Positions 1 to 64,000 of a stretch of DNA of 64,000 nt are shown one piece after another (within the stretch, counting starts at the first letter, position 1; each line of letters opens with the position of its first letter). Location of the stretch: the NCBI RefSeq assembly GCF_018139645.1, contig NZ_JAGSPM010000004.1, positions 186,001 through 250,000 on the forward strand, written 5' to 3'. This DNA is from Affinundibacterium baiyunense. GTDB taxonomy: Bacteria; Pseudomonadota; Gammaproteobacteria; Burkholderiales; Burkholderiaceae_D. A model generated the notes under the pieces. That model had not been told where the DNA came from and did not search any database. It saw nothing but the letters and a program-made list of their open reading frames with translations. The position numbers were made by a program, and so were the translations under genes.

Positions 1-649
1 CATCACTTAACTCCCAAGTATGCGATCGCACATAGACGGCTTGTTTCGCATTGATCTCGCGCAGCAATTGAAAATTGGTATCGAACTCGTAGATCTTCAC
101 ACCAAGTAGTACGCGCTCAGGTGACACTTCACGCACGTTCAAAAAGCGCGTACCTATCACAGCAGCATTGCTATCATTACTGCGGATTAAGTCTTTGGTC
201 CACAAGCCACTACGAAAACCTTGGGTGAGCGGTGCGGATGCTGCTTGCATACTAATTTGCTTAGAAAGCTTGGTCGACATCGGCGCGACGACTTCACCTA
301 GAAAGTAAGTAAACAAAATAAATACGATAGCGATTTTCCCTAGCATTTTTGCCGCGGTCCAAGACGACATACTTGCCGCGCGCATAATCGTAAATTCAGA
401 ATTACTCGCAAATTGTGCCAATACGTAGATCGTGCCAATCAATACCGCGATCGGCAAAAAATCATAGGCATTGCCAGGAATATTCAACAAAACAGTGAAA
501 ATCGCATGCTTTAACAAATAGCCATTCTTATTAACCGAACCCAATTCTTTCATCAAATCAAAGAAAGACGTGAGAACCAATAAGGCAAAAAGCACAAAAA
601 ATACTGAGCGAATGATTTCACTACCAAAATAGCGTTGCAGTACTTTCAT
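1..649 (-). CDS. lptG: LPS export ABC permease LptG (partial, 3' end beyond window)
   Basis: Reading the minus strand from the ATG at 647-649 gives an open frame that continues to base 1, about 216 residues with the C-terminus missing. The N-terminus (MKVLQRYFGSEIIRSVFF) followed by hydrophobic segments is typical of LptG, one of the two permeases of the LptB2FG transporter that extracts lipopolysaccharide from the inner membrane and feeds it to LptC/LptA. The residues after the second membrane hairpin begin the periplasmic beta-jellyroll domain. The start codon overlaps the lptF stop codon (TAATG), so the two are translationally coupled. The family assignment rests on the sequence and on this classical lptF-lptG pairing. 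Confidence 0.9.
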   Translation of the reverse strand, partial: MKVLQRYFGSEIIRSVFFVLFALLVLTSFFDLMKELGSVNKNGYLLKHAIFTVLLNIPGNAYDFLPIAVLIGTIYVLAQFASNSEFTIMRAASMSSWTAAKMLGKIAIVFILFTYFLGEVVAPMSTKLSKQISMQAASAPLTQGFRSGLWTKDLIRSNDSNAAVIGTRFLNVREVSPERVLLGVKIYEFDTNFQLLREINAKQAVYVRSHTWELSD

Positions 650-1809
650 TAGTTACCCACCAACTGATCGTGATCGACACATTGCTGTTTGGTTTTACGA
701 TAAATTTGGCACTTAATACGTCCCCAAACGCTCATTGGATGGCAGCTGCTATTCACTTTTAAACGCCACATAAAAAATAAGGTAATTAAAATCGCCACCA
801 CAAAATGCATAGGCCACGATGCTTGCCAAAAACTCATACGTCCCTGCACCACAGATAGTTGCAGCATATTCAAAATATTTAAATTCACTGCAACTAAAAT
901 TAACGCAACGATCATATTCGCCGATCGGCCAACCCGTGGATTGACATAACCTAGGGGAATCGCCAATAACATCAATAACAATCCCATAAATGGTAATGAA
1001 ACCCGCCACAACAATTCACCATCTCGCACGGGGCTAGGCTCTTCAATCAGGGTTTTTGAGGGCAAGGCTTTTGCTGACTTATTATTCGCCTCAACACTGC
1101 TTTGGGTTGACAATAGAACCGCATATTTTTCAAATTGCATCATTTGAAAATCGCCTTCAGTCGGCAAACCATCGTAACGCCGCCCTTGGCTCATGACTAA
1201 GAATCGATCACCATGCTCATCGATTTCGACTCTGCCCTCTTTCGCCACAATCACGCTAGAACGGCCATCGTTAATCATGCTTGTGAATATATTTTGTACC
1301 TTGCTTAAATCACCTGATACTTCTTCCACAAATGAAACACGACCTCCGCCGCGCGATTCTTGAAATTTACCGGGCGCAACTTTAGCAATATCTTCTCGCT
1401 TTTCGTAACGATTGCGCACTTCCTGCATTTGTTCATTCGCCCATGGTGACACTAATATGCTGAGCGTAGCAACGACCAAAGTTAAGGGAATGGCGACACT
1501 CAAAATCGGTCGAATCCAACGCGTCAAACTCAAACCTGATGCGAACCAAACTACCATTTCTGAATCTTGGTAGGCACGTGTAACCACCAGCAAAACCGAA
1601 ATAAAACCGGTGAGTATCAATAAAATGGGGAAGTAATCGAGCGAGTAAAAGCCAATTAAAATCAATACATCACTAGAGGCAATTTTGCCGCCCGCAGCGT
1701 CACGCAGAATACGAATCAGCATAAAGGTAACGGTGATGGTAAATAGTGTCGTAAACACAGCGCTGGCAGCACTAAATAATTCTCGTCTGAGCGCACGTTG
1801 AAAAATCAT
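649..1809 (-). CDS. lptF: LPS export ABC permease LptF
   Basis: This 386-residue inner-membrane protein is the partner permease of LptG in the LPS export machine. It has two N-terminal membrane segments (about residues 15-40 and 50-75), a third near 100-125, a periplasmic domain (about 130-270) and three C-terminal segments (about 275-350), the YjgP/YjgQ layout. The start MIFQRALRRELF is typical of LptF, which usually opens with a basic amphipathic helix. It lies divergent from pepA, as in many beta- and gammaproteobacteria. The C-terminal tail after the last helix is basic with several Cys residues and is slightly longer than usual. Confidence 0.93.
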   Translation of the reverse strand: MIFQRALRRELFSAASAVFTTLFTITVTFMLIRILRDAAGGKIASSDVLILIGFYSLDYFPILLILTGFISVLLVVTRAYQDSEMVVWFASGLSLTRWIRPILSVAIPLTLVVATLSILVSPWANEQMQEVRNRYEKREDIAKVAPGKFQESRGGGRVSFVEEVSGDLSKVQNIFTSMINDGRSSVIVAKEGRVEIDEHGDRFLVMSQGRRYDGLPTEGDFQMMQFEKYAVLLSTQSSVEANNKSAKALPSKTLIEEPSPVRDGELLWRVSLPFMGLLLMLLAIPLGYVNPRVGRSANMIVALILVAVNLNILNMLQLSVVQGRMSFWQASWPMHFVVAILITLFFMWRLKVNSSCHPMSVWGRIKCQIYRKTKQQCVDHDQLVGN

Positions 1810-1855
1810 AATCGAGTAGATCTTATTAGTAGTTATGGAGACTAAGCAAGGGAGT

Positions 1856-1861
1856 TATAAT
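1856..1861 (+). promoter_or_regulatory. Candidate -10 box for pepA
   Basis: A perfect TATAAT lies 64 nt upstream of the pepA GTG in the 116-nt divergent spacer with lptF. The -35 position holds only a weak TTATGG, so this is a candidate only. The spacer is the only place where the pepA and lptF promoters can sit without being inside a gene. Confidence 0.4.
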
Positions 1862-1925
1862 AGTCGTTTTACGTATTTAAGCGAAATTCAAAAGATTACC
1901 GCTGATCGACAATAAGGAGCAAGAC

Positions 1926-3437
1926 GTGGACTTTAGCATAAAAACACTAGCAGCCAAAAGCACAGCAGCAGACAATGCCAGCACCATCAAGACCGCTTGT
2001 ATCGTCGTTGGCGTGTTCGAAAATAAAAAATTATCAACAGCTGCAACGCAACTCAACAAAAAAGGCGTCATCGACGCCGCATTGAAATCAGGCGATATTT
2101 CTGGCAAATCTGGTTCTACGCTAATGCTGCGCAATCTGGCTGATGTCAGCGCTGAGCGCGTCTTATTGGTTGGTCTCGGTGAAGATCCCAACAAAGTATC
2201 TGAAAAAGCTTACATCGCAGCTGTACAAAATGCGGCGCGTGGCTTGAATAATCTTGGTGGGACCGACGTTAGCTTGATGTTGCCAGCAGTCGATGGGCGC
2301 GATTTAACTTGGGCGATTCGTCAAACCGTAATTGCATTCAGAGAAGCGATTTTCCGTACCGACGCACACAAGAGCAAAAAAGACACGGTTGCGGCCAATG
2401 TCAAAAAAGTCGCGATCTATGTAGCAGCAAACGAAGCGGCCGCAGCAAAAGTCGCCCTAGCGCAAAGTATCGCTTTGGTGAATGGTATGGAATTGACCAA
2501 AGAATTAGGCAATATGCCTGCCAACTTCTGCACACCTACTCACTTGGCGAACACCGCGAAAAAAATCGCAGCTGATTTCAACATGGGTGTGGAAGTATTG
2601 GAGCGTAAGCAAATTCAAGCGTTGAAGATGAATAGCTTCTTGTCTGTGTCTGCTGGTACCGATGAACCACCTAAGTTTATCGTCTTAAAGCATATGGGCG
2701 GCAAAGCCAAAGACGCACCGGTAGTATTGGTTGGTAAAGGCATTACGTTTGACTCCGGTGGTATCTCTTTGAAACCAGGCGCAGGCATGGATGAAATGAA
2801 ATACGACATGGGCGGCGCAGGTTCTGTACTCGGAACTATGCGTGCGATCGGCGAAATGAAATTAAAATTGAATGTCATCGCCGTCATTCCAACTTGCGAA
2901 AACATGCCATCTGGCAGCGCGACTCGTCCTGGTGATATCGTCACTTCGATGTCTGGCCAAACGATAGAAATCTTAAATACTGATGCAGAAGGTCGTTTAA
3001 TTTTGTGTGATGCGTTAACTTATGTTGAGCGCTTCAAACCAGCAGCGGTCATTGACGTTGCAACTTTAACTGGCGCAATCATTACTTCACTTGGTCATCA
3101 CACGACTGGATTATTCACACGTCATGATGATACGCATGACAAGTTGGCTGAAGAACTTCTGAGCGCTGGTAAGCAAGCGAATGACGTTGCATGGCGCTTG
3201 CCAATTGGCGAGCTGTATAACGAACAATTAAAATCTAATTTTGCTGATATCGCGAATATTGGTGGTCCAGCAGCAGGTTCGATCACCGCAGCTTGTTTCC
3301 TCGAGCGCTTCACCAAGAAATACACTTGGGTACATTTAGATATCGCTGGCGTTTCTTGGAAATCTGGCGCAGCAAAAGGCTCGACCGGTCGCCCAGTGCC
3401 TATGCTGACGACCTTCTTGATGAATCGCGCAGGCTAA
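1926..3437 (+). CDS. pepA: Leucyl aminopeptidase PepA (M17)
   Basis: A cytosolic, two-metal M17 aminopeptidase that removes N-terminal residues from peptides; in some bacteria the same protein also binds DNA. At 503 residues it has the family length. The catalytic domain carries the metal-binding stretch [11 protein letters not shown] (about residue 270) and the family signature NTDAEGRL (about residues 351-358) with its metal-ligand Asp and Glu and catalytic Arg. The start is a GTG at 1926, chosen because AAGGAG lies at 1914-1919 with a spacing of 6. The gene is monocistronic: divergent from lptF and closed by a strong intrinsic terminator. Confidence 0.96.
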
Positions 3438-3458
3438 ACTTCGGTATCTAATTACAAG

Positions 3459-3491
3459 ACGCGCTCAATGCCCGCATCGAGCGCGTTTTTT
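3459..3491 (+). terminator. Intrinsic terminator of pepA
   Basis: A perfect 8-bp stem (ACGCGCTC at 3459-3466 with GAGCGCGT at 3479-3486) and a 12-nt loop is followed directly by six T. It lies 22 nt after the pepA stop. Confidence 0.88.
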
Positions 3492-3529
3492 CTTGTTCGC
3501 GCATCTATCGCCATCACCTGAGATTACTT

Positions 3530-4294
3530 ATGAAACTAGTCACCTGGAATGTTAATTCTTTAAAAGTCCGCCTGCCGCAAGTCTTGCAATGGCTGGAAAT
3601 GAATCCTGTTGATGTCTTGTGCATACAAGAAACCAAATTAACTGATGATAAGTTCCCACAAGCGGAAATTGAAGCTGCCGGATATCAGGTTGTCTTCACC
3701 GGTCAAAAAACATATAACGGGGTTGCGATCATCTCCCGCCACCCAATTGAAGCTGTACAAAAAAACAATCCACTATTCGAAGACGAACAGCAACGCATCA
3801 TCGCTGCGACTATCGCAGGCATGCGGATTATTTGTGCTTACGTGCCAAATGGGCAAGCATTAGACTCTGAAAAATATCCTTACAAACTTAGTTGGCTGGC
3901 AGCCTTACGTGATTGGGTCAAAGCGGAAATAGAACAGCATCCACAACTTGCGCTGCTAGGTGACTACAATATTGCACCCGATGACCGCGATGTGCATGAT
4001 CCTGCTGCGTGGGAAGGCATGAATCTGGTCTCACCAGCTGAACGTGCTGCGTTTCAAGCGCTACTCGATCTCGGCTTAAGTGATAGCTTCCGCCAGTTTG
4101 AACAGCCGGAGAAAACTTTCAGTTGGTGGGACTATCGCCAACTTGGATTCCGCCTAAACAAAGGCGTGCGGATTGATCATGTATTACTTTCGAAACCGCT
4201 CGCAGATCGCTGTACTTCGTGCGTGGTTGATCGAGTTCCACGCAAATGGGAACAACCATCCGATCATGCTCCCGTCATTGCAACTTTGGATTAA
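3530..4294 (+). CDS. xth: Exodeoxyribonuclease III (XthA-type AP endonuclease)
   Basis: A 254-residue member of the endonuclease/exonuclease/phosphatase fold family. The early MKLVTWNVNSLKVRLPQV, the catalytic Glu in CIQETKL (residue 34), GDYNIAP in the middle and the C-terminal SDHAPV carry the metal and catalytic residues of exonuclease III. It would cleave at abasic sites and degrade duplex DNA 3' to 5' in base-excision repair. The length matches bacterial ExoIII. It lies between two intrinsic terminators and is probably a single-gene transcript. No clear Shine-Dalgarno sequence precedes the ATG; the conserved N-terminus supports the start. Confidence 0.94.
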   Translation: MKLVTWNVNSLKVRLPQVLQWLEMNPVDVLCIQETKLTDDKFPQAEIEAAGYQVVFTGQKTYNGVAIISRHPIEAVQKNNPLFEDEQQRIIAATIAGMRIICAYVPNGQALDSEKYPYKLSWLAALRDWVKAEIEQHPQLALLGDYNIAPDDRDVHDPAAWEGMNLVSPAERAAFQALLDLGLSDSFRQFEQPEKTFSWWDYRQLGFRLNKGVRIDHVLLSKPLADRCTSCVVDRVPRKWEQPSDHAPVIATLD

Positions 4295-4334
4295 CTTAGG
4301 CTGGCAAAAATTTAAGCTAGCAACCAAAGCCTCA

Positions 4335-4366
4335 AAAGCCGATTAGAAAAACTAGTCGGCTTTTTT
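4335..4366 (+). terminator. Intrinsic terminator of the exonuclease III gene
   Basis: A 12-bp stem (4335-4346 with 4352-4363, one G-T wobble) closes a five-A loop and runs into a six-T tract at 4361-4366. Confidence 0.9.
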
Positions 4367-4511
4367 ATTGATCTGTCACAAAATGATGAAGATTTGGCGT
4401 GTATATTCTTTTAGGAAGCACTAAAAACAGCGATGTGATCGTTTTTCATGAAACTATGTAATAAGTAAATCAAACAGATCTATTCCTTCATTCCTAGCCA
4501 ATACGAACCCC

Positions 4512-7208
4512 ATGTCGAATCCAGTTAATTTTCAAGGTCTAAGCGAACAGGAAGCGCAAGCACAATTTTTGATTGATGGTCCAAATGAACTGGCAACGGC
4601 AAAAGCGCAAAATGTTTGGCAAATCGCTTGGCATGTCATCTCTGAGCCAATGATTCTCTTGTTAATCTCATGTGGATCGATTTATCTCATTTTAGGCGAC
4701 TGGCATGATGCAGTCGTTCTTTCTGGCTTTGTGATGGGCATGGTCATAATTAGCTTTTACCAAGAGCGTAAGACCGAACGTGCGCTTGAAGCCTTACGCG
4801 ATCTATCTGATCCACGTGCAATCGTGATTCGCGCAGGACAACGTATTAGTATTCCAAGCAAGCAAGTCGTGACCGGTGATTATCTTGTGTTATCAGAAGG
4901 CGATCGTGTCGCAGCCGATGGTATTTTAATTTCGTCTCTCAACTTAACTGTCGATGAATCCTTACTCACAGGTGAATCCTTAGCTGTCGCCAAAGTGGCT
5001 TTCAACGAGCTAGCAACAGATCAAAAGCATGAGACGCATGATCGTGTTACTCAACTCCCTTCATCAGAAGTACAACACCATCAAGACAAGTCTTTTCAAC
5101 AGGTCACTGTGGGCGCCGCTGGCGGTGACAACACACCCTTTGTATTTTCTGGCAGTCTCGTTGTACAAGGTCAGGGTATTGCTATTGTTCGAAGTACTGG
5201 GACACGCACAGCCATAGGCAAAATTGGCAACGCCTTAGCGGAAATTCAAGAAGAACCAACCCGCGTCCAAAAAGAAACCAAACAGATAGTCAAATACGTC
5301 GCACTGGCTAGCTTGAGCTTAGCAATTTTATTAGCGGTCTGGTATGGCTGGAGTCGCACAGATTGGACCCGTGGCATCTTGGTTGGATTAACGTTTGCAA
5401 TGGCGATGATTCCCGAAGAATTACCAGTCGTACTGACGATTTTCTTGGGTATCGGTGCATGGCGGATTGGTCAAAAGAATGTATTAACACGTCGCATTCC
5501 TGCCATCGAAACACTGGGATCAGCCAATGTCTTATGTGTCGATAAAACCGGGACCTTAACGCAAAACAAAATGGCCTTGGTACAACTTGTAAAAGGTGAG
5601 CATCAATTCAATTGCGCTCATCAGAAAACTTTGCCAGAAGATTTACATGAGGTACTCGAATTCGCTGTGCTGGCAAGTCAAAGCCAAGGCAGCGAACCAA
5701 TGGACCAAGCCCTGCAGCAAGCTGGACAGGAATTACTCGGCGATAGCGAACATTTACACAAGAATTGGCAGCTGCTACAAGAATATCCGCTGACCAAACA
5801 ATTACTTGCCATATCGCGCGCTTGGAAAAACACCGATCAAAATACTGATCAAAACTCAGATCAAAATACAGATCGCATCGTCATAGCCAGCAAAGGCGCA
5901 CCCGAAGCAATCGCGGAACTTTGCCATTTGAGCTCAGATGAATCTGCCGCGCTGATGCGACAAGTCAATACGATGGCGGAGCAAGGTTTACGCGTTCTTG
6001 CGGTGGCAAAAGCGGAGTTAACCTCAGTATCCAATGGCGCGGATTTACCTAGCCAACATCATGATTTCAACTTTAAATTACTAGGCTTGCTTGCCTTTGC
6101 TGACCCTATTCGCGATGGCGTTCCAGCCGCGATTCAAGAATGTCGCGATGCTGGCATACGTGTCATGATGATCACCGGAGATTATCCAGCTACGGCATTA
6201 AACATTGCCAATCAATGCGGTATCGATACGAGTGCGGGCGCCTTATCTGGCACACAAATGCAAACCATGTCAGATGCGCAATTGCAGCAGCAACTACAGC
6301 ATGTGCATGTGTTTTGTCGCGTCATGCCAGAGCAAAAATTACGCATCGTTAGACTGCTCAAACAAAGCAATGCAGTGGTGGCGATGACAGGCGATGGCGT
6401 GAATGATGCTCCTGCTCTGAAAGCCGCGCATATCGGGATTGCGATGGGCAAACGTGGAACCGATGTAGCGCGTGAATCGGCTGATCTTGTTTTGCTAGAT
6501 GATAAGTTTTCATCGATCGTTGCGGCCGTGCGTTTAGGCCGACGCATCTTTGACAATTTACAAAAAACACTGAGCTTTATCATTGCTGCGCATGTACCTA
6601 TCGTCGCGCTATCATTTTTACCTGTGATGTTTGGCTGGCCCGTATTACTGATGCCAGTTCATATCCTAATCCTGGAATTAATTATCGACCCAAGTTGCTC
6701 ATTGGTATTCGAAGCCGAGCAAGAAGAACAAAACATCATGCAACGCCCACCGCGTTCCATGCATTCAAGCATTTTCCAAGCCAAAGTTTTATGGCGTGGT
6801 TTTTGGCAAGGCAGCAGCATTTTCTTGATGGTGTTAGCAGTCTATTGGTTCACGATGCTACAAGGTATTGCCAACGATGAAGCACGCGCCATCACGTTCA
6901 CCGCGATCGTTGTTGGCAATCTCGGATTTATCTTCCTTAATCGTTCGCTGAGTGGCAATTTACAACAGACACTGAAAGCATCGAATCCGATATATTGGTG
7001 GGTCAATGGTGGAACACTGATTGCCATGATTTTGATCCTAAGCATCGCCAATCTTCGACAGCTATTTTATTTTGGCAATCCAGATGCGTTGCACTTATTA
7101 TTCAGTGCAATGTTTGCTGCCTGCGTAGTGTGCGCAATCGCGATCATGCAAAGTGTCTTTCTAAACACAAGAAATGTCAGCACGAAGCCCTCCAAAATTG
7201 CCATTTAA
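4512..7208 (+). CDS. P-type cation-transporting ATPase (P2/Ca2+-ATPase-like)
   Basis: An 898-residue inner-membrane ion pump with a full set of P-type motifs: N-terminal cation-ATPase domain (about 5-60), TGES of the actuator domain (about 153), PEELP in the ion-site helix M4 (about 301), the phosphorylated Asp in DKTGT (about 344), GDGVND (about 627-632) and C-terminal membrane segments. The order and the four to six C-terminal helices place it with P2-type pumps (calcium, or Mg/Na-like). The transported ion cannot be told; PEELP instead of the PEGLP of SERCA argues against a simple calcium label. Two insertions stand out: about 45 polar residues after TGES and a tetrapeptide repeat at about 440-455. 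The gene appears monocistronic. Confidence 0.9.
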   Translation: MSNPVNFQGLSEQEAQAQFLIDGPNELATAKAQNVWQIAWHVISEPMILLLISCGSIYLILGDWHDAVVLSGFVMGMVIISFYQERKTERALEALRDLSDPRAIVIRAGQRISIPSKQVVTGDYLVLSEGDRVAADGILISSLNLTVDESLLTGESLAVAKVAFNELATDQKHETHDRVTQLPSSEVQHHQDKSFQQVTVGAAGGDNTPFVFSGSLVVQGQGIAIVRSTGTRTAIGKIGNALAEIQEEPTRVQKETKQIVKYVALASLSLAILLAVWYGWSRTDWTRGILVGLTFAMAMIPEELPVVLTIFLGIGAWRIGQKNVLTRRIPAIETLGSANVLCVDKTGTLTQNKMALVQLVKGEHQFNCAHQKTLPEDLHEVLEFAVLASQSQGSEPMDQALQQAGQELLGDSEHLHKNWQLLQEYPLTKQLLAISRAWKNTDQNTDQNSDQNTDRIVIASKGAPEAIAELCHLSSDESAALMRQVNTMAEQGLRVLAVAKAELTSVSNGADLPSQHHDFNFKLLGLLAFADPIRDGVPAAIQECRDAGIRVMMITGDYPATALNIANQCGIDTSAGALSGTQMQTMSDAQLQQQLQHVHVFCRVMPEQKLRIVRLLKQSNAVVAMTGDGVNDAPALKAAHIGIAMGKRGTDVARESADLVLLDDKFSSIVAAVRLGRRIFDNLQKTLSFIIAAHVPIVALSFLPVMFGWPVLLMPVHILILELIIDPSCSLVFEAEQEEQNIMQRPPRSMHSSIFQAKVLWRGFWQGSSIFLMVLAVYWFTMLQGIANDEARAITFTAIVVGNLGFIFLNRSLSGNLQQTLKASNPIYWWVNGGTLIAMILILSIANLRQLFYFGNPDALHLLFSAMFAACVVCAIAIMQSVFLNTRNVSTKPSKIAI
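5829..5876 (+). repeat. In-frame 12-nt tandem repeat inside the ATPase gene
   Basis: Four consecutive 12-nt units encode NTDQ-NTDQ-NSDQ-NTDR within the nucleotide-binding domain. The period is a multiple of three, so copy-number changes would keep the frame. The units differ mainly at third codon positions, so the repeat is not brand new. Confidence 0.8.
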
Positions 7209-7435
7209 GATATGAAATATTCTTAAGAAATCTTGTCTTTAAATACAACAGTTTAAATAAAATTTCCAAGAGGCAAGCTTATCTGCTACATTGTGATTTG
7301 ACGAAATGCATAATCAAGCACAGAATTTGGATGAATCACTTAGCTGCAAATAAGTGCGGATCGCTCAGTAAGATACGCTGAGCAAATCAATGCAAGATGA
7401 AGTGCGTTTTTCTCTATGTGGAGCGACACTGTGTC

Positions 7436-8317
7436 ATGAATAAACCCGAAGCCCTAGCTTTACTTGTGGAACAAGCGCGTCAAGGAGAATTAATTTTTTC
7501 CGCGAGCGTTGCCACCTCCCTCAAAGTGCAGGAAGCAATTGACGTTGCAGATTGCAGCCTTGATACAGCAACCAAGATTATTTTGAACGAACCACTACTC
7601 GCGGCAAAAGTCGTCGCAGTCGCGAACAGTGCCGCCTACTCACGCGGCTCTGAAGTTAGCAATGTGCGTTCGGCAATTGCGCGTTTAGGCTTTAACACCT
7701 TGCGCGGCTTAGTCGCTTCCGTGGTCATGAGACAAATTGCTGGAGCCAGCAAAAATCCGGTGATTCGCGCAAAAATCAATCAATTGTGGGAACACTCTGC
7801 ACAGGTCGCTGCGCTATCTCAAGTGATTGCCAGACGCGTAACAAAACTAAATCCAGATACAGCCATGTTCGCTGGTATCGTGCACGAAGTTGGGGGTTTC
7901 TACCTACTCTCACGCGCCGAAGAATTTCCCTGCTTGCTTGAACCAGATGATTTATCCGGTTCCAACGATGATGCAAATTTTGATGAATTTAGCGAAGCAG
8001 CAGCAAAAGAAGAATCGCAAGATGCCATCATCGGTCGCGCCGTGTTAAAAAACCTGAACCTGCCAGCCGAGGTAAATGAAGCGGTAGAAGCAATGTGGTA
8101 TGGACTACATGCAATGCCACCAGAAACCTTAGGCGACACCTTACTACTCGCTAACGATCTTGCAAAAACTGTCTCTCCACTAGATACCAGAACAGACTCC
8201 GAAACCAACCGCTGCGAATCAGAAATCGACTTTGTCGTAGGTGAAGGTAGTTTGCTTAGTATTCTTGAAGAGTCAGAGGATGAAGTAATTACTTTGTCTG
8301 CGGCATTAATTATATAA
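7436..8317 (+). CDS. HDOD domain protein
   Basis: A cytosolic protein of about 293 residues with an HDOD domain, a catalytically degenerate relative of HD phosphohydrolases found in signalling proteins. The typical elements are visible: the N-terminal LLVEQARQGEL, LAAKVVAVANSAAYSRG, RSAIARLGFNTLRGLVASVVM and MFAGIVHEVGGFYLL, in which the HD pair of true phosphohydrolases is reduced to HE. The C-terminal quarter is acidic. The target is unknown. An upstream ATG at 7397 is in frame but has no ribosome site; the ATG at 7436 is preferred because the family start follows directly and GGAG lies at 7420-7423, though spacing is long. A terminator follows. Confidence 0.8.
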   Translation: MNKPEALALLVEQARQGELIFSASVATSLKVQEAIDVADCSLDTATKIILNEPLLAAKVVAVANSAAYSRGSEVSNVRSAIARLGFNTLRGLVASVVMRQIAGASKNPVIRAKINQLWEHSAQVAALSQVIARRVTKLNPDTAMFAGIVHEVGGFYLLSRAEEFPCLLEPDDLSGSNDDANFDEFSEAAAKEESQDAIIGRAVLKNLNLPAEVNEAVEAMWYGLHAMPPETLGDTLLLANDLAKTVSPLDTRTDSETNRCESEIDFVVGEGSLLSILEESEDEVITLSAALII

Positions 8318-8350
8318 GCCGACAAAAGTCCTCAAAAATCTTTGGTTAGT

Positions 8351-8388
8351 AAAAAAGGGTTTCGACTGTGATGTCGAAACCCTTTTTT
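8351..8388. terminator. Bidirectional intrinsic terminator between the HDOD gene and prpE
   Basis: A perfect 16-bp stem (8351-8366 with 8373-8388) starts with six A and ends with six T, so it works on both strands. It separates two converging genes: the HDOD gene ends at 8317 and the prp cluster ends at 8418. Confidence 0.93.
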
Positions 8389-8417
8389 AATTGGGATAAT
8401 AAATCAATCTAAATCAA

Positions 8418-10307
8418 CTATGCTTGCAAGGCATTTTTGATCTGCTGCAAAGATTGTGGATCTTCTATCGTCGTCAAATCACCCGCATCACGCCCTTCAC
8501 ACACCGCTTGAATCGAGCGGCGTAGTAACTTACCCGAACGTGTCTTCGGCAACATCGGCACAAAATAAACACGTGCAGGACGAGCGACCGCACCCAGCTG
8601 TTGATCGACCACGGCCATCACTTCGGCTTCCAAAGCTTTTGCTAACTCAGATGTTGCCGCACGTTCTGGATTTTTGATAATTGCAAACGCAACTGCGGCT
8701 TGCCCTTTCAATTTATCTTCGACGCCGACTACTGCCACTTCAGAAATTTGTGGATGGCTAGAAATACTTTCTTCGATTTCACGTGTACCTAAACGATGCC
8801 CTGCTACGTTAATCACGTCATCGGTGCGTCCCAAAATAAAGTAGTAACCATCTTCATCGCGAATACCCCAATCGAAAGTGGAATACAGTTGATCATGCGC
8901 GAAGTTCGACCAATAGGTTTGCACGAACCGTTGATCATCGCCGTACACGGTTTGCATCACGCCTGGAGGCAAAGGTCCTTTAATCGCCACCACACCTTTC
9001 TCATTCGGGCCACAGACCGCGCCAGTGCTTTCATTGATGATGGTCACGTTATAACCATACATGGCGATACCAGGACTACCAAGGCGTGTATCTTTATGTT
9101 CGACGCCACGTGCCACCGACAAAATCGGCCAGCCCGTTTCGGTTTGCCAGTAGTTGTCGATAATTGGCACACCCAATTCTGTCGCGATCCAATTCGACGT
9201 GGTTTCATCGAGTGGTTCACCCGCCAAGTACAAAGCTTTAAGCGAAGAAATATCGTATTTCTTCATCAGCTCAACCGGATGTTTCTTCAAGACCCGCACT
9301 GCCGTCGGTGCTGAGAACATGCGCGTGACTTTATATTTCTCAACGATGCTCCACCATACACCCGCATCAGGGCGAATTGGTGTGCCTTCGTACATAATGG
9401 TCGCCATACCTGCAATCAAGGGGCCATACACGATGTAGGAATGACCAACGACCCAGCCAATATCTGAAGTCGCGAAATAAGTTTCACCTGCATTGCCGCA
9501 GAAAATATGCTTCATCGATGAGGCTAATGCCACCGCATAACCGCCGACGTCCCGCTGCACGCCTTTGGGTTTACCGGTAGTGCCCGAGGTGTACAACACG
9601 TAGGACATTTCATTGGACTCTAACCAAGTGACCGGTACTTCTGCGTTCATATGTTGTTCACGCAATGCCGCATAGTCGACATCACGCCCTGCGACCAAAT
9701 TCATCGCATCGAGACCACGATTGACTAACAACACTTTCGCTGGCTTATGCTCCGCCAGTGCGATCGCTTCATCCAGTAAAGGCTTGTACGGCACCGCCTT
9801 ACCACCGCGCATCCCGGCGTCGGCAGACACCACCACCACGGGTTTAGCATCGTCAATACGCGTTGCCAAACTCTTGGAGGCGAAGCCACCGAACACCACG
9901 GAGTGCACTGCACCGATGCGAGCACAGGCCAACATGGCAAATGCTGCTTCGGCAATCATGGGCATATAGATTAAAACTCTATCGCCCTTCTTGACTCCGA
10001 GATCCAATAACATGGCTGACATGCGCTGCACTTCGACATGCAGTTCAGCAAAACTATAGGTTTTCTCGGAATTGGTTTCAGTCGAAATAGCGATCAACGC
10101 CGCTTTATCCGACTGTGTCTCCAACCAACGATCAATCGCGTTATAACAAAGATTGGTTTCACCACCAAGGAACCATTTGGTGAATGGGGGTTTGCTGTAA
10201 TCGAGTACTTGAGTGTAGGGTTTGTGCCAACTGATGAGTTGGGCTTCTTTGTCCCAGAAGCTGGCTGGGTCTTGAATTGAGGCTTGATAAAAATCTTGGT
10301 AGTTCAT
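8418..10307 (-). CDS. prpE: Propionyl-CoA synthetase PrpE
   Basis: A cytosolic acyl-CoA synthetase of 629 residues that activates propionate with ATP and CoA to propionyl-CoA, the entry step of the methylcitrate cycle. Visible are the N-terminal ACAS region (YQDFYQASIQDPASFWDKEA), the AMP-binding loop YTSGTTGKPKGVQRD, YWQTETGWP, and the C-terminal motif PKTRSGKLLRR whose Lys is the adenylation residue and the usual site of regulatory acetylation. Length and context (last gene of a prp cluster) favour PrpE over acetyl-CoA synthetase Acs. It is 835 nt downstream of prpF, so it may have its own promoter or be expressed by read-through past the repeat elements. Confidence 0.94.
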   Translation of the reverse strand: MNYQDFYQASIQDPASFWDKEAQLISWHKPYTQVLDYSKPPFTKWFLGGETNLCYNAIDRWLETQSDKAALIAISTETNSEKTYSFAELHVEVQRMSAMLLDLGVKKGDRVLIYMPMIAEAAFAMLACARIGAVHSVVFGGFASKSLATRIDDAKPVVVVSADAGMRGGKAVPYKPLLDEAIALAEHKPAKVLLVNRGLDAMNLVAGRDVDYAALREQHMNAEVPVTWLESNEMSYVLYTSGTTGKPKGVQRDVGGYAVALASSMKHIFCGNAGETYFATSDIGWVVGHSYIVYGPLIAGMATIMYEGTPIRPDAGVWWSIVEKYKVTRMFSAPTAVRVLKKHPVELMKKYDISSLKALYLAGEPLDETTSNWIATELGVPIIDNYWQTETGWPILSVARGVEHKDTRLGSPGIAMYGYNVTIINESTGAVCGPNEKGVVAIKGPLPPGVMQTVYGDDQRFVQTYWSNFAHDQLYSTFDWGIRDEDGYYFILGRTDDVINVAGHRLGTREIEESISSHPQISEVAVVGVEDKLKGQAAVAFAIIKNPERAATSELAKALEAEVMAVVDQQLGAVARPARVYFVPMLPKTRSGKLLRRSIQAVCEGRDAGDLTTIEDPQSLQQIKNALQA

Positions 10308-10421
10308 GGTGTCTCCAGTTTTTATAGCGTTTTGGTTTGAATTCTGTTGAGCTTTCTCTGCACTACTTCTCTATTTGTTATTCTTTTGTTTTCTGATTAA
10401 CGCAAACGATCTACGAAATTC

Positions 10422-10507
10422 CGTCATTCCCGCGAAAGCGGGAATCCATGTTTGAGTGACGCTAAGACTCTATCCTGAAATGGATTCCCGCTTTCGCGGG
10501 AATGACG
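10422..10507. repeat. Perfect 28-bp inverted repeat with nested hairpins (family A)
   Basis: The 28 bases at 10422-10449 recur as an exact reverse complement at 10480-10507, 30 bp apart. Each arm holds its own small hairpin, TTCCCGC-GAAA-GCGGGAA. This is the layout of extragenic palindrome pairs (REP/BIME-like). No coding sequence overlaps it. Confidence 0.9.
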
Positions 10508-10620
10508 CCGTTCGGGCCTTGCTCCCAAGATCTCATAAAACTTATCGCTACGTTTTCCTTAATGGTTTGCGCTTGGTTTACATCAAACTATTTTCTTTGT
10601 TTGCTTACTTCACCTTCTCT

Positions 10621-11112
10621 GGCCGGGGGTGGCCCGGCGGCCACTCACTTTTCTTGCTTCGCCAAGAAAAGTAAGCAAAAGAAGGCGACGCAGGTATCGC
10701 TGCCCTTCGGGTACCCAATTGCGCAGGGCAAAAATGGGGAGAGTCAGAAACTCGCTACGCTCAAACATCTGACTCTCTTTTTTCCCATTTCTGCCCAGCA
10801 CAATTGGCAGCGCTACATGCGGGAACATCAAAACCTACAATCACAACGGTCTTTGGTAGTGCAAAAAACTTTTGAGGCTGATTGTTTGGGGGTTGCTTTT
10901 GACCTTCATCCACTTCTGACACTGCCAATTGTGCAAGACAGAAAATGGATAAAGAAAGCTTCGTTGTTTGAGCGAAGCGAGTTTTGAAGCTTTCCCATTT
11001 TTTGTCTTGCTCAATTGGGAACCCGAAGGGCAGTGGCAGCGTGGTCGCCTTTTTTGGGTTACCTTTTTTGGCGAGACAAAAAAGGTAACTGGCTGTCGGG
11101 CCACCCCCGACC
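10621..11112. repeat. Composite ~490-bp palindromic element (family F), two inverted ~190-bp modules
   Basis: The left module (10621-10812) and the reverse complement of the right module (10920-11112) align along their length, from GGGGGTGGCCCG at the outer ends to CAATTGGCAG at the inner ends. About 107 bp of unrelated sequence lies between. Each module folds into two hairpins: stems 10647-10656/10663-10672 and 10739-10748/10768-10777 on the left, 11058-11070/11077-11089 and 10954-10962/10986-10994 on the right. Stem sequences differ between modules but stay paired, while loops and flanks are conserved. No transposase is present and the open frames here are not gene-like. The rest of 10308-11142 holds only the family A repeat; I see no gene in it. 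Confidence 0.85.
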
Positions 11113-11142
11113 TACAGACCTCAACTCAACCGAACAAGTCAA

Positions 11143-12327
11143 TCAATAACAATCCCCAGGCACTCTCACAAACCCTTCCATCAACACACGAGCACTACGA
11201 CTCATGCTTGCCTTCTTCACGACCCATTCACCATCGACCAATTGCGCCTCAGCACCAACCCGCAAAGTCCCAGAAGGATGACCGAAGCGCACTGCCGAAC
11301 GTGCGCCGCCACCGGCGGCTAAATTCACTAAGGTGCCAGGAATTGCCGCTGCGGTGCCAATCGCCACCGCTGCTGTTCCCATCATCGCGTGATGCAACTT
11401 ACCCATCGACAGTGCGCGTACACACAAATCGATCTCACTGGCACTCACTTGTTTTCCGCTCGAGGACACATAATCCAATGGTTTGGATACGAAGGCGACT
11501 TTCGGTGTGTGCTGACGTTTTGCCGCTTCATCGATGTGCTTGATCAAACCCATGCGCACTGCGCCGTGGGCACGAATTGTTTCAAACTTTGCTAAGGCGG
11601 CGGCATCACCATTGATGGCGTCTTGCAGTTCGGTGCCAGTGTAGCCAATCTCTTCCGCATTCACAAAAATCGTTGGGATGCCCGCATTGATCATGGTCGC
11701 TTTGAGTGTGCCTATGCCTGGCACTTCTAAATCATCAACAAGGTTCCCGGTTGGGAACATAGAACCGCCAGCGCCCTCTTCTTCGGCGGCTGGGTCCATA
11801 AATTCGAGTTGAACTTCGGCGGCAGGAAATGTGACGCCATCGAGTTCGAAGTCACCTGTTTCTTGTACTTCACCGTTCGTCATCGGCACATGCGCGATGA
11901 TGGTTTTGCCGATATTCGCCTGCCAAATGCGTACAACCGCGATACCATTGTTTGGCACATTGTCGACCAAGCCCATGCTGATCGCGCATGAGCCGACTGC
12001 CGCGGAAAGATTGCCGCAATTGCCGCTCCAATCGACGAAGGCTTTATCGATCGCGACCTGACCGAATAAATAATCCACATCGTGATCTGCTTTAGCACAC
12101 TTCGCTAACAGCACAGTCTTCGAGGTGCTCGAAGTGGCGCCGCCCATACCGTCGATTTGTTTGCCATAAGGATCGGGACTACCGATCACGCGCAGCAGCA
12201 AAGCATCACGTGCAGCGCCAGCTTGTTGGGCTGCGGCTGGCAAATCTCGCACGCGGAAAAATACACCTTTACTAGTGCCACCACGCATGTAGACGGCGGG
12301 GATTTTGATTTGGGCTGGGTGGGACAT
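11143..12327 (-). CDS. prpF: 2-methylaconitate cis-trans isomerase PrpF
   Basis: A 394-residue member of the diaminopimelate-epimerase-fold isomerases. In the AcnD/PrpF version of the methylcitrate cycle, AcnD releases an isomer of 2-methylaconitate that PrpF converts to the form hydrated by an aconitase. The N-terminal PAVYMRGGTSKGVFF, the Cys-containing GNCGNLSAAVGSCAI and GGGARSAVRFGHPSG are characteristic PrpF segments. The gene follows acnD on the same strand after a 306-nt spacer packed with repeats. The start ATG at 12327 gives a standard N-terminus. Confidence 0.95.
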   Translation of the reverse strand: MSHPAQIKIPAVYMRGGTSKGVFFRVRDLPAAAQQAGAARDALLLRVIGSPDPYGKQIDGMGGATSSTSKTVLLAKCAKADHDVDYLFGQVAIDKAFVDWSGNCGNLSAAVGSCAISMGLVDNVPNNGIAVVRIWQANIGKTIIAHVPMTNGEVQETGDFELDGVTFPAAEVQLEFMDPAAEEEGAGGSMFPTGNLVDDLEVPGIGTLKATMINAGIPTIFVNAEEIGYTGTELQDAINGDAAALAKFETIRAHGAVRMGLIKHIDEAAKRQHTPKVAFVSKPLDYVSSSGKQVSASEIDLCVRALSMGKLHHAMMGTAAVAIGTAAAIPGTLVNLAAGGGARSAVRFGHPSGTLRVGAEAQLVDGEWVVKKASMSRSARVLMEGFVRVPGDCY

Positions 12328-12382
12328 GGTTTTCCTTACTATCTCAATTTCTTGTACGTTTCAGCTACACGGCTGAGTGTGT

Positions 12383-12620
12383 TAGTCGTCGCTCCTGCGA
12401 AGGCAGGAGCCCAGCGTCTTTCGTCGACTGATCAAGCTCACTCATCAACGTCACTGGATTCCTGCGTTCGCAGGAATGATAGTCCTTATTTACTCAAGCT
12501 TCGTAGGGCGGGTGCAACCCGCGCTGCTCTTTCCATCACCTTTGTTACTCAAAGTTCTGGCGGCGCGGGTTGCCCCCGCCCTACATTTCTAAGTTCCCTC
12601 TCCCGTCCACGGGAGAAGGG
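12383..12620. repeat. Cluster of four short palindromic repeats in the acnD-prpF spacer (families B, C, D)
   Basis: In order: a hairpin GCTCCTGC-GAAG-GCAGGAGC (12391-12410) and its relative ATTCCTGCG-TT-CGCAGGAAT (12458-12477), together one inverted pair; a second inverted pair at 12503-12524 and 12563-12584 (GTAGGGCGGGT and its complement, one mismatch); and a CCCTCTCCCG...CGGGAGAAGGG hairpin at 12596-12620. Related copies of B and D recur in the nar operon. The 306-nt spacer 12328-12633 contains nothing else I can recognise. Confidence 0.85.
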
Positions 12621-12633
12621 CTTTTGTCACTAC

Positions 12634-15228
12634 TCACACAGATTTCGAAGACTCCAAAAAGTCTTGCGCAAAACGCTGCAAGACACCGCCTGCTTCGTAA
12701 ATCGACACTTCTTCCGCAGTATCCAAACGGCAAGTCACGGCGACTTCGACGCGCTCACCGTTCTTACGATGAATGACCAGCGTTAAATCCGCACGTGGTG
12801 TACGCGCTCCGATCACGTCATAGGTTTCTGTACCATCGATCCCTAAAGTCAAACGATTCACGCCAGATTTGAATTCGAGCGGCAAGACGCCCATACCAAT
12901 CAAATTGGTGCGGTGAATGCGTTCAAAGCCTTCGGCAACGATGACTTCAACGCCGGCCAAACGAACACCTTTGGCCGCCCAATCGCGTGAAGAACCTTGG
13001 CCATAATCCGCGCCAGCGATAATGATCAAAGGCTGCTTACGCTCCATATAGGTTTCGATCGCTTCCCACATGCGCGTGACTTTGCCTTCTGGCTCAATGC
13101 GCGCTAAGGATCCGGCTTTGATTTTGCCTTCCGCATCCCGCACCATTTCGTTCTTCAAGGTTGGATTCGCGAAGGTGGCGCGTTGCGCGGTTAAATGATC
13201 ACCGCGATGCGTTGCATAGGAATTAAAATCCTCTTCCGGCAAACCCATTTTCGCCAAGTACTCACCAGCCGCGCTGTCGAGCATAATCGCGTTCGATGGT
13301 GACAAGTGATCGGTCGTGATGTTATCGCCCAAGACTGCCAAAGGACGCATGCCTTTCATCTTGCGCTCGCCTGCCAATGCACCTTCCCAATATGGTGGAC
13401 GGCGGATGTAGGTCGATGGCGCACGCCAATCGTAGAGCGGCGGCACACTCGCTGCTTGCTCTGTCGAGATCGCAAACATCGGCTCGTACACTTTGCGGAA
13501 CATATCTGGCTTGACGCTCGACTTCACAATCGCGTCGATTTCTTCATCGCTAGGCCAGATATCTTTCAAGCGGATTTCTTTGCCATCAACCACGGTCAAC
13601 ACGTCTTTTTCGATATCGAAACGAATCGTGCCAGCGATCGCATAAGCAACCACCAATGGAGGCGAAGCCAAGAAAGCTTGCTTCGCATATGGATGAATAC
13701 GGCCATCGAAATTGCGGTTGCCAGACAAGACTGCCGTCGCATACAAATCACGGTCAATAATCTCTTGTTGGATTACTGGATCTAAGGCACCGGACATACC
13801 ATTGCACGAGGTACATGCATACGCCACTACGCCAAAACCCAGCGCTTCCAAATCTTGCATCAAGCCGGCTTCTTCCAAGTACAAAGTGACTGCTTTGGAG
13901 CCAGGCGCTAAGGAAGATTTGACCCAAGGTTTGCGCGTTAAACCGAGACGATTAGCATTACGTGCCAACAAGCCCGCAGCAATCACGTTACGTGGATTTG
14001 AAGTATTGGTGCAGCTGGTAATTGCGGCGATAATCACGGCGCCATCAGGCATTTGACCTGGCACATTGTCCCATGCTGCGGCGATGCCTTTTGCTGCTAA
14101 ATCCGTCGTCGCAACTCGGGCATGCGGATTTGATGGGCCTGCCATATTACGCACCACGCTAGACAGGTCAAACTGCAATACGCGTTCGTATTCAGCGTGA
14201 ACTAAGGAATCAGACCACAAACCCGCGACCTTGGCATAGGTTTCGACCAAAGCAACCTGCGCATCTTCACGGCCGGTTAATTTCAAGTAATCGATGGTTT
14301 GTTGATCGATACTGAACATCGCTGCGGTCGCACCATATTCCGGTGCCATATTGGAAATCGTCGCGCGATCACCGAGTGTCAAGGCTGCTGCACCGCTGCC
14401 GTAGAATTCGAGATACGCACCAACCACTTTGGACTTGCGCAAGAATTCTGTGAGCGCTAAGACGATATCGGTTGCTGTGATACTAGGCTGCGGTTTGCCC
14501 GTCAATTCAACGCCAATGATTTCCGGCAAACGCATCCACGAAGCACGACCGAGCATGACGTTTTCCGCTTCAAGACCGCCGACACCAATTGCGATCACAC
14601 CAAGTGCATCGACGTGTGGCGTATGACTATCTGTACCGACCAAAGTATCTGGAAATGCTACACCATTTTGGCTATGCACCACTGGCGACATACGCTCCAA
14701 GTTAATCTGATGCATGATGCCGTTACCTGGCGGGATCACGTCGACGTTTTTGAACGCCAATTTTGTCCAATTGATGAAATGGAAGCGATCTTCGTTGCGA
14801 CGATCTTCAATCGCACGATTCTTCTCAAACGCTTGCGGATCAAAACCGCCGCATTCGACCGCTAAGGAGTGATCAACGATGAGCTGCACTGGCACGACCG
14901 GATTCACTTGCGCTGGATCGCCACCTTGATCGGCAATTGCATCACGCAAACCCGCCAAATCAACTAGCGCCGTTTGACCTAAAATATCGTGACACACCAC
15001 GCGCGCAGGGAACCACGGAAAATCGAGTTCACGCTTACGCTCAATTAACTGCTTCAAGGAGTTCGTCAAAGTCGCAGGATCGCAACGACGCACCAAGTTC
15101 TCAGCCAAGACACGCGAGGTGTAAGGCAGCTTGGCGTAAGCACCAGCCTCGATTGCTTCCACCGCTTCACGTGCATCGAAATAGTCGAGGGTTGTACCGG
15201 GGAGATTTTTGCGGAATTGTGTGTTCAT
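12634..15228 (-). CDS. acnD: Fe/S-dependent 2-methylisocitrate dehydratase AcnD
   Basis: An 864-residue aconitase-superfamily enzyme that dehydrates 2-methylcitrate to 2-methylaconitate. The three Fe-S cluster cysteines are visible in SCTNTSNPRN and ACTSCNGMSG; the swivel domain lies at the C-terminus (ADYGQGSSRDWAAKG). The length and the pairing with prpF, in the absence of a PrpD gene, indicate AcnD rather than housekeeping aconitase AcnA. It functions with PrpF, unlike the cofactor-free PrpD route of enterobacteria. An ATTGTTC spacer precedes the ATG with AAGGAA as ribosome site. Confidence 0.94.
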   Translation of the reverse strand: MNTQFRKNLPGTTLDYFDAREAVEAIEAGAYAKLPYTSRVLAENLVRRCDPATLTNSLKQLIERKRELDFPWFPARVVCHDILGQTALVDLAGLRDAIADQGGDPAQVNPVVPVQLIVDHSLAVECGGFDPQAFEKNRAIEDRRNEDRFHFINWTKLAFKNVDVIPPGNGIMHQINLERMSPVVHSQNGVAFPDTLVGTDSHTPHVDALGVIAIGVGGLEAENVMLGRASWMRLPEIIGVELTGKPQPSITATDIVLALTEFLRKSKVVGAYLEFYGSGAAALTLGDRATISNMAPEYGATAAMFSIDQQTIDYLKLTGREDAQVALVETYAKVAGLWSDSLVHAEYERVLQFDLSSVVRNMAGPSNPHARVATTDLAAKGIAAAWDNVPGQMPDGAVIIAAITSCTNTSNPRNVIAAGLLARNANRLGLTRKPWVKSSLAPGSKAVTLYLEEAGLMQDLEALGFGVVAYACTSCNGMSGALDPVIQQEIIDRDLYATAVLSGNRNFDGRIHPYAKQAFLASPPLVVAYAIAGTIRFDIEKDVLTVVDGKEIRLKDIWPSDEEIDAIVKSSVKPDMFRKVYEPMFAISTEQAASVPPLYDWRAPSTYIRRPPYWEGALAGERKMKGMRPLAVLGDNITTDHLSPSNAIMLDSAAGEYLAKMGLPEEDFNSYATHRGDHLTAQRATFANPTLKNEMVRDAEGKIKAGSLARIEPEGKVTRMWEAIETYMERKQPLIIIAGADYGQGSSRDWAAKGVRLAGVEVIVAEGFERIHRTNLIGMGVLPLEFKSGVNRLTLGIDGTETYDVIGARTPRADLTLVIHRKNGERVEVAVTCRLDTAEEVSIYEAGGVLQRFAQDFLESSKSV

Positions 15229-15302
15229 TCATTGTTCCTTTTTTGTTATTACTAGCTCGGCAGAGCCTAGATCATGACTGCTCTGCTGGAACGGATCGTT
15301 TA

Positions 15303-15400
15303 GAAAATCCGTAGTCGGGATGCAGCGCTAGGCGGCAATACTCGCAAATTTGGCATATTGCTGCGCTTGCCGCCTAGCGATGCGTCCGAATACGGGTTTT
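15303..15400. repeat. Inverted repeat in the prpC-acnD spacer (family G)
   Basis: CGCTAGGCGGCAA at 15326-15338 pairs exactly with TTGCCGCCTAGCG at 15367-15379. The pairing extends imperfectly outwards (AAAATCCGTA near 15304 with TACGGGTTTT near 15391). It is unrelated in sequence to families A-F and fills most of the 188-nt spacer. Confidence 0.8.
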
Positions 15401-15416
15401 AAAAATGATCCCAAAC

Positions 15417-16571
15417 TTATTTTCTATCTTTCAAAGGCACAAACGCCAAATCTTCTGGTCCCACATAATTCGCACTCGGACGAATAATCTTGTTATCGAT
15501 ACGTTGTTCGATGATGTGTGCCGACCAGCCAGATGTACGTGCGATCACGAACAAAGGAGTGAACATCGCTGTTGGTACGCCCATCACGTGGTAAGACACG
15601 GCAGAGAACCAATCCAAGTTCGGGAACATTTTCTTGATGTCCCACATCACTGTTTCCAAACGCTCGGCGATGTCGTACATCTTGGTCGAGCCCGCTCCCA
15701 CAGACAAAGTACGTGCCACTTCTTTGATGACTTTATTGCGTGGGTCGGACACGGTGTACACAGGGTGACCAAAACCAATCACCACTTCTTTGTTTTCCAC
15801 ACGACGTTTGATATCGGCTTCTGCTTCGTCTGGATTGTCATAACGTTTTTGAATTTCAAATGCAACTTCGTTGGCACCGCCATGTTTTGGACCACGCAAA
15901 GCACCGATCGCACCCGTGATGGCGGAATGAATATCAGAACCTGTACCAGCGATCACGCGGCTGGTAAATGTCGACGCATTGAATTCATGTTCTGCGTACA
16001 GAATCAAGGAAGTGTGCATTGCACGTACCCAGGATGCTTTTGGTTTTTCGCCATGCAAGAGATGGAGGAAATGGCCGCCGATAGAATCATCATCCGTTTC
16101 CACATCGATACGTTTGCCGTTGTGGCTGAAGTGGTACCAGTACAAGAGCATAGAACCGAAAGACGCCATCAAGCGATCAGCGATATCACGTGCGCCTGGC
16201 ACATTGTGGTCATCTTTCTCTGGCAAAGTACAGCCCAAGACCGAGACGCCAGTACGCATCACGTCCATAGGATGGGAAGACGCTGGCAAAGCTTCTAAAG
16301 CCGCTTTCAAATTCGCGGGCAAGCCGCGCAAGGCTTTCAATTTTGCTTTATAGGCGGCGAGTTCCGCCACGTTTGGCAATTTACCATGCACTAACAAATG
16401 CGCGATTTCTTCAAATTCGCAATTATCTGCCACGTCCAAAATATCGTAGCCACGGTAGTGCAAGTCGTTACCGGTTTTACCGACGCTGCACAGCGCTGTA
16501 TTACCAGCAGCAACGCCCGACAAAGCCACGGATTTTTTTGGTTTGAATGTTGGGTTTTCTTGTGTGGTCAT
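15417..16571 (-). CDS. prpC: 2-methylcitrate synthase PrpC
   Basis: A citrate-synthase family enzyme of 384 residues that condenses propionyl-CoA with oxaloacetate to 2-methylcitrate. The substrate and catalytic segments GFGHPVYT (His), [11 protein letters not shown] (His) and [16 protein letters not shown] are present. The short length of about 380 residues matches the PrpC/archaeal-type citrate synthases rather than the 430-residue GltA. An upstream in-frame ATG exists at 16616, but the ATG at 16571 is chosen because GGAG stands 8 nt before it and the protein then opens in the usual family manner. It is the second gene of the prp cluster. Confidence 0.93.
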
Positions 16572-16604
16572 TTTGATTCTCCAAAATATTTTCAGTTTAT
16601 TTCC

Positions 16605-16710
16605 AAAATCCCTCAACGCTGAGACGCAGAGGCGCAGAAGAGCGCAGAGAAGAGCTTCCTCTCATTTCGTTTTTCTCAGCGTCTCGGCGCCTCGGCGTTG
16701 AAGGGTTTTG
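16605..16710. repeat. Imperfect inverted repeat in the prpB-prpC spacer (family E)
   Basis: The left arm begins with CTCAACGCTGAGACGCAGAG near 16612. The right arm, about 16675-16705, is its imperfect reverse complement (TCTCAGCGTCTCGGCGCC, then CGGCGTTGAAGGG). A related CGCAGAGGCGCAGAG element lies between the ppiC and hemerythrin genes at 53140-53299. Confidence 0.8.
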
Positions 16711-16724
16711 ATTTTCAATCCAAT

Positions 16725-17615
16725 TTACTTATTCTTTTGCTGCGCAAACAAAGCATCTAACTTCTGTTCAAAATCGTGGTAGTTGATGCGCTCGTAGAGT
16801 TCCATACGCGTTTGCATGGTGTCGACCACATTCTTCTGTGTGCCATCGCGACGAATCGCGGTGTAGACATTTTCTGCGGCTTTATTCATGGCGCGGAAAG
16901 CACTCAATGGGTAGAGCACTAAACCGACATCGGCTGAGGCCAACTCTTCTACCGTGTACAAAGGTGTAGAACCAAATTCGGTGATGTTGGCGAGGATAGG
17001 TACTTTCACCGCGTTGGCGAATTGTTTGTACATATCGAGTTGCGTAATCGCTTCTGGGAAGATCATGTCCGCACCGGCTTCAACGCACGCCAAAGCGCGA
17101 TCAATTGCGGCTTCCAAACCTTCGACAGCAAGCGCATCGGTACGTGCCATGATCACGAAATTTTCATCGGTACGCGCATCAACTGCCGCTTTCACGCGAT
17201 CGACCATTTCTTGTTTGCTGACGATTTCTTTACCTGGGCGATGGCCGCAACGCTTGGCACCGACTTGATCTTCAATGTGCATCGCTGCTGCGCCAAACTT
17301 GATCATCGATTTGACCGTGCGCGCCACATTAAATGCCGATGAACCAAAACCGGTATCGACGTCGACCAACAAAGGCAGATCGCAGACATCGGTAATACGG
17401 CGCACATCGGTTAACACGTCGTCCAAATTGGAGATACCCAAATCTGGCAAACCGAGCGAGCCAGCGGCAACACCGCCACCCGACAAATAAATCGCCTTAA
17501 ATCCAGCGCGTTTCGCTAACAAAGCGTGATTCGCGTTGATCGCACCCACAACTTGTAGTGGAGACTCTTCTTGCATCGCCTTACGGAAGGCTGCACCAGC
17601 GGAATATTGAGACAT
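16725..17615 (-). CDS. prpB: 2-methylisocitrate lyase PrpB
   Basis: A 296-residue PEP mutase/isocitrate lyase superfamily enzyme that splits 2-methylisocitrate into pyruvate and succinate, the last step of the cycle. The family signature [12 protein letters not shown] with the catalytic Cys is at about residues 120-131; VDVDTGFG and IMARTDA carry metal-binding and substrate residues. It is the first gene of the cluster and starts 35 nt downstream of a consensus sigma-54 promoter. The ribosome site is AAGGAA before the ATG. Confidence 0.96.
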
Positions 17616-17649
17616 GTTCTGTTCCTTTTTAGTTGGATGCAGCTGCTAT

Positions 17650-17665
17650 TGCAAAGCGCGTGCCA
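17650..17665 (-). promoter_or_regulatory. Sigma-54 promoter of the prp cluster
   Basis: On the minus strand the sequence reads TGGCACGCGCTTTGCA. It matches the -24/-12 consensus (TGGCAC, five bases, TTGCA) exactly. It would start transcription about 25 nt before the prpB ATG. PrpR encoded next door is a sigma-54 activator, and prpBCDE of enterobacteria is known to need sigma-54. Confidence 0.92.
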
Positions 17666-17707
17666 GCGTCAAGACTGTTCCGAGCTGAATCATCGAGACA
17701 CATTAAA

Positions 17708-17720
17708 AATCAACGACTTA
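17708..17720 (+). promoter_or_regulatory. Candidate IHF site in the prpB-prpR spacer
   Basis: AATCAACGACTTA matches the IHF consensus WATCAANNNNTTR at all fixed positions. It lies about 45 bp upstream of the sigma-54 -24 element, between promoter and repeat array, where IHF would bend DNA to bring a bound activator to RNA polymerase. IHF is known to be required for prp expression in Salmonella. Confidence 0.65.
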
Positions 17721-17795
17721 AGTGATGAAACATGGATACAATCCCGACTAAATCACTTGGTAATAGTGAGAAAATACGTTGCAGCCGCAACGCAT

Positions 17796-17890
17796 TTGAA
17801 ACATAATTGAAACGCTTCTTGAAACACGAATTGAAACTCACCCTGAAACATTGCTTGAAACACTATTAGAAACACCACCTAAAACTCACC
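17796..17890 (+). repeat. Eight-unit 12-nt direct-repeat array (TTGAAAC-N5) abutting the prpR start codon
   Basis: GAAAC starts at 17798, 17809, 17821, 17833, 17845, 17857 and 17869, with a degenerate eighth unit (CTAAAACTCACC) ending at 17890, the base before the prpR ATG. The first unit is 11 nt and the rest are 12 nt. Spacer bases vary, while TTGAAAC is kept. An in-frame TAG at 17867 shows the array is not a prpR N-terminal extension. Likely roles are a multi-site PrpR upstream activating sequence and/or a leader element of prpR; neither can be proven from sequence. Confidence 0.85.
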
Positions 17891-19558
17891 ATGAGCCGTC
17901 GCCCTCCCATTCCGCGTGATCCACAAGATAAGCCGATTATCTGGACAGTCTCGATTTCACGCCTGTTCGATTTATTTCGCGACATCATGGTGGAGTACGA
18001 TGCCAGTGCCGACATCGAACCCATTCACCTTGGCTTTGAAGAGGCAGCACAAGTTTTACGTGAACGTCTACAGACAGAGCGTTGCGATGCGGTGGTTGCC
18101 GCTGGCTCAAATGGTGCCTATCTTAAAAGTCGCTTGCCGATCCCGGTTGTTATTGCCAAAGCCAGTGGTTTCGATGTGATGCAAGCCTTAGCACGCGCAC
18201 GCAAGGTTTCGCGGCAAATTGCGATTGTCACCTATCAAGAAACCATGCCGGAATTAGCTGAGTTTAAAGCGACCTTTGGCTTTCAAGTGGAACAGAGAAC
18301 TTACGTGACGGAAGAAGATGCCAAAAGTCAAATCAGTGAATTAAAAGCGATGGGAATACAAGCCATCGTCGGTGCGGGCTTAATCACAGATTTAGCCGAA
18401 GAAGCTGGAATGACGGGAATCTTCATGTACTCCGCAGCCTCTATTCGCCAAACCTTTGACGATGCAATCGAGATTTCGCGCTTAACCCGCTTAGAGGCGT
18501 CTAAAGGACGGCAACAACCGATAGGAGAATTACGCGCACGCCACAGCATCAATGATTTACGTGGTGAGTCTATACAGATGCAAGAGGTTAGGCAATCCAT
18601 CATGTTATATGCGCGCTCTCCAGCCACCGTGTTATTACAAGGTGAAACCGGCACCGGCAAAGAATTGGCTGCGCAGGCAATCCACAAAGAAAGTGCGCGT
18701 GCACGGCAAGCATTTGTGGCGGTGAATTGCGGCGCCATCGCCGAGTCCTTGTTGGAATCCGAATTATTTGGCTATGAAGAAGGCGCCTTCACTGGCTCGC
18801 GTCGAGGCGGACACGCCGGCCTGTTTGAAGCAGCACATCGAGGCAGTTTATTTTTAGATGAAATTGGTGAAATGCCTTTGAATCTGCAAACGCGCTTACT
18901 ACGCGTGTTAGAAGAAAGAGAAGTTGTTCGTGTCGGTGGCATACGCCCGATACCAGTAGATGTGCGTATTATTAGCGCAACCCATTGCGACCTTGAACAA
19001 AAAGTACGTGACGGACGATTTCGCGCCGATTTATTTTACCGCCTAGCTGTGCTACGTTTGCACTTACCTTCTTTACGTGAGCGCCCTGATGATCTAGTCT
19101 CACTCGCACAATGGAGTTTGAAGCAAGCTTGTGCAGCGATAGGCACACGCGCACATCCAAATGCACAAAATGAGTTGGCGCATTGTCACTTTATTTTGAA
19201 ACAATATGCATGGCCGGGAAATGTGCGCGAACTGCGCAATGTGATCGAGCGACTAGCTCTACATCTGTCAGCGGCACCACTACAAGCCATCACACCAAGC
19301 TTTCTAATAAAATTATTACCAGAACTAAATTCGGCCTCTACTACAAATCTGGATAAATTAGACACAACTTCTAGCGCTGAGTCATCAATTAAAACTAATA
19401 AATCAAATGGCGATTCAGGTCGCACTTTAGATCGTGATTTAGATTCCGATCTAGATTACCTGATAAAAAAATTCAATAATAATCGAGAGGATATCGCGCG
19501 CCATTTAGGAATTAGTCGAACCACCTTGTGGCGTCGCCTCAATAAAAAAAATCTTTGA
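17891..19558 (+). CDS. prpR: Sigma-54-dependent transcriptional regulator PrpR
   Basis: A 555-residue activator of the prp genes. The N-terminal PrpR sensory domain (about 12-215, two periplasmic-binding-like lobes) is known in enterobacteria to sense 2-methylcitrate. The AAA+ domain (about 225-460) has Walker A GETGTGKE (about 251), the sigma-54 contact loop GAFTGS (about 298) and FLDEIGEM. A Fis-type helix-turn-helix lies at the end ([20 protein letters not shown]). A polar, acidic linker (about 475-525) precedes the HTH. No Shine-Dalgarno sequence is visible before the ATG, because the repeat array runs right up to it; the conserved [16 protein letters not shown] near the N-terminus supports this start. 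Divergent from prpB. Confidence 0.95.
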
Positions 19559-19684
19559 CCGAAAAGAAACAATAAGTAACAAATCAAACAAAAAATATGC
19601 GGTATAAATCAGTCTATTTTTTCAAATAGAGACGCTTCGGTTAAAATTCAACTTTCCGACCCCACGCCAAAACAGGATATCTTC

Positions 19685-20062
19685 ATGACAAGCAATGCGA
19701 CAATAAAAAAATTACTGATTGTTGATGACAGCAAAGTCTCTCGCATGATCATTCGTGCTCGCGTGTTGGCAGTTTATCCAGATTGGGAAATTCTAGAAGC
19801 CAGTACAGGTGCGGAAGGCATCACGCAAGTGAGAGAACATCAGCCCGACTTCTGTACCATGGATATCAACATGCCAGGCATGTTAGGTACCGAAGCCGCC
19901 GAAATTATTTTAAAAGACTTTCCGCATATTCGCGTGGTGATTTTTTCAGCCAATATACAAGAAAGTTTTCAAGATAGAGCGAACGCCATGGGAGCCACCT
20001 TTGTGGCAAAGCCAATTACCGAAAAATCAATCGCAGAAGCATTACATTATTTTTTAGGATAA
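19685..20062 (+). CDS. Single-domain response regulator (CheY-like)
   Basis: A 125-residue receiver domain without an output domain. The acidic pair DD (residues 14-15), the phospho-acceptor Asp60 in TMDINMPG and the conserved Lys of VAKPI (about 111) are all present, so it should accept phosphate. It is 2 nt upstream of a CheC-like gene and so cotranscribed with it and with a diguanylate cyclase. The cognate kinase is not in this operon; the large histidine kinase at 22796-25858 lacks a receiver and is one possible donor. Confidence 0.9.
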   Translation: MTSNATIKKLLIVDDSKVSRMIIRARVLAVYPDWEILEASTGAEGITQVREHQPDFCTMDINMPGMLGTEAAEIILKDFPHIRVVIFSANIQESFQDRANAMGATFVAKPITEKSIAEALHYFLG

Positions 20063-20064
20063 CT

Positions 20065-20679
20065 GTGGATAGTCTAAGCGAACTCCATCTCGATGCACTG
20101 GCAGAAGTCTTTAATGTTGGCGCTGGCCGTGCTGCCGCCAGCTTAAGTGAAATTGTTGGTGACGAGGTCAAACTATCGGTACCCTCGGTCGAAATCAAAA
20201 AGAGCTCCGAAGTGGACTCGACGGTAATTGATTTCAACAATGCCAAGTTTGGCGTTGTTAGCCAACATTTCTCAGGGCCTTTCGACGCCCAAGCATTATT
20301 GCTCTTTACCGAGAGTCATGCTTTAGAAATCGTGCGCGACATGATGGGCTCACAAATGAGTATCGAAGAACTTGCTGAGTTTGAACAAGAAGCGATGTGC
20401 GAGTTGGGCAATATTATTCTCAATGCCTGCTTATCTGCGATGGCAGATATGTTGCACATCTCGCTAAATAGCTCGCTACCTGATTATCGTATCGCCTCAA
20501 CGGAAGACATTTTTAAAAGTCTGCAGAATTCAGATGATCAACCGTATATCCTCGTATTACATATTGACCTCTCTATCGAGAAGCGTCACTCAGAAGGACA
20601 TTTAATTTTCTTATTAAGTTCGATGTCACTTCGCAGTTTAGTGCAGCAACTAGAGCTGTTTTTAGGAAAAATTGAATGA
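20065..20679 (+). CDS. CheC/CheX-like phosphatase domain protein
   Basis: A 204-residue protein with the two-fold CheC architecture. The first half has DALAEVFNVGAGRAAASLSE, fitting the CheC phosphatase motif D-x3-E-x2-N. The second has EAMCELGNIILNACLSAM, with Glu in place of the first Asp/Ser but E-x2-N intact. CheC family proteins dephosphorylate CheY-like receivers. The start is GTG at 20065, 2 nt after the receiver stop codon. Its likely substrate is therefore the receiver upstream (inference). It overlaps the next gene by 4 nt (ATGA). There is no flagellar or chemotaxis gene nearby. Confidence 0.82.
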   Translation: MDSLSELHLDALAEVFNVGAGRAAASLSEIVGDEVKLSVPSVEIKKSSEVDSTVIDFNNAKFGVVSQHFSGPFDAQALLLFTESHALEIVRDMMGSQMSIEELAEFEQEAMCELGNIILNACLSAMADMLHISLNSSLPDYRIASTEDIFKSLQNSDDQPYILVLHIDLSIEKRHSEGHLIFLLSSMSLRSLVQQLELFLGKIE

Positions 20680-21665
20680 ATTTTGTAGATCAATACCAGA
20701 GTAAAATTTTTGATAGTTTGAACCTCGGCCTTATCGTTGTCGATGCAAACGAAAAAATTTTATTGTGGAACACTTGGTTAGAAAAACACTCTGGCATTAC
20801 CAGTGAGAATGCGATCGGACAGACGATCACCAACGTATTTTCGGATGCACCAAGTTCAGCGTTTCTCTCTGCACTACGCAATACGATTAATTATGGATTA
20901 CCTGCAGTGCTTTCAAATGCCTTACATCGTTCGCCGTTACCTTTGTTCTCGTTTGATGAAAGCTTCAAAAAGCAAATGGCGATTCATCAATCCATCACCA
21001 TTTCCCCTTTGGTTGCTGAAGAAGTTGGACACTGCTGCTTAATTCAAGTGAGCGATTCCAGCACATCGATACGCCGCGAGAAAATGTTGCGCTCGCATTC
21101 TGAAGTATTGAAAAAAGATGCGACCACGGATAGCTTAACTGGACTTTACAATCGACGCTTCTTCGACGAACACTACAAAATCTCTTTAGGACAAGCGATT
21201 CGACAGAAACATCCTTTATCGATTTTCATGGTCGATATCGATTACTTCAAGCAATATAACGACTACTACGGTCATCCGGCTGGGGACAAAGTGTTGATGC
21301 AAGTTGCGACGACGTTAAAAGCGCAACTTTCACGTTCTTCAGACATGCTTGCACGATATGGCGGTGAGGAATTTGTTTTGATCTTGCCCAATATGAGTAA
21401 CGATCATGGCATGCAATTCGCGCAGAAATTGATTAGCGCAGTCAATCAACTGGCGATCCCTCACCTGAAATCCAAAGCAAACAAAACTATTACGATTAGC
21501 ATTGGCTTTAGCACCTACGATCCGAATCAACATCGTGAAGTGTCAACGCTCATTGATGCGGCCGACACCGCGCTGTACAAGGCAAAGCAGCAAGGTCGGA
21601 ATCAGGCTTGTTTTATGCCTTTGGATACACTGCTATCGCATCGCTTACAAATTCAAGCAGATTAA
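20676..21665 (+). CDS. PAS-GGDEF diguanylate cyclase
   Basis: A 329-residue protein: PAS domain (about 8-135) and a GGDEF domain (about 160-320) with TDSLTGLYNRRFFDEHY at its entrance and active-site GGEEF at 229-233. An RxxD product-inhibition site (RSSD) stands five residues before it, so the enzyme should make c-di-GMP and be feedback-inhibited. No membrane segment is visible; it is probably cytosolic. It is the last gene of a three-gene operon with the receiver and CheC proteins, suggesting that phospho-signalling controls c-di-GMP output. Confidence 0.93.
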   Translation: MNFVDQYQSKIFDSLNLGLIVVDANEKILLWNTWLEKHSGITSENAIGQTITNVFSDAPSSAFLSALRNTINYGLPAVLSNALHRSPLPLFSFDESFKKQMAIHQSITISPLVAEEVGHCCLIQVSDSSTSIRREKMLRSHSEVLKKDATTDSLTGLYNRRFFDEHYKISLGQAIRQKHPLSIFMVDIDYFKQYNDYYGHPAGDKVLMQVATTLKAQLSRSSDMLARYGGEEFVLILPNMSNDHGMQFAQKLISAVNQLAIPHLKSKANKTITISIGFSTYDPNQHREVSTLIDAADTALYKAKQQGRNQACFMPLDTLLSHRLQIQAD

Positions 21666-21745
21666 TTATTAGCAAATATCCTCTACGTCGACAGTCTACT
21701 AAGGTATGTGAGGATGAAGCTAAAGTTCCCCACCTACTTTACTCT

Positions 21746-22531
21746 TTAATGATATCCACGTAAGACTTGCGCCAAACTGCCATTTTTCTTGCCGCGTAGG
21801 ATAGCGGCATCAATTTTCGCTATTACCTCAAGGTAACGCCCTTTTGCGCTGGCAAAGTGCGTCGTGTCGAAAAACAGTGGTTGATCACTTACATCAAAAT
21901 ATCTCCCTTCTAATTCAGGGTCATTCGATTCTTGTACGATAATACGATTGATGTATTGCTCCACTTCTTTTTGCGTTTCCATTCCACGCACAGGCCACAC
22001 CATCACATCACTGCGTTTTGCCATCAATTTTTTAAATCGCGCGTGTGTCGAAGCAGAATCTTCTTGCACCGTAAAAATGACATCGCGTGCCAAGTCAAAT
22101 TCCAAGCCATGACTAAAGCCGCGCCCGGTACTGACCACTTTACCGCGTAAATCTTCAACTGTACGGTACTTCGGCTTTGGCTTGCCATAGGTAATCCCCC
22201 AAATTCGCTCGACTACCACAGGCTCGGAAAAATGGTAAACAGTAATTCGTTCTCTCGAACGAGAAAAACCATAAATCACACCGTTGCCATTTAAAGTTTC
22301 TACTTGCGCACGCTTCCACGGCAAGATGACCGGTTCAAACTTCAAGCCAGTTTGCTTCTCAAAGTATTTCAAAATCTCGATTAACTTTGGATCCGTCGGT
22401 AATTGTTTGCCTTGCTGGTCTAGGCTTTCTTGTAGAAATAAGCGAACACGATTTTGATCTGCAGCGAGTGCGATATTTGGTAGCAGCCAAACTAGCAAAT
22501 AAGCAAATAATCTAAAACAAAAAACACGCAT
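21746..22531 (-). CDS. Periplasmic substrate-binding protein-like (SBP_bac_3), orphan
   Basis: A secreted protein of about 261 residues with a signal peptide (MRVFCFRLFAYLLVWLLPN, then ALA) and the type-3 solute-binding fold. Characteristic are ILPWKRAQVE and YHFSEPVVVERIWG, also seen in the paralogue at 30010. There are no permease or ATPase genes next to it, so it is either an orphan binding protein or part of a sensory pathway. The frame is open further upstream (to 22666), but starting at 22531 gives the only clean signal peptide; the ribosome site is weak and the start uncertain. Confidence 0.72.
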   Translation of the reverse strand: MRVFCFRLFAYLLVWLLPNIALAADQNRVRLFLQESLDQQGKQLPTDPKLIEILKYFEKQTGLKFEPVILPWKRAQVETLNGNGVIYGFSRSRERITVYHFSEPVVVERIWGITYGKPKPKYRTVEDLRGKVVSTGRGFSHGLEFDLARDVIFTVQEDSASTHARFKKLMAKRSDVMVWPVRGMETQKEVEQYINRIIVQESNDPELEGRYFDVSDQPLFFDTTHFASAKGRYLEVIAKIDAAILRGKKNGSLAQVLRGYH

Positions 22532-22795
22532 AAGTAGGCAAAATATTTGAATAGCGCCCAGTATCGCAGTCATGATGCTTTTGAGCAAGAAACTGTTTAT
22601 CTTCAACCGATGCCAGTATAAATCAGTACAAATAAAGCTTTCAAAAAAGTAAGTAAATAAATTCATATGCTCGCATCAACAACACTTGCCTTGATGAGGA
22701 ACATTTCTTCATGGATACTGTCACATCACATCGCGTCGAGCAAACTGATCGCAAGCGTTTGTATCACCATTCATTTCAACACAGGAGCACTCTGA

Positions 22796-25700
22796 ATGGA
22801 ATCACCCCAAATTCCTCAGAATGAAGAGTCCAGACTACAAGCACTGCGCGAGTATCACATCCTCGACACGCTCCCTGAGGAACGCTTTGATCGCCTTACT
22901 CGACTAGCTCAACAGATTTTTAATGTTGATATTGCACTAGTCTCTTTGATCGACGCTGATCGCCAATGGTTTAAATCAAAACAAGGACTTGATGCTTGCG
23001 AAACGGACCGCGAAATTTCTTTTTGTGGTCATGCCATTTTAGAACGTGAAATTTTTCATATTCCAAACGCCTTAAATGATCCACGTTTTGCCGATAATCC
23101 ACTCGTCACGGGAGCACCGAATATTCGCTTTTATGCAGGCGCACCACTACGCCCAGACGGTGAAAATAGCGTAGGTACCCTATGCATTATCGATAGTAAA
23201 GCCCGTATGCTCAGCATCAAAGAGCAACGTATCTTGCGGGATTTGGCGGATGGCGTTGAGCGTGAAATCGCTCAACTACAACAAAACTATCAGCACCAAG
23301 CCTTACTCGCATTAACCCAAATCTCATCGCTACTTGATCCTGACTATGCGCAATTACTGAGCAAGGGATTAAGCATCGCGCAAGAGTTTTTAGGAATGCC
23401 ACAGGCGTTGATCAATCGCATGCGAGATCAACAACTAGAAACCTTGATTTGCACAGGCACACCGTGCGGCAAGCCTCAGTCACCTAAATCACGTTCACAA
23501 TTATTTGATCCGAGCTGGCAAAGCTTACGTCCGTTCTATATTGAGAACGATCAGCTTAGTTTAATTCCTGATCTAAAAAAATCGCCGTATGCGGATATCG
23601 AGAATCAATCTCCGCTAAAAATTGGATCTTATATTGGCGTGCCTATCAAATTTCGTGGTGAATCTTATGGCAACTTAGTTTTTATGTCGCAAGAAGCACG
23701 TGTCCCAAATTACTTTAGTAAGGTAGAGATAGAATTCATTCGATTATTTAGTGAATGGGTACATAGCAAGATTCACGAATGGGAACTGGATCAATCACTC
23801 AAACTACAACAAAATCTGGCAAAAGCGATTTCACGTGCGCAAGAACGCTTTATTCATGGACAAGATCAAAGCAAAGGATTTCAAGGATTGCTGCATGACA
23901 TACTCGCTTTGGGTGAATGTCAGTTCGGTTTTATCGGCGAGATTTTAGAAGACAAATCTGGTGATCCCTTTGTAAAAACATTCGCAATCGAAACCATACA
24001 ATCTGAAGCCACTGTCGATATTCCTGCACCTAAGGTCGACGAGCTTGGGCAAAAAACTGAACGATTGAATGAAGATAAGTTCGCACAAAGAATCGAACAA
24101 AAAATCGAACAAAGAATTGAAGTCCGGCCACAAAATGATATTTTCACAGCGGCGATCGGTTCCAATTCTGTCGTGATCGATAATGCCGTCAGCGACGGCA
24201 AAGCATTTGCCAACTTTGTTCCACATGACTTAGAAATCCACAACTTTCTCGCTATACCAATTCACTATAACGAACAACAGATCGCCATGATTGGATTGGC
24301 GAATCGGCCTTTTGGTTTTCAGGAGTCGTTTATCCAATTTCTCGACCCGATCTTACTGACGATAGGCCAACTGGTTCAAGCGAATCGGGTACAAGTACAG
24401 CATACGGAAAGCGAAAGACGCTTAGCAGATATTATCAAGGGCACCAATATTGGCACCTGGGAATGGAATGTACAAACCGGTGAATCTTCGTTTAATCAGC
24501 GTTGGGCAGAAATTATTGGTTACAGCATTGAGGAGCTTTCGCCTACGGATATTTCTACTTGGACTAGATTTGCCCATCCTGATGATTTAAAAAAATCGAG
24601 TGAATTATTACAGAAGCATTTTGAAGGCGAGCTCGATTATTACGAAGCCATCAATCGTATGCGTCACAAAGATGGGCACTGGGTTTGGATTTTAGATCGT
24701 GGCTGTCTAGTTAGTCGCACCGCGGATGGCAAGCCTTTGATGATGTCCGGCAGTCACGCTGACATTTCAAAACAAAAAGAGGCAGATGCAAAACTTGCCA
24801 ACGCATACGATCTGTTAGAGCAATCCAATACCATTGCGCGAATAGGAACATGGGAAATTGATTTGCAAAGCTCGACGCTGCAATGGAGCAAAGTCACCAA
24901 AGAGATTTATGAAGTTCCTGACGACTTTGTCTGTGCAATCCATCAAACAGCGCAGTTCTATCCCAATGAAAAAGATCAACATACGATCCAACAACTGATC
25001 CAACGAGCAATCAACCAAGGTATTTCCTTCGATACTGAATTATCTATTCTCACGTATCAGAAGAAAGAGCGCTGGGTCAGAATTGTCGGCATGAGTAAAT
25101 TTCATGATGACGTTTGCGAGCGTGTCTATGGCACTATTCAAGACATCAGCGAGCGCAAACGCGTGGAGCGGATGAAAGATGAATTTATTTCCACTGTCAG
25201 TCACGAATTAAGAACGCCATTGACTTCGATTTCTGGCTCTTTAGGATTGATGGTGAATGGCGTGATGGGCGCGATTCCCGACAAAATTTCTAGCATGCTG
25301 CAAATCGCTTACAAGAACAGCCAAAGACTAAGTTTTCTGATCAATGATTTACTCGACATGGAAAAAATCTTGGCAGGGAAATTAAGCTTTGCGATGGAAA
25401 CACAAGCGCTGGCTCCACTGTTACAAAATGCCGTTGAAAGCAATCTTGGTGCTGGCATCGAGCGCATGATTTCAATTGCGATTGATAATCCGCATCAAGA
25501 GATTCGAATCTATATTGATACACAGCGATTACAACAAGTCTTATCGAATTTAATCTCGAATGCGATTAAATATTCACCGAATCATGGACATATTCAAATT
25601 ACCGTATCACGACAAGAAAAACAGGTACGCATCGCCGTACGTGACCAAGGCCCTGGCATTCCCCTTGCCTTTCAATCACAGATATTTAAAAAATTTGCGC

Positions 25701-25858
25701 AAGCAGATTCATCGGACACAAGACAACGAGGAGGAACTGGGCTTGGCCTAGCGATCAGCAAAGAATTAATTGAAGCTATGCATGGCAAGCTCAGTTTCAG
25801 CTCAGCATACGGCGAAGGGGCTAGTTTCTATGTTGATCTGCCGATACAAGAAGCTTAA
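22796..25858 (+). CDS. Multi-GAF/PAS sensor histidine kinase
   Basis: A 1020-residue soluble kinase with no membrane segment or signal peptide. Order: GAF 1 (about 25-160, with FCGHAIL and GTLCIID), GAF 2 (about 175-335), a third GAF-like region (about 350-545) with a charged insert (RIEQKIEQRIE), PAS/PAC 1 (about 550-670), PAS/PAC 2 (about 685-790), HisKA with phospho-acceptor His at about 803 (STVSHELRTPLTS), and HATPase (N box NLISNAIKYSP, DQGPGIP, GGTGLGLAIS). It lacks a receiver, so needs a separate response regulator. AGGAG lies 8 nt before the ATG. The ligand is unknown. Divergent from the binding-protein gene. Confidence 0.92.
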   Translation: MESPQIPQNEESRLQALREYHILDTLPEERFDRLTRLAQQIFNVDIALVSLIDADRQWFKSKQGLDACETDREISFCGHAILEREIFHIPNALNDPRFADNPLVTGAPNIRFYAGAPLRPDGENSVGTLCIIDSKARMLSIKEQRILRDLADGVEREIAQLQQNYQHQALLALTQISSLLDPDYAQLLSKGLSIAQEFLGMPQALINRMRDQQLETLICTGTPCGKPQSPKSRSQLFDPSWQSLRPFYIENDQLSLIPDLKKSPYADIENQSPLKIGSYIGVPIKFRGESYGNLVFMSQEARVPNYFSKVEIEFIRLFSEWVHSKIHEWELDQSLKLQQNLAKAISRAQERFIHGQDQSKGFQGLLHDILALGECQFGFIGEILEDKSGDPFVKTFAIETIQSEATVDIPAPKVDELGQKTERLNEDKFAQRIEQKIEQRIEVRPQNDIFTAAIGSNSVVIDNAVSDGKAFANFVPHDLEIHNFLAIPIHYNEQQIAMIGLANRPFGFQESFIQFLDPILLTIGQLVQANRVQVQHTESERRLADIIKGTNIGTWEWNVQTGESSFNQRWAEIIGYSIEELSPTDISTWTRFAHPDDLKKSSELLQKHFEGELDYYEAINRMRHKDGHWVWILDRGCLVSRTADGKPLMMSGSHADISKQKEADAKLANAYDLLEQSNTIARIGTWEIDLQSSTLQWSKVTKEIYEVPDDFVCAIHQTAQFYPNEKDQHTIQQLIQRAINQGISFDTELSILTYQKKERWVRIVGMSKFHDDVCERVYGTIQDISERKRVERMKDEFISTVSHELRTPLTSISGSLGLMVNGVMGAIPDKISSMLQIAYKNSQRLSFLINDLLDMEKILAGKLSFAMETQALAPLLQNAVESNLGAGIERMISIAIDNPHQEIRIYIDTQRLQQVLSNLISNAIKYSPNHGHIQITVSRQEKQVRIAVRDQGPGIPLAFQSQIFKKFAQADSSDTRQRGGTGLGLAISKELIEAMHGKLSFSSAYGEGASFYVDLPIQEA

Positions 25859-25989
25859 ATGAAAAACTGAAATAAAAAACTAAAATAAGGACTCAAAACT
25901 TAATAAGTACCCTGTTCAATATGAGTAGCAAATCAAACTAGCAGTAGCATTTATTAACCCAGCATCATAATAACGATAGAGACTGTAAT

Positions 25990-27291
25990 ATGAATAAACT
26001 GAAATCCATGAGCCTAGCCATCGTCTGCGCGTTGGCGACACCAGCATTCGCTGCAAGCACCGTCGTCAATTGCGGCAAACTTCTAGACGTAAAAAATGGT
26101 GTATGGCGCGATAAAGTTAGTGTGACAATCGAGAACAATCAAATCGTTTCGATTACACCGATGAAGACGGATGCGGCAAGCATCGATCTTAGCGGCTATT
26201 CTTGCTTGCCAGGCTTAATTGATATGCACGTACACTTATCACATGATCCCAAACCACAAGTAGAACAACTACGCGCACGCCTCACTTCGGATCCTGCAGA
26301 TTATGCATATGCGTCGATTAAGTTGGCTGAACGCACCTTGTTATCCGGCTTTACTACCGTGCGCGACCTCGGTGCTGGCGATGGCTTAAATGTGTCGATG
26401 AAGCGCGCCATTGAAGCTGGCAGTATTATTGGGCCACGCTTATTCACCGCAGGCAAATCAATTGCGACCACTGGCGGTCATGCCGACCCTAGCAATGGCT
26501 TGTCAATGGCGATGCGTAATGCAGTTGGCAAACCAGGCCCAGAGCAAGGTGTGATCAATGGTGTTGATAGTGCGCGCGAAGCGGTGCGTAGTCGTTATCA
26601 AGAAGGCGCTGATTTAATTAAGATTACGGCGACTGCTGGTGTCTTGAGTCAAGCCAGCAGTGGTGAAAATACCCAATTTACCGATGAAGAATTAAAAGCA
26701 ATTATTCAAACAGCCAAGGATTATGGATTCCGCGTTGCAGCGCATGCTCACGGCAATGAGGGCATCAAGCGTGCGCTGCGTGCCGGTATTGATTCGATAG
26801 AACACGGCACGTACATGGATGACGAGGCCATCGCCTTATTCAAAAAAAATGGCGCATGGTATGTTCCGACCATTTCAGCAGGTAAATTTGTTGCCGACAA
26901 AGCGAAAGTACCAAACTACTTCTCACCATTGGTGCAACCTAAAGCCGCTGCGATTGGCCCTTTGATTCAATCGACTTTTGCACGCGCATACAAAGCCGGT
27001 GTAAAAATCGCCTTCGGTACCGATGCTGGCGTATTCCCGAATGGTGACAACGCAAAAGAGTTTCGTTACATGGTAGAAGCAGGCATGCCAGAACTTGCCG
27101 CTATTCGTAGCGCAACTTTGAGTGCGGCGGAATTACTCAATCAAAGCAAACGACTAGGCTCAATCGAACCCAACTTTGCCGCTGACATCATTGCGGTCAA
27201 AGGCGATCCTTTAAAGGACATCAGCGTATTAGAAAAAGTCGACTTTGTAATGAAGGATGGTGTTGTATATAAAAGACCAGATGCAAAATAA
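25990..27291 (+). CDS. Secreted metal-dependent amidohydrolase
   Basis: A 433-residue exported hydrolase with a signal peptide (cleavage near AFAAS, about residue 22). The amidohydrolase metal site is recognisable: HVHL (about 80), Lys in DLIKITATAG (about 215), HAHG (about 253), EHGT (about 270) and GTDAG (about 345). The closest groups by style are the imidazolonepropionase-like amidohydrolases that act on dipeptides such as Xaa-Pro, carbamates or lactams. Substrate cannot be told from sequence. Probably monocistronic. Confidence 0.88.
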   Translation: MNKLKSMSLAIVCALATPAFAASTVVNCGKLLDVKNGVWRDKVSVTIENNQIVSITPMKTDAASIDLSGYSCLPGLIDMHVHLSHDPKPQVEQLRARLTSDPADYAYASIKLAERTLLSGFTTVRDLGAGDGLNVSMKRAIEAGSIIGPRLFTAGKSIATTGGHADPSNGLSMAMRNAVGKPGPEQGVINGVDSAREAVRSRYQEGADLIKITATAGVLSQASSGENTQFTDEELKAIIQTAKDYGFRVAAHAHGNEGIKRALRAGIDSIEHGTYMDDEAIALFKKNGAWYVPTISAGKFVADKAKVPNYFSPLVQPKAAAIGPLIQSTFARAYKAGVKIAFGTDAGVFPNGDNAKEFRYMVEAGMPELAAIRSATLSAAELLNQSKRLGSIEPNFAADIIAVKGDPLKDISVLEKVDFVMKDGVVYKRPDAK

Positions 27292-27413
27292 ATCGCATCT
27301 ATTGTCGCTTAAATGAAGCATAAATGATGCAACATTGATGTACAAATGCAAAGATAAAGACTCGCTCTGATATCATTTAAATCGGATTCAAGAGAGCTTC
27401 AAAAGCACAAATC

Positions 27414-27450
27414 CTATTCGCAGCTTGCACAACAGCAATTCTGCGAATAG
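27414..27450 (+). terminator. Hairpin, possible weak terminator downstream of the amidohydrolase
   Basis: CTATTCGCAG (27414-27423) pairs exactly with CTGCGAATAG (27441-27450) around a 17-nt loop, followed by a T-rich but interrupted stretch. It lies 120 nt after the stop codon, so the terminator role is tentative. Confidence 0.35.
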
Positions 27451-27531
27451 CTCTTTGTTTGTACTTGAAATCGAAAAACATCTGAGCGTTCCTTATTTTT
27501 GCATAACCACCTCTATTCGCCTCGCCTTGTC

Positions 27532-28239
27532 ATGCGCCCTTTGCCAATTCCTTACACGCCACTTCCACCTGTTCCAGCTACTGCACCCAAACTTGCTTAC
27601 GAAGCCTTAGAACAAGGCAAGAATTATTGGATTGTGGATGATGTTTTAGATAATGCAGAAGAAATCGCAGAACGCTGCTTCAATCAAACGCAATGGGAAT
27701 ACGGTGCGCCCTATCAACCAGAAAGTTGGCCGGGCATGCGTTTTCATGGCGCTTTATTGCCTGCAGAACTGGCGCAGATCGAGGCAAAAGTGAAGGCTCT
27801 GACGGGCAAAGATCGCTTATGGACAGAACAACCTCCAAATGGATTACGACTCGATTGCAATGTCGCTCAACTCGTCGGCGAAAAAGAAAGCACACCGCAT
27901 CCACATACTGATAGCCGCAATTTATGTCGTTATGCCTGCGTCATTTATCTTAGCCCCAATCCACCGCCAGATTCCGGTACAAGCTTTTGTCGATTGCGCT
28001 ACCCGAATGGCGCGATTGGCGGCAATATTGTGCTGAGCCCGCACAATAACTTGGTCGATGCATTGCAAGTAAAGGCTTTGCCAATACAAGCTTGGTATGA
28101 AGATTTACGCGTGCAAAATGTATTCAATCGCATGATTTTATACAAAGCCAATTTGGTACACTGCGCCAGTGCTTATTTTGGAAATGAGTTACGAGAAAAG
28201 CGTCTAACCACAGTGTTTTTTTGGATGACAGACGATTAA
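27532..28239 (+). CDS. DUF6445-type putative Fe(II)/2-oxoglutarate-dependent oxygenase
   Basis: A cytosolic protein of about 235 residues. PHPHTDSRN has the H-x-D spacing of a double-stranded beta-helix Fe(II) site, with a likely distal His in NLVHCAS and a nearby Arg in REKRLTTVFFW for the cosubstrate. It resembles the DUF6445 family, related to 2OG oxygenases; the substrate is unknown. The frame can be extended to a TTG at 27499; the ATG at 27532 is preferred as the first standard start. It has no clear ribosome site and no obvious operon partners. Confidence 0.65.
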   Translation: MRPLPIPYTPLPPVPATAPKLAYEALEQGKNYWIVDDVLDNAEEIAERCFNQTQWEYGAPYQPESWPGMRFHGALLPAELAQIEAKVKALTGKDRLWTEQPPNGLRLDCNVAQLVGEKESTPHPHTDSRNLCRYACVIYLSPNPPPDSGTSFCRLRYPNGAIGGNIVLSPHNNLVDALQVKALPIQAWYEDLRVQNVFNRMILYKANLVHCASAYFGNELREKRLTTVFFWMTDD

Positions 28240-28427
28240 TCGAGATCAACGATCGACAATAGTGATCGCTTATTTTGCTCAATTGCCTCAATAAGCGACA
28301 GAAAACCCGCCTAATCTGGCGATCAGCTTGCCAAAATATCGCTACACTTTCAACATTCACTCATTTAGCCACGGTGTACCGCAGTTGATTCACACGACCT
28401 CTGCACTGGACTTAACTCGAATTCAAA

Positions 28428-29861
28428 ATGACTATGCGACAGCTTGCTCACTCTCGACCATTCACGACTATCATCAAACTGGCCTGTCTATGCATAGGTA
28501 TCAGCCTCGGTGGCTGTGGCGGCGGTAGCAAAGATGCTGCGACCACGACCACCACAACTACTACACCGAGCTTGGTGTCGATTAGCGTCTCACCAGCGAA
28601 TTCGACGATCTCGGTCGGCTTAAATCAACAATTTACTGCGACCGGTACTTATTCTGACGGCAGTAGCGCGGTCATTAGCAAAGATATTAGCTGGAGCACT
28701 GGCGGAACAATTTCAACGATCGTGCAAACTAGCGGCCTCGCCACTGGCAAATTGGTTGGAGTTGAAACTGTTACTGCCACTGTTGGCAAGATCGTCGGCA
28801 CCACTAAGCTCACGGTGCAAGCACCGTATGTTGGGGTTTCTGCAGGCGGATATCACTCTATCGTGTTGAAATCAAACGGTACTTTGATAAGTAGTGGTTT
28901 GAATCGCACTGGGCAACTCGGTAATGGCACTACCAGTGATCTAGCGACATTCGCCAATCTTGGCGCGGTGAATACCTGGACACAAGTATCTTCTGGCGAA
29001 TTTCACTCCATTGCAATTCGTAGCGATGGTTCAATTTGGGGCTGGGGATTTAATCAAAATGGCCAATTAGGAGATGGTAGTTTTTTTGATAAAGCTGAGC
29101 CGGCAAAAATTGGCAGCGCGACCTGGATGGCCATCGCCGCAGGCAAATCCCATACCGTCGCAGTAAAAAAAGATGGCACGTTGTGGGCTTGGGGCAGAAA
29201 TTTTTTCGGACAACTTGGTGACGGTACGGTGATAGATCGAGCACTGCCAGTACAAATTGGAACGGCAAAGAACTGGACCACGGTTTCTGCTGGTACCAAC
29301 CATACCATCGCTCGTCGCGATGACGGTAGTATCTGGAGCTGGGGCGATAACAGCGCCGGACAGCTTGGGATTGGCACCGTCGTCAAGGCCACTGCCCCAA
29401 CACAAATTGGTACGGCGACTTGGGTGGCGATTAGTGCCGGCGAAAGCCATAGCCTTGCGATTCGCGCCGATGGTGCTTTATTCGCTTGGGGAAATAATAC
29501 AAAAGGTCAAATTGGTATTCCAAGTCTCTTTTTTACACTCACCCCAGCGCAAGTTGGCACGCAAACGACATGGGCATCGGTCGCTGCAGGAGCAAATCAT
29601 AATTTAGCAATTAAGAGCGACGGTAGCCTTTGGTCATGGGGAGCAAATGATGAAGGCCAACTTGGTCTCGGCAACAATCAAACGCAAACTACCCCTTTAC
29701 AGCTTGGTGATGTCAAAACTTGGAGAGCGATCAGCGCTGGACAAGCGCATAGCTTGGCAACTCGTTCCGATGGCAGCTTATGGGTCTGGGGTAGAAACCT
29801 CGAAGGTCAATTAGGCGATAGCAAACGTACAAATAGCAACGTACCAAGCCAGATTCCTTAA
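28428..29861 (+). CDS. RCC1-repeat lipoprotein with Ig-like domain
   Basis: A 477-residue envelope protein. The N-terminus has a lipoprotein signal with lipobox LGGC, then a Gly-rich and eight-Thr spacer (about 33-45). A bacterial Ig-like (Big_2) domain follows (about 47-130: LVSISVSPANSTISVGLNQQ). Seven RCC1-type repeats (about 135-477), each with a core like WGxNxxGQLGxG, would form a seven-bladed propeller. In bacteria such proteins are mostly uncharacterised surface or periplasmic proteins; binding of a protein partner is the usual guess. The first of two close Met codons is used as the start. Confidence 0.85.
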   Translation: MTMRQLAHSRPFTTIIKLACLCIGISLGGCGGGSKDAATTTTTTTTPSLVSISVSPANSTISVGLNQQFTATGTYSDGSSAVISKDISWSTGGTISTIVQTSGLATGKLVGVETVTATVGKIVGTTKLTVQAPYVGVSAGGYHSIVLKSNGTLISSGLNRTGQLGNGTTSDLATFANLGAVNTWTQVSSGEFHSIAIRSDGSIWGWGFNQNGQLGDGSFFDKAEPAKIGSATWMAIAAGKSHTVAVKKDGTLWAWGRNFFGQLGDGTVIDRALPVQIGTAKNWTTVSAGTNHTIARRDDGSIWSWGDNSAGQLGIGTVVKATAPTQIGTATWVAISAGESHSLAIRADGALFAWGNNTKGQIGIPSLFFTLTPAQVGTQTTWASVAAGANHNLAIKSDGSLWSWGANDEGQLGLGNNQTQTTPLQLGDVKTWRAISAGQAHSLATRSDGSLWVWGRNLEGQLGDSKRTNSNVPSQIP

Positions 29862-30009
29862 GCATAATCGAGCAAACTACTGTCTTTCAGCGCCAACAAG
29901 GACTAAAATTCGCGTTATAACTCAATAAAATATTTGACTTAGTTTCGCTTAAAGTTTCGCCTAAAAATAGCGTCAGCTAGACGCTACACGCTGCTCTCGG
30001 AAAATCATC

Positions 30010-30810
30010 TTGCTTATTTTGCTGCAAAAACTATTCATTGGCGCAATACTCTGCTCCTTGCCGATTCTCGGCACGGCTGCACCAACTCCATCAAAACAAC
30101 ATAGTCGCCCCACGGTGGCGGTTTTGATGGCAGAACAAAAAGGCGATCGTGAGCAAACGCTTCCGCTAACGCGCAATGTCTTACAACTGTTTACTTATCT
30201 CGAAGACGCCGCCCAGATCAAAATCGACATCCGCCGTTATCCTTGGCGCAGAGTTTTACATAATGGTGAAAATGGCGAAGGCTTAATTTTTGGTATTTAT
30301 AAAACGCCAGAAAGATTAAAACTATTTCACTTTTCAGAACCCGTCTATTCCGACAAAGTTTGGTTGCTTAGTCGCTGCGAAGACAATTTCCAATTCAATT
30401 CGATTGAAGACTTAAAAGGGAAAAAAATAGGGATCGTACAAGGATCAAGTGCCGGCAGTGACTTTGACAGTCAAGTCAATATCCTCTTTAAGGCAGAATA
30501 CAACACTAGTAGTCTGGCGGGACGTTTTTTAAAGCTGTACCAAAAACGTATGGACGCCTTCTTACTGTATGAACCGCGCACCAATCTTAAAGAAGTCCAA
30601 AAAGAATTAAATCAATTGTACGCAGCGGAATTAGACGAGTACAAAAGAAAGAAAACAGACGTTTTCTGCATCCTCCCTCGCCCAGTTTCCGTGATTGATG
30701 CCTACTTTGCGTTAAGCCTCAAATCAGATCGCAGCGCACTTGATCGTATCGATAAAGTACTGATTCAAGCAAAAAAATCGGGCGAACTTGAGCGCATTTT
30801 TGCCAAGTAG
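30010..30810 (+). CDS. Periplasmic substrate-binding protein-like (SBP_bac_3), orphan
   Basis: A 266-residue secreted protein with signal peptide (about 1-22) and the type-3 solute-binding fold. RRYPWRRVLHNGENGEGLIFG, FHFSEPVYSDKVW and SIEDLKGKKIGIVQGSS parallel the protein encoded at 21746-22531, so the two are paralogues. The start is a TTG at 30010, inferred because it is the only start giving a full signal peptide, with GGAAAA just upstream. No transporter genes accompany it. Confidence 0.72.
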   Translation: MLILLQKLFIGAILCSLPILGTAAPTPSKQHSRPTVAVLMAEQKGDREQTLPLTRNVLQLFTYLEDAAQIKIDIRRYPWRRVLHNGENGEGLIFGIYKTPERLKLFHFSEPVYSDKVWLLSRCEDNFQFNSIEDLKGKKIGIVQGSSAGSDFDSQVNILFKAEYNTSSLAGRFLKLYQKRMDAFLLYEPRTNLKEVQKELNQLYAAELDEYKRKKTDVFCILPRPVSVIDAYFALSLKSDRSALDRIDKVLIQAKKSGELERIFAK

Positions 30811-30891
30811 TGGCAGCCGTTTTACGCGTTTATCTATCGCAAGTTGCTTTGGATTCTTCAAATTTTTTCTAATATCTCAATAGCTCAATCG

Positions 30892-31791
30892 ATGACCATG
30901 TCTGATTTTCAAACAGAAATTCTCGCGCCTATCTCGACTCATGCAATATATTTGCATTGCTGCCGTCAACCGCAAGCATTGACCGAAGAAATCAAGCAAA
31001 CCCTAATCCGATTGCAAGAAACACTCGCAAGCACACCAGCGGTAATTGGCTTCGGCGCTTCTTTACTCGATTTCTTAAAACTCGACATTCCAAATATGCG
31101 CAGCTTTCCGCACTTGCCAACATCGCACATCGATATGCACGCATTTGATATCGATCTTTGGATATGGCTAAAAGGAGATGATCGAGGAGACTTATTTCAT
31201 CGTGCTAGAGAAATACAAACTTTACTCGCGCCCTGCTTCGCAGTTCAACAGACTGTGAATGGCTTCAAATACAAATCGGGTCATGACCTCACTGGCTACG
31301 AAGACGGTACTGAAAATCCACAAGATCAAGCAGCCATAGCATGCGCTTTTGTCGAAAGTGACAATCCCGCTCTGCATGGAAGTAGCTTTCTTGCAGTTCA
31401 ACGCTGGCAACATAATTTCTCCGCTTTTGATGCGATGAGCGATGCTCAGCAAGACGCCATGATAGGACGACGTCGTAGCGACAATGAAGAGCTCGATGAC
31501 GCACCGGAGAGCGCGCATGTAAAACGAACAGCACAAGAAAGCTTCACTCCTGAAGCATTTGTGCTGCGCCGCTCCATGCCGTGGTCAGAACAAGACAATG
31601 CAGGATTATATTTCACCGCATTTGCACATTCATTTGATGCCTTCGAGGCACAATTGCAACGTATGTTGGGTTTGGATGATGGGATTGTCGATGCACTATT
31701 TCAAATATCTACACCGATTATTAGCTCTTACTTTTGGTGTCCGCCTATGCAAAAAGGGCGCCTCAATTTAAGCGCCCTTCTATCTACATAA
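30892..31791 (+). CDS. DyP-type heme peroxidase
   Basis: A protein of about 299 residues of the dye-decolorizing peroxidase family. GYEDGTENP is the family GxxDG motif with the catalytic distal Asp; SAHVKRT supplies a likely proximal heme His, and VLRRSMPW the distal Arg. The size and absence of a Tat signal fit cytosolic class B enzymes such as YfeX. It would oxidise organic substrates with peroxide; some members act on porphyrinogens. The start is ATG 30892 or 30898 (adjacent Met codons). The last codons contain a hairpin that reads as a terminator for the opposite strand. Confidence 0.87.
   Translation: MTMSDFQTEILAPISTHAIYLHCCRQPQALTEEIKQTLIRLQETLASTPAVIGFGASLLDFLKLDIPNMRSFPHLPTSHIDMHAFDIDLWIWLKGDDRGDLFHRAREIQTLLAPCFAVQQTVNGFKYKSGHDLTGYEDGTENPQDQAAIACAFVESDNPALHGSSFLAVQRWQHNFSAFDAMSDAQQDAMIGRRRSDNEELDDAPESAHVKRTAQESFTPEAFVLRRSMPWSEQDNAGLYFTAFAHSFDAFEAQLQRMLGLDDGIVDALFQISTPIISSYFWCPPMQKGRLNLSALLST
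31751..31779 (-). terminator. Candidate terminator of the ABC export operon, inside the peroxidase coding end
   Basis: On the minus strand AAGGGCGC pairs with GCGCCCTT (31754-31761 and 31772-31779), followed by a run of T. On the plus strand no T-run follows the stem. It lies about 120 nt beyond the stop of the MacB-like gene and within the last codons of the converging peroxidase gene. Confidence 0.6.
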
Positions 31792-31901
31792 AACCTCAAC
31801 ATTAGACTTGAGCATTGAACTTTTACATAAACCCTTCTCGCTAAAAGTGCAGTCAAACATTTACAAAACTAAAACGAGAGAAGTTGATGGCTAGCACAGC
31901 A

Positions 31902-33137
31902 CTAGCCATCGCTACGCAAAGCGGCAATCGGGTCTAAACGCGATGCTTGTTTTGCTGGGAAAACACCAAACGCCAAGCCAACCGCAATACACATAGAAAC
32001 CGCAATCAGCAAACTAATCGGTGACCAAGCAACAGACCATCCGGCTAGGGTCGCAATGCTATACGCAGCGATCGCACCAAGCACGACACCCATCAAAGCC
32101 CCCGACACTGCAATCACAAGTGCTTCTGCCAAAAACTGCTCAACGACATCTCGACGACGTGCCCCCAGCGCACGTTTCAAGCCGATTTCACGACGGCGCT
32201 CTAACACGTTCGCCAACATAATATTCATGATGCCAATGCCGCCCACCAGCAAAGATACGGCGGCAATCGAACTCATCACGATCGTGAAGATTCTTTGTGT
32301 TTGTTGGTTTTGTCGATACAAACCCATAGGCACAATTAAATTGGTGTCATCGGCATTCGCATGACGTTGCGCGATCACTGTTTGCAACACACGAGCAGCG
32401 GTATCCGGTGCGACCTTGCCATCTAATCGTAGGCTAATACCATCCACTTCATCTTCAATTAAGGTAAATAAAAAGCGTGCACGCCCGCTTTCCCAAGGTA
32501 CGAATAAGCGCTCATCATCAAGCCCGAGTTTGATGCCCTCGAATTCTGATTTTCCCGCCGAACGATCCGCCAATACGCCAACCACTTCTAGCCAAGTATG
32601 ATTTAACTTGACCCGCTCACCAATCGGATTTTGCTCACCAAATAAACTCTTGGCCAAGCGGGCACCAATCACACAGACTGGTGCCAAGGTCTCGCTATCT
32701 TCAGTTTGTAGCCAACGCCCCTGCGCAATTTGCAAACCGCCATGCTCAGCATAACTATGCGAGACTGCAAAGGCACGTCCCGCAATAATACTGGTGCCGT
32801 ACACCAATTGATCAACTTTGATTTCTTTTCGTAAGGCCACTGATTGCGCGCCGGGCACGACTGACATAGCGGCACTCGCATCGGCGGCTGACAAGCCTAA
32901 GGAACGCGTGCGAATATCCTTTAACTTATCGGTAGCAATGTTTTTTGACTCTAACAAAATATTGTTTAAGCCAAGCTCAGCCACTAAACGTAAAGCTTCA
33001 CGTTTACTACCTTCACCCACTGCCAGCATCGCTACGATCGCGGCGACGCCAAACACCATACCCAACAAAGTTAAACCAGTTCTCAGCTTACGCCGTTTCA
33101 ACTCAACGATTGCCTCAAGGATTAGCGCGCGATTCAT
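31902..33137 (-). CDS. MacB-like ABC transporter permease
   Basis: A 411-residue inner-membrane protein: TM1 (about 20-42, LRTGLTLLGMVFGVAAIVAML), a MacB-type periplasmic core domain (about 45-270), then three C-terminal membrane segments (FtsX domain, about 285-400, with GGIGIMNIMLANVLERRREIGLKRALGA). Such permeases do not usually move substrate across the inner membrane; they drive export from the periplasm by mechanotransmission. The ATPase is a separate gene (36408-37079). It overlaps the upstream adaptor gene by 4 nt and is last in the operon. Substrate unknown: peptide, antibiotic or lipoprotein are options. Confidence 0.9.
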   Translation of the reverse strand: MNRALILEAIVELKRRKLRTGLTLLGMVFGVAAIVAMLAVGEGSKREALRLVAELGLNNILLESKNIATDKLKDIRTRSLGLSAADASAAMSVVPGAQSVALRKEIKVDQLVYGTSIIAGRAFAVSHSYAEHGGLQIAQGRWLQTEDSETLAPVCVIGARLAKSLFGEQNPIGERVKLNHTWLEVVGVLADRSAGKSEFEGIKLGLDDERLFVPWESGRARFLFTLIEDEVDGISLRLDGKVAPDTAARVLQTVIAQRHANADDTNLIVPMGLYRQNQQTQRIFTIVMSSIAAVSLLVGGIGIMNIMLANVLERRREIGLKRALGARRRDVVEQFLAEALVIAVSGALMGVVLGAIAAYSIATLAGWSVAWSPISLLIAVSMCIAVGLAFGVFPAKQASRLDPIAALRSDG

Positions 33138-34342
33138 GATTTATCTTCTTTCTTTTCGGGTACTAACACCAATTTCGCACCAACACGTAGACCCGCTTTC
33201 ACTTCACTACGTATTTGCCCGCGCAATCCTAATTCGACTTTTTGCTTGAGCTTGCTAGATTTTTCTTTGAGATAAACAAAGTAATCTGTGCCCTCTTGCA
33301 CTAAAGCGATATTCGGTACCGTCAACACCTTGTTCGCATCAAACAGAACTACACGTCCGGTAATGGCCTGTCCAGGTGTTAATGCATGTTTGCGTACTAG
33401 ATCTTGTCCAATATTTGCTTCGAAATCAGAGTATTTGACTGGCGATTCTTTTGACTTAGTACTGGCAGTTTTCCCCAGTTTCGTCAATTTCAAATTGAGC
33501 TCGGTTCCGGTACCTGACAAACGCACTTTGACGGTTTGCCCCTCTTTCAATCCAAAGGCTGCACCTTCGGCAATACTGAATTTGGCGACTTGTTGTTCAA
33601 GATCTGGCAAAGAACCAAATTCCTCCCCCGCCCACAATTTGCTACCGACCTGCGGAAAGGAGCCATCCCAACGCGGCTTTAACAGAAACACGCCCTCATG
33701 TGGCGCTTTCAATTCCAATGCAGATAAACTCTTACGTTGCTGTGCTATCGTCAAATTCACACTTTCTTTTTGCGACTCAACGACAGCCTGATCAGCGCGG
33801 CTACGTGAATCAATTTGATTATTCTTCCATTTTAAATAATTTTGCTTTTGATTCAGAAAGCCAATGTCGACTAGCGTATCGAGAATTTTATTTTGTGCAA
33901 AAATTTGTAGATTGGCATTCGCATAGCGTTGACTCAAATTCAAGTCGCCACTCACTTTCGCACTGTCAGAACTTAACTCGGCGCGACCTAGCTCTGCAGT
34001 TGACTGTATGCCTAACTCCAATAACTCTTTACGCAATAAATCTGTCTCAGCTTGCGACAATTTAGTTCTCGACTGCACCGAATCAAAGATCGCAATGGTT
34101 TGGCCTTTACCGACCATGCTTCCGTTCGCCACCATTGAGACTAGATTCCGCTCATCCCAACCTGTTCCAGGAACATTCAATTGGGTACTCGCCGCCGCTT
34201 TAATCTCACCGTCCGCAACAATTTCCTCTTGCCACTGACGTGCTTCTATGATTTCTACTGGTTCACTATCACTATTTGAATCACTGCATGCAGCTAAACT
34301 AAATACTACAATCAGCATTATCGAATTAAGCGCACGTCTCAT
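33134..34342 (-). CDS. Periplasmic adaptor lipoprotein (HlyD/MacA-like)
   Basis: A 402-residue membrane-fusion protein with a lipoprotein signal and lipobox LAAC (Cys about residue 19). The lipoyl/barrel-sandwich half-motifs flank a long coiled-coil hairpin (about 75-200), with beta-barrel segments (about 240-385, for example PGQAITGRVVLFDANKV). It would link the MacB-like permease to an outer-membrane channel. It overlaps both neighbours by 4 nt (ATGA). No TolC-like gene is present in the window. Confidence 0.85.
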   Translation of the reverse strand: MRRALNSIMLIVVFSLAACSDSNSDSEPVEIIEARQWQEEIVADGEIKAAASTQLNVPGTGWDERNLVSMVANGSMVGKGQTIAIFDSVQSRTKLSQAETDLLRKELLELGIQSTAELGRAELSSDSAKVSGDLNLSQRYANANLQIFAQNKILDTLVDIGFLNQKQNYLKWKNNQIDSRSRADQAVVESQKESVNLTIAQQRKSLSALELKAPHEGVFLLKPRWDGSFPQVGSKLWAGEEFGSLPDLEQQVAKFSIAEGAAFGLKEGQTVKVRLSGTGTELNLKLTKLGKTASTKSKESPVKYSDFEANIGQDLVRKHALTPGQAITGRVVLFDANKVLTVPNIALVQEGTDYFVYLKEKSSKLKQKVELGLRGQIRSEVKAGLRVGAKLVLVPEKKEDKS

Positions 34343-36411
34343 TTTTTCGCTCCCGCTGGTGCAGTCACATTTGTAGCGGCTTGCTGTGGTGCCGGCTTGT
34401 TGCTCGTTGAGGTAGATTGAGCACTTTGACCTGTATTTGTTTGATTCATTAGTTTCACCTGTACCGCGGTTCCTGGTTTCACATTTTTGGGCAAGCTATC
34501 AAATTCAATTTCCACATCACGCACAATGCTAGGCTGATTCGCAGACTTGCCATGAAAGACCGCACCAAATCCCACTACCCTTGCGATGAGTTCTGTATTG
34601 GTTCCCGGTGTCGTCACCGATACTAGCTGTCCTTGCTTGACCAGAGAAACCTGCGCTTCAGGTAATTTTGCTGCGACATAGATTTTCTCTGGATCAGCTA
34701 AATTAGCCACTGAAGTTCCCATAAACACTTGGCTACCAACGGAAATTTTTTCATCGTCATAGCCAACGTTATGAACCACCATGCCTGCACGTGGCGCAAG
34801 AACAGTTAAGCCTTTCAATCCTTTTTCCAATATCGAAATCTTCTGCTGCAATTGCGCCATTTCTGATTTCAAGCTGCGTAACTCTGCAGTTCTGGCGCGT
34901 AATTGCGCTTGACGTTGACGCTCAGATAACTGAGCGAGCTGTTGAAATAAATCACGTTCGATGACTAACTTGTCATACTCAATTCGCTTAACCAATTCTT
35001 TGGGCAGAGAAGCTTTACGCAGAGCTTTCTCTGCATTGCTTTTGGCCTCAACCACAGCAAGATCGGCCGCCTTCGCAGCCTCGGCATGATCTAATGCAGT
35101 CTTTTCTGCCAATCGGTTTTTTTCATTCAAGGAACTACGATGCGTATCAAGTCGCGTTTTCACATCGTTAGCCTCAAAGATTGCAACCGGTTCTCCGGCC
35201 TTCAGATAACTGCCCTCTGGCGCCAGCATCACTAAGTTGTAGTTCCAGACTTGACGAATATTCGGCGGACCAACATTCAACGACTGACGCGACAATACTT
35301 CCCCTTCTAAGATGACATCTTTGGCTTTCTGATTTTCTGCTGAAGTTTTTGATGCACTTTCACTAGCACTTGGATTCTTCCGAGGCTCGCTTTTTGCGAG
35401 CACTTTATTCGGCACCATCGTTTCGATAGACGCACTCATTCCTTGTTGCAATTCATAGGGCAAATTATCAGGCAGACGAATTTCGGTTTTGAAATAGCGC
35501 CCCTTGCCCCAAATCGCACGCGCTTCAGGCGCACTGGCAATCCGCTCAATCACCGCCTTGGTATAAGAACCTGGAATGGCATCGAAACGCACCTGCATTT
35601 CTTGCCCTTGCTGTAAAAACGGACGATCAGCTTCCAGTACCCAAGCAATCACTTTTAGCTTGCCGCCACCCAAAATCTGTCCAGCAACCGAGCCAATTTG
35701 TGCACGCCCACCTTCGTCTAAACGTTTCCCACTCCAATTATCATAGCCATGAATCAGCACACCATCCCGCTGCGCTTTCACTTCACTTTGCGCGACCTGC
35801 AATTTGGCAAAAGCTATTTGAATTTGCAAACGCTTAATCGCTAATTCACTGTCTTCTAATTTACGTTTCACTGCATCAGTGGCGTTGCCTAGTGCTTTTT
35901 GTTTCACCACAAGATCGCGCGTCGCCCTATCCAATTCACCTTGATACTTGTCGTAATCTAGCGCGGATATCTGTGATTTTGGCAGAGCTGCATCAATTTT
36001 GGCTTTGGCTAAGGCTGCTTGTGCAGTAATCAAAGCCCGTTCAGCTTCTATGGTTTTCACCTCCAAATCAGCTGCTTCGCGCAAACCTTTCTCGCGATTT
36101 TGCGAGATCTCAAGCTCGATTCTTTCGATGTCAGAATCGCCCATAGAATCCACTCGCAAAACGACATCACCTGCTTTGACCTTGCTTCCCTCTGGCACAA
36201 AATAACGCAAAGTAACGGGTGAGACGATCGCGCTTGGCACAATAATCGGAATTGAATCGGCTGCCTGCAACTCACCCGTTAACAACACTGGTCTTTGGTA
36301 CTTAGGTGTTGCTGGCTTGTCGGCAAAGATGGGAAAACTAAAAGCGGAGACTAGGCACATTAGTGCCAATCTACTACCGAAATTTAATTTGCAGCGTGTT
36401 GAGAATCTCAT
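34339..36411 (-). CDS. Tandem (two-module) periplasmic adaptor protein
   Basis: A 690-residue secreted protein with a signal peptide (about 1-31, ending FPIFADK). It contains two complete adaptor modules in a row: module 1 (about 38-345; VPEGSKVKAGDVVLRVDS, coiled coil, barrel ending MSASIETMVPN) and module 2 (about 375-660; APEGSYLKAGEPVAIFEAND, coiled coil, LAPRAGMVVHNVGYDDEK, barrel). A Lys/Ser-rich linker joins them and the C-terminus is Ser/Thr/Ala-rich. Normal adaptors have one module of 350-420 residues. It lies between the ATPase and lipoprotein adaptor genes with 4-nt overlaps. A fusion or duplication within a MacAB-type operon is inferred. Confidence 0.82.
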   Translation of the reverse strand: MRFSTRCKLNFGSRLALMCLVSAFSFPIFADKPATPKYQRPVLLTGELQAADSIPIIVPSAIVSPVTLRYFVPEGSKVKAGDVVLRVDSMGDSDIERIELEISQNREKGLREAADLEVKTIEAERALITAQAALAKAKIDAALPKSQISALDYDKYQGELDRATRDLVVKQKALGNATDAVKRKLEDSELAIKRLQIQIAFAKLQVAQSEVKAQRDGVLIHGYDNWSGKRLDEGGRAQIGSVAGQILGGGKLKVIAWVLEADRPFLQQGQEMQVRFDAIPGSYTKAVIERIASAPEARAIWGKGRYFKTEIRLPDNLPYELQQGMSASIETMVPNKVLAKSEPRKNPSASESASKTSAENQKAKDVILEGEVLSRQSLNVGPPNIRQVWNYNLVMLAPEGSYLKAGEPVAIFEANDVKTRLDTHRSSLNEKNRLAEKTALDHAEAAKAADLAVVEAKSNAEKALRKASLPKELVKRIEYDKLVIERDLFQQLAQLSERQRQAQLRARTAELRSLKSEMAQLQQKISILEKGLKGLTVLAPRAGMVVHNVGYDDEKISVGSQVFMGTSVANLADPEKIYVAAKLPEAQVSLVKQGQLVSVTTPGTNTELIARVVGFGAVFHGKSANQPSIVRDVEIEFDSLPKNVKPGTAVQVKLMNQTNTGQSAQSTSTSNKPAPQQAATNVTAPAGAKK

Positions 36412-37079
36412 GCGACCACCTCAGCCACTTTGCCATCTTTCAAATGAATAGTGCGCTGCGCTTTCGCGGCGATATTCGGATCATGCGTCACCAACACCAT
36501 GGTTTGCCCATTGGCGTGTAGCTCGGCCAGCAGAGCTAACACATCCGTCGCGCTTTTTGAATCGAGGTTACCAGTGGGCTCATCGGCTAACAATAAAGCA
36601 GGCTGATTGAGTAATGCGCGCGCAATCGCGGCTCGCTGTAATTGCCCGCCAGATAATTCCCCAGGCAAATGCCCCATACGCTGGCCTAATCCAATTCGTT
36701 CTAGTAACACACGCGCACGATTTTCTGCTTCAGGATCTGGCTGTTCAGCATAACGCTGCGGTAGCAATACATTTTCCAACACCGTCAATCGTGGCAATAA
36801 GTGGAAAGATTGAAACACAAAGCCAATCCGACGATTACGTAAATCCGACGAGGCATCATCATCCATACTACCGATCTCATCTTGCTCTAAATGGTAAGTG
36901 CCACTATCTGGTTTATCCAAAGCGCCAAGCACATTCAGTAAGGTCGATTTACCCGAACCAGACGGTCCCATAATCGCCACAAACTCACCACGCGCTATCG
37001 ACAAATCAACGCCATCTAAGGCACGGATTTCGTTACCACCCTGTTTATAAGTCTTACGAATATTTCTTAGCGCAATCAT
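36408..37079 (-). CDS. ABC transporter ATPase (MacB/LolD type)
   Basis: A 223-residue cytosolic ATPase with Walker A GPSGSGKST, Q-loop, signature LSGGQLQRAAIARALL, Walker B LLLADEPTGNLD and the H-loop THDP. It belongs to the MacB/LolD/FtsE-like branch that powers FtsX-fold permeases. An upstream in-frame start at 37127 is rejected; ATG 37079 has AGGA about 9 nt before it and the usual N-terminus MIALRNIRKTYKQGG. It is the first gene of the four-gene operon and overlaps the double adaptor by 4 nt. Confidence 0.92.
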   Translation of the reverse strand: MIALRNIRKTYKQGGNEIRALDGVDLSIARGEFVAIMGPSGSGKSTLLNVLGALDKPDSGTYHLEQDEIGSMDDDASSDLRNRRIGFVFQSFHLLPRLTVLENVLLPQRYAEQPDPEAENRARVLLERIGLGQRMGHLPGELSGGQLQRAAIARALLNQPALLLADEPTGNLDSKSATDVLALLAELHANGQTMVLVTHDPNIAAKAQRTIHLKDGKVAEVVA

Positions 37080-37288
37080 CGAAGCATCCTGTCTGCACAA
37101 TTTGCGTTGGTAAAAAATTGAAATCATATTAAGTGGCAGAAAGTATCCTTACTCAAATAACAATTGTCAATTATCAATTGTGCTAAAGAATGATTTTATT
37201 TTTTATTTTCGCATTCACAATGCAATGTCACGTCAAGCACACAGCCAAACACATCACTAAATACACAGCCATATACAAAAGTAGAAAC

Positions 37289-37316
37289 AAAAAAACCCGC
37301 AATCACTTGCGGGTTT
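37289..37316 (-). terminator. Intrinsic terminator of narK
   Basis: On the minus strand a perfect 10-bp stem AAACCCGCAA/TTGCGGGTTT with a 4-nt loop is followed by a T run. It lies 24 nt beyond the narK stop codon. Confidence 0.92.
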
Positions 37317-37339
37317 CTGTGGTCGAACTAAGCTACCAA

Positions 37340-38722
37340 TTAGCAAGGCATCTCAGCATTTTTACGTGAGTAGAACCACCAAGTAATCACCATGCAACTG
37401 ATATAGAAAGCGATGAAAGTGTACAAAGCCATATCAGGGGCGCCTGTAATTTTGATGGAAGTACCAAAGCCCTGAGGAATAAAGAATCCACCATAAGCAC
37501 CAATCGCACCTGAGAAACCTAAAACAGCAGCAGATTCTTTTGCTGCATCCAAACGCGCTTGTCTAATCGCAGCTTCACCTTTGCCTGCACTAGCACGTTC
37601 TCTTTCTGTTTGAAAAATAATCGGGATCATGCAAAACGTTGAGCCGTTTCCTAAGCCAGTCAAAATAAACATACCAATAAATGAGACTAAGAACACAGTA
37701 AATTGGTGTGCGTGCAAAGCGGGCAAGATACCGAAAGCAATCACTGCTGCCATTGCCGCGAAGACCCAGAATGTCAAACGTGCACCGCCCAATTTATCGG
37801 ACAAGATACCACCGACCGGACGTGCTAATGCACCAGCTAAAGGGCCGAGGAAAGCAAACTTTGCGACATCGACTTCAGGAAACTGGGCTTTGATCAACAT
37901 CGCAAATGCTGCCGAGAATCCGATGAAAGAACCAAAGGTACCGATGTATAACCAGCACATTAACCAGTTATGTTTGCGTTTAAAAATGATTGCTTGATCA
38001 GAGAAAGACGCTTTGGCAGAGGCAATATCATTCATGCCAAACCATGCTGCAAGCGTCGCTACCAAAATGAACGGTACCCAGATAAAGCCCGCATTCGCTA
38101 ACCAAAACATTTTGTCAGTATTGGTTTTAACATTGTGATACAAGAAGCCATCACCAGAAATCGCCGCACCAAATACTGCAGATGAAATCACTAGTGGTGC
38201 GACAAACTGTACAACTGAGACCCCAAGATTACCAATCCCAGCATTCATACCAGTTGCATAACCTTTGCGTGATTTTGGGAAAAAGAAGCTGATGTTCGCC
38301 ATACTCGAGCTAAAATTACCACCGCCGAGGCCACACAATAAAGCGAGTATCAATAAGGTGGAATAACTGGTTGTTGGATCTTGTAAAGCGAAGCCCATGC
38401 CAATCGCTGGAATCAACAAACTCGCAGTAGATATCGCGGTGAAACGACGACCACCAAAAACAGGAACTAAAAAAGAATAAAAAATTCTCAGCGTTGCACC
38501 CGACAGTGCCGGCAAAGCAGTCAAGAAAAATAGCTGATCTTTGGTGAATTTAAATCCAGCCTTATCCAAGTTAGCAGCCACCACACTCCACAGCATCCAT
38601 ACCGAAAACGCCAACATCAAGCATGGTATTGAAATCCACAAATTTCGATTTGCAATGCCGTTACCTTCTTTTTGCCAAAATCCACTATCCTCCGGCTCCC
38701 AACGACTTAATACATGTCCCAT
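37340..38722 (-). CDS. narK: Nitrate/nitrite transporter NarK
   Basis: A 460-residue major-facilitator protein with about 12 membrane segments, located just beyond the nitrate-sensing regulators. Gly-rich nitrate-signature-like stretches are visible, including GLGGGNFSSSMANISFFFPKSRKG and, in the second half, a related GLGNGSTFCMIPIIF. The ATG at 38722 is chosen because AAGGAG stands 6 nt upstream; the in-frame GTG at 38737 would begin inside that ribosome site. It has its own terminator and is separated from the Crp/Fnr gene by another terminator, so it is transcribed alone. Whether it is nitrate/proton symport or nitrate/nitrite antiport cannot be told. Confidence 0.9.
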   Translation of the reverse strand: MGHVLSRWEPEDSGFWQKEGNGIANRNLWISIPCLMLAFSVWMLWSVVAANLDKAGFKFTKDQLFFLTALPALSGATLRIFYSFLVPVFGGRRFTAISTASLLIPAIGMGFALQDPTTSYSTLLILALLCGLGGGNFSSSMANISFFFPKSRKGYATGMNAGIGNLGVSVVQFVAPLVISSAVFGAAISGDGFLYHNVKTNTDKMFWLANAGFIWVPFILVATLAAWFGMNDIASAKASFSDQAIIFKRKHNWLMCWLYIGTFGSFIGFSAAFAMLIKAQFPEVDVAKFAFLGPLAGALARPVGGILSDKLGGARLTFWVFAAMAAVIAFGILPALHAHQFTVFLVSFIGMFILTGLGNGSTFCMIPIIFQTERERASAGKGEAAIRQARLDAAKESAAVLGFSGAIGAYGGFFIPQGFGTSIKITGAPDMALYTFIAFYISCMVITWWFYSRKNAEMPC

Positions 38723-38835
38723 CTCGTACTCCTTCACTGAATTAATCTCACATTTAATCTCAAATTATTTTTGATGTTAGAGACTCTTTATGCCTGCCGA
38801 TTTGTACTTACCAATGACAGTTCGACTGCACAAAG

Positions 38836-38876
38836 AAAAACGCACCATCCTGAATGTCATATTAAGGATGGTGCGT
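38836..38876 (-). terminator. Intrinsic terminator of the Crp/Fnr gene
   Basis: On the minus strand a perfect 12-bp stem (38840-38851 with 38865-38876) is followed by five T. It isolates the regulator from narK, so a narK promoter must lie between about 38723 and 38835. Confidence 0.9.
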
Positions 38877-38930
38877 CTATTTGAGAATTCTACGTATGGG
38901 GATAGAGCGATCCGCAAAAGTAGGAGTTGA

Positions 38931-39716
38931 TCAGCCAAAAGAACTAGTCCGAACTCCCTGCTCTACATGTAATTCCGGCGTGATACGTCGTGTTAAGGGG
39001 CGCACATTACTTTTAGCAGTTGGTGTTTCTTGTACTGCACTAGTGCTTGCGTACGCCTTCAATGCCGTCATGCAGTGAATATAAATTCGCGATGCACTAA
39101 CACGGATTAAGTTTAATTCACTTAAGTGATGCAACATTCGAGAAAAAGTCTCGGGCGTCAGATTGAGTAAAGATGCCACCACATTTTTCTTTAACTCAAG
39201 GCGGATGTCATTGCTATCTTGGGTAATAGCAACCTGTACCAAATAATCGACTACCCTTTGCATGGCATTATGTGATGATTGTCGTTCTACGCTGCGGATA
39301 AATCCAAGCAAACGATACGACAAACCCGTCATCATTTGACGTGCAATTGTTGGCGATTGGTCGAGCAATTTAAACAGCGCATTGCGCGGCAAACGCAGTA
39401 ACAATGAAGGCTCTAAAGACTCTGCATAAAATGGATATGGCTCATCTAAGAACAGCATAGCTTCACCAAAACATTGACCTGGTCGAATTAACTCAACGAT
39501 CTTGTCACTGCCATTGGACGATGGAATCGCCAACTTCACCAAGCCGTAGACCAAAATAAAACAGGCATCCGCTGTATCGCCTTTTTGAAACAGACTTAGA
39601 CCTTTGTCTAACTCCATTTTCACGACTTCCTTTTTTAAGCTTTCTAACTCAAACGGCGAAATATGGCGAAATAAAGCCTGATTCGATAAAAGTCCATCAA
39701 GATTAATCTTACTCAT
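38931..39716 (-). CDS. Crp/Fnr-family transcriptional regulator, NarXL-linked
   Basis: A 261-residue regulator: cyclic-nucleotide-like beta-roll (about 10-125), dimerisation helix, and a Crp-type helix-turn-helix (about 175-215). The recognition helix reads TPETFSRML, with the E..SR residues that in FNR read TTGAT half-sites, so FNR-like boxes are the expected targets. The N-terminal Cys cluster of oxygen-sensing FNR is absent; the few Cys are scattered. A DNR/NnrR-like NO- or heme-dependent role is therefore possible (inference). An unusual basic and polar tail of about 45 residues follows the HTH. Third in line behind narX and narL. Confidence 0.85.
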   Translation of the reverse strand: MSKINLDGLLSNQALFRHISPFELESLKKEVVKMELDKGLSLFQKGDTADACFILVYGLVKLAIPSSNGSDKIVELIRPGQCFGEAMLFLDEPYPFYAESLEPSLLLRLPRNALFKLLDQSPTIARQMMTGLSYRLLGFIRSVERQSSHNAMQRVVDYLVQVAITQDSNDIRLELKKNVVASLLNLTPETFSRMLHHLSELNLIRVSASRIYIHCMTALKAYASTSAVQETPTAKSNVRPLTRRITPELHVEQGVRTSSFG

Positions 39717-39852
39717 AGCGAGTCCCCCATCTTTTAAATGTGTGTAACACAGTGTAATCGGGGAAGATTAGGGTCGACTATACGTCGTTAGGAGTAGTTC
39801 GGCGTTGCAGATGGCTAGTCATTATTTATCGAGTTGACAATCTTATGCGTAA

Positions 39853-40497
39853 TTACTTGTCCATCCCATGCTCAACCGCATAGACCGCAATTTGCACACG
39901 GCTAGTTAGGTTAAGCTTCTTCAGAATGTTTTGAACATGAATTTTGACTGTGCTCTCAGCAACATCAAGATTGCGCGCAATTTCTTTATTGCTTTCACCA
40001 CGGGCTAGGCACACCATCGTCTCGCGTTCACGTGGCGTCAGTTTTTCACGTTCTGGTGCAGTTGATACGTTATTCCCTGATCGAAATTGCATGACCAACT
40101 TGGCTGTCATCGATTCCGCAATCACAGGCTCCCCAGCAGCCGCACGTTTAATCGCTTGCGTTAGATAATCCGCTTCAATATTCTTCAACAAATAGCCACG
40201 AGCGCCACTCTTTAAAGCGGTTGTCAAGTCTTCTGCTTCTTCTGAGACTGTTAGCATCAACACTGCCGTATCGGGCAAATCTTCAACGATCAATTGCATT
40301 GCTTCCAACCCAGATAAGCCTGGCATGTTTAAATCCATTAACACGACATCAGGCTTTAATTGTTTTGCGCGTTTGATACCTTCCAAACCATCAGAGGCCT
40401 CGCCAACAATTTCGAATTCGGGATTGCGTTGCAAAAGCAAACGTATGCCACTACGAAACAAGCTGTGATCATCGACTAATAAAATTTTTATGCTCAT
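39853..40497 (-). CDS. narL: Nitrate/nitrite response regulator NarL
   Basis: A 214-residue response regulator: receiver domain (about 1-120) with acidic DD near residue 9-10, phospho-Asp in VVLMDLNMPG and Lys in YLLKN, then a LuxR/NarL-type helix-turn-helix (about 150-210, LTPREREMVCL after a Thr, and NKEIARNLDVAESTVKIHV). It lies 50 nt downstream of narX. NarL activates nitrate reductase and transporter genes in response to nitrate in enterobacteria and pseudomonads; the same is expected here. Confidence 0.95.
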   Translation of the reverse strand: MSIKILLVDDHSLFRSGIRLLLQRNPEFEIVGEASDGLEGIKRAKQLKPDVVLMDLNMPGLSGLEAMQLIVEDLPDTAVLMLTVSEEAEDLTTALKSGARGYLLKNIEADYLTQAIKRAAAGEPVIAESMTAKLVMQFRSGNNVSTAPEREKLTPRERETMVCLARGESNKEIARNLDVAESTVKIHVQNILKKLNLTSRVQIAVYAVEHGMDK

Positions 40498-40547
40498 GTC
40501 TCTACAATTTCTTCGCTAAATTGTTTACTAAGTTTAAGCCACCAAAA

Positions 40548-42473
40548 CTAAGCCACTAAGCGTTCAGCACGTTTCAAGTGCAATGCAATGGTCGTGCCTT
40601 GGTCAACCGAACTCTCAATCGAAAACTGTGCAGCAAGACGCTCGGCACGTTCGTGCATAATGCGTAAGCCAACGTGACTATCACCTTTTTGCGCAACCTT
40701 ACTCATATCAAAGCCAGCACCATCATCATGGACAGTCATCACAAAATCACGATCGTTTGCAACCTTGACTTTGACCTCGCTCGCTTGCGCATGTTTACGC
40801 ACATTTGATAAGGCTTCCTGCAAGATAAACAGCACTTGCAATTGCTGCTCAGGCGCCAATTGTGCGCCATCACCACTAATTTCTATCGTCGCATGTACGC
40901 CAGTTTGACGCTGAAATTTAGACACCACGTTACGCATTTCAGATTCTAAATTACTGTCTTGCAAACGGGTACGGAAATTTAACAAAAGCTCTCGCACATC
41001 CTCGTAACTTTCTTGGATTCCTGCACGTAACAGTGGCGTGATATCGTGAATTTCTTCGACATCATTGCGCTTCAAGGAATCTTCCAACATCTGCACCTGC
41101 AAGTTCAAGAAGTTAAGCCCTTGTGCAATGCTGTCATGCAAGCCTTGCGCTAACAAATTGCGCTCTTGCGACACTGCGAATTCTTTTTCTCTGGCAATTA
41201 ATCGCTGATTTTCAATCGATGAACCTAAGTTTTTACCCAAAATTTCTAGCAAGCGACGTTCCTCGCCTTTCACTACACGTTCTTGGGAAAAATGCAGAGA
41301 GAAACTACCGATCACTTGATCACGCGCTTGAATTTGAAACACTGCCAAAGAGATATATCCTTCCTCTTGGCAACGATAACGCTTTTGTTGATCTAGCAGA
41401 CGAAAATCACGCACTAAAATAATTCCTTTCGAAGTAGCTGCTCCACACAAGCAATCATCTTTTTTAATGCAATGCTCTTCCTCGATCATTTTCTCAGAAA
41501 TACCTTCGTGTACCGTGATATGGACATTACCTTTATCACTATCAAGAATACGAACCGTGCCACCGTCGGCATTCATTCTCTGCATAATTCTATGTAAAAA
41601 TCCACGGCACAATTCTTCAATCGCATGAGGACCAGACAGAAATGCCGCGATCTCATACATCGTACTAATTTCGTGATTCTGCGCTTGTAGCTTCGCGGTC
41701 TTTTCTGAAACACGATCTTCTAGAGTTCTATGCACAGTTTGCACATGATCGGCCATTTGATTAAAGGCTTGCGCTAAGACACCAAATTCATCTTCGGTTT
41801 CTATCGGAAGTCGCACGCTTAAATCATCTTTACTCATACGCGCGATACCCGCTTGCATGCGCGTCACTGGTCCAACTATCCACAAATACAAAAGATAAAG
41901 TAAGGCGATACTGGCGGCGAGCGACATAAAAATCAAGGCGGTCTGACACAGCCTTAACCACGTCGTTTTTTCTTCTAATTCGACCTCAACTAGCGAGACC
42001 AGCTGATTAATGTTTTTGACGAATCCCGGCAATTGCGCAGCGTAATCTTCTAGGGCAATTTGCTTTAATTGTGGATCGGTTTGCGCCACAACTTTCTGCG
42101 CGTTGACTTGAATATGTTGATGCCAATCTTGCTGCACCTTTTTCATTTGCTCACGTATCGATGTCGTTTGTGGCAAGAACAAGGGGCGCTTGGCATCACC
42201 ATGTTCAAGATCAGATAAGGTACGATTAAATTCTTGCAACTCTTGTATAACGCTATTACCTTTCTGCGGATGTTCTAACACCATCGCCAAGCGATAAGAG
42301 CGCATACGTAAACTACCTGCCTCATTAATTGCTGCACCACCACCTTCTAACTGCCAAGACAATAATAAGGTGTAACCAATCGCAGCTAAAGTCAAAGCCA
42401 AACCAACTACCGTCGTCATCAAAATACGAAAAGTCAGGCGTTTGCCTATCGGTAATTGCTTGGAGGAATCCAT
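40548..42473 (-). CDS. narX: Nitrate/nitrite sensor histidine kinase NarX
   Basis: A 641-residue inner-membrane kinase. TM1 (about 14-36) is followed by the nitrate-binding P-box INEAGSLRMRSYRLAM (about 41-56), a periplasmic four-helix domain, TM2 (about 178-200), HAMP (about 200-250), a GAF-like central module with a Cys cluster (HCIKKDDCLCG), HisKA_3 with phospho-acceptor His in LAQGLHDSIAQGL (about 447), and a HATPase domain. The intact P-box indicates real nitrate sensing. Partner NarL is encoded directly downstream. Confidence 0.95.
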   Translation of the reverse strand: MDSSKQLPIGKRLTFRILMTTVVGLALTLAAIGYTLLLSWQLEGGGAAINEAGSLRMRSYRLAMVLEHPQKGNSVIQELQEFNRTLSDLEHGDAKRPLFLPQTTSIREQMKKVQQDWHQHIQVNAQKVVAQTDPQLKQIALEDYAAQLPGFVKNINQLVSLVEVELEEKTTWLRLCQTALIFMSLAASIALLYLLYLWIVGPVTRMQAGIARMSKDDLSVRLPIETEDEFGVLAQAFNQMADHVQTVHRTLEDRVSEKTAKLQAQNHEISTMYEIAAFLSGPHAIEELCRGFLHRIMQRMNADGGTVRILDSDKGNVHITVHEGISEKMIEEEHCIKKDDCLCGAATSKGIILVRDFRLLDQQKRYRCQEEGYISLAVFQIQARDQVIGSFSLHFSQERVVKGEERRLLEILGKNLGSSIENQRLIAREKEFAVSQERNLLAQGLHDSIAQGLNFLNLQVQMLEDSLKRNDVEEIHDITPLLRAGIQESYEDVRELLLNFRTRLQDSNLESEMRNVVSKFQRQTGVHATIEISGDGAQLAPEQQLQVLFILQEALSNVRKHAQASEVKVKVANDRDFVMTVHDDGAGFDMSKVAQKGDSHVGLRIMHERAERLAAQFSIESSVDQGTTIALHLKRAERLVA

Positions 42474-42544
42474 ATGACTCTTTTCTAACTCGCTGTGTTT
42501 TTCACTTTGATTGATCTGCTATTGATCGACCCTTGATCAATTAC

Positions 42545-43276
42545 TCAATCAACCAATTCTGCATTTTTGCTGACTTCTTCTGTCGTTTCAAGAGATTCAA
42601 CTGTATCGACACTGCTTGCGTGCGGCACACCAAGTGGACAAACCATAGGCAGAAAGCTATCGGTACGGTCAGAGTATGCCAGCAATGCGCCGTTAGTCAT
42701 ATCGAAATACCAACCATGTAGCGCAATTTCGCCACTTTGTTCACGTTCTGCGACCCAAGGGAAGCTACGCAAATTATTGAGTGACAAGATAATCGCTCCA
42801 AGTTCGCAGGCGTGAACTTGTACTTCTTTGCTGCAGTGACTTAATTGGCTTAACACTTGCTGTTTAACCGGTTCAACAATACGCATCCAACGACCAATAA
42901 AATCAATCTTACGGCTCGGTTGATAGCCCTGCATTAATGCCCGTATGCCACCACATTTTTCGTGCCCCATGACGATAATACGCTTCACATTTAAAGCTTC
43001 TACCGCAAACTGTATCGCTGCACTAACCCCTTGTTGATTGCCAGATTCATTACATGGTGGCACTAAATTCGCCACGTTCCGAATCACGAAAATATCACCT
43101 GGATCACAATCAAGTAGTAAAGCCGGGTCAACCCGCGAATCACAACAGCCAATTAACAAGGTAGTCGGATTCTGACCATTATTCAACTTATTATAAAGCG
43201 GCTTCTCACCAGCAAAATATTTGGACTGAAAGCGTTGAAACCCTTCAATAAATTGGTGAATATTACGCACTTCCAT
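42545..43276 (-). CDS. can: Beta-class carbonic anhydrase
   Basis: A 243-residue zinc enzyme that interconverts CO2 and bicarbonate. Zinc and catalytic residues are visible in LLIGCCDSRVDP (Cys, Asp-Arg dyad) and VMGHEKCGGIRA (His, Cys). The ATG at 43276 is chosen because GAGG lies 7 nt upstream; the ORF can be extended to a GTG that overlaps this site. It is inserted between moaA and narX on the same strand with short gaps (30 and 71 nt), so it is probably cotranscribed with nitrate genes. An acidic tail (about 225-243) follows the fold. Confidence 0.92.
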   Translation of the reverse strand: MEVRNIHQFIEGFQRFQSKYFAGEKPLYNKLNNGQNPTTLLIGCCDSRVDPALLLDCDPGDIFVIRNVANLVPPCNESGNQQGVSAAIQFAVEALNVKRIIVMGHEKCGGIRALMQGYQPSRKIDFIGRWMRIVEPVKQQVLSQLSHCSKEVQVHACELGAIILSLNNLRSFPWVAEREQSGEIALHGWYFDMTNGALLAYSDRTDSFLPMVCPLGVPHASSVDTVESLETTEEVSKNAELVD

Positions 43277-43306
43277 CTTCAACCTCACTCTATTTTACTC
43301 AGTAGA

Positions 43307-44323
43307 CTATCCACCGGTTTGTGACATAAACCGGATAATTTTATGTCTTTGTGTCGCGAACTCGTGGCGCTCTGGCTTGAGTTCTATCGCTTCTCGTATC
43401 GCTTGTTCAAGTTCTGCATCGCTGATGCCCGCACGCAATAAAGGACGCAAGGCAAATTGCTCATCTTGACCCAAACACATATACAGCGTGCCATCGACCG
43501 CCAAACGCACCCGATTGCAGCTGGCACAAAAATGTTGGCTAATCGGTGAAATAAAACCGATCGTTCCTTGCCCATCTCGACGTGTCCAATAGCGAGCCGG
43601 ACCGCCACCCAATTCTTCAGCCGCTGGAATCAAATCGAACTGACGCACCAATTGGTCTCGAATCGGACCAATGTCGCGGTATTGACTATTTTGTCCTGTG
43701 CTACCCATCGGCATCGCCTCAATTAGGCGCAAAATGAATCCTTCGTTAAAACAAAATTCCGCCATACGGGGAATTTCATGCTCGTTGACACCGTCCATCA
43801 CCACCATGTTGAGTTTGATAGGCTTAAATCCTGCCTGCTTGCCAGCTTGTAATCCCGCCATGATGCTGGCGAAGCTATCGCGCCCCGTGATATTTTCCAT
43901 ACAAGCTTTATCTAGACTATCCAGACTGACATTGATGCGGCTCACACCAGCCTGATACAAAGCCTGTGCATGCTTATGCAATTGCGTCGCATTTGTCGAT
44001 AAAGAAATGTCTCGAATCTCTGCATGGCTAGCCAACCGCTCCACCAACTGCGGCAAATTGCGTCGCAATAATGGCTCACCACCAGTCAAACGCACGCGCG
44101 CTACGCCCAAGCGACCAAAGGCAGCAACCACTCTTTCAATTTCCGCAAATGTGAGCCAATTCTCCGGCTCCTCAAAGCCGTTAAACCCTTTAGGCATGCA
44201 ATAACTGCAGCGCAAATCACATTTATCGGTGACAGAGACACGCAGATAAGTTAATTGCCTCCCAAAGCGATCAATCAATTGCGCTCCAGAAGCCGATGCA
44301 GGGGATATAGAGAGATTTTTCAT
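43307..44323 (-). CDS. moaA: GTP 3',8-cyclase MoaA (molybdenum cofactor)
   Basis: A 338-residue radical SAM enzyme that starts molybdenum cofactor synthesis by rearranging GTP. The SAM cluster motif is CDLRCSYC. The C-terminal cluster cysteines are in FCASCNRVRL and the following TLYMCLG. The essential C-terminal Gly-Gly is present (SQTGG). NarG needs bis-MGD, so linkage with nar genes is logical. First gene of the block moaA-can-narX-narL-regulator, all on the minus strand. Confidence 0.96.
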   Translation of the reverse strand: MKNLSISPASASGAQLIDRFGRQLTYLRVSVTDKCDLRCSYCMPKGFNGFEEPENWLTFAEIERVVAAFGRLGVARVRLTGGEPLLRRNLPQLVERLASHAEIRDISLSTNATQLHKHAQALYQAGVSRINVSLDSLDKACMENITGRDSFASIMAGLQAGKQAGFKPIKLNMVVMDGVNEHEIPRMAEFCFNEGFILRLIEAMPMGSTGQNSQYRDIGPIRDQLVRQFDLIPAAEELGGGPARYWTRRDGQGTIGFISPISQHFCASCNRVRLAVDGTLYMCLGQDEQFALRPLLRAGISDAELEQAIREAIELKPERHEFATQRHKIIRFMSQTGG

Positions 44324-44666
44324 GCTGTCATTTTGTGCCGATTAAAGCCACAGCACAATTCGCCGCCAAGCTAGATCATCTAGTTCTTTTGGGGGATAAA
44401 TCTTGTCCCAGATCAAATTTTGTCGGTGTTTGCAAATATCAAAAGTAATTGGAATAGACATGCTTGAAAGTTTGCGCACTTACATCATCAAAGAATAACG
44501 AAAGCACAACGGCAATTGCAAAATTGTGCGACAAACAAGAAAATCCATTGATCAACTATCAAAAAATTGCTAGCCTGATTCATAGACGCTATGACAATGC
44601 ATAAGCAAAGTTGTGCACATTTATATCTCTATCGCAAGAGAACATTTTTCATACGATATTGTGGTC
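44324..44666. other. Divergent intergenic region, moaA / 7TMR-DISM kinase
   Basis: This 343-nt spacer should hold the promoter for the moaA-can-narXL block and one for the kinase on the plus strand. I see one FNR-like box (44403-44416, listed separately) and a palindromic TTGAT-N5-ATCAA at 44548-44562 whose spacing is one base too long for FNR. No gene, terminator or RNA is recognised. Confidence 0.6.
44403..44416. promoter_or_regulatory. Weak FNR/DNR-like box upstream of moaA
   Basis: TTGTCCCAGATCAA keeps the 14-bp spacing of TTGAT-N4-ATCAA with 8 of 10 fixed bases. It lies 80 bp before the moaA start. The encoded Crp/Fnr protein has the matching recognition residues, so binding is plausible but not shown. 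Confidence 0.35.
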
Positions 44667-46748
44667 ATGCATAAAGTAATCAAACTGCTTTTAGTTGTAT
44701 TGTGTTGGCAACTCTTTGATTGCTCGATCGGCCGCGCTACAGCCAAAGTATTGGCTCTACAAAGTAGCACTAGCGCCGTCAATTTAAAATCGCATTGGCA
44801 GGTTCTAGAAGATAAATCAGGCGCCCTCACGATTGATGACATCTTACGACTAGACCAAGCAGATTCAAGCCAGACTGAGCGCATTCCAAAAAATGTAAAC
44901 GGATTTAAATTATTGAATGGCAATCTAAGCGCCTCTTATACACGTTCGGTCTTTTGGTTGAAATTAGATTTACAACGGCAAGATCCGGCTGCATCAACAG
45001 AGTGGTGGATGGAAGTAACGCCGAATATGCTCGATGATGTGCGTGCATATCATGTAAAGAATCAAAACATCATTAGTACACATCGGTCTGGTGATCATAC
45101 CCGCTTCGTCGATGGTGAAACGCGTCATCGACTAGCGGTGTATCGCCTAGCAATAGCAGATACTGAAAAACACAGCATTTATATACGCATACAAACCAGC
45201 AGTGCATTGTATTTCAGTGCGCACTTGTATACGCCGCAAGCTTTTGCCGAGACAAGTAATTTTCAATCGAGCTTGATGGGCGTTTTTTACGGCATCATGT
45301 TGGCAATGATTGCCTACAATCTCATTTTGATGTTCGGTTATCGCGATAATGCCAATGGTTTTTATTTGCTCTTATCTGCACTCACATTGTTAGTTGGTTT
45401 CAATAATAATGGTCATCTAGCTCTATATTTTGAACCCGATAATATCTGGGTAGTTGAGTTAATTCAAAGCCTCGCGGTACCCAGCCTATTGCTGTTTTAT
45501 TCGCTGTTCATATCCAGCTTCTTACAGTTACCCAAAATCATGCCGAATATCGCCAAAGGATTTCGGATACTACAAATATTTGCGGTACTAATCATGATTG
45601 CAGTACTAGCGGGATATAACAGCTACGTTGCCGCCACAGCGCAAATTCTCGCTTTTATTCAGATGATTGTAGTGATTCCTATCGGCATGCTGATAGGCTG
45701 GCGCGGCTATCGTCCGGGCTATATTGTGGTAGCAGCGACAACCGCATGGGTTGCTGGCGGTTTATTAGTCATCTTACGAAATCTCGGTGTGATTGAAAGC
45801 TCATGGTTAAGTGAATATGGCTTCCAGATTGGCGCTGCTATTGAAATCATCTTACTCGCCTTAGCGCAAGCAGATCGTATCAACATCATTAAGAATGAAA
45901 ATGCGCTAGCACAAGCGCAACTGCTTTCTATTTCGCAAAAAGCCGAACAAGAATTAGAAAGCAAAATCCAGCAACGTACAAAAGAAATGGCAGAATTAAT
46001 TGAACGCTTGGAAAAACTCGATAAACAAAAAAATGAATTCTTGGGAATTGCCGCCCATGATTTGAAAAATCCGCTAACCGGCATCATTGGTCTCAGCGAT
46101 TTAATGCGCAAACTCGAACCAAGCATCACACCCGAACAGCGCTATAGTTATCTAGAAAGAATCAGTCGCAGTGGCAATCGCATGATGCATATCATCACCA
46201 ATTTGCTCGACGTCAATGCGATGGAATCGGGCAATACCAAACTCGAAAAAAATGCGATCAATATTGTTGAACTTTGCCATCAAGTCTTAATTCAATACGA
46301 ACATAATTTACGCGCAAAAGAATTACAGTATCAACTAAATTTTTCTGACACAGAGTATGCAAGCAATCCACCTAGCCTGATGGTGTCGGTCGACCAAAAT
46401 GCGTGCTTTCAAGTGTTAGATAATTTAATTTCAAACGCGATCAAGTATTCACCTATCGGCAAACTGATCACCGTTCAATTATCGCGACATGAAGAGTTCG
46501 CGCAAATTTGCATTCAAGATCAAGGACAAGGATTAACCGCAGAGGACCAGCAACGTTTGTTCGAACGGTTTAGCAAACTATCGAGTGTGCCAACTGCAGG
46601 TGAACATTCGACTGGTTTGGGACTGTCTATCGTCAAGAAACTCACCGAAGCGATGGGTGGTACCGTCAGCTGCGAGAGTGAGTTTGGCAATGGTTGCTGC
46701 TTTATCGTCGAATTGCCGCTAGCTCAAACGAGGGACAGCAAAGACTAA
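44667..46748 (+). CDS. 7TMR-DISM sensor histidine kinase
   Basis: A membrane kinase of about 693 residues. Signal peptide (about 1-26); extracytoplasmic 7TMR-DISMED2-type domain (about 35-165); seven membrane segments of the 7TMR-DISM module (about 180-400); a coiled coil; HisKA with His about 464 (LGIAAHDLKNPLTGIIG); HATPase with NLISNAIKYSP, DQGQGL and TGLGLSIVKK. The DISM ectodomain has a carbohydrate-binding-like fold in known families; the ligand is unknown. No receiver is attached. A GTG at 44613 would extend the frame, but the ATG at 44667 gives a proper signal peptide. Confidence 0.9.
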   Translation: MHKVIKLLLVVLCWQLFDCSIGRATAKVLALQSSTSAVNLKSHWQVLEDKSGALTIDDILRLDQADSSQTERIPKNVNGFKLLNGNLSASYTRSVFWLKLDLQRQDPAASTEWWMEVTPNMLDDVRAYHVKNQNIISTHRSGDHTRFVDGETRHRLAVYRLAIADTEKHSIYIRIQTSSALYFSAHLYTPQAFAETSNFQSSLMGVFYGIMLAMIAYNLILMFGYRDNANGFYLLLSALTLLVGFNNNGHLALYFEPDNIWVVELIQSLAVPSLLLFYSLFISSFLQLPKIMPNIAKGFRILQIFAVLIMIAVLAGYNSYVAATAQILAFIQMIVVIPIGMLIGWRGYRPGYIVVAATTAWVAGGLLVILRNLGVIESSWLSEYGFQIGAAIEIILLALAQADRINIIKNENALAQAQLLSISQKAEQELESKIQQRTKEMAELIERLEKLDKQKNEFLGIAAHDLKNPLTGIIGLSDLMRKLEPSITPEQRYSYLERISRSGNRMMHIITNLLDVNAMESGNTKLEKNAINIVELCHQVLIQYEHNLRAKELQYQLNFSDTEYASNPPSLMVSVDQNACFQVLDNLISNAIKYSPIGKLITVQLSRHEEFAQICIQDQGQGLTAEDQQRLFERFSKLSSVPTAGEHSTGLGLSIVKKLTEAMGGTVSCESEFGNGCCFIVELPLAQTRDSKD

Positions 46749-46841
46749 CTCATAGCCGCCAATATTAGCTGTGATGAAGACTAATTGAATAGCGCGAACA
46801 ATTCAAACCGGATTTACAGCTCATCCAAAAAATAGTTAGTA

Positions 46842-49800
46842 TCAATTTTGATCTACCTGATTAACACGATCAGGTGCAACAAGTGGCAACACCATAATGA
46901 AGCGACTACCTTGTTCAAGCTCACTTTGCACTTGAATACTTCCGCCCAAAATAGAATGAATAATGTTGTAGCAAATATGTAGTCCCAAACCACTACCGCC
47001 AGTACCAAGTCGCGTGGTAAAGAAGGGCTCAAAAATTCGTTCCCTATTTTCTTGTGCGATGCCGACACCGTTATCTTCGACAATTAATTCCACCCGCGCT
47101 GCATCTAAAGCGCGACCCCGAATCAAGATGAGCCCATTTTTGCGTTCATTAAAACCGTGTACCATGGCATTGATAATCAAATTATTTAGAACCTGTCCTA
47201 AAGAACCGGGATAACTATCCAGAACCAAGTCTCCTGCAATTTCTACGCGAATCTCATGGCCTTCTCGCTTGCTACGATTAAACAAGGTTAAGGCAACTTC
47301 CTGACAGAAATGGTTCAAATCAAAACTACGACGTTGGTCAGAAGTCTGATCAACCGCAATTTGCTTAAAGCTACTCACTAAATTGGCGGCACTGGTTAAA
47401 CTACGCACCATTAAATCCGAGGAACTAATGGCGCTAAGCGTGTAGTTCTCTAAATCAGAACGACGTAGTTGATTTTCCTTTACTTTTTGCAAGAACTCCT
47501 CGGTCATTTCTTGCATCGTACTCGCCATCAATAAGCTATTGCCGATCGGTGTATTCAGTTCGTGTGCGACACCCGCCACCAACGATCCTAGCGCCGCAAG
47601 TTTTTCTTGCTCGACCAACTTTGATTGCGTGATTTTTAAACGACGATAGGCTTCAGCATTGTCATACGCAACGCCGGTGTAAGAAGCTAAGGTACGCAAG
47701 ATGTTTAAATCGTTTAAACTAAATGCATTCGCCTCTTTACTTAATGCTCCCACCACACCCATGACGCGGCCACCTAAAATAATCGGTACATATACGCCAG
47801 AACGCGAATCTTCTGTCGGAGTTCCATCTTCCAAACGCACATAAACTTCACCTGTGCGCTTCGCCATAATCGGATCCATCTCTCGACTATCGTGGACGAT
47901 TTCGTTCACAATCAACTCTTGTCCGCTCAATACACAACGAGTAGCTGGTTGTTCCTCTGCATCCAAACTACGCTCGTAAGGCAAAATTAACTGATCTCCT
48001 TGCACCGTGTATTCAAAGCTAATAACGCGTCTATCCCAGTCAACAATACCAACGCCAAATGTACTAGCTCGCACCATGCTGCGAATATTTTGATACAGGG
48101 TATTAAGAATCTCTCGTTTATCCAGCGAGGAAGTAATTTGCAAACCGATTTCACTTAATCGCCCGATATCATTACGCGCACGTTCAGCGATTTCTCTTTG
48201 TGCTTCGGCTAATTTTTTTTGCGCTAATACCTCTTGCGTTTGCGCCTTTACCTGCTGCTCTAGATACAGTTGATTCTCACGAATGGCTTTTAAGCGCACA
48301 TGATAGGCAAATCGTAGTGCGCTCAAGCCGATCACGATCCACATCCCATACCACCACCAAGTTCGCCAAAACGGTGGGGTCACAACGACAGTTAAAATTT
48401 CGGTACTTTCCCCCCACACACCGTCAGGATTAGCGGCTTTTGCCATTAATCGGTAAGTACGGGCATCCAGATTGGTGTACGTGGCGACGCTACGATCTCC
48501 TTGTCCATAAATCCAATCTTGGTCATAGCCTTCCAACTTCCACGCGTAACGATTTTGCGTACGATTATAGAAATGTAAGGCGGCCAATTCAAAGCTGACC
48601 ATGGTTTGCGTGTGATCTAGCTTGATTTGTTTGCTCGCACTTAAAGGGCCGTCTATGCCTAAACTTTTTAAATCTGCTAGGCCGCTCTTTGCAGTGGTTT
48701 CGGCATCACCAACTTTACTCGTATTTTGATTGGTGTTTGCCGCGCTATCTGTTTGATTGTCTGCCATCGTAAGTGACTTATTAAACAGCAAAATATCACT
48801 CAAAACGACGCGTGGCGCCACTCTATTTTCCCAAATATTTTGTGGATGAAAATAAGTCAAACCGACCCCACCAAACAGCATACCGCCATCCGGCATTCTA
48901 GTCGCAGCAGCAAAATTGAAAGCGCCATCAAAACGTCCAAAAGAAGGAAAGTTATGCCCCTCTCTCGTTTCTGGACGCACGCGCATTAAACCGCGTTCAC
49001 TACTCATCCAGATCTCGCCGTTTTCGGCGTCTTGCATGGCTTCGATTACATCTTTAGGAATTTGCGGGATATCCGCCCAAGAGACGAGTTCCCACGCATT
49101 AGCGCCAACCGCCCCTGCTACCGGCTTCACTTCCAATAAGCCACCTAAAATCGTCGCCGCCCAAATACGACCACGCCTATCTTGTCGTAAGGCGGTCACA
49201 CCTAATTTCTGTGGAGTTGGTAACCACGCAGACGCTTTACCGATCGCTAAAAATTTTTCCGCTTGTGAATCGAAAATAAATAAGCCGCCTTTACTGCCTA
49301 CCCACAAACGTTGTTGTTGATCAATCAAAAGACTATCAATTGCATCATCGTTTATCCAATCCGGGCGATTCAGTTCCGCTTTATAGATTCGAAAACTGCC
49401 GTCCGGCTTGATCCGATAGAGACCAACACTGGTACCGGCCCATACTTCTCCATGCTGATCTTGCACCAATGAAGTAAAGCGCGCACCGATAGGAAAACTT
49501 TTGTCAAATTCAATCTCACGACTAGATTGCGTTATCGGATTAAAAATCTGCAAGCGCTCGCCACCTACCCACAATTGCTTTTTACTATCCAACATCAAGG
49601 CACGTATATATTCCACCCCCATTTGTTGTTGCGTGAAGCGCTGTGATTCACCGCTAGCAAGATGCAAACGATTTAAACCACCTCCCAAGGTGCCAAGCCA
49701 AGCATGCTCATTTCCATCTGGTAAAACAGCAGTAACTAAACGATGTGATAGGCTGCGTTCATCCCCTGGAATATTCAGATAGCTGGTAAAACTACGCCCC

Positions 49801-50915
49801 TTCAAATCCACTAAATTTGCGCCATAATCACTGGTACCTACCCATAAGCCACCGCTCGCATCTTGCATCAACGAGGTAATCGAATCGCCACTTAAACTAC
49901 TATTGACCGATGGCCGATTACGGAATTTTTCCAGCATCTGTTGGTCGTCGCGCCAACGTAGTAGTCCTTGATCATCTCCCATACCTAACCACATAGCATG
50001 TTCATGATCTTGCAATATCGCAGTGATGCTTGCATTCGGTAGTTTTAAATTGGACGGTAAAGTCAGCGATTTGAGCTGATTCTGCTGCAAAGTCCATATT
50101 TGCAAGCCATCGGTCAATCCAACCCAAAGTTGCCCATGACGATCGAATGCTAGACTACGTACTTGTGCAGATGATTGTGCCAACGCCTTGGCTTTTGCTT
50201 GCGCTGCACTGATGTTGACACGATGCGTCAATTTCCCTTGATGATCAATACGCGCGATGGTTTGGCCCTGTCCTATCCAAATCCCGCCTACCTTATTACC
50301 AGTATTATTGAGTTGATTATCGCTAATCAATGCGCGCACTTCACCAACAAACTCGCCAGATGCGGCACCTTCAGCTCGCCAGCGAGTAAATTGCTGACTA
50401 GTTGGATCAAACAACATTAATCCAGCCGCAGTTGCAATCCACAAACCACCGCGATCTGCTTGCGTGATGCCATACACCACTTGCTGCTTCAAATCCATAT
50501 CGGTAGGCATCGCGATACGCTGTATCGACTCTTTGCGCAAATCCAATACATTTAAACCGCGTCGCGTTCCTATCCACAAGCGTTGTTGATCATCTTCAAA
50601 TAAACTGAAAATACGATCATGGCTAATGCTGTTCTCGTTTGCTGGTGCATGTGAAAATAAACGAATATGTCTGCCGTCGTAACGAACCAAACCATTTGCT
50701 GTTCCCATCCACACAAATCCATTGCGTGTTTGATACACGGTCATGATGCCAGTACTAGGCAAGCCTTGATCGATACTAAAATGATCAAAGCGCAAACGAT
50801 GCAAGGAACCCGCATTCGCAAGACTGCAAAAAGCCATTTCGGCTAGCAATAATACAAAGCCAAGCAGACAATTTGCGAGAAGCAGACGCAAAGATGGGAC
50901 AAAAAGAAGTTGCAA
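46842..50915 (-). CDS. Beta-propeller (Reg_prop) sensor histidine kinase with GAF domain
   Basis: A 1357-residue membrane kinase. Signal peptide (about 1-36); two seven-bladed-type propellers built from Reg_prop repeats (about 50-720, repeats such as GLWVGTSDYGANLVDL and RIWAATILGGLLEV); a Y_Y_Y domain (about 765-845, WKLEGYDQDWIYGQG); one TM (about 853-873); coiled coil; GAF (about 920-1085); HisKA with His about 1117 (GVAHELNTPIGNS); HATPase (NLIINAMVHGF, EDNGVGI, GTGGSGLGLH). Unlike hybrid two-component systems of Bacteroidetes, it has no receiver or DNA-binding domain. Signal unknown. It ends tail-to-tail with the 7TMR-DISM kinase. Confidence 0.9.
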   Translation of the reverse strand: MQLLFVPSLRLLLANCLLGFVLLLAEMAFCSLANAGSLHRLRFDHFSIDQGLPSTGIMTVYQTRNGFVWMGTANGLVRYDGRHIRLFSHAPANENSISHDRIFSLFEDDQQRLWIGTRRGLNVLDLRKESIQRIAMPTDMDLKQQVVYGITQADRGGLWIATAAGLMLFDPTSQQFTRWRAEGAASGEFVGEVRALISDNQLNNTGNKVGGIWIGQGQTIARIDHQGKLTHRVNISAAQAKAKALAQSSAQVRSLAFDRHGQLWVGLTDGLQIWTLQQNQLKSLTLPSNLKLPNASITAILQDHEHAMWLGMGDDQGLLRWRDDQQMLEKFRNRPSVNSSLSGDSITSLMQDASGGLWVGTSDYGANLVDLKGRSFTSYLNIPGDERSLSHRLVTAVLPDGNEHAWLGTLGGGLNRLHLASGESQRFTQQQMGVEYIRALMLDSKKQLWVGGERLQIFNPITQSSREIEFDKSFPIGARFTSLVQDQHGEVWAGTSVGLYRIKPDGSFRIYKAELNRPDWINDDAIDSLLIDQQQRLWVGSKGGLFIFDSQAEKFLAIGKASAWLPTPQKLGVTALRQDRRGRIWAATILGGLLEVKPVAGAVGANAWELVSWADIPQIPKDVIEAMQDAENGEIWMSSERGLMRVRPETREGHNFPSFGRFDGAFNFAAATRMPDGGMLFGGVGLTYFHPQNIWENRVAPRVVLSDILLFNKSLTMADNQTDSAANTNQNTSKVGDAETTAKSGLADLKSLGIDGPLSASKQIKLDHTQTMVSFELAALHFYNRTQNRYAWKLEGYDQDWIYGQGDRSVATYTNLDARTYRLMAKAANPDGVWGESTEILTVVVTPPFWRTWWWYGMWIVIGLSALRFAYHVRLKAIRENQLYLEQQVKAQTQEVLAQKKLAEAQREIAERARNDIGRLSEIGLQITSSLDKREILNTLYQNIRSMVRASTFGVGIVDWDRRVISFEYTVQGDQLILPYERSLDAEEQPATRCVLSGQELIVNEIVHDSREMDPIMAKRTGEVYVRLEDGTPTEDSRSGVYVPIILGGRVMGVVGALSKEANAFSLNDLNILRTLASYTGVAYDNAEAYRRLKITQSKLVEQEKLAALGSLVAGVAHELNTPIGNSLLMASTMQEMTEEFLQKVKENQLRRSDLENYTLSAISSSDLMVRSLTSAANLVSSFKQIAVDQTSDQRRSFDLNHFCQEVALTLFNRSKREGHEIRVEIAGDLVLDSYPGSLGQVLNNLIINAMVHGFNERKNGLILIRGRALDAARVELIVEDNGVGIAQENRERIFEPFFTTRLGTGGSGLGLHICYNIIHSILGGSIQVQSELEQGSRFIMVLPLVAPDRVNQVDQN

Positions 50916-51134
50916 GTGTTAACCCCTTATTGAGACCTGTATGACGAACCTGAACGACGAACCTAAATGGTGAGAGCACAGTTAGGGAATCGCTAAGCTG
51001 AATTGCTAAGGTGTTCGATAGCAACTATAACAGACAAAAAGTACAGAAGAAAAATACTTCTGAATAGTCTAAGGTTTATTGATGCAACTTCTACAAGAAG
51101 TTAATTCATTATTGGACGATGTACTTTATTTAAC

Positions 51135-52448
51135 CTAAGTCGAGGTTTTTGATGGAAACAAAACACGTCGCAACTCACGACGATAACGCGCTAGGCTCAT
51201 CAACAACATCACTGCCAACATCGCTTGAGAAAACGCAAAAACGATGCCGCCGATGAATTTCCAATGAATAGGAGCGATTGGTAGGCATAAGAGACAAAGC
51301 AAAGCCAGCACAGCGCTACACGCCTGCCAACGTAAACGCGTCGGTGGCAAAATCACTTGCATACTTGGAACCCGTTGTCCCATAGGAGTTTGACGACGCA
51401 AATGTAAGAAAATCAAAAACGGAATGATTTTCCCTAGCATCGCATTGACTGGCATCACTGCACCACCAACCAAGCACAATACGCCTATCCACCAAGGTAA
51501 AACACTCTGCCATTCACTTGATAGATAAGATGTCAGATGAAGGAGTATCAAAAGCAGACCCGCTGCACTAGCCCAACTCATGGCACAAACCAGCCACAAT
51601 ACCCATGCAGGATCAAAACGACGCTTTGCACCAAGTAAGGCGCGCATCGACACCAACGCCAAAGCCATCACAAACAAAGCCAGTGCCGATAAAAAACCAT
51701 CCAACAAGCGCTCAGAGAGCGGCACAAACAACAACAGCAAACCTAACCAAAGATCCCAAGGTAAGCGTCGATGCCAAGTCAAACTAGGACGATTAGTTTG
51801 CCAAAACATGGGCACCACAGTTGACGCTACACCAAGTACCAGACAGGCAATCCAGCCGACTAAACCCCAGGCAACATGCAAGCGTAAAAAGTAGGCTATA
51901 TCGACTTGCCACCATGCCGCAAATGCCCCCGCCAACACCACCCCGAGTCCAATTACCATGCTCAAGGGGAGGACAATTCCACGTAAAGTCTTGAGGCTAG
52001 CATCGGGCTGCGATGGCAACACAATCCGCCAAGCTGCTGGCGCTAATGCCAGCACGATGGCGCCATATAAAAATACGGCGAGCCAAGCAGCCACAGAAAA
52101 ACCTTGGCGATCACCTGCTAAAAATCCCACGCTTAAGCCAGCGGCAATCGCAGTCGAGCCAAGCGCAACAAACGGTGCAATCCATTTCGCAGATCGTACC
52201 ACCTGCCCTGCCACCACTGGAAACAATTGAAATAAAGCTCCAACCATAATCGGCGCGAGCATTCCCAACACCAATACATGGGTGACGGCTAACACTAAAG
52301 GTGAAAAACGATTGGGTAATCCTGCTTCGGGACCAAAGGCGAGTAGCAAGCCTGCCGCTACACCTAACCACGGCGCGGGCAACAGACATCCAAAAATCGT
52401 TGCTGGCGAAGGTGCTAGTTCATAGTTGAGAATTTTTGGGGCTGACAT
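51135..52448 (-). CDS. Polytopic membrane protein (heme-copper oxidase/NnrS-like style)
   Basis: A 438-residue protein made almost wholly of membrane helices (about 12). Conserved-looking His residues sit in or beside helices: VTHVLVLGML, RLHVAWGLVGW, LLHLTSYL and FLIFLHLRR, a pattern recalling heme- or copper-binding membrane proteins such as NnrS or oxidase subunit I. I do not recognise a named family with certainty. The ATG at 52448 has GAGG upstream with a spacing of 7-8; a longer frame to 52532 is rejected. It is downstream of the nar operon but separated by a hairpin, so could be a nitrite/NO-related accessory. Confidence 0.65.
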   Translation of the reverse strand: MSAPKILNYELAPSPATIFGCLLPAPWLGVAAGLLLAFGPEAGLPNRFSPLVLAVTHVLVLGMLAPIMVGALFQLFPVVAGQVVRSAKWIAPFVALGSTAIAAGLSVGFLAGDRQGFSVAAWLAVFLYGAIVLALAPAAWRIVLPSQPDASLKTLRGIVLPLSMVIGLGVVLAGAFAAWWQVDIAYFLRLHVAWGLVGWIACLVLGVASTVVPMFWQTNRPSLTWHRRLPWDLWLGLLLLFVPLSERLLDGFLSALALFVMALALVSMRALLGAKRRFDPAWVLWLVCAMSWASAAGLLLILLHLTSYLSSEWQSVLPWWIGVLCLVGGAVMPVNAMLGKIIPFLIFLHLRRQTPMGQRVPSMQVILPPTRLRWQACSAVLALLCLLCLPIAPIHWKFIGGIVFAFSQAMLAVMLLMSLARYRRELRRVLFPSKTST

Positions 52449-52592
52449 CGCTTCGCCTCTGCGATTGGAACATCTGCTTGCTGTCGGGCGGTTTTGCGCA
52501 TCGCACGCAGTATATAACGTACTAACTAACATACTAACTAACGTACTTTTTATGTGAACTTCAGCCTGAGTTTAAGGCATTCGCTTTTCAAA

Positions 52593-52633
52593 TTGCTCCG
52601 CCTAAGCAAGCTATGCTAGCTTAGGCGGAGCAA
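52593..52633 (-). terminator. Hairpin after the hemerythrin gene, likely end of the nar operon
   Basis: A perfect 15-bp stem (52593-52607 with 52619-52633) with an 11-nt loop stands 26 nt after the hemerythrin stop on the minus strand. The T tract is short (TTT), so some read-through into the membrane protein gene is possible. Confidence 0.6.
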
Positions 52634-52659
52634 AGAAGCTTGCTAAATCGAGATGATAA

Positions 52660-53112
52660 TTAAGCTGCACAAGAACAAGCACCACCACAACCGCCCATAC
52701 CAAGTACCGACATCAAATTCGGCACACTACCACCGCACATAGGGTAGAGAATATTTTCTTCTTTCACATTATGCTGTTGAATCAAAACATTCAGTGTATC
52801 GATGGTTGCCAAGGCCGATTCAATTTGTCCTTGTTCAATTTCATCCATGGCTTGATCACGCAATTGACGGATCTCTGCATGTTCACCACGCATCACCACG
52901 GTAGGGCCATTCGTCATGCCCGTGGCTTTTTCAAACGCCGGAAATAAGCGCTCTTCTTCCAAGCGAAAATGATGCTCTAACTGCTCATCAAACAAACGGA
53001 AATTTCTACCAGCCGAGGACAGATCGGCTTTATGCAAAGCGGCTTCGACACGATTTAATTGATCGTCACATTCTTGGTGTTGCTTTACTAAACTCATCAT
53101 TGCTTGAGACAT
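52660..53112 (-). CDS. Hemerythrin-domain protein with Cys-rich tail
   Basis: A 150-residue cytosolic four-helix hemerythrin domain. Likely di-iron ligands lie in LVKQHQECD, LEHHFRLEEERLFP, MRGEHAEIRQL and LIQQHNVKEENILYP. The C-terminus is Gly/Cys-rich (CGGACSCAA), with three further Cys-like positions beyond the fold. Relatives sense or bind O2 or NO, or repair iron clusters. Downstream of narGHJI-ppiC, a role in handling NO or nitrite stress during nitrate respiration is a reasonable inference. Confidence 0.85.
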   Translation of the reverse strand: MSQAMMSLVKQHQECDDQLNRVEAALHKADLSSAGRNFRLFDEQLEHHFRLEEERLFPAFEKATGMTNGPTVVMRGEHAEIRQLRDQAMDEIEQGQIESALATIDTLNVLIQQHNVKEENILYPMCGGSVPNLMSVLGMGGCGGACSCAA

Positions 53113-53139
53113 GATTGACTCCTACCTAAATTGAAAATC

Positions 53140-53299
53140 TTTGCCGCAGAGGCGCAGAGGACGCCGAGAATTTCTATTTACCTCGTCAACACTTAAATCT
53201 TATAAAACTTAACAAACTTAAGCATGATTTAAAGAAGGCTCAATCTCGATAAAAATACCTCTGCGTACTCTGCGTACTCTGCGCCTCTGCGGCGAAAAA
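53140..53299. repeat. Inverted repeat in the hemerythrin-ppiC spacer (family E)
   Basis: TTGCCGCAGAGGCGCAGAG (from 53141) pairs with CTCTGCGCCTCTGCGGCGA (53276-53294), one indel. Next to the right arm the nonamer CTCTGCGTA is tandemly repeated. About 115 nt of AT-rich sequence separates the arms. Related to the repeat in the prpB-prpC spacer. Confidence 0.85.
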
Positions 53300-53300
53300 A

Positions 53301-54044
53301 CTACTGCACCAAAGGCGTGTCCGCCCCTGCCAGCTCGATACCACTGATCTTGGCTTGTCCGACCATTAATTGCAAATACTGGCGCATCGCATGATCGTGG
53401 CTCGCTCTTTGCATCGCGTCAGCGATCTTGCTTTCAACTTGCTCGAATGGCAGTAATTTTCCTGCCAATTTACGACCTAGTTGCACGATGTGCAGACCGA
53501 ATCTGGTTTCTACCAAACGTGGCACGATCTTGTGTTCTTCTGCAGAGAAAATCACTTTTTCAAATTCAGGAACGGTGTCGCCACGCGTTAATTGGCCGAG
53601 ATTGCCACCGACTTCGCTTGATGGACAGTTTGAATTTGCTTTTGCCATCGCGGCAAAATTGGCTGGATTGTCCAACAAATCTTGCAAGACTACTTCGGCA
53701 TGACGTCGCAAATTACCTAGATCGAGCGCAGGAGTCACTTGGAATAAAATGTGATTTGCTTCGACCAATTCACCCACAGTAAAACGCTGTGGATGCGCTT
53801 GATAGTGACGCAGACATTCTTCTGAACTTGGCTTAGGTACGACGACTTCACGTACTAACAAAGCTTCGATTTTGTCTTCATCTTCACCTGACAAACCGAG
53901 TTCATTAGCTTTATCTAATAAGACGCGACGCAAAACCAAAGCCGTCATCGCACTCTTCATTGGATCTGCCGTGCCTTGATGTTCAGGCAGTTCTTTCTCC
54001 ATCTCAGCATCGCTGAGTTCGTAACCATTGACTATGACGGGCAT
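53301..54044 (-). CDS. Parvulin-type peptidyl-prolyl isomerase (PpiC/NifM-like) of the nar operon
   Basis: A 247-residue protein: helical N-terminal part (about 1-95) and a parvulin domain (about 96-200; EANHILFQVTP, SNCPSSEVGGNLGQLTRGDTVPEFEKVIF, VETRFGLHIVQL). No signal peptide is visible, so it acts in the cytoplasm. Parvulins of this style are often found after narI in beta- and gammaproteobacteria and probably aid folding or maturation of nitrate reductase. Strong ribosome site TAGGAGG before the ATG. Separated from narI by an 82-nt spacer with a hairpin. Confidence 0.87.
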   Translation of the reverse strand: MPVIVNGYELSDAEMEKELPEHQGTADPMKSAMTALVLRRVLLDKANELGLSGEDEDKIEALLVREVVVPKPSSEECLRHYQAHPQRFTVGELVEANHILFQVTPALDLGNLRRHAEVVLQDLLDNPANFAAMAKANSNCPSSEVGGNLGQLTRGDTVPEFEKVIFSAEEHKIVPRLVETRFGLHIVQLGRKLAGKLLPFEQVESKIADAMQRASHDHAMRQYLQLMVGQAKISGIELAGADTPLVQ

Positions 54045-54082
54045 GATTGCCTCCTAAAATTTTTTGCTGGCAATTTGATTCA

Positions 54083-54112
54083 TTGTCGCTCCTGCGTAGG
54101 CAGGAACGACAA
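54083..54112. repeat. Palindromic repeat in the ppiC-narI spacer (family B)
   Basis: TTGTCGCTCCTGC (54083-54095) pairs with GCAGGAACGACAA (54100-54112), one mismatch, around GTAG. The same family is seen at 12383-12410 between acnD and prpF. Confidence 0.85.
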
Positions 54113-54126
54113 GCTAGAAGTTTCGA

Positions 54127-54813
54127 TCAGCGTGGACGTACCAACTGCCATGCACGGCTCAAATAACCGACAGAAGCAAAACCACTCCATACGTGGACTA
54201 AACGAGTGAACGGGAAAATCACAAACAAAGTCAAGCCCATAAACAAGTGCGCCTTAAACAAGAACGGTGCAGTGACGATATAACTAGCAGCATCACCTTT
54301 GAAGGTAACGATGTGCTGCGCCCATGTCATCAACAAGACCATCATGTGCCCATCGCGATGGTGTAAAGATTCGAAGATGGTAGACAAGCCCAAGCCCAAG
54401 GTGATGAAAATCCACAATAACAAAACTTTGTCACCAGTTTTGGTCACGGCAGAGATACGTGCATCGGTAAAACGACGGTGCATCAAAATCAACAAGCCAA
54501 CCATACACAAAGTACCAAACACGCCACCCATCACAATCGCAATCATTTGTTTGAAGCCGTGTGATACACCCAAGGTATCCCACACGATTACTGGTGTCAG
54601 CAAACCGACCATGTGACCGAAGAACAAACCGAGCACGCCGATGTGGAACAAGATATTGCCAACACGCAGATTGCCAGCATGCAGCATCTGAGAAGAATCA
54701 CTCTTCCATGTGTATTGCTCACGTTCGAAACGCGCCAAGCTACCGAACAAGAAAATCGCTAAAGCGATGTAGGGATAAATCCCGTAGATAAATTGATGTA
54801 AGTAGTCCATCAC
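54127..54813 (-). CDS. narI: Respiratory nitrate reductase gamma subunit NarI
   Basis: A 228-residue integral membrane diheme cytochrome b with five membrane helices. It oxidises quinol on the periplasmic side and passes electrons to NarH. Heme-ligand His residues are visible in QMLHAGNLRVGNILFHIGVLG with FFGHMVG, and in AHLFMGLTL with RLVHVWSGF near the C-terminus. Length matches the family (225-230). It follows narJ by 13 nt. Confidence 0.96.
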   Translation of the reverse strand: MMDYLHQFIYGIYPYIALAIFLFGSLARFEREQYTWKSDSSQMLHAGNLRVGNILFHIGVLGLFFGHMVGLLTPVIVWDTLGVSHGFKQMIAIVMGGVFGTLCMVGLLILMHRRFTDARISAVTKTGDKVLLLWIFITLGLGLSTIFESLHHRDGHMMVLLMTWAQHIVTFKGDAASYIVTAPFLFKAHLFMGLTLFVIFPFTRLVHVWSGFASVGYLSRAWQLVRPR

Positions 54814-54828
54814 TGACTCCCAAAAAGT

Positions 54829-55515
54829 TTAATTTGCAGCTGCTTGATTCGCAGCCTTGGGTTGACGTGGATAAAAATTCACAGCCTGCGCGCCTCCTGA
54901 TGCAGCACCCGATGAGCACGACAATCCCGGTTTCAACAAAGGCTCAACACCATCCACACCTGGTCCAAAAGTTTCCATTGCATCGTCCATATCGCGCACT
55001 GGTGGCTCACCTTGTTCTTGCGGAACAACATCAGTAAATGCGGTCAACAATAAGAATGCGTTCGCGTACGGGCTGTCTTTGCGTTGCAAACGAATACCGA
55101 TAGCAGCCAATACATGAATCGCTTCTCCGAGTAATTTCTCAGCGGTTTCTGCATCGACCAAGCTTAAAAATTCCAAGAACAGTGGCACGTAATCCGGCAA
55201 TTCGCTCGCTTCTGGTTCAAAACCATAACGACGATATTCCGAAATTAAATCGACCATTGCTTGACCACGATCGCGGCTCTCACCGTGAATGTGCTCGAAC
55301 AAGTGCAGTGCAACTGAAGGAGTACGATCGAAGGTTCCCACGTAGTTCTCTTGCACACTGATCAAATCACTCTCTTGCAAGTAATTCAGCAAGGGCTGGA
55401 GAGCATCAGCTGCCTCTTGATCAGCTGCTAATTCAGTACGAATCTCTGGCAGAGCAGCGATCAGATCTGGCTGCGGGTAACTCAGTAGCGCGGATAAAAT
55501 GCGATAAATTTGCAT
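54829..55515 (-). CDS. narJ: Nitrate reductase assembly chaperone NarJ
   Basis: A 228-residue cytosolic TorD-like all-helical chaperone that helps insert molybdenum cofactor and a heme into the NarGHI complex. Typical are LSALLSYPQPDL near the N-terminus, VALHLFEHIHGESRDRGQAMVDL and ELPDYVPLFLEFLS. A Cys/Ser-containing tail (LSCSSGAASGG) follows. The gene is separated from narH by a 192-nt spacer full of inverted repeats, unusual for genes that are normally tightly packed. Confidence 0.95.
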   Translation of the reverse strand: MQIYRILSALLSYPQPDLIAALPEIRTELAADQEAADALQPLLNYLQESDLISVQENYVGTFDRTPSVALHLFEHIHGESRDRGQAMVDLISEYRRYGFEPEASELPDYVPLFLEFLSLVDAETAEKLLGEAIHVLAAIGIRLQRKDSPYANAFLLLTAFTDVVPQEQGEPPVRDMDDAMETFGPGVDGVEPLLKPGLSCSSGAASGGAQAVNFYPRQPKAANQAAAN

Positions 55516-55568
55516 ACGATTTCCTTTATTCTTTGTGGCGTTGTTGGCGTCGTTTTATGCTTTAACAT

Positions 55569-55706
55569 TCCCTCTCCCGCAAGCGGGAGAGGGTTAGGGT
55601 GAGGGGCGTTCAGAAATCCGAATAATTTGACGTTGCCAAATAAAATCTGTTTAACTTTATCAACCGCCCTCATCCCCTACCCTTCTCCCGCTTGCGGGAG
55701 AAGGGA
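55569..55706. repeat. Paired hairpins between narH and narJ (family D)
   Basis: Two palindromes, CCCTCTCCCGC-AA-GCGGGAGAGGG (55570-55593) and a 26-bp relative (55680-55705), lie in inverted order so the whole 138 bp can also fold on itself. The second ends 2 nt beyond the narH stop. A related hairpin lies at 12596-12620. Confidence 0.88.
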
Positions 55707-55707
55707 G

Positions 55708-57261
55708 TTACTCAGTCGTTGAAAGTTTCTTCCGCGACTTCGGCATATCCACAAAAATCACACTACCCTGCGGCTTCTTACCAAACAAAGCACCATCAGA
55801 AGTACCGCCTGAGCAACCATTACCAAAGGTAAACCCACAACTACCTTTTTCGTTGAAACTATCTTCCACCATTTCTTTATGGGAGGATGGAATCACGAAA
55901 CGGTCTTCGTAGTTCGCAATCGCCATGGTTTGATACATGTCTTCGACTTGTGCTGCAGTCAAACCGACTTGTTTCAAGACATCATGATCGAGTTCACCAT
56001 GCACGACTTCTGAACGCTTATAAGCACGCATCGCCAACATTTTTTCCAGCGCTTCCAAGACTGGCTCTTCTTTGCCTGCTGTTAGCAAGTTCGCTAAATA
56101 GCGCACAGGAATACGCAAGGATTTCACATCAGGAATAATGCCGTTCATACCCATGTGACCTGCTTCTGCCGCCTTTTGGATTGGTGATAAAGGTGGTACA
56201 TACCAAACCATAGGCAAAGTGCGATACTCAGGATGCAATGGGAAAGCAATCTTCCATTCCATCGCCATTTTGTACACAGGCGATTTTTGCGCTGAAGTAA
56301 TCCAGCTTTCTGGAATACCATGCTTGCGTGCTTCAGCGATCACTTCTGGATCATGCGGATCCAAGAAGCAATCCAACTGCGCTTGATACAAATCTTGCTC
56401 ATTGGGTGTGGAGGCAGCTGCTTCAATCTTGTCGGCGTCGTACAACAACACGCCCAAGTAGCGAATACGGCCTACGCATGTTTCAGAACAAACGGTAGGT
56501 TGGCCTGCTTCGATACGTGGATAGCAGAAGGTACATTTTTCCGCTTTGCCTGAACTCCAGTTGTAATAAATCTTTTTGTAAGGGCAACCAGAGATACACA
56601 TACGCCAGCCGCGGCACTTGTCTTGATCGACCAACACGATGCCGTCGTCTTCACGTTTGTAGATCGAACCAGATGGGCATGACGCCACACATGCTGGGTT
56701 CAAACAGTGCTCACACAAACGTGGCAAGTACATCATGAAAGTCGATTCAAAGGTACTGTACATTTCTTTTTGTACGCCTTCGAATAACTGATCACGACTA
56801 CGTGAACTAAATTCACCGCCTAAGTCATCTTCCCAGTTCGGGCCCCAAACAATCTTGTCCATTTTCTTGCCAGTGATCACAGAGATAGGACGTGCTGTTG
56901 GCGGTGTTTGCGACAATGGCGCGTTTTGCAGACGCTCATAATCATAGGTGAATGGCTCGTAGTAATCGTCTATCTGTGGCAAGTTAGGATTGGCAAAAAT
57001 ATTGGCCAAGATGCGCAATTTGCCACCTTGTTTTGGCTCTAATTTGCCAGCCTCGTTTCTATGCCAACCGCCTTTCCATTTAGCTTGATTTTCCCATTCT
57101 TTAGGATAACCAATGCCAGGCTTGGTTTCGACGTTATTGAACCAGGCGTACTCAACGCCATCACGACTGGTCCATACGTTTTTACAGGTCACGGAACAGG
57201 TGTGGCAACCAATACATTTATCAAGGTTCAACACCATGCCTACTTGTGCGCGAATTTTCAT
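55708..57261 (-). CDS. narH: Respiratory nitrate reductase beta subunit NarH
   Basis: A 517-residue cytoplasmic iron-sulfur subunit that relays electrons from NarI to NarG. Cluster motifs in order: CIGCHTCSVTC (about 16-26), CEHCLNPACVASC (about 184), CRGWRMCISGC (about 217; the Trp in place of Cys marks the 3Fe-4S cluster of NarH), and CTFCYPRIEAGQPTVCSETC (about 244-263). The C-terminal tail is longer than in E. coli and ends in a Lys-rich stretch. The start overlaps narG by 4 nt. Confidence 0.97.
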   Translation of the reverse strand: MKIRAQVGMVLNLDKCIGCHTCSVTCKNVWTSRDGVEYAWFNNVETKPGIGYPKEWENQAKWKGGWHRNEAGKLEPKQGGKLRILANIFANPNLPQIDDYYEPFTYDYERLQNAPLSQTPPTARPISVITGKKMDKIVWGPNWEDDLGGEFSSRSRDQLFEGVQKEMYSTFESTFMMYLPRLCEHCLNPACVASCPSGSIYKREDDGIVLVDQDKCRGWRMCISGCPYKKIYYNWSSGKAEKCTFCYPRIEAGQPTVCSETCVGRIRYLGVLLYDADKIEAAASTPNEQDLYQAQLDCFLDPHDPEVIAEARKHGIPESWITSAQKSPVYKMAMEWKIAFPLHPEYRTLPMVWYVPPLSPIQKAAEAGHMGMNGIIPDVKSLRIPVRYLANLLTAGKEEPVLEALEKMLAMRAYKRSEVVHGELDHDVLKQVGLTAAQVEDMYQTMAIANYEDRFVIPSSHKEMVEDSFNEKGSCGFTFGNGCSGGTSDGALFGKKPQGSVIFVDMPKSRKKLSTTE

Positions 57262-60200
57262 GACGCTGCTCCTTCAGATTCTTCTAACTTGCCTTCTAAC
57301 CAATCCACTTTTTTCATCTTACGCAAGACCACAAACTCGTCGCGATTGGAACCAACTGTGCCGTAATAGTTAAAGCCATACGCCTGTTGGGCATAGCCAC
57401 CAATCATATGGGTTGGCTTCAACACCGCACGCGTCACCGAATTATGGATACCGCCACGCATACCGGAGAGTTCCGCACCAGGTGTATTCACAATCTTCTC
57501 TTGAGCGTGATACATCAGGCACATACCTTTTGGCACACGCTGACTGACCACCACACGCGCTGTCAAAGTACCGTTACTGTTAAACACTTCGACCCAATCG
57601 TTATCCACCAAACCGGCTTCTTTCGCTTCGATCTCAGAAACCCAGACGTGTGGGCCGCCGCGACTCAAGGTCAACATACGCAAGTTGTCAGAGTAAGTAG
57701 AGTGGATACCCCATTTTTGATGCGGTGTAATCCAGTTCAACACGATCTCTTTTTCACCATTCGGTGATTTGTTCATCATTGGTGCCACAGTCTTGGTGTC
57801 AATCGCTGGTTTGTACACGCACAAACCTTCACCAAAATCGAGCATCCAACGGTGATCTTGGTAGAACTGCTGACGACCAGTGAGCGTGCGCCATGGGATC
57901 AATTCATGTACGTTGGTGTAACCAGCGTTGTAGCTGACTTCTTCCGATTCCAAACCTGACCAAGTCGGTGCAGAAATAATCTTGCGTGGTTGCGCTTGTA
58001 CATCGCGGAAACGGATCTTGTCATGTTCACGACCCACGGCCAGATGCGTATGATCGCGACCAGTGATTTTTGATAAAGCTTCCCATGCTTTGACGGAGAC
58101 ATGACCATTGGTTTCTGGTGCAAAGGTCAAAATCATTTCGCAGGCATCGATCGCTGTTTCCAAACGTGGGCGGCCTTTTGATACGCCCTCTTCTGTGACT
58201 ACTTTGGTGATGCCACCGATTTCATGCACTTCGTGTTCGGTATTCCAATTAATACCTTTACCGCCATTGCCGAGTTTGTCTAACAAAGGTCCGATTGAGG
58301 TGAACTTTTTGTAGATCTCTTTGTAATTACGTTCCACTACGACAAAGTTTGGCGCTGTCTTACCAGGAATCAAATCACACTCGCCTTTTTTCCAATCTTT
58401 TGGTTCAAAGGCTTGACCCAATTCGCCCGGTGTATCGTGCATCAATGGTTGCAAGACGATGTCTTTGCGTGTGCCGAGATAGTCGCCACCGATTTCGGTA
58501 AATTTCTTGGCGATACCTTTGTAGATTTCCCAGTCGGTTTTACTTTCCCACAAAGGCTGCACTGCTTCACTCAATGGGTGAATGAATGGGTGCATGTCGG
58601 AGGTATTTAAATCATCTTTTTCATACCAAGTCGCGGTTGGCAACACGATGTCGCCATACAAGCAAGTCGTGCTCATACGGAAATCCAAGACCGTCAACAA
58701 GTCCAATTTACCTTCCGCTGCTTCTTCACGGAATTTGACTTCAGAAGGTTTCACCGCTTCATCTGGATCATCAAACAAGGCATTTTGTGTGCCGAGCAAA
58801 TACTTCAAGAAATACTCATGGCCTTTGCCAGAACTACCGAGAATATTCGAACGCCATACGAACATATTGCGTGGGAAGTTCTTAGGATTATCTGGGTCAT
58901 CGCAACTCATATTCACTGCGCCAGACTTCAAGCTTTGCTTCAAGTATTCTTGTGGCTCCATGCCCGCTGCTGCCGCTGCATCACACACATCTAATGGATT
59001 AGTTTCCAACTGCGGTGCAGATGGCAACCAACCGAGACGCTCAGATTTGGCATTCATATCGATCATGCTCATGTGGCTGACTTTGGATTTATCTGCTGTC
59101 GGCGCGAGGATTTCATCGATGTGCAATTTTTCATGGCGCCATTGACTCGTGTGCGCATAAAAGAAGCTAGTACCGTTCATTTGGCGTGGTGGACGTGTCC
59201 AGTCAGACGCGAACGCTAATGGTACCCAACCGAATTGTGGACGGAGTTTTTCTTGGCCCACGTAATGCGCCCAACCACCACCAGATTGACCCACGCAGCC
59301 GCACATCATCAGCATATTGATGATGCCGCGATAAATCATATCGTTGTGGTACCAGTGGTTCAATGCCGCGCCGACGATGACCATACTCTTACCATGCGTG
59401 TCGTGCGCATTTTGCGCGAACTCACGCGCTACTTGAATCACTAATTCACGTTTAACGCTAGTATGTTTCTCTTGCCATGCAGGTGTGTATGGCACGTCGT
59501 CATCGTAGGATGAAGCAACCGCACCGCCCAAACCTTGATCCACACCGTAGTTCGCCATCGACAAGTCATACACAGTCGCTACTAAAATTTCAGAGCCATC
59601 TGCCAATTGCACTTTGCGTGCAGGCACATTGCGCAATACCATATCATTCGCATCTGCACCGCCGAAGTAGTTAAAGCCTACGCTAACAACTTCATCATGC
59701 TTAGCAACCAAACTCAATTGCGGATCGATCTCACGACCTGAACCACCATCTTTAGTTTCCAAGTTCCAACGACCGACTTTTTCGCCGTCGTTAACTTTGC
59801 CTTCACCCCAGCGATAACCGATCGAACCATTGGGTGCCACGATTTCATTGGTGTTCGCATCAATTGCGAGTGTCTTCCAATCACCGTTATTTGCCTCATT
59901 CAAGCCACCTGGCAATTGCGAAGCACGTAACATTTGATCTGGCACAAAACTACCATTGCGCTCAACCAAGCGAACCAACATAGGCATGTCTGTATATTGT
60001 TTCACATAGCTGCGGAAATAATCAGACTTGCCACCAAGGTGGAATTCTTTCAAGATCACATGGCCCATCGCCATCGCCAAGGCCGCATCCGTACCTTGTT
60101 TTGGTGCCATCCAGATGTCACCAAATTTCACCATCTCACCGAAGTCAGAAGACACCGCAACGGTTTTCGTACCTTTGTAACGAACTTCTGTGTAGAAGTG

Positions 60201-60992
60201 GGCATCAGGTGTACGTGTTTGCGGCACATTCGAACCCCACACCATCAGGTAAGTAGAGTTATACCAATCGGCAGATTCTGGCACGTCGGTTTGCTCACCC
60301 CAAATTTGTGGACTCGCTGGTGGCAAATCACAATACCAATCGTAGAAAGACAAACAAGCGCCACCGATCAAAGACAGGTAACGTGCACCGGCTGCATACG
60401 ACACCATCGACATCGCTGGAATTGGTGAGAAGCCAATCACGCGGTCTGGGCCGAATTTCTTCACGGTGAAAGCATTCGCTGCTGCGATAATTTCTTGCGC
60501 GGTATCCCAATCGGCACGCACAAAACCGCCGAGGCCGCGCACAGATTTGTAGCGTTTAGCTTTTTCTGGATTTTGACTAATCGACTCCCACGCTTGAATT
60601 GGGCCCATAGTCTTACGCGCTTCTTGCCACATCTCCATCAAGCGGCCACGAATCATCGGATATTTTACGCGCTGTGCAGAATACACATACCAGCTATACG
60701 AAGCACCACGAGGGCAACCGCGTGGTTCATGGTTAGGCAAATCAGGGCGTGTGCGTGGATAGTCGGTTTGTTGGGTTTCCCACGTAATCAAACCGTTCTT
60801 GACATACACTTTCCAAGAGCAAGAACCAGTACAGTTCACGCCGTGCGTAGAACGCACAATCTTGTCATGCTGCCAGCGACTGCGGTAAGCGTTCTCCCAC
60901 TGTCTATCCTCATCCACCACCGCACCATGTCCGTCAGAATAGGTGGATTTCACCTTAGACATGAACTTCAATCTATCCAGAAAATGACTCAT
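57258..60992 (-). CDS. narG: Respiratory nitrate reductase alpha subunit NarG
   Basis: A 1244-residue bis-MGD catalytic subunit that reduces nitrate to nitrite in the cytoplasm. The FS0 4Fe-4S ligands are His50, Cys54 and Cys58 in HGVNCTGSC and Cys in GCPRGASYSW (about 93). The molybdenum Asp ligand is in YDWYCDLPPASP (about 222). No Tat leader beyond the usual vestigial N-terminus. AAGGAG lies 7 nt before the ATG. First gene of narGHJI-ppiC-hemerythrin. Confidence 0.98.
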   Translation of the reverse strand: MSHFLDRLKFMSKVKSTYSDGHGAVVDEDRQWENAYRSRWQHDKIVRSTHGVNCTGSCSWKVYVKNGLITWETQQTDYPRTRPDLPNHEPRGCPRGASYSWYVYSAQRVKYPMIRGRLMEMWQEARKTMGPIQAWESISQNPEKAKRYKSVRGLGGFVRADWDTAQEIIAAANAFTVKKFGPDRVIGFSPIPAMSMVSYAAGARYLSLIGGACLSFYDWYCDLPPASPQIWGEQTDVPESADWYNSTYLMVWGSNVPQTRTPDAHFYTEVRYKGTKTVAVSSDFGEMVKFGDIWMAPKQGTDAALAMAMGHVILKEFHLGGKSDYFRSYVKQYTDMPMLVRLVERNGSFVPDQMLRASQLPGGLNEANNGDWKTLAIDANTNEIVAPNGSIGYRWGEGKVNDGEKVGRWNLETKDGGSGREIDPQLSLVAKHDEVVSVGFNYFGGADANDMVLRNVPARKVQLADGSEILVATVYDLSMANYGVDQGLGGAVASSYDDDVPYTPAWQEKHTSVKRELVIQVAREFAQNAHDTHGKSMVIVGAALNHWYHNDMIYRGIINMLMMCGCVGQSGGGWAHYVGQEKLRPQFGWVPLAFASDWTRPPRQMNGTSFFYAHTSQWRHEKLHIDEILAPTADKSKVSHMSMIDMNAKSERLGWLPSAPQLETNPLDVCDAAAAAGMEPQEYLKQSLKSGAVNMSCDDPDNPKNFPRNMFVWRSNILGSSGKGHEYFLKYLLGTQNALFDDPDEAVKPSEVKFREEAAEGKLDLLTVLDFRMSTTCLYGDIVLPTATWYEKDDLNTSDMHPFIHPLSEAVQPLWESKTDWEIYKGIAKKFTEIGGDYLGTRKDIVLQPLMHDTPGELGQAFEPKDWKKGECDLIPGKTAPNFVVVERNYKEIYKKFTSIGPLLDKLGNGGKGINWNTEHEVHEIGGITKVVTEEGVSKGRPRLETAIDACEMILTFAPETNGHVSVKAWEALSKITGRDHTHLAVGREHDKIRFRDVQAQPRKIISAPTWSGLESEEVSYNAGYTNVHELIPWRTLTGRQQFYQDHRWMLDFGEGLCVYKPAIDTKTVAPMMNKSPNGEKEIVLNWITPHQKWGIHSTYSDNLRMLTLSRGGPHVWVSEIEAKEAGLVDNDWVEVFNSNGTLTARVVVSQRVPKGMCLMYHAQEKIVNTPGAELSGMRGGIHNSVTRAVLKPTHMIGGYAQQAYGFNYYGTVGSNRDEFVVLRKMKKVDWLEGKLEESEGAAS

Positions 60993-61039
60993 CTCAAGCT
61001 CCTTGTTGTTTGAGATAGAGCGAACCTAATATTCACTCT

Positions 61040-61058
61040 ACTTTGACATGATCAAAGT
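61040..61058. promoter_or_regulatory. 19-bp palindrome upstream of narG
   Basis: ACTTTGA-CATGA-TCAAAGT has perfect 7-bp arms and lies 48-66 bp before the narG start. The TTGA/TCAA cores are FNR-like, but the 5-bp gap between them is one shorter than the FNR 6-bp gap. It is a likely operator of some dimeric regulator. Confidence 0.5.
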
Positions 61059-61419
61059 TTAGAGAGTTGAGCCGCCTACGCCCATTCTTCGGAGCGGTGT
61101 CTGAGGCTAAGCATTGGCACTAGGGTGGGATAGTTCTTTGGAACTAGGTTATAAAAAACCAACAAAGATAAATCAGGTTTAGCTCTAAAACTCCTGGCTA
61201 ACACAAAGTTTAGAGATCTAAGACCATGCTATGCCTTTCCCAAAGATAGATATGTTGAGATGAATAAATGTTTTTTTATTATGTTGTTTATATTGCGACT
61301 TAACATTCATCGAAACACAAATAGTAAGAAAAGAACATCTTGATTAACAATATTTAAAACATTGCCGCTTGCAAACAATCACCCACCCACTAGTATGAAA
61401 CTAGAAGCATGCAGACAAA

Positions 61420-61433
61420 GTGATGCGCATCAA
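61420..61433. promoter_or_regulatory. FNR/DNR-like box upstream of the PAS kinase
   Basis: GTGATGCGCATCAA matches TTGAT-N4-ATCAA at 9 of 10 fixed bases with exact spacing. It lies about 49 bp before the kinase start, consistent with a class II activator position. The Crp/Fnr protein encoded at 38931-39716 has the matching recognition residues. Confidence 0.55.
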
Positions 61434-61481
61434 TACGTGAATTAAATTTCGAGCATTACATACTGCGGCCCTAAGGAGAGG

Positions 61482-62810
61482 ATGATGGATGCGCAAATGG
61501 AATACTTCGATCTGGCACTCGCCGCAGAATTCACTGAGCTCCAAAACCTGCAAGCAAATCCTCACGCATCGGTGAGATTGACATCGCATGAGCGGTTAAG
61601 GTATTTGATTGAGAACACACCTGCAATTATTTACAGTAGCGTTCCAACCGGCGATTTCAAAATGACTTTTGTGAGCAGTAATGCTCGCCGGATTCTTGGC
61701 TATGATCCTGATTTAATGGTTTCCGACCCAAACTTCTGGTTTGAACACATACATCCTGACGATAAGCCAAATATATTTTCTAGCTTATCGATGTTATTTG
61801 TTGAAGGTGAACGAACCTATGAATATCGATTTCGAGATATCCAAGGGAACTATGTCTGGATGCGCGATATGCTACGACTAATTCGCGATGAATCAGGTAA
61901 TCCCATAGAAGTAATCGGATCCCTGACTGATGTTAGTGAACGTAAAGCAATGGAAGAATCACTACACAGAAAAGGTGAAGAGCAAAAGTTACTCATTCAA
62001 CGCTTACAAGAGGCGCAAGATCAACTCTTACAATCTGAAAAAATGGCTTCAATTGGACAGTTAGCCGCTGGAATTGCGCACGAGATAAATAATCCGATCG
62101 GATTTGTGAATTCTAATCTTGTATCTCTCCACAGCTACATAGAAGATATGTTTGATGCAATTGATCAGCTACAGTCAGTAGCTCACGAAACTAACGCTTT
62201 AAAATGTAAAGAAATCAGAGAGAAAGCAGATTTGGATTTTCTTGAGACAGACATTGCAGAACTTTTCAACGAATCACTTGATGGACTAAAACGAGTTAAA
62301 GATATCGTTCAATCGCTCAAAGACTTCTCACATGTTGGAGAGACCGAATGGCAAGAGGCCGATCTCATCCAGGGAATTGAGAGCACATTGAACATCGTCT
62401 ACAACGAGATCAAATACAAAGCAAAAATTCAAAAGAAATATCAGCCGCTGCCACCTGTTCGCTGCGTGATATCACAAATAAACCAAGTTGTTATGAATCT
62501 CTTAGTGAACGCTTCCCATGCAATTCATGACAAGGGTGATATTTCAATCAGTACAGGGCACGCAAATGATCAGGTTTGGATCTCAATATCTGATACCGGT
62601 AGCGGCATTCCTCAAGACTTAATCAATCGAATTTTTGAACCCTTTTTTACGACCAAACCAATTGGCACTGGTACAGGTCTTGGTCTTTCACTATCCTACG
62701 GAATTGTTAAGAAACATCGAGGAAAAATTGAAGTAAAAAGTGAAATTGGCAAAGGAAGTGAATTTGTGATTCGATTACCACTGGATCCTGATCGAACACA
62801 AATTAACTAA
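61482..62810 (+). CDS. PAS sensor histidine kinase
   Basis: A 442-residue soluble kinase. A PAS/PAC domain (about 40-165; MTFVSSNARRILGYDP, YEYRFRDIQGNYVWMRDML) is followed by a coiled coil, HisKA with His about 200 (QLAAGIAHEINNPIGFVNSN), and HATPase (VVMNLLVNASHAI, DTGSGIP, GTGTGLGLSLS). No receiver. The ATG at 61482 has AGGAGAGG directly upstream; a second ATG follows it. It lies 39 nt before an EAL-domain gene, suggesting a shared pathway into c-di-GMP turnover. Confidence 0.9.
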   Translation: MMDAQMEYFDLALAAEFTELQNLQANPHASVRLTSHERLRYLIENTPAIIYSSVPTGDFKMTFVSSNARRILGYDPDLMVSDPNFWFEHIHPDDKPNIFSSLSMLFVEGERTYEYRFRDIQGNYVWMRDMLRLIRDESGNPIEVIGSLTDVSERKAMEESLHRKGEEQKLLIQRLQEAQDQLLQSEKMASIGQLAAGIAHEINNPIGFVNSNLVSLHSYIEDMFDAIDQLQSVAHETNALKCKEIREKADLDFLETDIAELFNESLDGLKRVKDIVQSLKDFSHVGETEWQEADLIQGIESTLNIVYNEIKYKAKIQKKYQPLPPVRCVISQINQVVMNLLVNASHAIHDKGDISISTGHANDQVWISISDTGSGIPQDLINRIFEPFFTTKPIGTGTGLGLSLSYGIVKKHRGKIEVKSEIGKGSEFVIRLPLDPDRTQIN

Positions 62811-62849
62811 TTTTCTCAAAATGCTCTGAAGTTGCAAGTGGGGGCAATG

Positions 62850-64000
62850 ATGCTACAAACGACACTGTGTTTTTCAGAAAATCATCGTAGATGGCTAAAT
62901 GTTGAATCCAACCTACTAAATAGTAGGCTTAGTAAGCTCGTGCTATCAAACGAAGAAATCAACTTATTACGACAACTACGTCCCGTATTGCCCGAATTAG
63001 AAACACGATTTAAATATGCATTTGAAATTGGAATCAAAACAGAGATTCTGAGACACTTCAGTTACTCTCGCTCGTTAAAAATTAATATCGAATCTAAACG
63101 ACGAGATTTATTTGAATCTTTCAATTCACCTCTAAGCCAGTATTCACATGCTTTCTCGAGCGGGATTCTACAAATTCAAGACCAAATTAATTTACCTTCC
63201 AGTTGGTATTTTTCAAAAGCGGAGACATATTTAAATTCCAGTTCAAGTCTAGTGCAAAATTACGACGGAATTGATCAATCAAACCAATCGAATCTACTCG
63301 ATTTATTGCTAAATTTAAGTCTGTTCGAAATTGGTCTTGCATTTAACACGATCTTTGAATCATTAAAGTCAAAAAATGATCAAGTATCGACAAGTCCAGC
63401 AAAAAAACCAACTTCCTCCGTTTTCGAACCTATTCCTATAGAAGAAACTTGTACTATCACACCAAAGATGTTTGAAGTGTCGCAGCAAATTATCCACAAT
63501 CTAGTGCCGTCCGACACATTTAGTGAGGAAGATAAAGTACAACTCTCTAATGCAATTAAACTGCGCGAAATCGAATTATATTATCAACCAAAGTATGATC
63601 TACGCAGTGGCACACTTGCAGGTTTTGAAGCGCTAGTTCGTTGGATACATCCAGTTCGTGGAGTTATATTACCCTCTGACTTTATTCCATTGGCCGAGCA
63701 ATCCGGTCTAATATCTGAGTTAGGGCAACTCATATTTATTTTGGCATGCGAAACAAAAAAACAATGCAATGAAATAGGCCTAACAATTCCCCCAATTGCT
63801 ATTAATGTTTCTCCAAAACAGCTGGCAAATCCAAAGTTTATTGATTTTCTACACGACACACTCGCACGATATCAATTATCTGCGGATGAATTCGATATCG
63901 AATTAACGGAAACTGCAGTTAGCACAGACTGTGAAAAATTAAAGCGTGACTTGCTGTCATTAAAAGCACAAGGATTTCGACTAGCAATAGACGATTTTGG
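62850..64000 (+). CDS. Degenerate globin-coupled-sensor-like N-terminus plus EAL domain (partial)
   Basis: The frame is open from ATG 62850 to the window end (383 residues so far). The N-terminus (about 28-135) resembles globin-coupled sensors: LSNEEINLLRQLRPVLPEL, RRDLFESF and INLPSSWYFSKAETYL. The proximal heme His position, expected five residues before the Gly/Asn of IGLPxxW, reads Gln (LQIQDQINLP). A low-complexity linker (about 170-235) precedes an EAL phosphodiesterase domain (from about 243): YYQPKYDLRSG, FEALVRW, INVSPKQL, ELTETA and IDDFG. EAL, the ELTE Glu and IDDF Asp pair are intact, so c-di-GMP hydrolysis is likely. GGGGG 5 nt upstream serves as ribosome site. Confidence 0.8.
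   Translation, partial: MLQTTLCFSENHRRWLNVESNLLNSRLSKLVLSNEEINLLRQLRPVLPELETRFKYAFEIGIKTEILRHFSYSRSLKINIESKRRDLFESFNSPLSQYSHAFSSGILQIQDQINLPSSWYFSKAETYLNSSSSLVQNYDGIDQSNQSNLLDLLLNLSLFEIGLAFNTIFESLKSKNDQVSTSPAKKPTSSVFEPIPIEETCTITPKMFEVSQQIIHNLVPSDTFSEEDKVQLSNAIKLREIELYYQPKYDLRSGTLAGFEALVRWIHPVRGVILPSDFIPLAEQSGLISELGQLIFILACETKKQCNEIGLTIPPIAINVSPKQLANPKFIDFLHDTLARYQLSADEFDIELTETAVSTDCEKLKRDLLSLKAQGFRLAIDDF

Follow-up and report, generated by a model that had tools for sequence, protein, structure and literature searches.

A head-to-tail array of putative PrpR half-sites in front of prpR in Affinundibacterium baiyunense

In enteric bacteria, transcription of prpBCDE requires PrpR with 2-methylcitrate, sigma-54 and IHF, as described in sections of PMC5566544 and PMC10101121. 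The PrpR enhancer of Salmonella is listed as CGTTTCATGAAACG in the table of a review on sigma-54 activators (PMC4987338 Table 1, citing Palacios and Escalante-Semerena 2004), and within that table the sites of both PrpR and NtrC are palindromes, the NtrC enhancer being given as TGCACC(A/T)4TGGTGCA. In E. coli K-12 (NC_000913) the spacer between prpR and prpB carries four direct GTTTCA copies at 12, 12 and 10 bp and one inverted TGAAAC; this region is present in 5,169 of 5,426 E. coli genomes. Our literature search, with most subscription journals outside its coverage, showed no description of direct-repeat PrpR arrays among the papers listed.

In this study we describe a repeat array in front of prpR of A. 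baiyunense, found in a stretch of 64,000 nucleotides that we call the window. It is very probably an expanded, unusually one-directional form of a control element known in related bacteria and is mostly ordinary. What is unusual about it is the pure head-to-tail layout together with a step of ~11.7-12 bp rather than 10.5 bp. The locus contains the following features.

16725..17615, minus strand: prpB, methylisocitrate lyase, with prpC and acnD after it, all three divergent from prpR.
17649..17666, minus strand: sigma-54 promoter of prpB, -24/-12 type, CTGGCACGCGCTTTGCAA, fitting TGGCACG-N4-TTGC.
17708..17720, plus strand: IHF consensus match WATCAANNNNTTR (AATCAACGACTTA) between the sigma-54 element and the array.
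17726..17731, plus strand: isolated TGAAAC between the IHF-like site and the array; TGAGAC in the closest relative.
17779..17807, plus strand: candidate sigma-70 promoter of prpR, TTGCAG, 17 bp, CATAAT; its -10 overlaps units 1 and 2.
17802-17807, plus strand: candidate prpR -10 box CATAAT, between two half-sites.
17796..17890, plus strand: head-to-tail array, eight units of TTGAAACnnnnn, steps 11, 12, 12, 12, 12, 12, 12; unit 8 degenerate.
Starts at 17796, 17807, 17819 and 17831: array units 1-4, TTGAAACATAA, TTGAAACGCTTC, TTGAAACACGAA and TTGAAACTCACC.
Starts at 17843, 17855, 17867 and 17879: array units 5-8, CTGAAACATTGC, TTGAAACACTAT, TAGAAACACCAC and CTAAAACTCACC.
17891..19558, plus strand: prpR, sigma-54 activator with PrpR_N, AAA+ and Fis-type HTH domains.

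The unit coordinates confirm what a first-pass annotation had described, namely eight units, seven of them with GAAAC and the last with AAAAC, spaced by 11 and then by 12 bp. TTGAAAC is exact in five of the eight, the remaining three being CTGAAAC, TAGAAAC and CTAAAAC. The core TGAAAC is one half of the Salmonella enhancer as listed in PMC4987338, and the protein encoded just downstream passes the equivalog cut-offs for PrpR (TIGR02329, 779.5 bits with a cut-off of 499.2; NF011953, 828.5 with a cut-off of 703). The array very probably consists of landing sites for this regulator. The likeness to the Salmonella system extends from the half-site to the regulator family and to the control of prpBCDE by PrpR, sigma-54 and IHF, as outlined in parts of PMC5566544. 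However, the listed Salmonella enhancer is a palindrome, whereas the array has eight half-sites in a single orientation and no inverted partner: GTTTC does not occur anywhere in the 275-bp prpB-prpR spacer. Since palindromic GTTTCA/TGAAAC pairing is missing, we class the array as a variant PrpR operator and not as a typical member, and binding of PrpR to direct half-sites is an extrapolation from the published palindrome. E. coli K-12 resembles the window in having direct half-sites at ~12 bp between the equivalent divergent prpR and prpB, so that a 12-bp direct step is not peculiar to the window; it differs in that its half-sites are fewer, are reversed relative to prpR and include an inverted TGAAAC. 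NtrC enhancers likewise lie upstream and serve a sigma-54 activator from the broad class that includes PrpR, but those tabulated are palindromic and have another core, while the array runs head-to-tail.

In the 275-bp spacer GAAAC occurs eight times, seven times within the array and once isolated at 17727, compared with a mean of 0.94 and a maximum of 6 in 5,000 dinucleotide shuffles. Seven copies form a chain at 11-13 bp and the shuffles gave chains of at most three, a conservative test because the shuffles retain the composition contributed by the array. The longest such chain among all 5-mers of the window is that of GAAAC. Searching the whole genome for (GAAACN7)2GAAAC gave four overlapping matches, all at the prpR array; the reversed control CAAAGN7CAAAGN7CAAAG matched seven times elsewhere, perhaps in another period-12 array, so that period-12 strings of such composition are not unique per se.

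The window holds other repeats as well. A second period-12 repeat at 5827-5874 has four copies with the consensus AAAACACAGATC. Repeats of the CGCAGAGG type, which look like inverted pairs, lie at 16617-16700 (between prpC and prpB) and at 53145-53291; the CGCAGAGG 16-mer has four copies in the genome when one mismatch is allowed and is perhaps a REP-like intergenic element.

A search for prpR gave a match in 334 of 392 genomes of the family. The comparison covered 90 loci. The genus itself supplied 38, among them the window, and the remaining 52 came from elsewhere in the family; 30 of the 90 were returned by one search and 60 were hand-picked among the matches listed. TGAAAC/GTTTCA outnumbers every other 6-mer in the 200 bp ahead of prpR, both within the genus and outside it, with 180 copies spread over all 38 genus loci, 200 copies over all 52 others and at least two copies in each of the 90. 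These species are related, so the loci do not count as independent events. A triple TGAAAC with gaps of 2-7 was matched in 133 of the 392 family genomes, but many of the matches listed are unrelated repeats; pairing by eye placed the triple within ~110 bp upstream of prpR in at least 25 genomes outside the genus. The PrpR HTH has SKTT instead of SRTT in eight loci of the Burkholderia type (L024-L031), and the 250 bp upstream of these contain 25 TGAAAT/ATTTCA and 5 TGAAAC/GTTTCA, versus 26 and 404 in the 90-locus set. L024 carries one of each, and L031 carries three and two, respectively. Half-site and PrpR HTH thus appear to differ together, as one split between two groups and not as eight events.

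In seven genomes the last 200 bp before prpR contain at least four TGAAAC and lack GTTTCA; five further loci of the 90 have three TGAAAC and likewise no GTTTCA, which makes 12 of 90 with at least three. The seven form a supported group (97/96) in a tree of 34 PrpR rows. Unit number varies within this clade, the window and its nearest relative being one 12-bp unit apart. The first-pass annotation had made its proposal depend on close relatives having the array; the comparison, carried out in part, found half-sites at every locus and the head-to-tail form in the clade of seven. Its statement that the array ends exactly at the start codon holds for the window (array end at 17890, ATG at 17891) and for the closest relative, but not for the other clade members, in which up to 87 bp separate the end of the last full unit from the ATG. 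A position fixed to the ATG was rejected for the clade, as the distance is variable. A locus of Morganella psychrotolerans (L022) carries six direct TGAAAC upstream of prpR at steps of 11, 9, 9, 9 and 9 bp, ending 12 bp ahead of the ATG, with two GTTTCA also present.

Within the genus, 76 of 105 pairs of neighbouring half-sites in the same orientation (up to 30 bp) have a spacing of 11-13 bp; outside it 40 of 85 pairs do, and 28 are spaced by 7-9 bp. The best-fit period is 11.75 bp in the seven genomes (bootstrap 11.65-11.8) and 11.7 bp in the genus (11.45-11.8), compared with 11.0 bp outside the genus (10.6-11.35), where 10.5 bp fits almost equally (0.419 versus 0.464). The step departs from the 10.5-bp helical repeat in the genus, but the preference is soft and varies from group to group. 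That a 12-bp period does not follow the helix was therefore rightly noted at first pass, with ~11.7 bp measured in the genus, but as an argument against protein binding it fails, since the E. coli half-sites have off-helix steps too. A strict sixfold (hexamer) match with a 12.25-bp step is disfavoured by the period measured in the seven genomes. The length of the PrpR linker gave no clear separation between the direct and the other layouts, being 44-63 residues in the seven and 37-94 in the other 23 of 30 genus loci.

On the prpB side the locus shows a -24/-12 promoter, by the consensus TGGCACG-N4-TTGC as given in part of PMC4676750, with an IHF site between promoter and operator. In the genus the sigma-54 element was matched in 37 of 38 loci and the IHF consensus in 36 of 38, and the distance between them is 56-58 bp in 29 of the 36 loci having both. 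Outside the genus, where 300 bp were read, the sigma-54 element was matched in 38 of 52 loci and the IHF consensus in 25 of 52; 8 of the 14 loci with no sigma-54 match in these 300 bp have an adjacent prpB. The earlier suggestion that the array is a multi-copy PrpR site acting on the sigma-54 promoter has good support, as a prediction, from the identity of the half-site and the conservation of sigma-54 and IHF elements in the genus. We discarded the idea that the half-site cluster keeps a stricter distance to the sigma-54 element than to the ATG, because it depends on the filter: when restricted to sites beyond 90 bp, the distance from cluster to sigma-54 element is 102-170 bp (SD 14.6, 37 loci), but unfiltered the SD is 35.6 versus 27.3 for the distance to the ATG.

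The array may also act on prpR itself. TTGCA(G/C)-17 bp-CATAAT is conserved in seven of seven genomes (the window and six relatives). A scan with the sigma-70 consensus did not report this candidate promoter, whose -35 matches TTGACA at just three of six positions, so that the case for it is one of conservation. CATAAT is found in 31 of 38 genus loci where 4.5 are expected; in 30 of 38 a half-site of either orientation comes before it, and in 29 of 38 it lies between half-sites (the second within 6 bp downstream, degenerate forms accepted). In the window CATAAT sits in the 11-bp first step of the array, and a -10 at this place would explain the odd spacing. Outside the genus TACA[ACT]T is present in 37 of 52 loci versus 7.6 expected, with a half-site within 14 bp in 33. 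Moreover, 11 of 12 prpR loci that have no adjacent prpB retain two or three half-sites within 120 bp, the sole exception being L016, with no half-site in that range; the 12 comprise 7 of 60 fetched and 5 of 19 named loci (L005-L023), some of them close kin. E. coli PrpR is annotated in RefSeq as a dual regulator. However, section 23 of PMC5566544 describes the E. coli prpR promoter as propionate-independent, CRP-activated and believed to be under catabolite repression alone, and for this reason feedback is held as probable and not as settled. The autoregulatory role raised at first pass hence gains from the layout of the genus and from the sites kept away from prpB, while the E. coli statement speaks against it; feedback on prpR is probably real but is the weaker half of our best reading.

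As the first-pass annotation had remarked, the array leaves no room for a ribosome binding site, and we found no Shine-Dalgarno-like sequence ahead of the prpR ATG. Such a 4-mer precedes prpR in 3 of 90 loci; by the same strict 4-mer rule it precedes prpB in 12 of 30, and as prpB often fails the rule too, this contrast carries little weight. A half-site ([TCA]GAAAC) abuts the prpR ATG in 40 of 90 loci, 37 of them with exact TGAAAC and one of them in the genus. The abutting half-sites and the 87 of 90 loci with no Shine-Dalgarno-like 4-mer suggest initiation of the SD-less kind or a very short leader.

Taken together, we consider it likely, at a probability of about 75%, that the array serves PrpR as an enhancer for prpB and, probably, as a site of feedback on prpR. 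Starting from the observed sites, their conservation and the order of the sigma-54, IHF and -10-like elements, we infer binding, looping and autorepression as follows. PrpR activated by 2-methylcitrate would use its Fis-type HTH to bind several TGAAAC half-sites, and the segment linking AAA+ domain and HTH is taken as flexible enough for steps of 11-13 bp. Array-bound PrpR would then drive sigma-54 RNA polymerase at prpB, with IHF bending the intervening DNA into a loop. Less certainly, since half-sites flank and cover the proposed prpR -10 and start, bound PrpR would probably limit prpR transcription.

It might instead be that the array acts on the sigma-54 promoter of prpB and on nothing else, its overlap with the prpR promoter region being without regulatory consequence. 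The E. coli account in PMC5566544 and the conserved sigma-54 and IHF elements of the genus agree with this, as does the tighter filtered spacing to the sigma-54 element, which depends on the filter and counts for little. But half-sites that persist where prpB is not adjacent, a -10-like box that stays between half-sites despite their differing orientation, and the dual-regulator annotation of E. coli PrpR make such a restricted role rather unlikely. A regulator other than PrpR could also be thought of, as a CRP site overlaps the PrpR operator in E. coli (PMC9452892 section 11); yet the core is half of the PrpR enhancer tabulated in PMC4987338, stays with prpR where prpB lies elsewhere and mostly reads TGAAAT in loci with a different PrpR HTH, and we regard this as highly improbable.

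Two further explanations do not invoke binding by a regulator. The first-pass annotation had raised a leader that controls prpR translation, either by the array RNA or by a short encoded frame, LKRFLKHELKLTLKHCLKHY. The 12-nt step indeed holds one frame open in the window, and the missing Shine-Dalgarno and the half-sites touching the ATG would fit. However, the open frame varies among relatives and is broken in several of ten loci compared, the array RNA folds no better than shuffles (z 0.76), no Rfam match was found, half-sites occur in both orientations and the distance from array to ATG is not conserved. With no conserved frame, stable RNA fold or Rfam match the proposal is unsupported, and we give it very little credence. 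The array could also be a passive, functionless minisatellite grown by replication slippage, for which the single-unit difference to the closest relative and the variable unit number of the clade could be cited. This is hardly credible given that the core is conserved while spacer letters vary between units, recurs family-wide in both orientations and equals half of the PrpR site published in PMC4987338.

Returning to the PrpR enhancer as the favoured reading, a bolder form of it can be put forward for the clade. PrpR might there use a non-palindromic, head-to-tail ladder of half-sites whose ~12-bp step (+40 to +50 degrees per unit) is purposely off helix. Successive subunits of an oligomer would then be placed around the DNA, and how strong activation and feedback are would depend on the number of units. 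We regard this as doubtful at present. For the prediction of PrpR sites, the survey offers a trial rule, SRTT in the HTH with TGAAAC and SKTT with TGAAAT, that rests on one split. In conclusion, an odd repeat becomes a testable operator, and the clade provides a natural series of one-directional half-site arrays with a non-helical step beside a conserved sigma-54/IHF layout.
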